This document shows, in pieces, positions 1-38,997 of a DNA stretch of 38,997 bases. The notes beneath the pieces were generated by a model, which made no database searches, was not told the origin of the DNA, and saw only the letters and a program-made list of their open reading frames with translations. The DNA comes from Bacillota bacterium. GTDB taxonomy: Bacteria; Bacillota; Limnochordia; Darwinibacteriales; JAAYFS01. The translations under genes and the position numbers were made by a program. How positions within the stretch are numbered: the stretch's first letter is position 1; every line of letters starts with the position of its first letter. The DNA lies in contig JAAYFS010000056.1 in the NCBI GenBank assembly GCA_012728115.1, positions 1 to 38,997 of the forward strand, given 5' to 3'.

Positions 1-95
1 GTCCAGTTACTCCTTGGGGTAAACCCACATTAGGTGCTAGAACTCGGAAAAAGAAAGCAAGCGATCGGCTAATCGTGAGACGCCGGAAGAGGTAG
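1..95 (+). CDS. rplB: 50S ribosomal protein L2, C-terminal end (partial)
   Basis: The reading frame open from base 3 encodes the last 30 residues of L2, ending [18 protein letters not shown] then [12 protein letters not shown] and a TAG at 93-95. The PWGKPT block and the basic tail are the typical C-terminus of L2, which binds 23S rRNA near the peptidyl transferase centre. The gene is cut by the window edge. It is the start of the visible S10-type operon; rpsS follows after 29 bases, which is the usual order. Confidence 0.95.
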
Positions 96-124
96 AGACG
101 TATCTCTACGAGGAGGTGGTAGTA

Positions 125-403
125 TTGGGTAGATCATTGAAGAAGGGCCCTTTCGCGGATGAACATTTATTAAAAAAAGTGAGAGAGCTTAACGAAAAAA
201 ATGAAAAACGAGTCATTAAGACTTGGTCTCGTCGGTCAACTATTTTCCCTGAAATGGTCGGACATACAATAGCAGTTCATGACGGTCATAAACACGTACC
301 AATCTTTATCACTGAGGAAATGGTTGGGCATAAACTAGGCGAGTTTGCTCCCACTCGGACCTTCCGCGGTCACGCTGGCAGCGAGAGAAGTTCGAGAAGA
401 TAG
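125..403 (+). CDS. rpsS: 30S ribosomal protein S19
   Basis: 92 residues, the normal length for S19, a 30S head protein that works with S13 near the A site. The sequence GRSLKKGPF near the start and [14 protein letters not shown] in the middle are family hallmarks. A GTG at 116 would add three residues, but it overlaps the AGGAGG at 111-116. The TTG at 125 has 8-base spacing and gives the usual M-G-R-S-L-K-K-G start, so TTG is chosen. Confidence 0.95.
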
Positions 404-429
404 TCGGATAGATTGGGGGATTGAGTGAA

Positions 430-768
430 ATGGAAGCTAGAGCGAGTGCAAGATACGTTAGAGTATCACCGCGAAAAGCACGTCAAGTAATTGACTTGAT
501 TCGAAATAAAGACGTTGACGAAGCAATCGGTATTTTACGAATGACACCAAGAAGAGCTTCAGCGGTTATTGAAAAAGTGCTAAAAAGCGCGATAGCAAAC
601 GCTGAAAATAATCATGATATGGCTGCGGATCAACTATATGTCGCTAAATGCTATGTTGACCAAGGTCCAATCTGGAAGAGATTAAGACCAAGAGCAAGAG
701 GTATGGCTGATAGAATTCGGATCCGTACCAGCCACATCACCGTTATTTTGCGAGAAAAGGAGGAATAG
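430..768 (+). CDS. rplV: 50S ribosomal protein L22
   Basis: 112 residues matching L22, an assembly protein that contacts all 23S domains and lines the exit tunnel. The start [20 protein letters not shown] and the C-terminal hairpin residues [11 protein letters not shown] are typical. A TTG at 421 is possible, but the GGGGGA at 415-420 touches it. The ATG at 430 is correctly spaced and gives the family-normal N-terminus. Stops 4 bases before rpsC. Confidence 0.94.
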
Positions 769-772
769 GTGC

Positions 773-1438
773 GTGGGTCAAAAAGTTCATCCCTATGGAT
801 TTAGGTTGGGATATATTAAAGACTGGAATAGCAAATGGTATGCTGACAAAAGTAACTATTCCGAATTACTCCACGAAGACCTGAAGATCCGTGATCTTGT
901 TAAGAAGCGGTTCTATTCATCAGGTATTTCCAAAGTTGAAATTGAACGTGCAGCAAATAGAGTTAAAGTTACAATAAATACTGCACGTCCAGGGATGGTT
1001 ATTGGCAAAGGTGGAGCTGAAGTAGATAAGTTCCGCAAAGAACTTGAAAACATGACCAATAAACAAGTTCAAGTTAATATAGTTGAAGTCAAAAAACCTG
1101 AGGTTGACGCCCAACTAGTTGCTGAAAACATCGCAGGTCAATTAGAGCGCCGTGTTTCATTTAGAAGAGCAATGCGTCAATCACAACAAAGAGCCCTAAG
1201 AATGGGGGCAAAAGGAATCAAAGTCGCTGTTTCTGGTAGACTTGGTGGAGCAGAGATTGCTCGTACCGAATGGAATCCTGAAGGAAACGTGCCCTTACAC
1301 ACATTAAGAGCCGATATTGATTATGGTTTTGCAGAAGCAAACACAACCTTTGGTAAAATCGGCGTAAAGGTATGGATTTACAAAGGTGAAGTGCTACCTG
1401 AAAAAGCTTCGAAAAAGAAGGTTGAAGGGGGCGAGTAA
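773..1438 (+). CDS. rpsC: 30S ribosomal protein S3
   Basis: 221 residues. S3 sits at the mRNA entry of the 30S subunit and has helicase-related activity. The start [12 protein letters not shown] is diagnostic, and the KH-domain loop [16 protein letters not shown] is intact. The GTG start is supported by an AAGGAGG site 9 bases upstream, inside the end of rplV. The C-terminal tail after KVWIYKGE is short and Lys/Glu-rich, as in other Bacillota. Confidence 0.96.
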
Positions 1439-1440
1439 AG

Positions 1441-1875
1441 ATGCTAATGCCAAAACGTGTCAAGCATCGAAGAGTTCATCGTGGTAGGATGACTGGTAAA
1501 GCATATAGGGGAGCCTCTGTTGATTTTGGCGAGTACGGGTTGCAAGCAATGGAACCTGGTTGGATTACTAGCCAACAGATCGAAGCTGCTCGTATCGCAA
1601 TGACTCGCCACATCAGACGTGGTGGAAAAGTATGGATTAGAATATTTCCTGATAAACCAGTTACTAAGAAACCCGCTGAAACCAGAATGGGTTCAGGAAA
1701 AGGTGCACCTGAGTATTGGGTGGCTGTTGTGAAGCCTGGACGCGTAATGTTCGAGATCGGTGGCGTTCCAGAGAGTTTAGCACGAGAGGCAATGCGTTTA
1801 GCAGCACATAAATTGCCAATTAAATGCAAATTTATCTCTCGCGCTGAGGTAGGCGGTGATGCTAATGAAGGCTAG
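1441..1875 (+). CDS. rplP: 50S ribosomal protein L16
   Basis: 144 residues, the family length. L16 helps organise the A-site region of the 50S subunit. The start [15 protein letters not shown], the block [16 protein letters not shown] and the motif [19 protein letters not shown] are all present. ATG at 1441 matches the usual ML-PKR start and follows rpsC by 2 bases, so translation is probably coupled. The 3' end overlaps rpmC by 11 bases. Confidence 0.96.
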
Positions 1876-2068
1876 TGAAATTCGTGCACTTTCAAATGAA
1901 GAATTGCAGAAGAAGCTAGATGATTTAAAAGAGGAATTATTCAATCTTAGATTTCAGTCTGTAACAGGGCAATTAGATAACCCAATGCGGATTAAAGAAG
2001 TTAGAAAAGATATTGCTCGCGTTAAGACAATTATGCGGGAGCGAGTTCTTAACATTAAGCGGGCGTAG
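1865..2068 (+). CDS. rpmC: 50S ribosomal protein L29
   Basis: 67 residues and almost entirely helical, with the L29 signature [27 protein letters not shown] in the middle. L29 lies at the exit-tunnel rim beside L23, where SRP and trigger factor dock. Three start codons lie in frame: GTG 1856, ATG 1859 and ATG 1865. Only the last is properly spaced (8 bases) from AGGCGG at 1851-1856 and gives the common MKASEIR start. Confidence 0.93.
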
Positions 2069-2097
2069 TCCCTTAACGATTAAGAAGGGAGGAGCGC

Positions 2098-2358
2098 ATG
2101 TCAGTGGAAAGAGGAATTCGGAAAACAAGAACTGGAATAGTTGTAAGCGATAAAATGGATAAAACCGTAGTAGTTGCGGTCGAGCGAGTTCTAAAACATC
2201 CTATGTATGGTCGCACAATTCGCAGAACAGTGAAATTTAAAGCTCACGATGAAGCAAATGAATGCAATATTGGCGATCGCGTTCGGATTATGGAAACTCG
2301 CCCACTTAGCAAGGATAAGCGTTGGCGAGTCGTTGAAGTGGTCGAGAAAGCTCGCTAG
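2098..2358 (+). CDS. rpsQ: 30S ribosomal protein S17
   Basis: 86 residues with the OB-fold signatures of S17: [19 protein letters not shown] at the N-terminus and a [19 protein letters not shown] block near the C-terminus. S17 is a primary 16S-binding protein of the 30S body. An AAGGGAGG site lies just before the ATG. It is separated from rpmC by 29 bases and from rplN by 34. Confidence 0.95.
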
Positions 2359-2392
2359 ACGTCGATATTCAGCGTAGGGAAGGAGGGCTACT

Positions 2393-2761
2393 ATGATCCA
2401 ACAAGAAAGTCGATTAAAGGTTGCAGATAACACTGGAGCCAAAGAACTTTTATGTATCAGAGTACTTGGCGGATCCAAGAAACGGTATGCTCGAATCGGT
2501 GACGTAATCATCGCTACAGTAAAAGAAGCATCACCTGGTGGAATGGTCAAAAAGGGCGATATCGTTAAAGCAGTAATTGTTCGGACTCGCAAAGAAACCC
2601 GACGAATAGATGGATCGATAATTAAGTTTGACGAAAATGCTGCTGTTATAATAAATGACCAAAATAATCCTAGAGGCACACGTATTTTTGGTCCTGTTGC
2701 TAGAGAATTACGTGAGAAAGATTTTATGAAGATTGCCTCTTTGGCCCCTGAGGTTCTTTAG
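2393..2761 (+). CDS. rplN: 50S ribosomal protein L14
   Basis: 122 residues, exactly the common length for L14, which forms an intersubunit bridge with 16S helix 14. The start [19 protein letters not shown] and the late [23 protein letters not shown] are hallmark sequences. The AAGGAGGG site ends 8 to 9 bases before the ATG. No unusual residues were seen. Confidence 0.97.
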
Positions 2762-2779
2762 TGAAAGGAGGATGAGATT

Positions 2780-3100
2780 ATGGTTAAGTTTCACGTTAAA
2801 TCTGGCGATCGTGTTGAATTAATCAGTGGAGATGATCGCGGAAAACGAGGTAAGATTCTTGAAGTTCGTCCAAAAGCGGGAAAAGTTATTGTAGAGGGAA
2901 TTAACATCCAAAAAAAGCACACTCGTCCTACTCAAACTAATCCACAAGGTGGCATTATTGACACCCCAGGGCCAGTAGATATATCGAACGTAATGTTGGT
3001 ATGCCCACATTGCACAAAAGCTACTAGAGTTGCTCGTGTCAGAGATGAGAACGGTAAGGCTCTGCGGCAATGCAAAAAATGCGGTAAAAACATTGATTAG
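2780..3100 (+). CDS. rplX: 50S ribosomal protein L24, zinc-ribbon form
   Basis: 106 residues. The N-terminal KOW motif (GDRVELISGDDRGKRGKI) is followed by KKHTRPTQTNPQGGI, both typical of L24, an early 50S assembly initiator. The C-terminal part has two Cys-x-x-Cys pairs (VCPHC and CKKC), so this is the presumed zinc-binding form of L24 rather than the Cys-free form of B. subtilis. It is preceded by AAAGGAGG. Confidence 0.95.
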   Translation: MVKFHVKSGDRVELISGDDRGKRGKILEVRPKAGKVIVEGINIQKKHTRPTQTNPQGGIIDTPGPVDISNVMLVCPHCTKATRVARVRDENGKALRQCKKCGKNID

Positions 3101-3128
3101 AGGTATTAGGAGAAGGGGGGAGTAATAG

Positions 3129-3668
3129 TTGGCACGACTGAAAGAGAAATATCTTAACGAAGTGGTGCCTGCCCTCAAAGAGCGATTTCAATACGCTAAT
3201 GTGATGCAGGTTCCAAAGATTGAAAAGATTGTAATTAACGTAGGCGTTGGTGAAGCTACTGCTGATCCAAAAGTATTAGATGCCGTTGTGAGAGATATAA
3301 GCACTATAACTGGACAAAAACCAGTTATCACCAAAGCGAAAAAATCAGTTGCAGCGTTCAAAGTTCGTGAAGGAATGCCTATTGGAGTGAAAGTGACTCT
3401 CCGCGGAAAGAGAATGTACGAATTCTTTGATCGGTTAGTCAATATTGCTTTACCACGTATTAGAGACTTTAGGGGAGTAAGTCCTCGTTCGTTCGACGGT
3501 AGAGGAAACTATTCTCTTGGACTAAGAGAACAACTGATCTTCCCAGAGATCGATTACGATAAAGTAGACAAAGTACGTGGTTTGGAAGTAGTTATTGCAA
3601 CTACCGCGAAAACTGACGAAGAAGGTTACGAACTCTTGAAGCTGATGGGTGTCCCATTTAGAAGCTGA
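3129..3668 (+). CDS. rplE: 50S ribosomal protein L5
   Basis: 179 residues, the normal length for L5, which binds 5S rRNA and contacts the P-site tRNA. Signature stretches are [21 protein letters not shown] and [20 protein letters not shown]. The start is TTG at 3129, preceded by a strong AGGGGGGA; no ATG or GTG lies nearby in frame. It ends 13 bases before the GTG of rpsN. Confidence 0.96.
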
Positions 3669-3681
3669 AAGGAGAGATAAC

Positions 3682-3867
3682 GTGGCGAAAAAGTCCATGA
3701 TTTATAAAGCTAAGCGGACTCCAAAGTTTTCGACCAGAAAAGTAAACCGTTGTGAACGTTGTGGACGTCCTCGCGGTTACATGAGACGTTTTAAACTTTG
3801 TCGTGTCTGCTTTAGAAAGTTAGCTAACGAAGGTGAGATCCCAGGCGTTACCAAGGCAAGTTGGTAA
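3682..3867 (+). CDS. rpsN: 30S ribosomal protein S14, zinc-binding (type Z)
   Basis: 61 residues, the length of the short zinc-binding S14. It carries two Cys-x-x-Cys motifs, [10 protein letters not shown] and [10 protein letters not shown], and ends in KASW as is usual. S14 sits in the 30S head. The open frame runs back to 3649, but that would overlap rplE; the GTG at 3682 follows AAAGGAGAG and gives the normal AKKSMI start. Confidence 0.95.
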
Positions 3868-3904
3868 TACCACATAACCTGTAGTTTGAAAGGAGGTTAC
3901 CCGC

Positions 3905-4303
3905 ATGGTTATGACCGATCCTATTGCGGATATGCTCACAAGAATTCGCAACGCTAGTTCCGTCTATCATGAATCGGTAGATATACCGAACTCTAAACTG
4001 AAATTAGAGGTTGCTAGGATTCTTAAAGAAGAGGGTTTTATTCGGGAATATAAGTTAATTGAAGATGATAAACAAGGTATCTTGCGGATATTCCTAAAGT
4101 ATGGGAAACAAAAAGAGAAGGTTATTAGTGGCATAAAAAGAATCAGTAAGCCTGGATTACGAGTATATGCAAAGAAAGACGAGATTCCTCGTGTACTCGG
4201 AGGATTAGGTGTCGCTGTATTGTCCACCTCAAAAGGTGTTATGACTGATAAACAAGCTCGCAGTGAAGGTGTGGGCGGAGAAGTAATTTGCTACGTATGG
4301 TAA
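3905..4303 (+). CDS. rpsH: 30S ribosomal protein S8
   Basis: 132 residues. S8 binds 16S rRNA in the platform and in many bacteria is also the translational repressor of the spc operon. The start [15 protein letters not shown] and the end [18 protein letters not shown] are diagnostic. The ATG at 3905 is 8 bases from AGGAGG; the internal ATG at 3911 is the family-typical start but would have 14-base spacing. No S8-like repressor hairpin was recognised by eye nearby. Confidence 0.95.
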
Positions 4304-4315
4304 GGGGGGAAAAAC

Positions 4316-4855
4316 ATGTCCAGAATTGGAAGACTTCCTATAGAAATTCCACAGGGTGTTGATGTTAAATTGGATGGCAACAACATTACTGTTAAAGGCC
4401 CAATGGGTGAATTATCTAGGGAAATACATTCTGATATGATAGTTGAAGTTGTCGATGGAAGTATTGTGGTTAATCGTCCATCTGAAGAAAAACACCACAA
4501 AAGTCTGCATGGCCTTACCCGTAGTCTAATTGCTAATATGGTTGAAGGTGTTACCAAAGGGTATTCGCGCAATTTGGAAATGGTTGGTGTAGGTTACAGA
4601 GCAGCAAAACAAGGTGCAAAAGTTGTTTTGAGTTTAGGTTACTCACATCCGATTGAAATCGATCCTATCGATGGAATCGAAATCGAAGTTCCCGCACCAA
4701 ACAAGTTGACGGTAAAAGGAATCGATAAACAACTTGTCGGACAGGTTGCTGCCGATATTCGCAGCTTACGTCCACCAGAACCATATCTCGGCAAGGGTAT
4801 TCGCTATGAAGGAGAATACGTGAGAAGAAAAGCAGGCAAAGCAGGCAAAGCTTAG
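4316..4855 (+). CDS. rplF: 50S ribosomal protein L6
   Basis: 179 residues with both L6 repeats. The start [15 protein letters not shown] and the signature [20 protein letters not shown] near the C-terminus are clear. L6 lies at the factor-binding side of the 50S subunit. The tail ends in a duplicated AGKAGKA. A 67-base AT-rich spacer with no recognisable element separates it from rplR. Confidence 0.96.
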
Positions 4856-4922
4856 TTAGAATGATTTCACTTTATGTAATCATGCTTCGTGAGATCATAT
4901 GTAAATTAAGGTGGTGAGATAG

Positions 4923-5288
4923 ATGGCTAAATTGAGTCGACGTGAAGCTCGGATTAAGCGTCATCAGAGAGCACGCAAGAAGATTGTTGGGACTCCTGAA
5001 AAACCTAGACTTTGCGTTTATAAAAGTCTTAATCATATTTACGCACAAATTATCGATGATTCGGTTGGTAGAACCTTAGTAGCTGCTTCCACAAACGAAC
5101 CAGAGTTGAGAGCAAAATTAGAATCAACAGGTAATAAAGAGGCGGCTAAGGAAGTAGGACTTTTGATAGCTAAAAGAGCGTTAGACAAGGGCATCAAAGT
5201 AGTTTGCTACGACCGTGGAGGCTGGATCTATCATGGAAGGGTTGCAGCTTTAGCAGATGGTGCTCGTGAAGGCGGACTAGAGTTCTAA
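4923..5288 (+). CDS. rplR: 50S ribosomal protein L18
   Basis: 121 residues, a normal L18, which binds 5S rRNA together with L5. The Arg/Lys-rich N-terminus is followed by [20 protein letters not shown], and the end [19 protein letters not shown] is the family C-terminus. AAGGTGG lies just ahead of the ATG. rpsE follows after 35 bases. Confidence 0.96.
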
Positions 5289-5323
5289 AGCGGATGCTCG
5301 TTATTGGAAGGAGGGAAATAAGT

Positions 5324-5827
5324 TTGGCAAAGAGAATTGATGCTAGTGGATTGGATTTAGAAGAAAGAACGGTTAGTATCAATCCAGTGTCAAAGACTGT
5401 AAAAGGTGGTCGTACAAGGTCGTTTAGCGCCTTGGTTGTAGTCGGAGATAGAAATGGTAAAGTTGGTGCAGGTTTAGGAAAAGCAAAAGAGGTTGCAGAT
5501 GCAGTTAGAAAGGCAACGGAAGACGCGAAAAAGAACTTGATTGAAGTTCCCATTATAGGTACAACTATCCCGCATGCAATAACGGAACGTTTTAGCGGTG
5601 CGACAGTTATGCTAAGACCAGCATCCGAAGGTACAGGAGTGATTGCGGGTGGTCCTGTGCGTGCTGTATTAGAACTTGCTGGAGTACGTGATATTCTAAC
5701 AAAGTCCTTGGGATCTTCTAATCCAACTAATGTAGTAAGAGCGACCATAAAGGCTATCGAGTCTTTAAAGACAGTTGATGAAGTTGCTCGTCTACGGGGC
5801 AAAACTCCCGGAGAAATCTTGGGTTAG
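5324..5827 (+). CDS. rpsE: 30S ribosomal protein S5
   Basis: 167 residues. S5 shapes the mRNA entry channel and influences decoding accuracy. The N-terminal double-stranded-RNA-binding part contains [17 protein letters not shown], followed by [13 protein letters not shown], and the C-terminal lobe has [13 protein letters not shown]. The frame is open from 5294, but only the TTG at 5324 has an AAGGAGGG site at the right distance (about 8 bases) and gives the usual short N-terminus. Confidence 0.95.
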
Positions 5828-5837
5828 GGGGATACTG

Positions 5838-6026
5838 ATGTCGAAGAAGTTGAAGATTACTTGGAAGAAAAGTGCTATCGGATATGCACAAGATCAAAAA
5901 GATACAATTAAAGCTTTAGGTTTACGAAAACTATATTCATCGGTCGTTCAAGATGATAACCCCGTAATTAGGGGTATGGTGCACAAGGTACGACACTTGG
6001 TTGAAGTAGAAGAAGTCGAAGAATAG
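5838..6026 (+). CDS. rpmD: 50S ribosomal protein L30
   Basis: 62 residues: [12 protein letters not shown], then a helix with [17 protein letters not shown] and the end [17 protein letters not shown]. This is the short bacterial L30 with a slightly acidic tail. The ATG at 5838 is preceded by TTAGGGGGA, which also contains the stop of rpsE. L30 is not essential in all bacteria, but its place between rpsE and rplO is standard. Confidence 0.94.
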
Positions 6027-6043
6027 GGCAAGGGGGTGTAGGT

Positions 6044-6481
6044 ATGAGAATACACGAGTTAAAACCAGCAACTAGTCGAAAAGAACGCAAGCGCGTTGGA
6101 CGTGGGATTGGTTCTGGTTTAGGCAAAACCTCTGGTAGAGGCCACAAGGGGCAAAAAGCTCGCTCAGGTGGTGGAAAAGGGCCCTATTTTGAAGGTGGTC
6201 AAACCCCACTTCAAAGAAGACTACCTAAACGAGGGTTCACCAATGTTTTCCAAAAGGAATACGCTGAAGTAAAATTAGAGGACCTTAATAGATTCGCACC
6301 AGATACCGTGGTTACACCTGAGTTACTTCAAGAGGCCGGATTAGTAAACAAAATTAAAGATGGTGTTAAAGTATTAGGCAATGGCGAGCTTAAGCATAGT
6401 TTAACCATTCGAGCACATGGTTTCACAAAATCTGCGGCAGCGAAGATTCAAGAGGCTGGCGGAAAAATTGAGGTGATCTAG
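6044..6481 (+). CDS. rplO: 50S ribosomal protein L15
   Basis: 145 residues. The Gly/Lys-rich N-terminal extension ([20 protein letters not shown] and onward) threads into 23S rRNA in known ribosomes, and [15 protein letters not shown] marks the globular part. The Shine-Dalgarno is AGGGGGTG. The stop codon directly abuts the TTG of secY, so L15 and the translocase are almost certainly translated together. Confidence 0.96.
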
Positions 6482-7750
6482 TTGCTGGATGTTTTTAGAA
6501 ACGCCACGAGGATTCCTGAGTTGCGAAAAAAGATTCTATTCACCGCTGCAATGCTTGCAGTGTATAGAATAGGATCGTACGTGCCTGTTCCAGGAGTAAA
6601 TGCCGTGGCCTTGGCACAAGAATTAGGAGTCGATGGCGGAAACATTTTTGGTTTTCTCAATTTGTTTAGTGGTGGAGCTCTAGGTAGATTTACGGTTTTT
6701 GCCATGGGAGTAAACCCATACATTACTGCTTCAATTATTCTTAACCTTTTAACCATGGTCTTTCCTCAACTGGAGGAACTTTCAAAAGATCCAGGTGAAG
6801 GGCGGCAAAAGATTGCGCAGTATACTCGCTATGGAACCGTAATTTTAGGGTTAATTCAAGCATTTGGTATCACAATGCTTGCCAGAGGTTGGGGCGTAAT
6901 TGAAAATCCAAATTTCTTCACCCTAACGCTAGTGATTCTTACACTAACAGCAGGAACTAGCTTCTTGATGTGGTTAGGAGAGAAGATTACCGAAAACGGA
7001 ATTGGAAACGGGATTTCTCTACTAATATTTGCAGGTATTGTAGCTAGTATGCCAGTCGAATTATTTAACGCAATCGGTGCGGTTCGTGCAGGTGCACTCA
7101 GCGTTATAAGCCTGTTGGTATTTTTCATCTTAACTATTGTTTTAATTGCCGCTATTGTTATGGTACAACAAGGAGAAAGGCGTATACCAGTTCAATACGC
7201 TAAGAGAGTGGTTGGAAGAAAGATGTACGGTGGACAATCGACTCATATTCCACTAAAGATCAATCAACCAGGTGTTATCCCAGTAATTTTTGCTTCCTCC
7301 ATACTGACTTTTCCGTTGACAATTGCACAGTTCATTCCTGCAATTAGCGGTATAAGCGAGTGGATAGGATACGGTACAATTGGGTATAATTTCCTGTATG
7401 TAGTTTTGATCATCTTCTTCACCTATTTCTATACCGCTCTAACATTTAATCCAGTAGAGATCGCCAATAACATGCGCAAAAATGGTGGCTTTGTTCCAGG
7501 ATTGCGCCCTGGCAGACCAACATCAGAATATCTAGAAAGAGTGTTAGTACGGATTACTCTACCTGGTGCGATCTTCCTTGCGATCATTGCAGTCGCTCCA
7601 TTCGTAGTAGCTGCCATTACTAGGATCCCGATGGAATTGATGTCCTTTGGTGGAACTGGTATGATCATCGTGGTTGGAGTGGCTCTTGAAACAATGAAAC
7701 AAATCGAAGCTCACTTAGTGATGAGGCACTACGAGGGGTTCTTAAAATAG
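6482..7750 (+). CDS. secY: Preprotein translocase subunit SecY
   Basis: 422 residues with ten hydrophobic helices, the channel of the Sec translocon in the cytoplasmic membrane. Recognisable parts are RIGSYVPVPGVN in the first helix, MGVNPYITASII, WLGEKITENGIGNGISLLIF, and the cytosolic loop GGFVPGLRPGRPTSEYL. The TTG start follows rplO without a gap; GAGGTGATC at the end of rplO is the likely ribosome site. Co-transcription with the spc genes is the standard arrangement. Confidence 0.97.
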   Translation: MLDVFRNATRIPELRKKILFTAAMLAVYRIGSYVPVPGVNAVALAQELGVDGGNIFGFLNLFSGGALGRFTVFAMGVNPYITASIILNLLTMVFPQLEELSKDPGEGRQKIAQYTRYGTVILGLIQAFGITMLARGWGVIENPNFFTLTLVILTLTAGTSFLMWLGEKITENGIGNGISLLIFAGIVASMPVELFNAIGAVRAGALSVISLLVFFILTIVLIAAIVMVQQGERRIPVQYAKRVVGRKMYGGQSTHIPLKINQPGVIPVIFASSILTFPLTIAQFIPAISGISEWIGYGTIGYNFLYVVLIIFFTYFYTALTFNPVEIANNMRKNGGFVPGLRPGRPTSEYLERVLVRITLPGAIFLAIIAVAPFVVAAITRIPMELMSFGGTGMIIVVGVALETMKQIEAHLVMRHYEGFLK

Positions 7751-7766
7751 GAAGGGGAAGAGGGGT

Positions 7767-8444
7767 ATGCGCTTAGTTCTACTAGGCCTACCAGGCGCTG
7801 GTAAAGGAACTCAGGGAGATAGGTTATCTCAAAAGTACAGCGTCCCCCACATTTCAACAGGTAGCATTATCCGAGCAGCTATAGATGCAGGTTCCGAGAT
7901 AGGGATCGAAGCGAATAAGTATATTTCTAAAGGATTTTTGATCCCTGATGAACTTGCAATAGATATTGTTGAACAAAGACTATTACAGCCAGATTGTAAT
8001 GGTGGTTGGATTTTAGACGGATTTCCGCGAACTGTTCAACAAGCGATTCATCTTGATGCGAAACTCGAAAAGTCAAGAATGGCAATCGAATATGCAATTG
8101 ATATTCGGATCAGCGAGGACGAAGCAATTAAGAGAATCGCCGAACGCAGAATCTGCAGTGAATGTGGGAGTACGTATCACTTGACTTATTATCGGGCGAA
8201 AGGTCGCGGAGTTTGCGATAATTGTGGCGGCAGACTGTATCAAAGGTCTGATGACAACGAAATGACAGCTAAAGAAAGATTGCGAGTTTATTTAAAACAG
8301 ACACATCCAGTTATTCACTATTATGCCCAACGCGGAAAATTATATAGTGTAAATGGAGAGAGAGCAATCGACGAGGTTTTTGCTGATATAGAAACCTATG
8401 TGCTTAAACAAGCAAGAAAAAATGTAACGGGTGAAAAGCTATGA
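7767..8444 (+). CDS. adk: Adenylate kinase, zinc-lid type
   Basis: 225 residues. It catalyses ATP + AMP = 2 ADP in the cytoplasm. The P-loop GLPGAGKGTQ lies at residues 7-16, the AMP-site motif DGFPRT at 84-89 and the LID at about 127-164. The lid carries four cysteines (130, 133, 150, 153), the structural zinc site of Gram-positive-type enzymes. The stop overlaps the start of map by 4 bases (ATGA). Confidence 0.97.
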   Translation: MRLVLLGLPGAGKGTQGDRLSQKYSVPHISTGSIIRAAIDAGSEIGIEANKYISKGFLIPDELAIDIVEQRLLQPDCNGGWILDGFPRTVQQAIHLDAKLEKSRMAIEYAIDIRISEDEAIKRIAERRICSECGSTYHLTYYRAKGRGVCDNCGGRLYQRSDDNEMTAKERLRVYLKQTHPVIHYYAQRGKLYSVNGERAIDEVFADIETYVLKQARKNVTGEKL

Positions 8445-9187
8445 TTATCCTCAAATCTAAGGATGAAATAGCCACAATGCGCCGTGCTGGGCAGATAGTT
8501 GCTAGGGCCCACGAATTGGTGGCCAATATGATTCGACCAGGAATAACCACGGCACAAATAGATTGTGCGGTTGAAGAATTCTTGGTTAAAAACGGTGCTA
8601 TCCCTGCGTTTAAAGGATATCAAGGGTATCCCGCTACCGTGTGCGCTTCAGTAGACGAAGTAGTTGTTCATGGTATTCCAAATGATGAAGTGTTGAAAGA
8701 AGGCTCAATCATTGGTGTAGATATAGGAGCATTTGTGGATGGTTTTTGTGGCGACTCTGCCTGGACTTATCCAGTAGGCTTTGTGACAGATGAAGTAAAA
8801 AAGCTTCTAGAGGTTACAGAAAAAGCGCTCTTTGCTGGTATTGAGCAAGCAATAATAGGTAATAGACTTTCCGATATCTCAAATGCAATTCAAACAATTG
8901 TTGAAGAAAATGGATTTTCTGTGGTCCGAGACTTTGTCGGTCATGGAATCGGCAGAAAGATGCACGAAGATCCACAGGTTCCGAATTTTGGACCACCTGG
9001 TAGGGGTCCACGCCTAAAAGCGGGGATGACCCTGGCTTTAGAACCGATGGTGAATATGGGTAGCCATCATGTTCAGGTGTGTGAAGATAATTGGACTGTC
9101 GTAACAAGAGATAAAAGTTTTTCGGCACATTTTGAGCATACAGTTGCTATTACTGATGACGGCCCGATGATTCTCACTGTTTTGTAG
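8441..9187 (+). CDS. map: Methionine aminopeptidase type I
   Basis: 248 residues, a pita-bread-fold metalloprotease that removes the initiator methionine from nascent chains. Ligand positions are visible: Asp94 in GVDIGAF, Asp105 in CGDSAW, the HGIGRKMHEDP block, the Glu of LEPMVN and the Glu of FEHTVAI. Substrate-contact His78 lies in VVHGIP. The ATG overlaps the adk stop, so the two are translationally coupled. Confidence 0.97.
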   Translation: MIILKSKDEIATMRRAGQIVARAHELVANMIRPGITTAQIDCAVEEFLVKNGAIPAFKGYQGYPATVCASVDEVVVHGIPNDEVLKEGSIIGVDIGAFVDGFCGDSAWTYPVGFVTDEVKKLLEVTEKALFAGIEQAIIGNRLSDISNAIQTIVEENGFSVVRDFVGHGIGRKMHEDPQVPNFGPPGRGPRLKAGMTLALEPMVNMGSHHVQVCEDNWTVVTRDKSFSAHFEHTVAITDDGPMILTVL

Positions 9188-9198
9188 AGGGGGATTAC

Positions 9199-9513
9199 AT
9201 GGGAGCAATCAGTGTTGGACAGTTTGTTTCTTCAAGAGCAGGAAGAGATATAAATAAGAACTATATTGTTCTGCGGGTTATAGATGAAAGCTTTGTTGAA
9301 GTAGCCGACGGCGAAACTCGCAAAGTTGAACGGCCCAAACGCAAGAACATTAAGCATTTGAGATTGCACAAATATATCAATAAGGAATTGCAGCAATTGC
9401 TGGAATCGGATGCAACTATTACTGATCAACAAGTCAAGGATGCCATTCAACTTTTCTTAAAAATGCGTGATCACGGGAAAGAGGAGGGTTCAACTGTAGA
9501 TGGCAAAAGATGA
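9199..9513 (+). CDS. KOW-domain RNA-binding protein (L14e-like)
   Basis: 104 residues. The N-terminal half (about 6-55) looks like a KOW/SH3-type beta domain: [19 protein letters not shown], then [20 protein letters not shown]. The C-terminal half is helical and Gln-rich. A small KOW protein at this place, between map and infA, is common in Clostridia. It is presumed to bind rRNA or ribosomes, but its role is not established. It overlaps infA by 14 bases and has a GAGGGGGATT site. Confidence 0.85.
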
Positions 9514-9718
9514 TGTTATTGAAGTTGAGGGTACTGTTGTGGAATCGCTTCCCAACGCAGAGTTTCGTGTAGAATTGGAAAACGGTCACAGAGTACTTGC
9601 TCATATCTCTGGAAAAATGCGGATGCACTTTATTAAGATTTTGCCTGGAGATACAGTTACTGTGGAGTTGTCTCCATATGACTTAAGTAGGGGAAGAATA
9701 GTATATAGAAAGAAATAG
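9500..9718 (+). CDS. infA: Translation initiation factor IF-1
   Basis: 72 residues, the exact family length. A single S1/OB-fold: [18 protein letters not shown], then [20 protein letters not shown] and [20 protein letters not shown]-1 occupies the ribosomal A site during initiation. The Shine-Dalgarno GAGGAGGG lies inside the end of the KOW gene, which overlaps by 14 bases. Confidence 0.97.
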
Positions 9719-9723
9719 ATTAA

Positions 9724-9858
<135 letters not shown>

Positions 9859-9880
9859 GCGATTTAGGGGGTGTATGCTA

Positions 9881-10246
9881 GTGGCACGAATTGCTGGAGT
9901 GGATTTGCCTAACAATAAACGCGCAGAAATCGGACTAACTTATATCTATGGAATAGGTCGTTCCACATCGAATAAGATCCTAAAAGCATGTGAGGTAGAT
10001 CCAAACAAGCGAATTGGCGAATTATCTGAAGATGAACTCAACAAATTGCGCGAAATCATCGAGAAACAATTCGTTATCGAAGGTGATCTAAGACGCGAAG
10101 TAAACATGAATATCAAGCGTTTGATGGATATAGGATGCTACAGAGGTTTGCGTCATCGTCGCGGACTACCAGTACGCGGTCAAAAAACCAAAACAAATGC
10201 TAGAACACGTAAAGGACCGAAAAGAGTTGCAGGTAAGAAAAGATAA
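9881..10246 (+). CDS. rpsM: 30S ribosomal protein S13
   Basis: 121 residues. S13 lies in the 30S head and bridges to L5. [25 protein letters not shown] at the start and the C-terminal [25 protein letters not shown] region are typical. The ATG at 9875 sits only 1 base after AGGGGGTG, while the GTG at 9881 is correctly spaced and gives the normal start, so GTG is chosen. Confidence 0.95.
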
Positions 10247-10290
10247 GAAGTCTTTAAAGGCGATATTCGCTGAAAGGAGGGTATCTTAAT

Positions 10291-10686
10291 ATGGCTAGAC
10301 CAGCAAGAGGTCAACGAGTGCGCCGTAGAGAACGTAAGAATATTCAATCTGGAGTGGCACACATTCGCTCGACCTTTAACAATACCATCGTAACAATTAG
10401 CGATTTACAAGGAAATGTTGTGGCATGGGCCAGCGCAGGAAACATGGGATTCAAAGGCTCGCGTAAAGGAACTCCTTTCGCAGCTGGCATGGCTGCTGAG
10501 GCTGCAGCAAAAGCTGCCATGGAACATGGTGTCCGTGAGGTAAAGGTCTTAGTGAAAGGACCTGGTTCAGGTAGAGAAGCAGCTATTCGCTCTATGCAGG
10601 CTGCAGGTATAGATGTTACCACTATTAAGGACGTTACTCCGATTCCATATAACGGGTGCAGGCCACCTAAGCGCCGTAGGGTATAA
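10291..10686 (+). CDS. rpsK: 30S ribosomal protein S11
   Basis: 131 residues. S11 forms part of the 30S platform near the E site. Recognisable blocks are [18 protein letters not shown], the Ala-rich [17 protein letters not shown] and the end [18 protein letters not shown]. An AAAGGAGGG site lies before the ATG. Downstream, instead of rpsD, there is a 125-base gap before rpoA. Confidence 0.96.
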
Positions 10687-10811
10687 TTTATCTTCACGGA
10701 CTTAGTGGCAAGATATCTTACCCTCAAATAGTTCGAGTCCTTAAGCTGCAAACGTTTTTTTGGCGGTGTGGCTAAGAAATATGTATTCGAGAAGGAGGGT
10801 GTTTTTGGTCA
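10687..10811 (+). other. rpsK-rpoA intergenic gap (place where rpsD often lies)
   Basis: These 125 bases contain no open frame. They include a possible imperfect hairpin (GGACT near 10698 with AGTCC at 10736-10740, and an inner GGCAAGAT/ATCTTACC pair) and a run of seven T near 10755. The rpoA ribosome site AAGGAGGGTG lies at the end. It might carry an internal promoter, a processing site or the scar of an rpsD loss; none of these can be shown from the sequence alone. Confidence 0.5.
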
Positions 10812-11753
10812 ATGATTGAGATTGAAAAGCCAAGAATCGAACGGGTTGACGTAACTGAGGATTACGGGAAATATATTGTTGAACCATTAGAAAGAGGATA
10901 TGGAATTACACTAGGTAATAGTCTTCGCAGGATTCTCCTATCTTCACTTCCAGGAACCGCTGTTACCTCCGTTCAAATAGAAGGAGTTTTACACGAGTTT
11001 TCGACTATTCCAGGAGTAGTCGAAGATACAGTGGATATAGTTTTAAACTTAAAAAAGTTATTGGTACGTTTGCATTCGGACGAACCAGTTACGGTTCGTA
11101 TCGATGCTAGCGAGAAGGGACCAGTGACAGCAAGCGACATCATTCATGATGCCAGTGTTGAAATCCTCAATCCAGATCTTCATATAGCTACTCTTGAGGA
11201 TGGAGGAAATCTTCGAATGGAGATCACGCTCGCTAGGGGGCGCGGCTATGTTTCGGCAGAACGAAACAAACGCCCAGATCACCCTATCGGTTTGATTCCT
11301 GTTGATTCGATCTTCTCTCCAGTCTTAAAGGTTAACTACTATGTCGAAGATACGCGCGTAGGGCAAGTAACAGACTATGATAGGCTAGTACTTGAAGTGT
11401 GGACCGATAAGAGTATCAAGCCTGATGATGCTGTAAGTTTAGCTGCTAAGATAATGATTGAACATCTTAAGCTTTACACTGATCTCACTGAATCGACCGA
11501 TGATGTGGAGATCATGGTTGAACGTGAAGAAGAAGATATCAATAAACTTCTTGAAATGGTTATTGAGGAATTAGACTTGTCTGTTCGCTCCTATAACTGT
11601 CTAAAACGCGCTGGAATAAATACCGTAGATGATCTAATTCGGAGAACAGAAGAGGATATGATGAAGGTCCGAAACTTGGGCAAGAAATCCCTCCAAGAAG
11701 TCAAAGAAAAACTTGCAGCCTTGGGACTCTCGCTACGGGATTCTGATGAATAG
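10812..11753 (+). CDS. rpoA: RNA polymerase subunit alpha
   Basis: 313 residues. The N-terminal assembly domain starts [11 protein letters not shown] and has [20 protein letters not shown]; the C-terminal domain (about 240-313) has the helix-hairpin-helix sequence [19 protein letters not shown] and [15 protein letters not shown] that contacts UP elements and activators. A short Asp/Glu-rich linker joins them. AAGGAGGG lies about 12 bases upstream, slightly far. rplQ follows after 13 bases. Confidence 0.97.
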
Positions 11754-11766
11754 GCAGGTGAAAAAA

Positions 11767-12105
11767 ATGAAGCAAAAGAAACTAGGAAGAACTTCCAGTC
11801 AACGTCGAGCCTTGTTGCGTGGTTTGGTAACTTCTTTGGTTATCCATGGGAAGATTGAGACTACCGAGGCAAAAGCCAAAGCCGTAAAGCCAATTGCAGA
11901 TAAATTAGTTACTCTCGGAAAACGTGGCGATCTCCATGCACGTCGTCAAGCAGCCGCGTACCTCCTTCAACCAGAAGCTGTAAAGAAGCTGTTTGAGGAT
12001 GTTGCTCCAAAATATGTTGATCGTAATGGTGGATACACGAGAGTTTTAAAAACTGGATTTCGACGTGGCGATTCCGCATCAATGGCTATAGTAGAGTGGG
12101 TTTAA
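11767..12105 (+). CDS. rplQ: 50S ribosomal protein L17
   Basis: 112 residues, the short bacterial L17 located near the tunnel exit. [19 protein letters not shown] at the start and [18 protein letters not shown] in the middle are diagnostic, and the end is [15 protein letters not shown]. The frame is open upstream into rpoA; the ATG at 11767 with AGGTG before it gives the normal start. This is the last gene of the alpha operon proper. Confidence 0.96.
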
Positions 12106-12136
12106 AATAGAATGCAGAGGTTTTTCTTCGGATAGT

Positions 12137-12165
12137 CGCAGAGGTGAACCTCTGCGTCTTCTTGT
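12137..12165 (+). terminator. Hairpin between rplQ and ecfA1 (possible weak terminator or attenuator)
   Basis: CGCAGAGG at 12137-12144 pairs perfectly with CCTCTGCG at 12149-12156 around a TGAA loop. The following bases, TCTTCTTGTT, are T-rich but interrupted, so this may be only a partial terminator that lowers expression of the ECF genes relative to ribosomal genes. The ecfA1 start is 24 bases past the stem. Confidence 0.55.
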
Positions 12166-12179
12166 TAGGTGGTGAAAAT

Positions 12180-13016
12180 ATGGGGGATTGGTTGATCCGA
12201 TTTGAAAACACTTCGTATACCTATGGGCAGGATACAGAGCGCTCTTTAGATGCACTTATAAATATCAATCTTAAAGTTAAGCGCGGTGAATTCTTAGCAG
12301 TACTTGGACATAATGGCTCTGGCAAATCTACTCTAGCAAAACACGCTAATGCTCTTATTTTGCCTACAAGCGGGAAAGTGTTCGTAAACGATATTGATAC
12401 AACTGATACCGAAAAGATTTGGGCAATCAGACAATCCGTTGGGATGGTGTTCCAAAACCCAGACAATCAATTAGTTGCAACTACTGTTGAGGAAGATGTA
12501 GCCTTTGGTCCCGAGAATCTTGGGATCCCATCAAAGGAGATTCACAAACGAGTTACTGAAGCCTTAGAAGCTGTCGGGATGGAAGAATATCGATTTCATC
12601 CGCCCCATCAGCTCTCAGGCGGACAAAAACAAAGAGTAGCGATTGCTGGTATGATCGCCATGAAACCTGAGTGCATTGTATTTGATGAACCTACAGCAAT
12701 GCTAGACCCTGCGGGCAGACTTGAGGTAATGAATACAATTAAACGACTCAATAAAGACGAAGGCATCACCATCCTCCATATTACGCACTTTATGGATGAA
12801 GTGATTGACGCCGATAGGGTTGTCGTTATGGATTCTGGGGAAATTGCCTTAGAAGGCACACCAAAAGAAGTGTTTACTCAGATCGATAAACTACATTCCC
12901 TTCACCTTGATGTCCCGCAGGTTACCGCGTTGGCTCATAGACTACATCAAAAAAATCCAAACATTCCCCAAAACATATTAACAGTAGATGAGATGGTGAG
13001 TTATATATGCCGATAA
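12180..13016 (+). CDS. ecfA1: ECF transporter energizing ATPase EcfA1
   Basis: 278 residues, an ABC ATPase of energy-coupling-factor vitamin/metal uptake systems. Walker A GHNGSGKST, Q-loop MVFQNPDNQL, signature LSGGQKQRVAIAG, Walker B CIVFDEPTAMLDP and the switch His in HITHFMDE are all intact. The open frame reaches back to 12144 across the upstream hairpin; the ATG at 12180 behind GGTGGTGA is the sensible start. It overlaps ecfA2 by 10 bases. Confidence 0.94.
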   Translation: MGDWLIRFENTSYTYGQDTERSLDALININLKVKRGEFLAVLGHNGSGKSTLAKHANALILPTSGKVFVNDIDTTDTEKIWAIRQSVGMVFQNPDNQLVATTVEEDVAFGPENLGIPSKEIHKRVTEALEAVGMEEYRFHPPHQLSGGQKQRVAIAGMIAMKPECIVFDEPTAMLDPAGRLEVMNTIKRLNKDEGITILHITHFMDEVIDADRVVVMDSGEIALEGTPKEVFTQIDKLHSLHLDVPQVTALAHRLHQKNPNIPQNILTVDEMVSYICR

Positions 13017-13861
13017 AAATCGAAGGTCTATCATACATATATTCGCCGCAGTCACCTTTAGCTAAACAAGCACTGTGGGACATAAACTTAGAGATTGCTG
13101 ATGGGGAATTCGTTGGATTAATCGGGCATACTGGTTCGGGAAAATCCACCCTGATCCAACATCTCAACGGTCTGATCAAGCCGATGCAAGGCAAAGTAGT
13201 GGTTGACGAGTTTGATCTGACCGATAAAAGCACCAATTGGCGCCAATTAAGGCAAAAAGTTGGTATGGTTTTTCAGTATCCTGAGCATCAATTGTTTGGA
13301 GAAACAGTTTATGAAGATGTCGCCTTTGGACCGAAAAACCTTGGGATAAGTGAAGCGGAGATCGAACAGAGAGTGATTGATGCCCTAAAAATGGTTGATC
13401 TAGATTATGATTCACTAAAAGATCGCTCTCCTTTTGAACTTTCTGGAGGTCAAAAGCGACGGATCGCGATCGCAGGGGTTTTAGCCATGCGACCAAGGAT
13501 TCTCATTCTGGATGAACCGACCGCAGGATTAGATCCGAGAGGTAGGGATGAAATCTTAGATCAAGTGAAACGCCTCCACACTGAGTGGGATCTAACTGTG
13601 ATTTTGGTTACTCACAGTATGGAAGACATTGCGCGTCTAGCAACCAGGTTGATCGTGTTAGAAAAAGGTAGAGTCGCATTGGATGGAACACCTTACGAAG
13701 TGTTTGCCAATGCTGAAGAATTGAGCAGAATGGGTTTAGGGGTACCGCAAGTGACTGCCTTGATGAGCGAGTTGAGCAAAAGAGGTCTAGCTGTAAAAAA
13801 AGAAGTTATGACCATCGAGGACGCAGAACAAGAGATATTAAAGATATGGGAGTCGAAGTGA
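13007..13861 (+). CDS. ecfA2: ECF transporter energizing ATPase EcfA2
   Basis: 284 residues, paralogue of the preceding ATPase; the two form the heterodimer that drives the module. Walker A GHTGSGKST, Q-loop MVFQYPEHQL, signature LSGGQKRRIAIAG, Walker B ILILDEPTAGLDP and switch His in VTHSMED are present. As is usual for EcfA2, the Q-loop reads YPEHQLF. The gene is followed by ecfT after a single base. No substrate-binding S component lies nearby, so the module is probably shared among several. Confidence 0.95.
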   Translation: MPIKIEGLSYIYSPQSPLAKQALWDINLEIADGEFVGLIGHTGSGKSTLIQHLNGLIKPMQGKVVVDEFDLTDKSTNWRQLRQKVGMVFQYPEHQLFGETVYEDVAFGPKNLGISEAEIEQRVIDALKMVDLDYDSLKDRSPFELSGGQKRRIAIAGVLAMRPRILILDEPTAGLDPRGRDEILDQVKRLHTEWDLTVILVTHSMEDIARLATRLIVLEKGRVALDGTPYEVFANAEELSRMGLGVPQVTALMSELSKRGLAVKKEVMTIEDAEQEILKIWESK

Positions 13862-13862
13862 G

Positions 13863-14660
13863 ATGGCTATCTTAAAAAACATCACTATCGGGCAGTACAT
13901 TCCAGGTAGCTCGCCCATCCATCAATTAGACCCACGATCAAAAATACTTGGGACATTATTTCTGATCATTGTTCTTTTTCTTATCAATACCGTTGTAGGC
14001 TATGTACTTACAGCTGCGTTTATTTTTGCACTCATCGCTCTATCGCAATTACCAGTTCGTTTTGTTTTGCGGGGAATAAAACCCCTGATGGTGATTATTA
14101 CCCTTACTCTATTACTTAATATCTTTATGACTGAAGGTCGCGTAATCTTTCAATTCCTTTTCCTCTCGGTTACCTGGGAAGGTTTAGTACGAGGGGCGAT
14201 GATGGCGGTTAGATTGATCCTTTTAGTGCTATCCACATCGATTCTGACGCTAACAACATCCCCTATTAATCTAACTGATGGGCTTGAAAGTTTAATGAAG
14301 CCAGGGAAGAAAATCGGAATTCCTGCCCATGAATTAGCAATGATGATGACCATAGCTCTACGCTTTATTCCAACCTTAATTGAGGAAACCGAAAAGATAA
14401 TGAAAGCCCAAATGGCTAGAGGAGCGGATTTCGAAAGTGGGAACCTGTTCCAGAGAGCTAAGAGTTTGATCCCTCTACTAGTACCGCTCTTTATCAGTGC
14501 CTTTCGTCGAGCCGATGATTTAGCATTGGCAATGGAGGCAAGAGCATATCGAGGTGGCGAAGGTCGAACTAAGTACAAAGAACTGCAGTTTTCTTGGAAG
14601 GATGGAGTCTTTGTAGCTTTTACCTTAGTGTTCGTGGTGCTAGTCAGCATTTTCTTTTAG
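13863..14660 (+). CDS. ecfT: ECF transporter transmembrane protein EcfT
   Basis: 265 residues with about five hydrophobic helices, the membrane coupling component of the ECF module. The start contains GQYIPGSSPIHQLDPRSKI, typical of EcfT. The two cytosolic coupling motifs are visible: MARGADF near residue 179 and ALAMEARAYRGG near 225, which dock into EcfA1/EcfA2. Co-location downstream of rplQ and upstream of truA is the ancestral Bacillota arrangement. Confidence 0.95.
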   Translation: MAILKNITIGQYIPGSSPIHQLDPRSKILGTLFLIIVLFLINTVVGYVLTAAFIFALIALSQLPVRFVLRGIKPLMVIITLTLLLNIFMTEGRVIFQFLFLSVTWEGLVRGAMMAVRLILLVLSTSILTLTTSPINLTDGLESLMKPGKKIGIPAHELAMMMTIALRFIPTLIEETEKIMKAQMARGADFESGNLFQRAKSLIPLLVPLFISAFRRADDLALAMEARAYRGGEGRTKYKELQFSWKDGVFVAFTLVFVVLVSIFF

Positions 14661-14668
14661 GTGATAAA

Positions 14669-15415
14669 ATGCTATCCAATATCTTATTGAAAATCTCATA
14701 TGACGGAACTAACTATTCTGGGTTTCAGATCCAGCCTAATGCACCCACGATTCAAGCCTGTTTGGAGGATGCATTATCTTTTCTTGCGAAGGAAAGAATT
14801 AGAGTGACGGCAGCGGGCAGAACCGATGCTGGAGTGCATGCTAAAGGACAAGTGGTAAATTTTAAGAGTAGGATCTCGGTTCCTATAGAAAAATTACCAG
14901 TTGCTCTCAATAGCATTTTGCCGCCAGATATAAGGGTTGAAATGGCTCAACTTGTCGAAGATTCCTTTCATGCTCGTTATTCAGCAATAGAAAAGACATA
15001 CTCATACCAAGTATATCAAGCACCCATTCAATCCTGTTTTCTTCGTTTATACTCGCTTTGGGTTTCAAACCCGATCGATTGGGAGAAAGTTGAGCAAGCT
15101 GGAAAAATGCTTATTGGTAAGCACGATTTTAAAGGTTTTGCGGCAACGGGTTCAAGTGTACAAACGAGTGTAAGGACAATGAAAGATTTTCAAATAAAAA
15201 AAGAAGGCAGACTCACGACAATGTACTTTACTGCCGATGGTTTTTTATACCACATGGTACGTAACATTGTCGGCACACTCTTAGAAATTGGAACCCACAA
15301 GCGCTCAACTAGCGATATAGCGCTTATTCTAGAAAGAAAAGACCGAAGTTTAGCGGGACCTACTGCACCACCACAGGGCTTGTTTCTGGAGTCTGTTCTC
15401 TATCTTTTATCTTGA
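14669..15415 (+). CDS. truA: tRNA pseudouridine(38-40) synthase
   Basis: 248 residues. TruA converts uridines 38-40 of the tRNA anticodon stem to pseudouridine. The catalytic Asp53 lies in GRTDAGVHA, and the C-terminal block FLYHMVRNIVGTLLEIG is typical. The frame is open earlier inside ecfT, but the ATG at 14669 follows TTAGGTGATAAA and gives the family start (ILLKISYDGTNYSGFQ). The rplM promoter begins at its stop codon. Confidence 0.95.
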   Translation: MLSNILLKISYDGTNYSGFQIQPNAPTIQACLEDALSFLAKERIRVTAAGRTDAGVHAKGQVVNFKSRISVPIEKLPVALNSILPPDIRVEMAQLVEDSFHARYSAIEKTYSYQVYQAPIQSCFLRLYSLWVSNPIDWEKVEQAGKMLIGKHDFKGFAATGSSVQTSVRTMKDFQIKKEGRLTTMYFTADGFLYHMVRNIVGTLLEIGTHKRSTSDIALILERKDRSLAGPTAPPQGLFLESVLYLLS

Positions 15416-15440
15416 CACGTTACCACGTGTACAGTAAAAT
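15412..15440 (+). promoter_or_regulatory. Predicted sigma-A promoter of rplM-rpsI
   Basis: TTGACA at 15412-15417 and TAAAAT at 15435-15440 are separated by exactly 17 bases. The -35 overlaps the last bases of truA, so rplM-rpsI can be transcribed independently of the long upstream operon. The spacer contains the palindrome ACACGT...ACGTGT (ttACCACGTGTac area), which might be chance. Transcription would begin near 15447, leaving a leader of about 110 bases. Confidence 0.75.
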
Positions 15441-15471
15441 ATTAGTTGGTGACTTTTCGTTTTATACCGCT

Positions 15472-15504
15472 CCTGTAGTTGTCCAGCCCCGTTCAACTAT
15501 CAGG
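15472..15504 (+). promoter_or_regulatory. Structured leader upstream of rplM (L13-leader-like)
   Basis: CCTGTAGTTG at 15472-15481 pairs with CAACTA-T-CAGG at 15494-15504, a ten-base-pair stem with one bulged T and a 12-base loop containing CCAGCCCC. It lies in the predicted 5' UTR of rplM, where many Bacillota carry an autoregulatory L13 leader. Position and shape suit such an element, but identity with the known family was not tested. A second possibility is a simple RNA-stabilising hairpin. Confidence 0.55.
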
Positions 15505-15558
15505 AAAGGTTGACATAAAAGATATACTTTAGGACATGAAGTAAAGGGGGGAATACCC

Positions 15559-15987
15559 ATGAAAACATTTATGGCAAAAGCTACTGATGTTGAAAGAAAA
15601 TGGTATGTTGTAGATGCATCTGGTAAGACTTTAGGTCGCTTGGCATCTCAAGTAGCGTCTATTCTCAAGGGTAAACACAAACCTATCTACACACCACATG
15701 TGGATTGTGGCGACCATGTAATTATTCTCAACGCTGACAAAGTTCATTTAACTGGAAATAAACTAGAAGGTAAGAAGTACTATCGCCATTCAGGTTATCC
15801 TGGCGGAATCAAAGTTACCACCGCTGGCGAGTTGATTCAAAAGAATCCTGAAAGATTAGTGAAGTTAGCGGTTTGGGGTATGTTACCTCATAATCGTCTT
15901 GGTAGACGGATGATTAAGAAGCTAAGGGTGTACAGAGGCAGCGAACACCCACACGAGGCACAAAAGCCAGAGGAATTGAATTTGTAA
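15559..15987 (+). CDS. rplM: 50S ribosomal protein L13
   Basis: 142 residues, usual length. L13 is an early 50S assembly protein. [20 protein letters not shown], the block [20 protein letters not shown] and the end [16 protein letters not shown] are diagnostic. A strong AAAGGGGGGA precedes the ATG. It forms a two-gene operon with rpsI from the promoter just upstream. Confidence 0.97.
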
Positions 15988-16009
15988 TTTCGGAAGGAGG
16001 GCGGAAAGG

Positions 16010-16414
16010 ATGAGTGCAGCAGTAAAATCAGAAATCTATTACGGCACTGGTCGCAGAAAAAAATCTGTTGCAAGAGTTAGACTGCTTCCTGGTAACGGCA
16101 GAATCGTAATCAATGGCCGTGATATAGAAGAATACTTTGAACGTCCCGTATTAAGGACTATTGTATGCCAACCTCTATCCTTAACTAATACTGAAGGTAA
16201 GTACGACGTTTTAGTTAATGTTTCTGGTGGTGGTACTACTGGACAAGCAGGCGCAATCCGTCATGGCATTGCAAGAGCTTTACTTGGAGTCGATGAAGAC
16301 TTACGTGGTCCATTAAAGAGAGCGGGATATTTAACAAGAGATCCACGCATGAAGGAAAGAAAGAAATACGGTTTAAAGAAAGCGAGAAGAGCTCCACAAT
16401 TCTCCAAGCGTTAA
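16010..16414 (+). CDS. rpsI: 30S ribosomal protein S9
   Basis: 134 residues. [41 protein letters not shown] and the C-terminal [16 protein letters not shown] are typical; the last Lys-Arg residues reach the P-site tRNA anticodon in known ribosomes. GAAAGGATGAG includes both the ribosome site and the start. It is the last gene before a strong terminator. Confidence 0.97.
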
Positions 16415-16443
16415 TTGCAGAGTTCATTTTACTCGAGTTTGTC

Positions 16444-16483
16444 AAACCGCCATTGGTTTTATCCTATGGCGGTTTTTATTTTT
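16444..16483 (+). terminator. Rho-independent terminator after rpsI
   Basis: AAACCGCCAT at 16444-16453 pairs with ATGGCGGTTT at 16466-16475 around a 12-base loop, followed by TTATTTTT. It closes the rplM-rpsI transcript. The A-run on the 5' side of the stem also gives weak activity in the reverse direction, but no gene on the other strand needs it here. Confidence 0.9.
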
Positions 16484-16579
16484 GGTATATTATTAGTAGC
16501 AAGGATATAATTCATGTCCCATTTTAAGTTGTGAATTAAATTAGGGGATTTTTAAGTTTTAGAGATTGGAGAGTAAAAA

Positions 16580-17089
16580 GTGAAAAACCTAATTTTTATT
16601 AATGGAACTATGGGTGTAGGGAAAACAGTTACAAGCAAAGAATTGCAAAAACTCTTTCCAAACTGTGTTTTTCTGGATGGTGATTGGTGCTGGGACATGT
16701 CTCCTTTTATTGTGAATGATGAAACCAAAATTATGGTAATCGATAATATTAGTTACCTGTTAAATAATTTTGTTTCATGCTCAGTATTTGAAAATATTAT
16801 TTTTTGTTGGGTAATGCATGAGCAAAGTATTATTGATGAACTGCTGACTAGGTTAGAAAAACATGATTATAAATTTTATAACTTTTCTTTAGTATGTTCC
16901 GAACAAGCATTAACTACACGAATTAAGAAGGATATTGAATTAGGAATAAGGACTGAAGATATTATCAAACGAAGCGTGTCCAGATTAAAAAATTACTTTC
17001 AACTGGATACATGCAAAATTGATGTAAGCAATATTACTGCCGCCGAAACAGCAGAAATAATTTTTAAGCACATTATGCATAAATCATAG
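16580..17089 (+). CDS. P-loop kinase-like protein of unknown substrate
   Basis: 169 residues with a Walker A GTMGVGKT at 9-16 close to the N-terminus, a DGDWCWDM stretch at about 34-41 where small-molecule kinases bind substrate, and an Arg/Lys-rich lid-like region TRIKKDIELGIRTEDI. This suits an AAA_33/shikimate-kinase-like nucleotide or small-molecule kinase. The GTG start is supported by TTGGAGAG. The gene is visibly more AT-rich than its neighbours, has seven cysteines, stands alone after a terminator and ends 10 bases from the convergent pbp gene. Recent acquisition is possible. Confidence 0.7.
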   Translation: MKNLIFINGTMGVGKTVTSKELQKLFPNCVFLDGDWCWDMSPFIVNDETKIMVIDNISYLLNNFVSCSVFENIIFCWVMHEQSIIDELLTRLEKHDYKFYNFSLVCSEQALTTRIKKDIELGIRTEDIIKRSVSRLKNYFQLDTCKIDVSNITAAETAEIIFKHIMHKS

Positions 17090-17099
17090 TCATTATATT

Positions 17100-19466
17100 T
17101 TAAGGTATTTGTTCCATTTGTGGTGGAGCGCTTGGTTCTGGCTCTTGAGGAACAGGTTCTTGCGGAACTGGCTCTTGTGGCATTGGCACTTCTGGTACTG
17201 GTTCCTGTGGCATTGGCACTTCTGGTTCGGGCTCCTCAGGCAAGGCAGGAGGCGCCTCTTGATCAGGCACCTCCGTAGGTGGTTCAACGCCATTGCTAGG
17301 AACTTGTGGTTCCTGTGGAACTTGAGGCTGCTCAGGAACTGTCGGTTCCTGCGGTACCTGAGGTTCCTCGGGCTCTTCGGGTTCAGGTTGGATTGGTTCT
17401 TCTTCCTCTGGCTCAGGTTCAGGTTGAACAGGCTCCTCAACCTCTGGGGGTTCTTCAACCTGAGGTTCTTCTGGTACTTCAGGAACTTGTGGTACTTGAG
17501 GAGCAACTCTTTCTCTTGGTTGAGCACACGGAGCTAGAGTGGTCGGTTGTGTTCCTTCGATGAACGCATCCAATTCAACCATCTCGCATCGTTCGTTAGC
17601 AAGTAGGCCCGTAAACACGTCGATCATTACATCCGTCACTATTCCTGAGGGGACGGGGAATTCTTCTTTCGGTTCATCTTCAAGGAGATCGCCACCTGTA
17701 ACAGGAAGTGTATCATCTTGTTCGCTTTCCTCATCGGGCAATGGATAGAGTGAATTAATAAACTTAGCCCATAAGGGACCTGCAGTAGTACTACCAAAGC
17801 CTTCAACTGGGCTTCGATCATCATTTCCTATATACACCCCGACAACTATTTCAGGAGTATAGCCGATGAACCATAGCTCACGATGTTCATTAGTTGTTCC
17901 TGTTTTTCCCGCACTAACAGTATTTACTTCCAAGCCTTTACCTGTTCCATATTCCATTACTGCTTCTAACATATTCGTCATTAAATACGCTTCTTGAGGT
18001 GTGAGTACTCTTTTGGGTTCGATATTTGCTTGAAACACTTCATTGTCCTCAAAATCGACTGCTTTAATTATTCCATGAGGAGAGAAGTATTCACCGCCAT
18101 TTGCAAACGGTACAAAACTTGCGGTCATGCCTAATGGAGTTACTCCTTCAGTTAGTCCTCCCAGAGCGGTTGCCAAATTATGATCGTCTTTAACCAAACC
18201 TAACTCCAAATCATCAGTTAGATCTAGCAGAGGTCTAAGTCCTATCTCATTCAGTGTCCAAACCGCAGCATTATTTAACGAAAATGCTATCGCATGCTTC
18301 ATTGTGACAGGACCCCAATATGCTTCGCTGTAGTTCTCTGGCTCATAGTCCGAATATTTCCTTGGAATATCCTCCACTAGAGTATTCATTTGAAAACCTT
18401 CTTTGAGGGCTGCTGCATACACAAGTGGCTTAAATACCGAGCCTGGTTGACGCTTAGCTTGAGTAGCACGGTTAAATTGACTTTCAAGATAGTTTCGCCC
18501 TCCGACCATCGTCAATACTTCCCCATTTGTTGGATCCAAGGCTACTAGAGCGCCTTGATGCTCTTGTTCCGCAAAGATTTCTTCGGCAACTTGCTGTAAG
18601 GATAAATCAAGACTCGTATGCACTTTTAATCCACCTTGGAACACCAAGGTTTCGCCAAGTTCATCGATTAACTGGTTAGTAACCCAATCGACAAAATATC
18701 GTGCTTGACCACGGGATAGGGTAGCTAGTTCAATTTCTTCATTCTTGATTTTATCTGCTTCTTCACGCTTAAGTTTACCGACTGCCACCATACGATCCAA
18801 TACTACCGCCCGTCGTTCCTTAGCTAAATCTGGATTTGCATAAGGTGTATATACCGATGGAGCCCGTGGAATACCAGCTAAAAGTGTGCTTTCACCGATT
18901 TCTAGTTCGCTAACTGATTTCCCAAAATATGTTTGGGCAGCACTTTCCACTCCATAGGCTCCTTCGCCGAAATAGATATTATTTAAGTACAGTTCTAAGA
19001 TTCTTTCTTTGGAATACCGTGATTCTAATAGGATCGCTAGGGCGAGTTCTTCAAATTTGCGTTCAAAGGTTTTTCCAGGGTGAAGGAATAAGTTTTTTGC
19101 CACTTGTTGCGTTATGGTGCTTGCTCCTTGAACGGTGTCTCTTTGCCGCAAGTTTACCCATAAGGCTCTTAACACCCCCATAAGATCGAAGCCTTTGTGT
19201 TCAAAAAAGCGAGCATCTTCTACTGCTACAATCGCATCGATCAGTTCTTGTGGTACTTGATCAAGGGATACATCGATGCCTTTCTGACCGAGAGAAGCAA
19301 TTACTTTTCCGTTTCGATCGAAAATGGTTGCTGGCCCTCTGGGTTCAAATTCTTCAAAACGGCGAATCGTGCCGATACCTTTGGCAAAGACAGCTGCAAA
19401 GGGTAGAAGTAGTAGGAGTACAACAGCAATAATGGTGAATTTATATTGTTTTAGCCAATTCCACAT
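17100..19466 (-). CDS. Class A penicillin-binding protein (PBP1A-type) with Pro/Glu-rich tail
   Basis: 788 residues, a bifunctional peptidoglycan glycosyltransferase/transpeptidase. A short cytosolic end and one membrane helix (about 11-29) are followed by the GT51 domain, with the catalytic Glu83 in VEDARFFEHKG and GASTITQQVAKN at 114-125. The transpeptidase has SVFK (Ser343), SLNN (396-399) and KTGTT (521-525). A linker with Cys627 and Cys647 leads to a tail of about 135 residues made of Pro, Glu, Val and Gln, with near-repeats of VPMPQEP. The ATG follows AAGGGGGA. The tail is probably extracytoplasmic. Confidence 0.93.
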   Translation of the reverse strand: MWNWLKQYKFTIIAVVLLLLLPFAAVFAKGIGTIRRFEEFEPRGPATIFDRNGKVIASLGQKGIDVSLDQVPQELIDAIVAVEDARFFEHKGFDLMGVLRALWVNLRQRDTVQGASTITQQVAKNLFLHPGKTFERKFEELALAILLESRYSKERILELYLNNIYFGEGAYGVESAAQTYFGKSVSELEIGESTLLAGIPRAPSVYTPYANPDLAKERRAVVLDRMVAVGKLKREEADKIKNEEIELATLSRGQARYFVDWVTNQLIDELGETLVFQGGLKVHTSLDLSLQQVAEEIFAEQEHQGALVALDPTNGEVLTMVGGRNYLESQFNRATQAKRQPGSVFKPLVYAAALKEGFQMNTLVEDIPRKYSDYEPENYSEAYWGPVTMKHAIAFSLNNAAVWTLNEIGLRPLLDLTDDLELGLVKDDHNLATALGGLTEGVTPLGMTASFVPFANGGEYFSPHGIIKAVDFEDNEVFQANIEPKRVLTPQEAYLMTNMLEAVMEYGTGKGLEVNTVSAGKTGTTNEHRELWFIGYTPEIVVGVYIGNDDRSPVEGFGSTTAGPLWAKFINSLYPLPDEESEQDDTLPVTGGDLLEDEPKEEFPVPSGIVTDVMIDVFTGLLANERCEMVELDAFIEGTQPTTLAPCAQPRERVAPQVPQVPEVPEEPQVEEPPEVEEPVQPEPEPEEEEPIQPEPEEPEEPQVPQEPTVPEQPQVPQEPQVPSNGVEPPTEVPDQEAPPALPEEPEPEVPMPQEPVPEVPMPQEPVPQEPVPQEPEPSAPPQMEQIP

Positions 19467-19562
19467 CTTTTTAGTCCCCCTTCGAAGAATAGTATTTTCG
19501 TATATTTGCTAATAAATACGCATAAGCTTAATTGTGAAAATCGTGGTAAGGGGACATCAGAT

Positions 19563-19796
19563 ATGAGTGGATTTCAATTGTGGTTTTCACTAGGAGCAAT
19601 GTTGTTAGTCGGGATGTTCTTTAATGTAGGTTTGTTTTTGCGCGAATTTAGTTTCGCAGCTGGTTTTACCGCTCTTAGTAGTCTTCTAGGACTACAGCCA
19701 GAAGCCCAAATCCAGATGTTTATAGGTTTATCACTTCTTTTTATCGTAATCGAAAAAAAGGTATTAAAAGAAAAGAGACGGATAATAAAAAGGTAA
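19563..19796 (+). CDS. Small membrane protein, two predicted helices, unknown function
   Basis: 77 residues. Two hydrophobic segments, at about 7-24 and 51-63, are joined by a loop with FLREFSF and LGLQPEAQIQM, and the end is strongly basic (KKVLKEKRRIIKR). The frame is open from 19506, but AAGGGG at 19548-19553 fits the ATG at 19563 with 9-base spacing. It diverges from the pbp gene and is followed by terminator-like hairpins. I do not recognise the family. Confidence 0.65.
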   Translation: MSGFQLWFSLGAMLLVGMFFNVGLFLREFSFAAGFTALSSLLGLQPEAQIQMFIGLSLLFIVIEKKVLKEKRRIIKR

Positions 19797-19798
19797 AT

Positions 19799-19893
19799 GA
19801 CCGCATGCGTGGTCTTTAAAGATTCTTCCTTTAAACTAATATTCACTAATTTGATAATCAACCGCTAGGCATGCCTAGCGGTTTAATTTATTT
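19799..19893 (+). terminator. Tandem terminator hairpins after the small membrane protein gene
   Basis: A first weak hairpin GACCGC/GTGGTC (19799-19814, loop ATGC) is followed by TTTAAA. A second, strong one has AACCGCTAGG at 19860-19869 and CCTAGCGGTT at 19874-19883 with a CATG loop, followed by TAATTTATTTT. The stem is a perfect palindrome. The second hairpin is a convincing terminator for the + strand. Confidence 0.75.
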
Positions 19894-19909
19894 TGAATCT
19901 GTCTGGTAT

Positions 19910-20047
19910 TTACTCAAACTGAAGAATAATAGCAGAAACATTTTCCATACTATAAGAGTCGGAAGGAATTACTCCAAAAATAACGGTCAGGAAACTTTTG
20001 ATCGCATCTTCAATCGGAATAATATCTTGCTCGATACAACGAACCAT
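19910..20047 (-). CDS. Possible 45-residue protein (uncertain)
   Basis: A minus-strand frame starts MVRCIEQDIIPIEDAIKSFL and ends SAIILQFE before TAA. Its codons (GAT GCG ATC, ATT GAA) resemble the local style, and the sequence would form two helices. No Shine-Dalgarno is seen before the ATG, and the frame stays open further upstream without a start codon, so this may be a remnant. A 72-residue plus-strand frame (19871-20089) covers the same bases and starts inside the terminator; at most one is real. Confidence 0.3.
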   Translation of the reverse strand: MVRCIEQDIIPIEDAIKSFLTVIFGVIPSDSYSMENVSAIILQFE

Positions 20048-20089
20048 GTGATTGTAACAGGGTGTTTGACAGAAAAGGATGAGAAATGA

Positions 20090-20590
20090 ATGCGTAGGAA
20101 GGTTTCTTATTTTGTAGGGGCGCTGATTTGTCTTGCTCTAGCAGGCATTTTGATTTTGACGATTTATCTTTTTGATGGGGGGCCACCTAGTGAGGAAAAA
20201 GATGGCACTGAGGTCAAGAAGGCTCGAATCACAGCTAATGAAAATGATATCGACTTATTGGCTAGGGCGGTTTATGCAGAAGCCAAAGGGGAGCCCTATG
20301 AGGGACAAGTTGCGGTTGCGGCCGTTATTCTTAATCGGGTGGAGCATCCTGAATTCCCCAACACCATCGCTGGCGTAATTTATGAACCGCTAGCATTTCA
20401 AGTTGTAGCTAACGGACAAATCAACCGTCCCGCAGATGAAAAGGCAAGACAAGCTGCTTTGGATGCTATTTACGGATTAGACACCTCCAAAGGAGCATTG
20501 TATTTTTATAACCCAAATAAAACGTCGAATCAGTGGATCAGGCAAAGGCCAGTGATTACAAAAATTGGGAAGCATGTGTTTGCAGCCTAA
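20090..20590 (+). CDS. sleB: SleB-type cortex-lytic / cell wall hydrolase
   Basis: 166 residues. A membrane anchor or uncleaved signal (about 8-28) and a short charged linker are followed by the Hydrolase_2 lytic transglycosylase domain, with LLARAVYAEAKGEPYEGQVA (probable catalytic Glu64) and AAVILNRVEHPEFPNTI. The family acts on muramic-delta-lactam in the spore cortex during germination. The N-terminal peptidoglycan-binding domain of B. subtilis SleB is missing. ypeB, the usual partner, lies 23 bases downstream, which supports the spore role. Confidence 0.85.
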   Translation: MRRKVSYFVGALICLALAGILILTIYLFDGGPPSEEKDGTEVKKARITANENDIDLLARAVYAEAKGEPYEGQVAVAAVILNRVEHPEFPNTIAGVIYEPLAFQVVANGQINRPADEKARQAALDAIYGLDTSKGALYFYNPNKTSNQWIRQRPVITKIGKHVFAA

Positions 20591-20613
20591 ACCGAAACTT
20601 GAGGTGGTAGGAC

Positions 20614-21900
20614 GTGAAAAAGGGCCTTTTAGTATTCTACCTAGGCACCTTGGTGGCATTAGTGATCATTGGGTTTACTCAATATCATTCAGCGCTAAGC
20701 TTTAGACAGCAGTTGGAAGCCAGTTACGAGCGCGCATTTTTGGAATTTGCCAGTCACCTAAACGGCATTGAAAATGAGCTTTCTAAGGCTCAGGTTGCCT
20801 CTACAGCGGAGAAACATATGCAAATCTATTCGAATATCTGGCGCTTGGTATATGCTTCCCAGGCGAATCTAGGCCAACTTCCTGTTGGGGAAGTTAGTCT
20901 ACAAAGAATAAAGACCTACTTAGCTGAACTGCAGAATAAAACGGTTCAATTCTTTAGCCAGGCAGTTAAAGAACCGCAAGCTTTTCAAAAACAAACAGAG
21001 ATAAATCAACAACTCAAGCAATTATACGAACAAGCCCAATACCTAAACCAAGAAATTCAGCTCGCTTTGGCTACTCGTGAAAGAGGGGATAGCTTGCTAA
21101 TGACGCAAGCCTTAATTGCGATCGAAGATGGGATGAGCAATAGATTTTTTGACTCGGAATTTCCTGGCGAGCTTGATCGTTTAGCCTTACCCAAGATCGA
21201 AGGCGAACAAATAACCTCTGAGGATGCATTAAGAATAGCAGAAGAATTCTTGGCCGAACTTGCGCCAGATTATCAATTAGCGGTTACTAATGAAGCTTTC
21301 GGCAGTCTACCAACCTACACTATTGTTGCTTCTAAGGAAGGACAACCCGAAATTTCCTTAGAGATTTCCAAACACGGTGGTTATGTTCTGTGGTTGATTA
21401 ATCCCCGAAATATTCCTAGCCAAGTTCTATGCATCGAAGAAATGGTAAGTATAGCGAATGATTTTCTTCAAGTACGAAACTTTCCTGAAGTAGAATTAGT
21501 TTCTACAGAAATCATTCAGAACAAAGGTCATTTGGTATATGCTGTTGTGGATCAGGGTGTGGTGATTTATCCTGAAACTTTAACAGTTCAAGTGGCTGGC
21601 GATCGCCAGGAAATAGTTGGATTTCGTGGCTTAGCGTTCTATAGCGTTCATAAAGAACGCGAATTACGGCCCGCAATAACGATGACGGATGCGCAAGCCG
21701 TAATTTTGGAACCTGGTAATATTCAACCAGAAGACATAGTTCAGAGTCGCCTAGCAGTTATTTTTAACGATTCCTATCAAGAAGTATTGGTGTATGAGTT
21801 TCGTATTCATCATGCGCAAGAGGAATTTCTTGTTTACATCAACGCTAATGAAGGAACGGAAGAAAAAATCCATCGCGTCCAACCAGGTCTAATTAAGTAG
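20614..21900 (+). CDS. ypeB: Germination protein YpeB
   Basis: 428 residues. One N-terminal membrane helix (about 5-22) is followed by a long helical region that includes ASYERAFLEFASHLNGIENE, and the C-terminal half carries PepSY-like repeats starting near 190, 270 and 345. In Bacillus YpeB is needed for SleB to be placed in the spore; gene order and spacing here match. The GTG follows GAGGTGG. The last 8 bases overlap the end of the convergent dnaE2-type gene, with no terminator between them. Confidence 0.88.
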   Translation: MKKGLLVFYLGTLVALVIIGFTQYHSALSFRQQLEASYERAFLEFASHLNGIENELSKAQVASTAEKHMQIYSNIWRLVYASQANLGQLPVGEVSLQRIKTYLAELQNKTVQFFSQAVKEPQAFQKQTEINQQLKQLYEQAQYLNQEIQLALATRERGDSLLMTQALIAIEDGMSNRFFDSEFPGELDRLALPKIEGEQITSEDALRIAEEFLAELAPDYQLAVTNEAFGSLPTYTIVASKEGQPEISLEISKHGGYVLWLINPRNIPSQVLCIEEMVSIANDFLQVRNFPEVELVSTEIIQNKGHLVYAVVDQGVVIYPETLTVQVAGDRQEIVGFRGLAFYSVHKERELRPAITMTDAQAVILEPGNIQPEDIVQSRLAVIFNDSYQEVLVYEFRIHHAQEEFLVYINANEGTEEKIHRVQPGLIK

Positions 21901-24900
21901 AAAGCGGCTGGATATAATCGGCGATAATGGTGGCAAGTTTCCCTTGCAAAGCTAATTTACCCGTTACTTTTAGTAGTGGGAAATTAAATATTTCCTTACT
22001 GAAACGCCGATACACATTTTCAAAAATGGTAACATCGAGTAGACCATACTCATCTTCTAACGACAGAAAAACAACAGTTTTTCCGCTACGGGTAGGTGGA
22101 CGATGAGGTCGAATAACCAAACCAGCAACCGTAACTCGCTTGCCTTCCATGGGGGTGGCTTTTTGTAATTCTTTACTAGTATACACATTTTGTTTTTCTA
22201 AATAAGGGCGATAAAAGTCCATGATATGTTTGGAAGACGATAGTTGAAGCACACGATACTCATTTAACCAACGCTCCCAATCGGAAAAATCTTCAATACC
22301 ACTGAAGTCGCTTTCTTCGAGGAATAAGCTATTCTTACGATTCTTTATTAAGGTAGCTGTTTGCCATACAAGAGAGCGACGGTTATTATTAAACCGATCA
22401 AAAGCTCCTGCTAAAATCAGATTATCGATCACGTCTTTGTTCACGCTGGTACGTTTGATAAAATCAGCTAACGAACTAAAGGGTCTGATCTTTCGTTCAT
22501 CGATTATGGATTGTAGTTCATCCGCCGTTATTCCTCTTACTTGTTTCAATCCGATCCGAATAGAGTTTTCATCGGCAGTAAAATCGATCTCGCTTGCTAA
22601 AATATCGAGTGGGAGAATTTTAATTCCTCTTTGCCTTGCATGCACGATCAATGTATTCGGTGGGTAAAAGCCCATCGGTTGATGGTTTAATAAAGCAGCA
22701 AAAAAGTAAGAAGGATAGTGTCGGATTAAGTACGCGGTTTTATAAGCTGTATCGGAAAAGGCAGCAGCATGAGCCTCACAAAAACCATAGCCTGCGTAAC
22801 TTAGAATATATGCAAAAATTTCCTTTGCCACCTTAGGCTCGATCCCATTAGCGATCGCTTTAGTAACAAATTGTTCCCCGATTCTCTCCAATTCTTTTTG
22901 TGACCGATAATTTGTCATCGCCCTTCGTAAGCGATCGGATTCCCCAGGGGTAAAACCTGCTATTTCGGTAGCGATCTCGATTACTTGTTCCTGATAAAGT
23001 ACCACTCCATACGTTTTTGCTAAGATCGACTTTAATTTAGGATGTAGGTAGGTAGGGGTTTCTAAACCATGACGTCTTGTAATAAAAGGTTCTACCATAT
23101 CAGCCTTTATTGGACCAGGTCGGATAAGAGCAACGCTAGCAACAATATCTTCGATATTATCTGCATGTAATCTCGCCTGTAAACTTCGTTGGGCAGGACT
23201 TTCTAACTGAAATACTCCGACACTACTAGCATTATTTAGCATTTGATAGGTATCTTGATCATCCAACGGAATATCATCGTAAGATTTTCCTTGCTGTTTA
23301 AGCACTGGCTCAACTTCTTTTACCGCTGAAAGGGTGCGTAAAGAAAGCAGATCCAACTTAATTAATCCTAAATCCTCAATGGTTCGTTTATCGAATTGAG
23401 TGATATACACGCCCTTGGCTGATAATTGAAGGGGAGTAACATTAGTAAGAGGTTCTCCGCTGATTACTAAGCCACCTAAGTGAGTCCCGATATGTCGTGG
23501 GAAACCGTTGATCGCAGTGCAAAGCGTCAAAAGATACTTGTAGCGAGGACTATGAAGAGGGTGCCCTTTAAGCTCTGGTAATCTCTTTAAAACATCTTCG
23601 ATCCCATCAGCGGGCGTATAACCAGGAATATTCTTTACTAGCCCTTCGATAACATCCTGCGGATAATCTAAAGCTTTAGCTAAATCGCGTAAAGCGGAAC
23701 GTGCATGAAAGGTACTAAAGGTACATACAGAGGCTACATGATCCTTTCTATATTTTTTATAAACATAATGGGCGATTTCATCGCGATGGCGTGCATCAAA
23801 ATCGATATCAATATCGGGTTTTTGCGCTCTTTCCAGACTTAAAAATCTTTCAAAAAGAAGCCCGCGTCCAATCGAATCTACATTAGTGATTTCCAAACAG
23901 TAGGCAACTGCTGAATCAGCAGCCGAGCCACGCCCAGCATAACGAATTTGTTTGGTTTTAGCGAATTGGACAATATCCCAGACTGCAAGAAAGTAGTCGG
24001 CTACATCAAGTTTAGCAATTATTCTTAACTCATGTTCAAGCCTGTTAATAATAGGTTGAGTTAGCTTAGAATATCGTTTTTTCGCTCCTTGCCAAACCAA
24101 ATTACGCAAGAAGGAATGAGAATCGCTCCCATCCTTTAGATCAAATTTTGGAAAAAGGTTTTTTCCTAGATTTAATGCTGGTTCACAACGCTCAGCAATT
24201 TCTAAGGTGGTTTCCAATGCCTGAGGATACCTTTTAAACCGTCTTTGCATTTCATCGATACTAGTTAAGTAATTTTCGGAATTTAACGGGCGTTCAGGAT
24301 GAATATCATCCACATTGGTCTTAGTTCTTACGCAAGTTAAAAGATCGTGGATAGTATAATTTTCTTGAACAGCGTAGTGCACATTATTAGTAGCAACAAG
24401 GGGAATATCAGTATATTTATGAAGTTCATAAAGAGCGTCGAGCAAAAAAGTTGTTCTCGGAAGAAAGGTATTGATCATTTCTAGATACACTTGTTTCTTG
24501 CCAAATATTTCTAGCAAACGGTAGAGTTCTGTTTTAGCTCTTTCGAAATTTTTGCGAAGCAATGCTTGACAGATAGCCGAATTGCGACAACCCGTCAAAA
24601 CAATTAACCCTTCTTTATAACTAGCAAGGGTATCCCATGATACCGATGGGGAATTTTTTGATAGCCGATACGCATCTGTTAAAATTTTACAGATGCTTTG
24701 GTAACCGCGATTATTCTCGGCCAGTAAAGTTAGGTGAAACCCTCCTTCGATAGTTATTTCCACGCCTTGAATAGGCTTGATACCAAGCTCATTCGCTTGC
24801 TTGTAAAACTCTACTGCTCCACTAACATTATTATGATCCGTTAAAGCAATTGCAGGCATTTCTAACTCGGCGGCTTTTTTTAAATAGGTCTCTATGGACG

Positions 24901-24952
24901 AGGCACCGTCTAGAAAGGAATATTGCGAATGAACGTGTAAGTGAATAAACAT
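21893..24952 (-). CDS. dnaE2: Error-prone DNA polymerase III alpha, DnaE2 type
   Basis: 1019 residues, shorter than replicative DnaE (about 1150). The N-terminal PHP domain starts FIHLHVHSQYSFLDGASSI with LTDHNN at about 38-42. The palm has RGSAADSAVAY at 341-351, the catalytic PDIDIDF at 379-385 and the third Asp (534) in KLDLLSLR. Fingers and helix-hairpin-helix follow, and an OB fold lies after about 930. It is the third gene of an operon with an ImuB-like protein and a LexA box, which points to SOS-induced translesion synthesis. GAGGGATAAAG precedes the ATG. A replicative DnaE role is the alternative. Confidence 0.85.
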   Translation of the reverse strand: MFIHLHVHSQYSFLDGASSIETYLKKAAELEMPAIALTDHNNVSGAVEFYKQANELGIKPIQGVEITIEGGFHLTLLAENNRGYQSICKILTDAYRLSKNSPSVSWDTLASYKEGLIVLTGCRNSAICQALLRKNFERAKTELYRLLEIFGKKQVYLEMINTFLPRTTFLLDALYELHKYTDIPLVATNNVHYAVQENYTIHDLLTCVRTKTNVDDIHPERPLNSENYLTSIDEMQRRFKRYPQALETTLEIAERCEPALNLGKNLFPKFDLKDGSDSHSFLRNLVWQGAKKRYSKLTQPIINRLEHELRIIAKLDVADYFLAVWDIVQFAKTKQIRYAGRGSAADSAVAYCLEITNVDSIGRGLLFERFLSLERAQKPDIDIDFDARHRDEIAHYVYKKYRKDHVASVCTFSTFHARSALRDLAKALDYPQDVIEGLVKNIPGYTPADGIEDVLKRLPELKGHPLHSPRYKYLLTLCTAINGFPRHIGTHLGGLVISGEPLTNVTPLQLSAKGVYITQFDKRTIEDLGLIKLDLLSLRTLSAVKEVEPVLKQQGKSYDDIPLDDQDTYQMLNNASSVGVFQLESPAQRSLQARLHADNIEDIVASVALIRPGPIKADMVEPFITRRHGLETPTYLHPKLKSILAKTYGVVLYQEQVIEIATEIAGFTPGESDRLRRAMTNYRSQKELERIGEQFVTKAIANGIEPKVAKEIFAYILSYAGYGFCEAHAAAFSDTAYKTAYLIRHYPSYFFAALLNHQPMGFYPPNTLIVHARQRGIKILPLDILASEIDFTADENSIRIGLKQVRGITADELQSIIDERKIRPFSSLADFIKRTSVNKDVIDNLILAGAFDRFNNNRRSLVWQTATLIKNRKNSLFLEESDFSGIEDFSDWERWLNEYRVLQLSSSKHIMDFYRPYLEKQNVYTSKELQKATPMEGKRVTVAGLVIRPHRPPTRSGKTVVFLSLEDEYGLLDVTIFENVYRRFSKEIFNFPLLKVTGKLALQGKLATIIADYIQPLST

Positions 24953-24961
24953 CTTTATCCC

Positions 24962-25201
24962 TCAATCTTCGATTCGATATAGTAGCCATTGATTAGTTTT
25001 CGGAAAAAAATGCAACTCAAAAACACTTTTGGCTGCAATTACCCGATAAATATGAATGGGGGATTCTTCTAACCACCATTGCCCAGATTCTCTCCATTGT
25101 TCTTGGATTCCCTCAACACGGTACTCTTTATGATAATAGAATTGTTCAGGGATTCCATTCTTAGCGATAACCCTAACGGGTTTATTCACAAACTTACTCA
25201 T
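24962..25201 (-). CDS. Small DUF6504-like protein in the mutagenesis operon
   Basis: 79 residues, probably one compact beta domain: VNKPVRVIAKNGIPEQFYYH, then a WW pair in GQWWLEESPIHIYRVIAAKS and the end WLLYRIED. The layout (P-x-x-F, Y-x-V-x-x-I, WW, YRV-A, W-L-R--D) recalls the DUF6504 family, which I recall beside Y-family polymerase genes; this was recognised by eye only. It starts 3 bases after the imuB-like stop and ends 9 bases before dnaE2, so the three are certainly co-transcribed. No biochemical function is known to me. Confidence 0.65.
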   Translation of the reverse strand: MSKFVNKPVRVIAKNGIPEQFYYHKEYRVEGIQEQWRESGQWWLEESPIHIYRVIAAKSVFELHFFPKTNQWLLYRIED

Positions 25202-25204
25202 TGG

Positions 25205-26185
25205 TTAAAGATATTTTTCCTCCCACATTGCGAGTATTTTTTCACGTCTAGAAATAGAAATCGAGGTTAAAGCCTCATCACCAAATCTAACTTTTAGTTC
25301 TTCGGATACCTGAGTTACTTTTAGTTTATTGCCAGAATTAGAACCGAATATTGAAAGCTGAGTAGCGGAATGTGCTTTGAGTCTCTTAACGCGAATACCC
25401 AGGATGCTAACGGCTGTTTGGGGGAGAGAAGATCTGAGAAAACGCAATAACTGGTCGCTTTTATCTGTGGGCGAATAAAGGGTTTTTACTTTCGAACATC
25501 TTTGTTCGTCGCAATACCAATAAAGCTCTACTTGCTCCGCTAAGCGGTTAACAGCGTGTAACTGATCGCAAATAGATCTAACACCTACCTCAAGGTGATT
25601 AACCAATAGTGGCGGAGCAACTTTTGCTTGATACTCGGGCAGAGTTAGGAAATTGATTTCCCAGGAAATAATTTGAAAAGTTTGACACTGTAAGGGGTGA
25701 GGGTCGATCCCGCTAATAAAGTTATAAATTAGGTTTCCATTATCACCGAATTGCTTTGCTAATTCTGATAAGGGGATCTTTTTTAATTCTCCGAAAGTAG
25801 CGATCCCTAATTTTTTTAAAGAAATAATATCGTTAGAAAGAGGTAAAAGTTCGATCGGTAACCTCGCTAAAAATTTATCGGTTTGATTTGGAAAAACGAT
25901 CGGAAGTTTGTTCGGAGAAAAACTATTTGCTTTGGCAACTAGCTCGGCAACCACTTTGCTGATCCCTGCTCCCCAAATCCCAGTTGAATTAGTGAAGGTT
26001 AGTTTTTGTTCAAATTGGACAGCAAATTCCTCCAGTGGTAAAGTAGAATCAAGTTGTAGATACCACTTAAGGTCCGCTTCTTGTTCGATCTTATCTGTCC
26101 AGCTTTGACAAAAATCAAGCCATGCATCGCTGCAGGAAACGATATCTATATTGTCATCGGTATCAATTTTAATATAGACTATCAT
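25205..26185 (-). CDS. ImuB-like non-catalytic Y-family polymerase protein
   Basis: 326 residues; Y-family polymerases usually have 350-500. A palm fragment (about 15-85) contains GIWGAGISKVVAELVAKA. Next come a thumb/hairpin region, LARLPIELLPLSNDIISLKK and LGIATFGELKKIPLSELAKQFG (about 105-147), then GIDPHPLQ and the little finger. The first palm strand with its catalytic Asp is absent, and WYLQLDS replaces the second acidic motif, so it should not polymerise. QLSIF at 276-280 is a likely beta-clamp peptide. It is the first gene of the SOS operon, with TAGGAGG before ATG. Confidence 0.75.
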   Translation of the reverse strand: MIVYIKIDTDDNIDIVSCSDAWLDFCQSWTDKIEQEADLKWYLQLDSTLPLEEFAVQFEQKLTFTNSTGIWGAGISKVVAELVAKANSFSPNKLPIVFPNQTDKFLARLPIELLPLSNDIISLKKLGIATFGELKKIPLSELAKQFGDNGNLIYNFISGIDPHPLQCQTFQIISWEINFLTLPEYQAKVAPPLLVNHLEVGVRSICDQLHAVNRLAEQVELYWYCDEQRCSKVKTLYSPTDKSDQLLRFLRSSLPQTAVSILGIRVKRLKAHSATQLSIFGSNSGNKLKVTQVSEELKVRFGDEALTSISISRREKILAMWEEKYL

Positions 26186-26212
26186 TTAATAACCTCCTAA
26201 AGCTTTCGCCTG

Positions 26213-26229
26213 GATCAAGTGACTTGATC
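26213..26229. repeat. 17-base inverted repeat in the imuB leader
   Basis: GATCAAGT at 26213-26220 and ACTTGATC at 26222-26229 are perfect inverted copies around a single G. The repeat lies between the predicted transcription start (about 26235) and the ribosome site of the imuB-like gene. It may be a second operator. As RNA it would form a short hairpin. Without a T-run it is not a terminator. Confidence 0.7.
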
Positions 26230-26241
26230 GAGTGTGTTTTT

Positions 26242-26271
26242 ATTTTAACCAAGAACATATGTTCGTGTCAA
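26242..26271 (-). promoter_or_regulatory. Promoter of the imuB-dnaE2 operon
   Basis: Reading the minus strand, TTGACA (plus-strand 26266-26271) and TAAAAT (26242-26247) are 18 bases apart, or 17 if TTAAAA is taken as the -10. This is a near-consensus sigma-A promoter. The LexA box fills the centre of the spacer, so repressor binding would exclude polymerase. Confidence 0.8.
26253..26264. promoter_or_regulatory. LexA (DinR) operator
   Basis: GAACATATGTTC is a perfect palindrome of the Firmicute form GAAC-N4-GTTC; with the flanking bases it reads CGAACATATGTTCT on the minus strand. It lies between the -35 and -10 of the mutagenesis operon. The site is symmetric, but the divergent PhnP-like gene begins at 26338 and might also feel the repressor. 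Confidence 0.88.
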
Positions 26272-26337
26272 GAGGGAGCTGTTTCCATCCCTGGTATTAT
26301 TTAATCACGCCTAATTAGGAAGGAAAGGGTGTTTTTT

Positions 26338-27096
26338 GTGAGAATTATATTCTTAGGAACTGGTACTTCGCATGGCGTTCCTGTTATCGGTTGTGATTGC
26401 GAAGTATGCACTAGTTTGGATAGCAAGAATAGAAGAACTAGATCATCGGTTTGGATCCAACAAGATAATACTGATATCATTATTGATACAGCTGTTGAAT
26501 TCCGGCTCCAAGCCTTAAGAGAAGGACTAACGAAAGTAGATGGAGTGTTGTACACCCATTGCCATGCGGACCATGTCTTTGGCTTCGATGATTTAAGGAT
26601 TTTTAGCCAACGGACCAATATTCAGACTCCAATCTATGGAAATAAACCAACGATAGAAGAAATCTACCAAGTATTTAGTTATGTCTTTCGTAAAACTCAA
26701 GAGGGGGGTGGGAAGCCTCAAGTAAATCCGATTGTTGTTACAGAATCTTTCTATATTAATAATGTGAGAATTATTCCTGTACCCATCTTTCATGGTGAAC
26801 TACCTATTTTAGGATATCGTATTGGGAAAATGGCCTATTTAACTGATTGCAGTAGGGTGCCCGAAGAATCACTTAAATTACTTGAAGGTGTCGAAATCTT
26901 GATTCTAGGAGTAATTCGGTATGAACCACATCCTACTCATATGCATGTTGAAAAAGCATTGGAATTAATAAGTATACTTGAACCAAAGCGCACTTATTTT
27001 ACGCATATCTCACATTTATTGGAGCATAGAAAGGTCAATAAAGAGTTACCTGATGGTGTTGAATTGGCTTATGATGGTTTAATCGTACAGGTCTAA
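26338..27096 (+). CDS. MBL-fold metallohydrolase, PhnP-like
   Basis: 252 residues. Metallo-beta-lactamase-fold phosphodiesterase-type protein with THCHADHVFG (His74, His76, Asp78, His79), a later His in PIFHGE, and THISHL near the end. The N-terminal GCDCEVC (Cys19, 21, 24) matches the structural zinc site of PhnP, a cyclic phosphate phosphodiesterase. No phn genes lie nearby, so the substrate is unknown. GTG at 26329 overlaps the GGAAAGGG site; GTG at 26338 is well spaced and gives the usual MRIIFLGTGTSHG start. Confidence 0.85.
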   Translation: MRIIFLGTGTSHGVPVIGCDCEVCTSLDSKNRRTRSSVWIQQDNTDIIIDTAVEFRLQALREGLTKVDGVLYTHCHADHVFGFDDLRIFSQRTNIQTPIYGNKPTIEEIYQVFSYVFRKTQEGGGKPQVNPIVVTESFYINNVRIIPVPIFHGELPILGYRIGKMAYLTDCSRVPEESLKLLEGVEILILGVIRYEPHPTHMHVEKALELISILEPKRTYFTHISHLLEHRKVNKELPDGVELAYDGLIVQV

Positions 27097-27177
27097 ATTA
27101 ATTTAAATTATTAGTCATTCAAATATCAAGGTGGCATATAGTGTAGTACAATGATCTTTAGAGCAGGGGTGGAGTAT

Positions 27178-27756
27178 ATGATCAAGACTATTGAAATACT
27201 TCGTGAGTTTAGTAAAACCCCTCTCAAACACCGGATGGGCAAATACCTATTGGACTTTATCTTAAACAACGAAGATCTGCTCAAACGGATTGTTTTTGTT
27301 AAGTCACGAAATTCTTTGCCTAATACAATGGTTATAGCACAGGCTGGGACTGAGGGGTCTCCTTTTGAATTGGAGTTAGGGGTAAGGGAACATGAAGAGG
27401 TTTCATTAGTTAATGGCAGATTGGTGAAACAAACCAAGAAGACAAGAGCAACCTGGACCCATGATCCAGTTGAGGCAGTAGAGCTTCTTCGTAACTTTAC
27501 TGGTAAACTACATGTAGAGCTGATTTTTAATGGCGAACAACCGCCGATCTATCAGACTGTAGTATCCTCTGGAACAAAAAGCGATGTTTCAACGGAATTT
27601 TCAAGTATTATTCATGAACAAATTGATTTAGCAATTTTAGCAATCACTTTGAAAAAAGAGATTGACGACGCTTTAATGGATCATGATCGAGATAAATTTT
27701 TTGCAGTTGTAAAAATGTATAATCAAGTACGTGAAAATTGTCTCTGGCAAATCTAA
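27178..27756 (+). CDS. YpiB/UPF0302-like protein
   Basis: 192 residues. Features that recall YpiB of Bacillus are LLDFILNNEDLLKRIVFVKS in the N-terminal half, HVELIFNGEQPPIYQTVV in the middle, and a C-terminal IDEAL-like helix (about 155-190) with EIDDALMDHDRDKFFAVVKM. The family's function is poorly defined. ATG at 27178 follows GGGGTGGAG. The match is remote and made by eye. Confidence 0.6.
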   Translation: MIKTIEILREFSKTPLKHRMGKYLLDFILNNEDLLKRIVFVKSRNSLPNTMVIAQAGTEGSPFELELGVREHEEVSLVNGRLVKQTKKTRATWTHDPVEAVELLRNFTGKLHVELIFNGEQPPIYQTVVSSGTKSDVSTEFSSIIHEQIDLAILAITLKKEIDDALMDHDRDKFFAVVKMYNQVRENCLWQI

Positions 27757-27781
27757 ATATAAATCAAAAGAATATTAATTC

Positions 27782-27820
27782 CGAGGGAAGCGGTGCAAGG
27801 AATATCGCCAGCTTTCCTCG
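27782..27820 (+). other. Strong hairpin between the ypiB-like gene and lepB
   Basis: CGAGGGAAGC at 27782-27791 pairs with GCTTTCCTCG at 27811-27820 with one G-T wobble; the stem extends inward through GGTG/CGCC with one bulged A. No T-run follows, so it is a poor intrinsic terminator. It may be a leader structure of lepB, a processing site or a protein target. Confidence 0.5.
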
Positions 27821-27869
27821 AATCTATATAAAAGCAACTATTTTCTGTCTAGTTTAAGGAGGGTTTGCA

Positions 27870-28427
27870 CTGAAACCTGAAGTTCGAAAAAAGAGCCAGA
27901 TTCGGGAACTTGTTGAGTCATTGATTGGAGCTATTATCCTAGCTAGTCTGATTATGATTTTTATCGCTAGGGCTTTTACTGTAGATGGGGCTTCGATGAT
28001 GCCAACATTGCATCATGGCGAAAGATTATTAGTTGATAAAATCTCTTATCGGTTTGTTGAACCGAAAAGAGGAGAAATCGTTGTTTTTAAATATCCAGCT
28101 AATCCAAGAGAACATTTTATTAAAAGAATTATCGGAATTCCTGGTGATAAAGTAGCGATCATAGACGGAAAAGTTTATGTAAATGATCAAGTCTTAGAAG
28201 AAGATTACATAAGCGCACCAGCACGGATTGGTTTCTCACCTCAGGTTGTGCCTGAAGGCCATTATTTTGTCTTGGGTGATAACCGAAACAATAGTGAGGA
28301 TTCTCGAGCTAGAAGTGTTGGTTTCGTTCCGCGAGAGTTAATTGTAGGAAGGGCGATCTGGCGATACTGGCCTGTTACAAAACTTACGATTGTTCGCCCG
28401 CCAGAGATTTTCGCCGAAATTCATTAA
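27870..28427 (+). CDS. lepB: Signal peptidase I, probable CTG start
   Basis: 185 residues. This membrane protease removes Sec signal peptides. A membrane helix (about 19-33) precedes the catalytic Ser42 in GASMMPT; Lys85 lies in [15 protein letters not shown], and [11 protein letters not shown] marks box E. The first TTG in frame (27921) would remove the N-terminal cytosolic part and leaves no ribosome site. A perfect AAGGAGGG at 27856-27863 points to CTG at 27870, giving a length equal to SipS of B. subtilis (184). Confidence 0.9.
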
Positions 28428-28448
28428 GGAGCTATTAAGCTCCTTTTT
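28426..28448 (+). terminator. Terminator at the lepB stop codon
   Basis: AAGGAGCT at 28426-28433 and AGCTCCTT at 28438-28445 form an 8-base-pair stem with an ATTA loop and a T-run TTTTT. The stem starts within the lepB stop codon. It separates lepB from araD. Confidence 0.85.
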
Positions 28449-28539
28449 ACGTTGTGTTAAGTTGCAAATTATTGATATTTCAGAAGGAAAAGCGCTTAAG
28501 ATAAGAGAAAACTTCTTAGTTAATGGGAGGTTAGATAAA

Positions 28540-29235
28540 ATGTTGGAACAACTAAAAGAACAAGTATTAAAAGCGAATCTTGATTTGCCTAAACATGGGC
28601 TAGTAACCTTTACTTGGGGTAATGTTAGCGGCATTGACCGCGAAAAAGGCTTAATGGTGATTAAACCAAGTGGAGTTCCATATGAAGAACTAACAGTCGA
28701 TGACTTAGTTGTGTTAGATCTTGATGGTAAACAAGTAGAAGGAAAACTAAGACCATCATCGGATACACCTACACACTTGGTTTTATACAATAAGTTTCCG
28801 AATATAGGCGGAGTTGTACATACTCACTCGCCATGGGCTACTAGCTGGGCACAAGCTGGTAGAGGAATTCCCGCCCTAGGAACCACTCATGCCGACTATT
28901 TCTACGGTGAGATTCCCTGTACCAGAAAAATGACTGCGGAAGAGATCCAAACGGAATATGAAAAAGAAACAGGTAATGTTATAGTGGAAACCTTTGAAAG
29001 GCTAGGGATTGATCCTCTAAATATTCCTGGAGTACTAGTAAATAACCATGGACCGTTTTCCTGGGGTACCGATGCCGATAATGCTGTCCACAATGCAGTT
29101 GTCTTAGAAGAAGTAGCTAAGATGGCTTTCAATACCTTCGCTCTAACACCAGGAATTAAACAGATCGATCAAGTTTTATTAGATAAACATTTCTTAAGAA
29201 AACATGGAGCAGGCGCATACTACGGTCAAAAGTAA
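28540..29235 (+). CDS. araD: L-ribulose-5-phosphate 4-epimerase
   Basis: 231 residues, exactly the length of E. coli AraD, and closely alike by eye: [65 protein letters not shown] and the end [11 protein letters not shown]. Zinc ligands would be His94, His96 and His170. It interconverts L-ribulose-5-P and D-xylulose-5-P. The frame is open upstream, but ATG at 28540 behind GGGAGG gives the exact family start. No araA/araB lies in the window; the next gene is a leuB-like dehydrogenase. Confidence 0.92.
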
Positions 29236-29288
29236 CTAGAGATACTTAAAAGGTTTCAAAAAGAGTATTAATAAATGGAGGAAAGGAT

Positions 29289-30341
29289 ATGTACAAAATT
29301 GCAGTTATACCTGGAGATGGGACAGGTCCAGAAGTAGTTAATGAAGGTTTAAAAGTACTTAATGCGGTAGCCGCTAAAACTGGTTTCAAGTACGAAACAA
29401 CCACCTTTGATTTCGGTGGCGAGCGCTATCTCAGAACTGGTGAAATCTTACCACCGACCGCTGTTGAAGAATTAAAAGGTTTCGATGCGATCTATTTGGG
29501 TGCCATCGGTCATCCCGATGTAAAACCAGGAATCTTAGAAAAAGGTATTCTTTTAACCTTAAGATTTGAGTTAGATCAGTACATCAACTTAAGACCTGTT
29601 AAACTTTATCCTGGCGTAGAAACACCTTTAAAGGATAAGGGTCCAGAACATATCGATTTTGTGGTAGTGCGTGAAAATACCGAAGGTTTATATACAGGTG
29701 GTGGCGGTTTCTTACGGAAAGGTACCCCAGATGAGGTAGCGATCCAAGAATCGATCAATACCCGTAAAGGTGTTGAACGTTGCTTACGTTATGCTTTCGA
29801 ATATTGCCAAAGAAGAAATAAGCAAAAGACATTAACCCTCTGTGGTAAAACAAATGTTTTGACCTATGCTTTCGATCTTTGGGAAAGAGCATTTAATGAA
29901 ATCGGGGAAGCGGATTATCCAGATATTAAACGCGATTATGCTCATATCGATGCGATCTGTATGTGGATGATCAAGAATCCAGAATGGTTTGATGTGATCG
30001 TTACCGATAATATGTTTGGCGACATCATTACCGACCTTGGGGCGATGATCCAAGGCGGAATGGGAATCGCAGCTGGCGGAAACATAAACCCCGATGGAAC
30101 ATCAATGTTTGAACCGATCGGAGGTTCTGCTCCAAAATATACTGGACAAAACGTAATCAACCCATTGGCAGCGATCTGTGCTGTGGGCATGATGTTAGAC
30201 ACATTAGGAGAAACTGAAGCTGCCCAAATGATCGAAAAATCAGTAATGAATGTCTGCCAATACAAATTAAAGAGCCTTTCGGCAGGCAAGATGGGATATT
30301 CAACTACAGAAGTTGGCGACATGGTTGCAGAAGGACTATAA
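29289..30341 (+). CDS. 3-Isopropylmalate dehydrogenase-type decarboxylating dehydrogenase
   Basis: 350 residues of the IDH/IPMDH family, with IAVIPGDGTGPEVV at the start, VVRENTEGLYTGGGG, KTNVLTYAFDLWERAF, and DNMFGDIITDLGAMIQGG with its metal-binding Asp residues. The sections LGAIGHPDVKPGILEKG and LDQYINLRPVKLYPGVETPL resemble LeuB of the actinobacterial type, but also tartrate/3-hydroxyacid dehydrogenases. No leuACD lies nearby and araD is 53 bases upstream, so the substrate is open. AATGGAGGAAAG precedes ATG. Confidence 0.8.
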   Translation: MYKIAVIPGDGTGPEVVNEGLKVLNAVAAKTGFKYETTTFDFGGERYLRTGEILPPTAVEELKGFDAIYLGAIGHPDVKPGILEKGILLTLRFELDQYINLRPVKLYPGVETPLKDKGPEHIDFVVVRENTEGLYTGGGGFLRKGTPDEVAIQESINTRKGVERCLRYAFEYCQRRNKQKTLTLCGKTNVLTYAFDLWERAFNEIGEADYPDIKRDYAHIDAICMWMIKNPEWFDVIVTDNMFGDIITDLGAMIQGGMGIAAGGNINPDGTSMFEPIGGSAPKYTGQNVINPLAAICAVGMMLDTLGETEAAQMIEKSVMNVCQYKLKSLSAGKMGYSTTEVGDMVAEGL

Positions 30342-30386
30342 GAAAAGAAGGTTTCTAAAAAGAACTCCAAACAGATTTTTTATACT

Positions 30387-30418
30387 AAAATGGAGTGGCA
30401 AATTTGCCACTCCATTTT
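30387..30418. terminator. Bidirectional terminator between leuB-like gene and tex
   Basis: A perfect 32-base palindrome: the first half reads AAAATGGAGTGGCAAA, the second is its inverse, with A-run and T-run at the ends. It serves both convergent transcripts. Confidence 0.92.
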
Positions 30419-30423
30419 TGCTC

Positions 30424-32577
30424 TTAAAACCGCATAGTAAGTGAAATACGTTCAGTTTGCAAATCGACATCTAGTACTTGGACATCGACAATGTCGCCAA
30501 CTTGTAAAACGTCGGTTGGATGTTTGATAAATTCATCGCTGATCTGAGAAATATGGACCAACCCAGATCTCTTTACCCCAATATCTACAAAAGCACCGAA
30601 ATCAACCACGTTTTGGACCGTACCTTTGAGTACCATGCCAGGTTTTAGATCTTCGATTTTCATTACATCCACTCTAAAGATCGGTGGGGGAAGTTCATCG
30701 CGAGGATCTCGTCCTGGTTGAGCCAGAGAAGCTAAAATATCGCGAATTGTAGGCTCACCAGCCTCAAGCTTGGACGCAAGTTCCTTTGGATCCAAGATCT
30801 TTAGTTTTTCCTTAATCGCTTCCAGTTTTTCTGGATTTTGTAGTTCATCAACCGAAAATCCAGCTAGATTAAGGACTTCTTCGGCGAGTTCATATGATTC
30901 GGGATGAACAGCAGTATTATCGAGAGGATTGTCTCCATCGGCAATTCGTAAGAAACCAGCACATTGCTCAAAAGCCTTCGGTCCTAATCCTTTTACCTTC
31001 TTGAGTTCTTTCCTGGTTCTAAAAGCTTGGTTTTCTCTGCGGTAATTCACCACTTCCTTAGCAACCGAAGCAGATAAACCCGCTACATATCTCAAAAGTG
31101 GCACCGAAGCACTATTTAGTTCCACGCCAACATAGTTGACGCAGCTTTCGACAACCTCACCGAGTGTAGTGCTTAAAGCTTTTTGATTCACATCATGCTG
31201 GTACAATCCAACACCGATCGATTTTGGATCGATCTTTACTAACTCTGCTAAAGGATCCTGAACTCGGCGGGCGATGGAGATTGCACCGCGGATTGAAACA
31301 TCAAGTTCAGGGAATTCTTCCCGAGCGATATCTGAAGCCGAGTAAACGGAAGCCCCTGCTTCATTGATCACAAGATATTGTAACGAAGGGTTATTCTTAA
31401 TCAAATCCGCTACCAACAGCTCGCTCTCTCGACTAGCGGTACCGTTACCGATAACGATCAAATCGATATTAAATTCATCAACCCAACTCTGCAGAACTGC
31501 AATCGATTCGTCCCAATTATTTTGGGGTTCATGTGGGTAAATCGTACCTGTCTTTAATAGATCCCCATAAGCATTCACCGCAACAATTTTGCATCCCGTA
31601 CGATAGGCAGGGTCAATGCCAAGCACCTTTTTGCCTCGCACAGGTGGTTGCATCAGCAGGCTATGAAGGTTTTTCCCAAAAATATTTATCGCATGCTCCT
31701 CAGCCTTTTCGGTTAGGGCATTGCGTATTTCCCGTTCAATACTTGGAAACAGAAGCCTTTGAAAACCATCTTTGATTGCCTCTAAGATCCACGAAATAGC
31801 GGGAGAATTGCTATTCGAAATAATCATTCTCTCCATTGCGCTGATACATAATTCTGGGTCAACGTCAATTTTTACTTTCAATACATCTAGTTTCTCCCCG
31901 CGGTTGATCGCCAAAATCCGATGGGGCGGAATCTTTTTCACCGCTTCCCTAAATTCAAAGTACATCGTAAATTCCTTGGCGATATCTTCTTTATCTTCGC
32001 TTGCTTTCTGTTCCGAAACCATATATCCTTTATCGAAACACAATTGACGCACTGCTTGTCTGATAGCTGGATCATCGGCGAATTTCTCAGCAAGAATATC
32101 CAATGCGCCTTGCTTTGCTACTTCGATAGTTGAAACTTTCTCATTAAGATACTGCTCACTAAGTCGTTCAAGATCAAGATCATTCTCTTGAGTAAGTAAA
32201 GTTTCTGCTAGTGGTTCTAGCCCTTTTTCCTTAGCGATCGAAGCTCTTGTCCGTCTTTTTGGTCTAAATGGTCGATAAAGGTCTTCTAATTCTTGCAAGG
32301 TTGTAGCTTGCTTAATTTGTTCGGTTAACTCAGGAGTAAGTTTTTCTTGTTCTTCGATCAGTCTAATGATTTCATCTTTTCTATTCTCCAAGTTTCGTAA
32401 GTAACTTAATCGCTCTGATAATTTTCTAATGGTAAGTTCATCTAGCTCACCAGTCATTTCTTTGCGATACCGAGCGATAAAGGGGATGGTATTACCTTCA
32501 TCAAGTAGGTTGATAGTATTAATAACTTGTGTTTCTTTGATCCCCAATTCTTGTGCTATTTGTTTGCTTATATCCAT
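30424..32577 (-). CDS. tex: Tex-family S1 RNA-binding protein (accessory transcription factor)
   Basis: 717 residues, normal for Tex. N-terminal helical part includes TIPFIARYRKEMTGELDE and LEDLYRPFRPKRRTRASIA; a YqgF/RuvX-like RNase H fold begins at about 320 with VLGIDPAYRTGCKI. Helix-hairpin-helix segments (about 490-560) include VNYRRENQAF and KVKGLGPKAFEQCAGFLRI. The S1 domain (about 640-715) contains GTVQNVVDFGAFVDIGVKRS. Tex proteins bind nucleic acid and are linked to transcription and toxin expression; the role here is unknown. It is a single-gene unit. Confidence 0.95.
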   Translation of the reverse strand: MDISKQIAQELGIKETQVINTINLLDEGNTIPFIARYRKEMTGELDELTIRKLSERLSYLRNLENRKDEIIRLIEEQEKLTPELTEQIKQATTLQELEDLYRPFRPKRRTRASIAKEKGLEPLAETLLTQENDLDLERLSEQYLNEKVSTIEVAKQGALDILAEKFADDPAIRQAVRQLCFDKGYMVSEQKASEDKEDIAKEFTMYFEFREAVKKIPPHRILAINRGEKLDVLKVKIDVDPELCISAMERMIISNSNSPAISWILEAIKDGFQRLLFPSIEREIRNALTEKAEEHAINIFGKNLHSLLMQPPVRGKKVLGIDPAYRTGCKIVAVNAYGDLLKTGTIYPHEPQNNWDESIAVLQSWVDEFNIDLIVIGNGTASRESELLVADLIKNNPSLQYLVINEAGASVYSASDIAREEFPELDVSIRGAISIARRVQDPLAELVKIDPKSIGVGLYQHDVNQKALSTTLGEVVESCVNYVGVELNSASVPLLRYVAGLSASVAKEVVNYRRENQAFRTRKELKKVKGLGPKAFEQCAGFLRIADGDNPLDNTAVHPESYELAEEVLNLAGFSVDELQNPEKLEAIKEKLKILDPKELASKLEAGEPTIRDILASLAQPGRDPRDELPPPIFRVDVMKIEDLKPGMVLKGTVQNVVDFGAFVDIGVKRSGLVHISQISDEFIKHPTDVLQVGDIVDVQVLDVDLQTERISLTMRF

Positions 32578-32666
32578 GATGACGTCGACCTCCTCTTTTA
32601 AGTTATATCAGTTTTAAAGGAACTCGTAAAGAATATGTTGAATTAATCGGGCGAGGTGTTTGTCGA

Positions 32667-33308
32667 GTGTTAGTAGAGTATAAGACTGTTTTAAAAGAAG
32701 CAGAAACAACAATAATTGAGAAAAAGTCTAAATTTATCGCACAGGTGAAACCTGTTACTACCCAAGAAGAAGCGGAAGAGTTTTTAAGCCTAGTGAGAAA
32801 AACGCATTATAGTGCTACCCACAATGTTCCTGCATATATTATTGGTAAAAATGGTGAAATTCAAAAAGCTAGTGATGATGGGGAGCCTAGTGGTACGGCA
32901 GGTATGCCGATGCTGGAAGTGTTAAAATCTCTCGAGCTTGTTGATGTTGTGGTAGTGGTTACTCGCTATTTTGGCGGAACCTTGCTTGGGCGTGGTGGGC
33001 TTATTCGTGCTTATGGTAAAGCGGCAAAGGCTGGGGTTTTGGCTGCAGGGGTAGTTAGAATGGTGCCACATAATCAGGTGAAATTAACCGTTGATTACGG
33101 GATTATGGGTAAAGTGCAAAATGAACTAATTAATATGGGAATCGAGATCAAGAATGTCGAATATTTTACCGATGTTACTTTTGAGATATTGATTTTACCC
33201 GAAGATTGCGACAGAGTCCACGAAGTAGTGCAGAACTTGACCGCGGACCAATTTAGCTGGATAATTGAACAACAAGTCTATGTTGCTAAACACGAAGATG
33301 TGGTATAA
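32667..33308 (+). CDS. yigZ: YigZ/IMPACT-family protein
   Basis: 213 residues. The N-terminal UPF0029 domain has EKKSKFIAQVKPV, THYSATHNVPAYI, SDDGEPSGTAGMPML and VTRYFGGTLLGRGGLIRAYG; the C-terminal alpha/beta domain (about 138-205) is the DUF1949 part. The family is related to IMPACT and may act on ribosomes or translation in bacteria, but its function is not defined. The GTG start follows GAGGTG. It diverges from tex. Confidence 0.92.
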   Translation: MLVEYKTVLKEAETTIIEKKSKFIAQVKPVTTQEEAEEFLSLVRKTHYSATHNVPAYIIGKNGEIQKASDDGEPSGTAGMPMLEVLKSLELVDVVVVVTRYFGGTLLGRGGLIRAYGKAAKAGVLAAGVVRMVPHNQVKLTVDYGIMGKVQNELINMGIEIKNVEYFTDVTFEILILPEDCDRVHEVVQNLTADQFSWIIEQQVYVAKHEDVV

Positions 33309-33343
33309 TTGTCGTACTAATAAGAAAAAAAGAAGGGATAATT

Positions 33344-34108
33344 TTGAGAAGAACGCAGACTGTGTTAATTCTGATCTGTCTGTTGATGGGACTATCTTCG
33401 ATCGTCGCCGTAGCGTCGTCGAATTTTCCATCGCCGATAGGTTTTGTAAATGACTTTGCTAATATCATGGATCAACAAAGTAAGGCAGCGATCGAACAAA
33501 TCGCGATAACGATGCAGAAAGAACAAGGAATCGAGGTGGCCGTAGTAACAATTCCGACAACGGAGCCCTTAGAACCGAAAGAATACGCAATTAAACTTTT
33601 CGAACAATGGGGTATCGGTGGTCCAGAAGATAGCGGTCTCTTGATTTTAGTTGCTTGGGACGAGGGTCGGATCGAGGTAGAAGTAGGTTACGGATTAGAA
33701 GAGCCCTTGCCAAGTGGTTTAGTCGGAGCAGTTTTGGATCAGGAGGTTTTAGGTCCGTTTGGAGAAGGGGAATACGGAGCGGGGCTTTTAGCAGGGGTGC
33801 AAAGCTTCCAGAAAATCCTTGCTGGCGAAAAATATGAAATAGCTGCTAAAAAAGAAGGTGCTAATTGGCTATTCACATTTTTAGTTTTCCTAGCGATCAT
33901 AGTTTTGTTCTCCTCCCTGAATCGGAGACCTCCTACAAACCGTACTGGTTCAGGTACAGGTACAGGTGGTCCGCGTCGAACACCGCCAGTAGTTATCACA
34001 ACCAGAACACGCTTCCCGTCATCTGGTGGAGGTTCCAGTAGAGGAGGATTCGGTGGTTTTGGCGGAGGTAGAAGTGGTGGAGGCGGAGCAGGAAGAAGTT
34101 TTCGATGA
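33344..34108 (+). CDS. TPM-domain (YgcG-type) secreted/membrane protein
   Basis: 254 residues. A signal peptide (about 1-24) is followed by a TPM domain (about 30-150) with GFVNDFANIMDQQSKAAIEQ and DSGLLILVAWDEGRIEVEVGYGLE, one membrane helix (about 173-190), and a Gly/Ser/Arg-rich end containing GGFGGFGGGRSGGGGAGRSF. This is the usual architecture of the LemA-partner protein. The start is TTG with AAGGGA ahead. lemA lies 23 bases downstream. Confidence 0.88.
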   Translation: MRRTQTVLILICLLMGLSSIVAVASSNFPSPIGFVNDFANIMDQQSKAAIEQIAITMQKEQGIEVAVVTIPTTEPLEPKEYAIKLFEQWGIGGPEDSGLLILVAWDEGRIEVEVGYGLEEPLPSGLVGAVLDQEVLGPFGEGEYGAGLLAGVQSFQKILAGEKYEIAAKKEGANWLFTFLVFLAIIVLFSSLNRRPPTNRTGSGTGTGGPRRTPPVVITTRTRFPSSGGGSSRGGFGGFGGGRSGGGGAGRSFR

Positions 34109-34131
34109 TAAGGAAAAGGGGAGTGGACTAA

Positions 34132-34695
34132 TTGAAACGAGGAACCATTGTTTTACTAGTGGTTTTAGGAGTAATCGCAATTTTAGTTTTAGGTGTTATT
34201 TCAGGTTACAACAAATTAGTAGACTTAGAAACCGAAGTTGATGCAAAATGGGCACAGGTTGAAAATGTTTTACAACGCAGGGCAGATCTTATCCCTAATC
34301 TAGTAGAAACCGTAAAAGGGTATGCGAGCCATGAACACGAGATCTTTACCGAAATTGCGAATGCTCGTGGCAGACTTTTAGGAGCAAGAACACCTGAAGA
34401 ACAAATAGAGGCTAACCAAGGATTAGACAGTGCGATCGGCAGATTACTAGCAATCAGTGAAAACTATCCAGCACTAAAAGCCGATGGCAGTTTCATTCGA
34501 CTCCAAGACGAATTGGCTTCAACCGAAAACAAAATCGCAACTGAACGGATGAGGTACAATGAGGCAGTGAGAGATTGGAATAGAACGATTAAACAATTCC
34601 CGACAGTTTTATTAGCAAGCCTATTTGGCAAAGAAGCGCGAGCTTACTTTGAAGCTTCTGAAGGTGCTCGTGATGTGCCACAAGTTAGTTTTTAG
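34132..34695 (+). CDS. lemA: LemA family protein
   Basis: 187 residues. An N-terminal membrane helix (about 5-24) is followed by a long alpha-helical bundle with GYNKLVDLETEVDAKWAQVENVLQRRADLIPNLVETVKGYA, the family signature, and the late NEAVRDWNRTIKQFPTVL. The start is TTG behind AAAAGGGGAG. LemA with a TPM protein is a widespread pair of unknown function. Confidence 0.93.
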   Translation: MKRGTIVLLVVLGVIAILVLGVISGYNKLVDLETEVDAKWAQVENVLQRRADLIPNLVETVKGYASHEHEIFTEIANARGRLLGARTPEEQIEANQGLDSAIGRLLAISENYPALKADGSFIRLQDELASTENKIATERMRYNEAVRDWNRTIKQFPTVLLASLFGKEARAYFEASEGARDVPQVSF

Positions 34696-34708
34696 GGAGA
34701 AAAATGAT

Positions 34709-34743
34709 AACGGTTGGTTTAAGCGCAAACCAACCGTTTTTTT
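34709..34743. terminator. Bidirectional terminator between lemA and cwlD-like gene
   Basis: AACGGTTGGTTT at 34709-34720 pairs with AAACCAACCGTT at 34727-34738 around AAGCGC, followed by TTTTT. On the other strand the amidase stop overlaps the A-run, so the same structure probably ends that transcript too. Confidence 0.9.
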
Positions 34744-35563
34744 ATTGATCACTTTCCGAAAAATAGTTGATTATACCTTGAATGATCGCTTCAGCGATCT
34801 CTTTACTTCCTTGATCAGATAACATAAATTCTCGATCATCTTTATTTGAGATAAATCCAACCTCTACTATTACCGCAGGTATTTGGCTGACGCGGAGAAT
34901 AAAAAAATCATCTGCTACCTCATCTGGATGACTACGCCCAGGGCGAAGCGGACCTAAATGATCTTGAATTCTTTCCGCAAGTAGCTTGCTTTTTTCAGAA
35001 CTCTGATAATAAAGAGTGACCGCTCCTTTTGAACTAGAAGAGCGGAAATGATTAGTATGAATACTTACTAAGATATCGGCATTATGCTGATAAGCAATTA
35101 AAAGTCTTGCCCTTAGTCCCAAACGATACAGAGGTGGTGTTCTAGTACCGAGAGCAATTCCTTTATCAAGGGCGTTAATCCTCGTTCCTTCTTCAAGTTT
35201 TTTTTGATACTCTTCCTTTGTAATTCTTATCTCTTCTTCGATGGTCACAAGATCGATCAAATCCGTATCGGTTGTTCGAGTAAGAATCACAGTCGCTCCT
35301 GCGGCTTCAAGCTGCTTGGCAAGTACCAATGCAAGGTCTAAAGTTAAATCCTTTTCATAATAACCTGAGTGAGAACTACCAGAATCCATACCTCCGTGAC
35401 CAGGGTCGACTGCTATGATTCGATTACTTAACGGTTTTTCTGGAACCTTGGTAGAGAGTCCTCTTAAGGTATAGATGCACAAAGTTAAAATAAAAAAGAT
35501 GGATAACATAATGAGTTTTTCTTTACGAAGGATTACGAACAAGGTCGGCCTAACTAATCGCAT
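34742..35563 (-). CDS. cwlD: N-acetylmuramoyl-L-alanine amidase, CwlD-like
   Basis: 273 residues. Membrane helix at about 18-35, then an Amidase_3 catalytic domain with zinc ligands in VDPGHGGMDSG (His56), Glu70 in YEKDLTLD, His169 in SIHTNH and catalytic Glu234 in VEVGFISN. CwlD starts the conversion of muramic acid to the cortex lactam that SleB recognises; sleB in this window fits. A stretch at about 105-145 (rich in Glu, Lys, Thr) is longer than in B. subtilis CwlD (237 residues). GTG 35572 overlaps the GAGGTG site, so ATG 35563 is chosen. Confidence 0.8.
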   Translation of the reverse strand: MRLVRPTLFVILRKEKLIMLSIFFILTLCIYTLRGLSTKVPEKPLSNRIIAVDPGHGGMDSGSSHSGYYEKDLTLDLALVLAKQLEAAGATVILTRTTDTDLIDLVTIEEEIRITKEEYQKKLEEGTRINALDKGIALGTRTPPLYRLGLRARLLIAYQHNADILVSIHTNHFRSSSSKGAVTLYYQSSEKSKLLAERIQDHLGPLRPGRSHPDEVADDFFILRVSQIPAVIVEVGFISNKDDREFMLSDQGSKEIAEAIIQGIINYFSESDQ

Positions 35564-35590
35564 GCAAAACACCTCAGTAATAATATGCAG

Positions 35591-35620
35591 AAAAGGCTGG
35601 TCTTAATCACCAGCCTTTTT
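35591..35620. terminator. Terminator inside the end of the Tyr-rich gene
   Basis: AAAAGGCTGGT at 35591-35601 pairs with ACCAGCCTTTT at 35609-35619 around a 7-base loop that contains the stop codon of the small gene. The T-run on the minus strand is TTTT. It would end transcripts coming from the glycosyltransferase, so the amidase probably needs read-through or its own promoter. Confidence 0.85.
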
Positions 35621-35782
35621 GGAGGTTTTTTTGAAGCCATTAATTAGGCGCTTGGGCTTTCTCTTGAACGAGTAATTATCAAACGAAAAGTTGTATCCAT
35701 AATAATCATAAGAATGATTATAAACATTATGATCGTCTTGATCGTCCTTTTTTTTAACTTTAAGGACTCTCTTTTTCCGCAT
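35603..35782 (-). CDS. Small Tyr-rich basic protein, unknown
   Basis: 59 residues. Three zones: a Lys/Arg-rich start (MRKKRVLKVKKK), a central part with seven Tyr and several Asn, Asp and Phe (NVYNHSYDYYGYNFSFDNYS), and a second Lys-rich end. A perfect AGGAGGG lies 6 bases before the ATG, strong evidence that it is translated. The composition recalls small spore coat or basic structural proteins, but no family was recognised. It lies between a glycosyltransferase and a cwlD-like gene. Confidence 0.6.
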   Translation of the reverse strand: MRKKRVLKVKKKDDQDDHNVYNHSYDYYGYNFSFDNYSFKRKPKRLINGFKKTSKKAGD

Positions 35783-35797
35783 GCAGACCCTCCTCAC

Positions 35798-35833
35798 ACT
35801 ATTATTGGTGTAAGTTTAAGGCACCAGTATAGT
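35798..35833 (-). other. Imperfect hairpin upstream of the Tyr-rich gene
   Basis: ACTAT/ATAGT arms (35798-35802, 35829-35833) and inner TGGTG/CACCA arms (35806-35810, 35822-35826) form a stem with small internal loops in the 67-base spacer between the glycosyltransferase stop and the small gene. It could be a leader structure; a TATACT on the minus strand nearby might be a -10 box, without a clear -35. Confidence 0.35.
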
Positions 35834-35849
35834 ATATGAGGAAGGAAAC

Positions 35850-37073
35850 TCATTTGTCCTTTCTTTTCGCATATCTTCTTGGCTTTGCTAGAATAGGATT
35901 TTTCAAAGCATTTTCGTATGCTTGCAGAAGTATTCTCGTAGTGTTTTCCAAACTATATTCTTGGGCGGTTGTCAAAGCATTCTTACGTAAGTCTTGGTAT
36001 AACTCAGGTGTTTTTAGCACTTCTATCGTCCTCTCAGCTAATTGCTGGGCATTATTCGCTGTCAAAAATCCATTGAATCCATCCATTACGATATCTCTGG
36101 TTCCTGTGGCATTCACTGCTACCACTGGTAATCCCGCTGCCATTGCCTCTACTGTGACCAATCCCTGAGTTTCGGTAATTGAGCCAAAGAGAAAGATATC
36201 GGCACCATAGTATGCATTGACGATTTCAGTAGAATCAAGGAGACCAGTAAAATACACCTTTTTATCGAGACCCAAACTGCTGGCACGCTCTTTTAAACGC
36301 TTTAACTCAGGACCCTCGCCCACAAAAACTAGAGCTGTCTCACTCAAACATTCATTGATAATCTTAAAACTATCGATCACGATATCAACGTTTTTTTCTT
36401 TGCCGAGTCTACCGACAAACAGGATCACTTGGTGTGAAGCAGGGATTCCTAATTTGTTTTTTAACCAATCTTTGTTGATTTGATCGCCCTGGTAAGCTTT
36501 CAAATCAATTCCTGTTGGAATTGCACTTACTGGTCGTTTTATTTTATATAAATCAATGATCATGTCCTTGATATAAGGAGTAGGAGCAATGATATGAGTG
36601 CATTTATTACAATAATGATGAAGGAAGTTAATAATCATTTGCTTGGTAAAACGCTTAAAAGCAGGAACATAGTGGATATATTCATGATATAATGTGTGAT
36701 GCGTAAATACTAACGGAGTGCCATGCCTTTTTGCCAAAACCGCGCCAAGTTGACCCATTAAAAACGGTGAATGGGTATGGATAATATCGATCTGCAATTC
36801 TTTGATCAAGCCATCTGCTTTTGGGGATATTGGAATCGGCAAGGTAAAAGAAGGATGGGTGGGCGCGGGTACAGAATAGAATCTAAACACTTTAGTGGCG
36901 GATTCTTGGCTTAAAATCTGAACTTCTCCATTAACTTTCCTATTAGGATAATCAGGGGCAAAGATATAAACCTCATGCCCCTGAGCAAGTAATTGTTGTG
37001 AAAAACGTTGAATAGAGCGTACTACGCCACTAACGTAAGGTGTATAGCTATCTGTAAATAACGCTATTCGCAT
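35850..37073 (-). CDS. GT4 glycosyltransferase, likely diacylglycerol glucosyltransferase type
   Basis: 407 residues, GT-B fold. N-terminal LFTDSYTPYVSGVVRSIQRF and IIHTHSPFLMGQLG; C-terminal LFVGRLGKEKNVDIVIDSF, FTGLLDSTEIVNAYYGADIF, and the donor motif ITETQGLVTVEAMAAGLPVV (E-x7-E). This set is typical of 1,2-diacylglycerol 3-alpha-glucosyltransferases that make membrane glycolipids, but other GT4 acceptors cannot be excluded. The end is very basic, which suits membrane attachment. It follows the solute-binding-like gene by 11 bases. Confidence 0.82.
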   Translation of the reverse strand: MRIALFTDSYTPYVSGVVRSIQRFSQQLLAQGHEVYIFAPDYPNRKVNGEVQILSQESATKVFRFYSVPAPTHPSFTLPIPISPKADGLIKELQIDIIHTHSPFLMGQLGAVLAKRHGTPLVFTHHTLYHEYIHYVPAFKRFTKQMIINFLHHYCNKCTHIIAPTPYIKDMIIDLYKIKRPVSAIPTGIDLKAYQGDQINKDWLKNKLGIPASHQVILFVGRLGKEKNVDIVIDSFKIINECLSETALVFVGEGPELKRLKERASSLGLDKKVYFTGLLDSTEIVNAYYGADIFLFGSITETQGLVTVEAMAAGLPVVAVNATGTRDIVMDGFNGFLTANNAQQLAERTIEVLKTPELYQDLRKNALTTAQEYSLENTTRILLQAYENALKNPILAKPRRYAKRKDK

Positions 37074-37084
37074 ATAATCTCCTT

Positions 37085-37639
37085 CTAATCCGAATGGTTT
37101 TCGGGTGTTATCAAAGCTTCATTTGCTGCTTCGACTAGATAATCAAGAAACTTACGAGCCGCTTCTTTATTTTCAGTAGCAACAAAAATACAAATTTTTC
37201 CAGGTATTCCAGGATAATCTAATCCGAGTACTTGCTTACCATCTTGAGTTTCAAGCGGCAATAGCAACTCGTGTTCTACAAAGTAATCAAAGTCTTCGTT
37301 AGGTATAGTGAAAATATCGGGGGCACTTTCCCCAACAATTGCCAAAATTAAAGATTGTTTAACTAAGCCAAAAGAAACGTATTGGATTTCAACATATACT
37401 TCCTCTTGACTCTCGTTATATGTCTCTATAAGAGGATTAAACCAATTGGCATACGATGCTTCGGTTAGAAATTCTAACTTGGTACGATCAAAGAATTCCT
37501 CGCCATTTCTAGGCCAAAAGACAATAAGTAATAAAGCGGCAATTATTAAACCCGCGATGCCAACAATATATTTAGTTCTTAATTTTTGCTTTTCAGCATC
37601 CGTCTCTGGATGCCGCTTATCAGCGTTCGATATTTCCAT
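37085..37639 (-). CDS. Membrane-anchored miniature solute-binding-like protein
   Basis: 184 residues. A charged cytosolic end (about 1-23), one membrane helix (24-42), and a short outer domain with KLEFLTEASYANWFNPLIETYNE, YVSFGLVKQSLILAIVGESAPDIFTIP, and a late ENKEAARKFLDYLVEAANEA. These pieces resemble the N-terminal lobe and final helix of type 1 solute-binding proteins (about 400 residues); the large middle is missing. There is no lipobox Cys. AGGTGACAAA precedes ATG. No permease genes lie nearby, so a sensory or cell-wall role is as likely as transport. Confidence 0.6.
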   Translation of the reverse strand: MEISNADKRHPETDAEKQKLRTKYIVGIAGLIIAALLLIVFWPRNGEEFFDRTKLEFLTEASYANWFNPLIETYNESQEEVYVEIQYVSFGLVKQSLILAIVGESAPDIFTIPNEDFDYFVEHELLLPLETQDGKQVLGLDYPGIPGKICIFVATENKEAARKFLDYLVEAANEALITPENHSD

Positions 37640-37731
37640 TTTGTCACCTCATCATGGTGCAATAATCAAACGTCAATACTAAAATACCATATTATTCAAG
37701 TTCTGCCAAGATACAAGGAAGGGAGTTACTA

Positions 37732-38202
37732 ATGAAACTGAAGGAAGTTACAATTTATACAGATGGGGCTTGTTCCCATAATCCAGGTCCTGGCGGTTGG
37801 GCCGCCATTCTGTTCTATGGCGATAAAATGACACAGATTTCGGGTTATGAACCAGAAACAACTAACCAAAGGATGGAACTACTTGCGGCAGTTAAAGCTT
37901 TGGAACTACTTAATCAGCCCTGTATAGTAAAACTGTATTCCGATAGCGCCTATTTAGTTAACTGTTTTAAGCAACGCTGGATCGAAAAATGGCAACAAAC
38001 CAACTGGCTTAACTCGCAAAAAAAACCAGTAGCTAACCGTGATCTCTGGGAAAGGTTATGGAAGTTGGCCAAAATCCATGATATTGACTGGTTGAAAGTC
38101 AAAGGACATAGTGATAATAAATGGAATAATCAATGTGATAAATTAGCTCGCACAGCTATTATTAATCGTACTTCAGAACATCGATCCGAGGGGGGATTTT
38201 AG
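37732..38202 (+). CDS. rnhA: Ribonuclease HI
   Basis: 156 residues. It cleaves RNA in RNA-DNA hybrids. Catalytic residues are visible: Asp11 in YTDGACSHNPGPGGW, Glu49 in RMELLAA, Asp71 in YSDSAYL, His126 in KGHSDN and Asp136 in CDKLA. Basic/aromatic handle region WIEKWQQTNWLNSQKKPVANRD is intact. AAGGAAGGGAG precedes the ATG. The stop overlaps the GTG of tyrA by 1 base. Confidence 0.96.
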   Translation: MKLKEVTIYTDGACSHNPGPGGWAAILFYGDKMTQISGYEPETTNQRMELLAAVKALELLNQPCIVKLYSDSAYLVNCFKQRWIEKWQQTNWLNSQKKPVANRDLWERLWKLAKIHDIDWLKVKGHSDNKWNNQCDKLARTAIINRTSEHRSEGGF

Positions 38203-38997
38203 TGCCAGCCCTATTTTCTAAAGTTGCAGTCGTTGGTGTGGGCTTGATAGGTGGTTCTTTCGGAATGGCACTCAGACGCACCAACTTAGCTTCCGAAATA
38301 ATCGGAGTAGATCTTTGCGCCGAGACCTTAAGGCTTGCTGTGGAGAGAGAAGCGATCGATCAAGGATTTTATGAACTATCACTTGGGGTGAAAGATGCTG
38401 ACTTAGTAGTGCTTGCAGCTCCGATAAGTTATAATCTCGAATTACTCCAAAAGATGAAACCGTATTTGAAAGAAGGAGCGATTGTTACCGATGTGGGTAG
38501 TACTAAGGGTGACTTCGTCCAAAAAGCAGAATTACTTCTTAGTCCTGACCAATTCTTCGTAGGCGGTCATCCGATGGCGGGTTCGGAAATCGGAGGGATC
38601 AAGAGAGCAGATCCATACCTATTTGAAAACGCCTATTATCTCTTAACTGTCACCGAAAAAACAGATCCAAAAGCCTTGGATTTAGTTAAAAGCCTAGCAG
38701 AAGGAATCGGTGGTAGAGTACTTTTAGTTGATCCCGATGATCATGATTTAATGGCAGCAGCTATCAGTCATCTACCCCATTTAATTGCTTCCACCTTGGT
38801 AAACACTGCAGCGGAAATTAATGAGAAGCTACCGAGAACATTCTCCCTTGCCGCGGGTGGTTTTCGCGATACAACTAGGATCGCATCAGGGGATCCTACC
38901 CTTTGGAAAGATATTTGTTTTAACAACAAAGACAAGCTCTTGGAACTGATCGCGATATTTAAAAAAGAACTAGCGTTGTTTGAGCAATATCTAGAAC
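38202..38997 (+). CDS. tyrA: Prephenate dehydrogenase, partial (3' end outside window)
   Basis: The frame is open from GTG at 38202 to the window end (265 residues). Rossmann motif GVGLIGGSF at 12-20, then GVDLCAE, APISYN, TDVGSTKG, GGHPMAGSE with the catalytic-region His, the block AAAISHLPHLIAS, and AAGGFRDTTRIASGDP, all typical of TyrA, which oxidises prephenate to 4-hydroxyphenylpyruvate in tyrosine synthesis. GAGGGGGG lies at the right distance. Any C-terminal ACT domain would be beyond the window. Confidence 0.94.
   Translation, partial: MPALFSKVAVVGVGLIGGSFGMALRRTNLASEIIGVDLCAETLRLAVEREAIDQGFYELSLGVKDADLVVLAAPISYNLELLQKMKPYLKEGAIVTDVGSTKGDFVQKAELLLSPDQFFVGGHPMAGSEIGGIKRADPYLFENAYYLLTVTEKTDPKALDLVKSLAEGIGGRVLLVDPDDHDLMAAAISHLPHLIASTLVNTAAEINEKLPRTFSLAAGGFRDTTRIASGDPTLWKDICFNNKDKLLELIAIFKKELALFEQYLE

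Follow-up and report, generated by a model that had tools for sequence, protein, structure and literature searches.

The 38,997-nucleotide stretch of Limnochordia (Bacillota) DNA analyzed here, hereafter the window, carries a three-gene operon that we read, with a probability of roughly 0.86, as a LexA-repressed mutasome of the known ImuA-less kind, in which the role of ImuA most likely falls to RecA. The original prediction had proposed a distinct, minimal mutasome layout; since the iPolY-ImuB-C-DnaE2 arrangement without ImuA has already been published as the imuY-imuB-C-dnaE2 or DnaE2X type (PMC8072749, PMC6511836, PMC12926913), we regard the operon as a known system in a lineage new to it (Limnochordia, Bacillota). 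A type of SOS mutagenesis cassette without ImuA that has been tested by experiment elsewhere is thereby extended to a PolC-bearing Bacillota class that includes this spore-former.

Organization and conservation of the operon

The operon consists of a gene for an inactive Y-family polymerase (ImuY/iPolY, ImuB-like without the C domain; 25205..26185, 326 aa), a standalone ImuB-C gene (Pfam DUF6504; 24962..25201, 79 aa, all-beta), and a gene for a DnaE2-type error-prone polymerase (21893..24952, 1019 aa). Pfam profile searches of all three proteins agree with the predicted operon of imuB-like, DUF6504, and dnaE2-type genes, and the ORF list places all three on the minus strand with spacings of 3 and 9 bases, as close together as had been claimed. 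Pfam also confirmed the adjoining germination genes, namely, ypeB (spore germination; 20614..21900, plus strand), which lies outside the mutasome system and is convergent with dnaE2, their ends overlapping by 8 bases, and a germination-type cell-wall hydrolase gene (20090-20590, plus strand). On the other side, a divergent phnP/yycJ-like gene of the metallo-beta-lactamase fold (26329..27096, plus strand) adjoins the cassette and might share its SOS-controlled intergenic region. A gene of the same family is also found beside iPolY at a locus in another family of the class (L169, 7785-8543).

Those relatives that bear a name belong to Limnochordia and other Bacillota metagenome genomes. The suggested linkage of the small gene proved to be conserved: the order iPolY-ImuB-C-DnaE2 was found in 27/27 order-level loci with enough sequence, and 33 of the order's 37 genomes have the small gene. 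We examined 16 loci from other families of the class; each has iPolY beside or close to ImuB-C, and 13 also have DnaE2 next to the pair or no more than about 3 kb away. Two of the remaining three loci end early and one (L170) shows no DnaE2. In some relatives of the class, what looked like a fourth gene separating imuB-C from dnaE2 turned out to be trpS, on the opposite strand. In addition, an Abditibacteriota plasmid (AP024153.1; L186:642-6713) carries a locus annotated as lexA, three hypothetical genes, and dnaE2, in which the third gene product (417 aa) aligns as a Y-family protein and the fourth is a 111-aa hypothetical protein. This plasmid locus appears to be the same cassette, here in a different phylum.

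A LexA box within the promoter

The best match to a sigma-70-type promoter in the region, TTGACA-18-TAAAAT (26242..26271, minus strand), agrees with 11 of 12 consensus positions, and a perfect LexA (SOS) box, GAACATATGTTC (26253..26264, no strand assigned), lies inside the spacer between its -35 and -10 elements. The box alone proves nothing, since a palindrome of the GAACATATGTTC type is expected by chance 0.58 times per window on average, and one such palindrome per window is therefore not unusual. Likewise, the bare pattern GAACNNNNGTTC defines no regulon, given that a genome-wide count gave 18 sites versus 30 for the reversed control pattern. We therefore based the SOS assignment on promoter context and conservation in place of bare pattern counts. 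A GAAC/AAAC-N4-GTTC box stands just upstream of the iPolY gene in all 28 relatives with readable upstream DNA; the promoter arrangement is the same, and the boxes are often double, with one in the spacer and one after the -10 element. The genome encodes LexA at a separate location (C26), with three related boxes upstream (AAACGTATGTTC, GAACATATGTTT, and GAACGCAAGTTT), and one related box, GAACAACAGTTT, precedes recA. Taken together, the position of the box in the promoter, its recurrence in the 28 relatives, and the lexA and recA boxes make control of the operon by LexA, as originally predicted, well supported at the sequence level.

The small protein as a detached domain of ImuB

The 79-aa protein matches Pfam DUF6504 at E = 3e-6, above the cut-off. 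Comparison of its family profile with a profile of ImuB C-termini, built from ten plasmid-encoded ImuB-type proteins (most of them beside imuA-like and dnaE2 genes), gave an hhalign probability of 92.4% (E 5.3e-7), covering 77 of 79 columns. The homology is visible only by profile-profile comparison: searching single ImuB proteins with an HMM of the small-protein family gave nothing significant (best E 0.05), and Pfam DUF6504 fails to reach three canonical ImuBs. The AlphaFold model shows an all-beta domain with a pLDDT of 91 and no RecA fold, and a fold search with this model in the PDB found no match; to our knowledge, the literature likewise gives no PDB match for the ImuB-C fold. Judging from its homology, which spans its full length, to the domain that ends canonical ImuB, the 79-aa protein is that C-terminal domain, detached and encoded separately. 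Hence, it is a standalone ImuB-C, as defined and named by Aravind et al. 2013 (PMC3765255), and not the adaptor in place of ImuA that the original prediction had suggested.

The other part of that prediction, the lack of imuA in the operon, stands, and no imuA was found elsewhere, which would have counted against it. A RecA-family search of the genome returned a single locus, which is the true RecA, and the same Pfam model detected a known ImuA at 3e-12 as a positive control. As the assembly is 96% complete, some room is left for an unassembled imuA, although the relatives, too, showed no ImuA of the classical type.

An inactive Y-family polymerase

In Pfam, iPolY matches the HhH thumb (PF21999) just above the cut-off and IMS_C (PF11799) below it, whereas NCBIfam DinB models and PDB DinB and Rev1 chains match from about residue 50 onward. 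Its AlphaFold model (pLDDT 88) predicts a palm remnant, a thumb, and a little finger. A Foldseek search of this model against the PDB retrieved Dpo4, DinB, and Rev1 at E values of about 1e-12 to 1e-15, with low TM-scores of about 0.4 and an rmsd of about 16 A, probably because the domain orientation differs. Aligned to the active DinB of the same genome, iPolY has no fingers, its palm lacks the first half, and the first catalytic strand and the D-E pair are replaced or deleted. By this alignment, it is a relic of a Y-family polymerase that has lost its catalytic acidic residues. The deletion of the fingers was seen in the window and in genus g3; many iPolY proteins of the order are ~370 aa long and keep fingers-like sequence, and in these the catalytic residues are likewise absent. 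A putative beta-clamp motif, QLSIF (residues 276-280; 25346..25360, minus strand), has Q276 and L277 invariant in 29 rows.

iPolY ends after a RecA-NT-like tail, and ImuB-C follows as a separate ORF, unlike in ImuB, which carries its own C domain. The RecA-NT-like motif, VTQVSEELKVRFGDEALTSISI (residues about 290-311; 25253..25318, minus strand), was recognized as a visual match to the N-terminus of the genome's own RecA; the window iPolY keeps VSEELKVRFGDEAL, an xRFG helix like that of RecA. Relatives in the class but outside the order show a clear L..LQ.RFG..SI, with a profile match of P = 0.0037 in the RecA register. As hhalign of RecA N-termini against order-level iPolY tails found no match, the motif in the window is put forward on inspection and on these clearer relatives. 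Within the order, families f2 and f3 keep LKSRLG-like remnants, and RecA-NT is absent from all 18 iPolY tails of family f4 (L011, L012, L014, L016-L018, L020, L022-L025, L027-L032, and L034), where a short AQxGIELPRRER stands instead. With the motif lost in 18 relatives, docking of RecA cannot be a feature of the whole order. Natural test pairs for the role of RecA in ImuA-less mutasomes are offered by relatives that keep the helix and relatives that lack it.

DnaE2 is an accessory polymerase

DnaE2 has the Pfam domains PHP, Pol3-alpha, fingers, HHH_6, and OB, and keeps the catalytic residues D380, D382, and D534. Its PHP site has N190 in place of Asp, an alteration that is usual in DnaE2 (PMC12926913), and a domain search found no C-terminal tau-binding domain. 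A tree of 29 rows had E. coli DnaE1, Bacillales DnaE3, a clostridial DnaE, and the second DnaE of this genome as references. In it, the window protein belongs to a Limnochordia clade of 18 rows within the DnaE2 part, which is split from all of these references with a support of 100/99. It is separate from the ImuABC DnaE2 branch (100/100). Since the tree holds no confirmed DnaE2X or DnaE2B reference sequence, it is the composition of the operon that suggests a probable place for the protein in the DnaE2X clade (Timinskas 2026).

The genome also carries PolC and a second DnaE. It follows from the presence of PolC that the window DnaE2 is an accessory polymerase, and together with the tree position this refutes its being the sole replicative polymerase, the outcome that would have undone the original prediction. 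DnaE2 was extremely rare in PolC genomes in a 2014 survey (PMC3919608); in the present comparison, matches to the DnaE2 cassette and to PolC co-occur in most genomes examined.

Relation to known mutasomes

In D. deserti, the lexA-imuY-imuB-C-dnaE2 operon is induced via RecA/LexA, and both ImuY and DnaE2 are required for mutagenesis by UV (PMC8072749). The Deinococcus system resembles that of the window in having an inactive Y-family protein, an 80-aa ImuB-C between this protein and DnaE2, SOS control, and no imuA. It differs in that its lexA lies inside the operon, while that of the window genome lies elsewhere, and its host is not a PolC-bearing member of the Bacillota; the Y-family protein of the window, for its part, also lacks the fingers. 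The iPolY-ImuB-C-DnaE2 set of Kyrpidia tusciae and the DnaE2X group have the same three components and no ImuA, with RecA proposed instead (PMC6511836, PMC12926913), and, among DnaE2 complexes, that of DnaE2X is reported to be alone in occurring with each of the three types of replication system, PolC systems included (PMC6511836, PMC12926913). With the classical imuA-imuB-dnaE2 systems of Caulobacter, Mycobacterium, and Pseudomonas, the window shares the dead Y-family scaffold, the ImuB-C domain, DnaE2, and LexA control, but it has no ImuA, its ImuB-C is a separate protein, and its DnaE2 lies outside the ImuABC branch and does not carry the SRDF[HR] motif at the C-terminus. Geobacter sulfurreducens represents a further type, in which a polymerase Y gene also stands beside a standalone ImuB-C; there, however, the Y-family enzyme is active and has no DnaE2 linked to it (PMC6511836).

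Proposed mode of action and alternative explanations

Following DNA damage, RecA would trigger cleavage of LexA, and the three genes would be co-transcribed. For the contacts between the proteins and the mutagenic outcome, we draw on published models (PMC12926913, PMC6511836). DnaE2, as the sole active polymerase of the set, would copy past lesions, and the dead iPolY may serve as a scaffold whose QLSIF docks the beta clamp and whose thumb contacts DnaE2. Its C-terminal RecA-NT helix could bind RecA; indeed, it has been proposed that RecA, bound via the RecA-NT motif on the Y-family protein, assumes the role of ImuA (PMC6511836). ImuB-C, free here and fused to ImuB in classical systems, would form a bridge to the PHP domain of DnaE2, providing the principal contact with it. 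In this scheme, RecA, and not the small protein, most likely stands in for ImuA.

That the small protein is instead a functional replacement for ImuA, acting as an adaptor between iPolY and DnaE2, is suggested by its gene lying between the other two, by their strict linkage, and by the lack of ImuA in the genome. We nevertheless consider it improbable, because the protein corresponds by homology, from one end to the other, to a domain of canonical ImuB, which has ImuA as a partner as well, and because it is all-beta where ImuA is RecA-like. Moreover, published AlphaFold models of the classical complex put ImuB-C on the DnaE2 PHP domain, with ImuA touching both (PMC12926913). Less weight still goes to the idea that the window DnaE is a housekeeping subunit of the replication machinery whose gene lies in an SOS operon by coincidence. 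The NCBIfam scores for replicative and error-prone types are indeed close (914.6 versus 902.7 bits, both below the cut-offs), yet the genome has PolC and another DnaE, the protein groups with DnaE2 in the tree, it combines an altered PHP site with the lack of the tau-binding domain, and its gene is under LexA control, which leaves this explanation hardly credible.

It is somewhat easier to envisage, although we still think it unlikely, that iPolY, ImuB-C, and DnaE2 suffice with no RecA-fold partner at all. The 18 f4 relatives retain all three genes and the LexA boxes despite having no RecA-NT, and the study of Deinococcus left a requirement for RecA undecided (PMC8072749); against this, the window keeps its RecA-like xRFG helix, and other families of the class show the motif clearly. 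RecA in the place of ImuA is the reading we prefer for the window.

The start of imuB-C in two sister families

The window imuB-C starts with ATG. At nine loci of families f2 and f3 (L006, L007, L008, L009, L010, L013, L015, L019, and L026), neither the start of the imuB-C frame, at the junction with iPolY, nor the sequence before it offers an ATG, GTG, or TTG, and in 3 of the 9 none occurs even within the first 40 codons. The frame opens with a conserved ATC, in ATC TCT AA[AG] (AGG in one case), 7 bases downstream of GGGAG, and this opening overlaps the iPolY stop by 8 bases (TAT or CAT CTC, then TAA or TAG). Given the Shine-Dalgarno spacing, the simpler reading is that imuB-C initiates at the candidate ATC by translational coupling. 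Less likely than the ATC start, but conceivable, is a +1 frameshift that would restore a full ImuB. Judged from the release factor 2 site, the junction presumably offers a poor slippery codon for such a shift.

The fingerless iPolY of the window, the loss of RecA-NT in 18 relatives, and the ATC-only imuB-C in nine are small lineage-specific oddities that are worth following. They also allow a broader conjecture, in which the mutasome of this order has been pared below the published minimum through loss of the fingers and, in one family, of RecA-NT as well, so that bypass may need no RecA-fold adaptor, while two sister families would express ImuB-C from ATC or, less likely, by a +1 frameshift. 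As a whole, we hold this conjecture to be doubtful.

PolC and the second DnaE of the genome

The PolC of the genome (G000:C43, L163:1478-4855) has no internal proofreading exonuclease, and all matches in the class above the cut-off of the polC model skip the exonuclease region. A separate 226-aa ORF (G000:C28:8159-8674) matches the PolC exonuclease at 2.7e-37. PolCs without the exonuclease make up 6% of all PolCs (PMC3919608). The second DnaE (G000:C32, L001:712-3735) has a degenerate PHP site, no recognized OB domain, and a very long tree branch (2.89), features that are unusual for a replicative partner of PolC.
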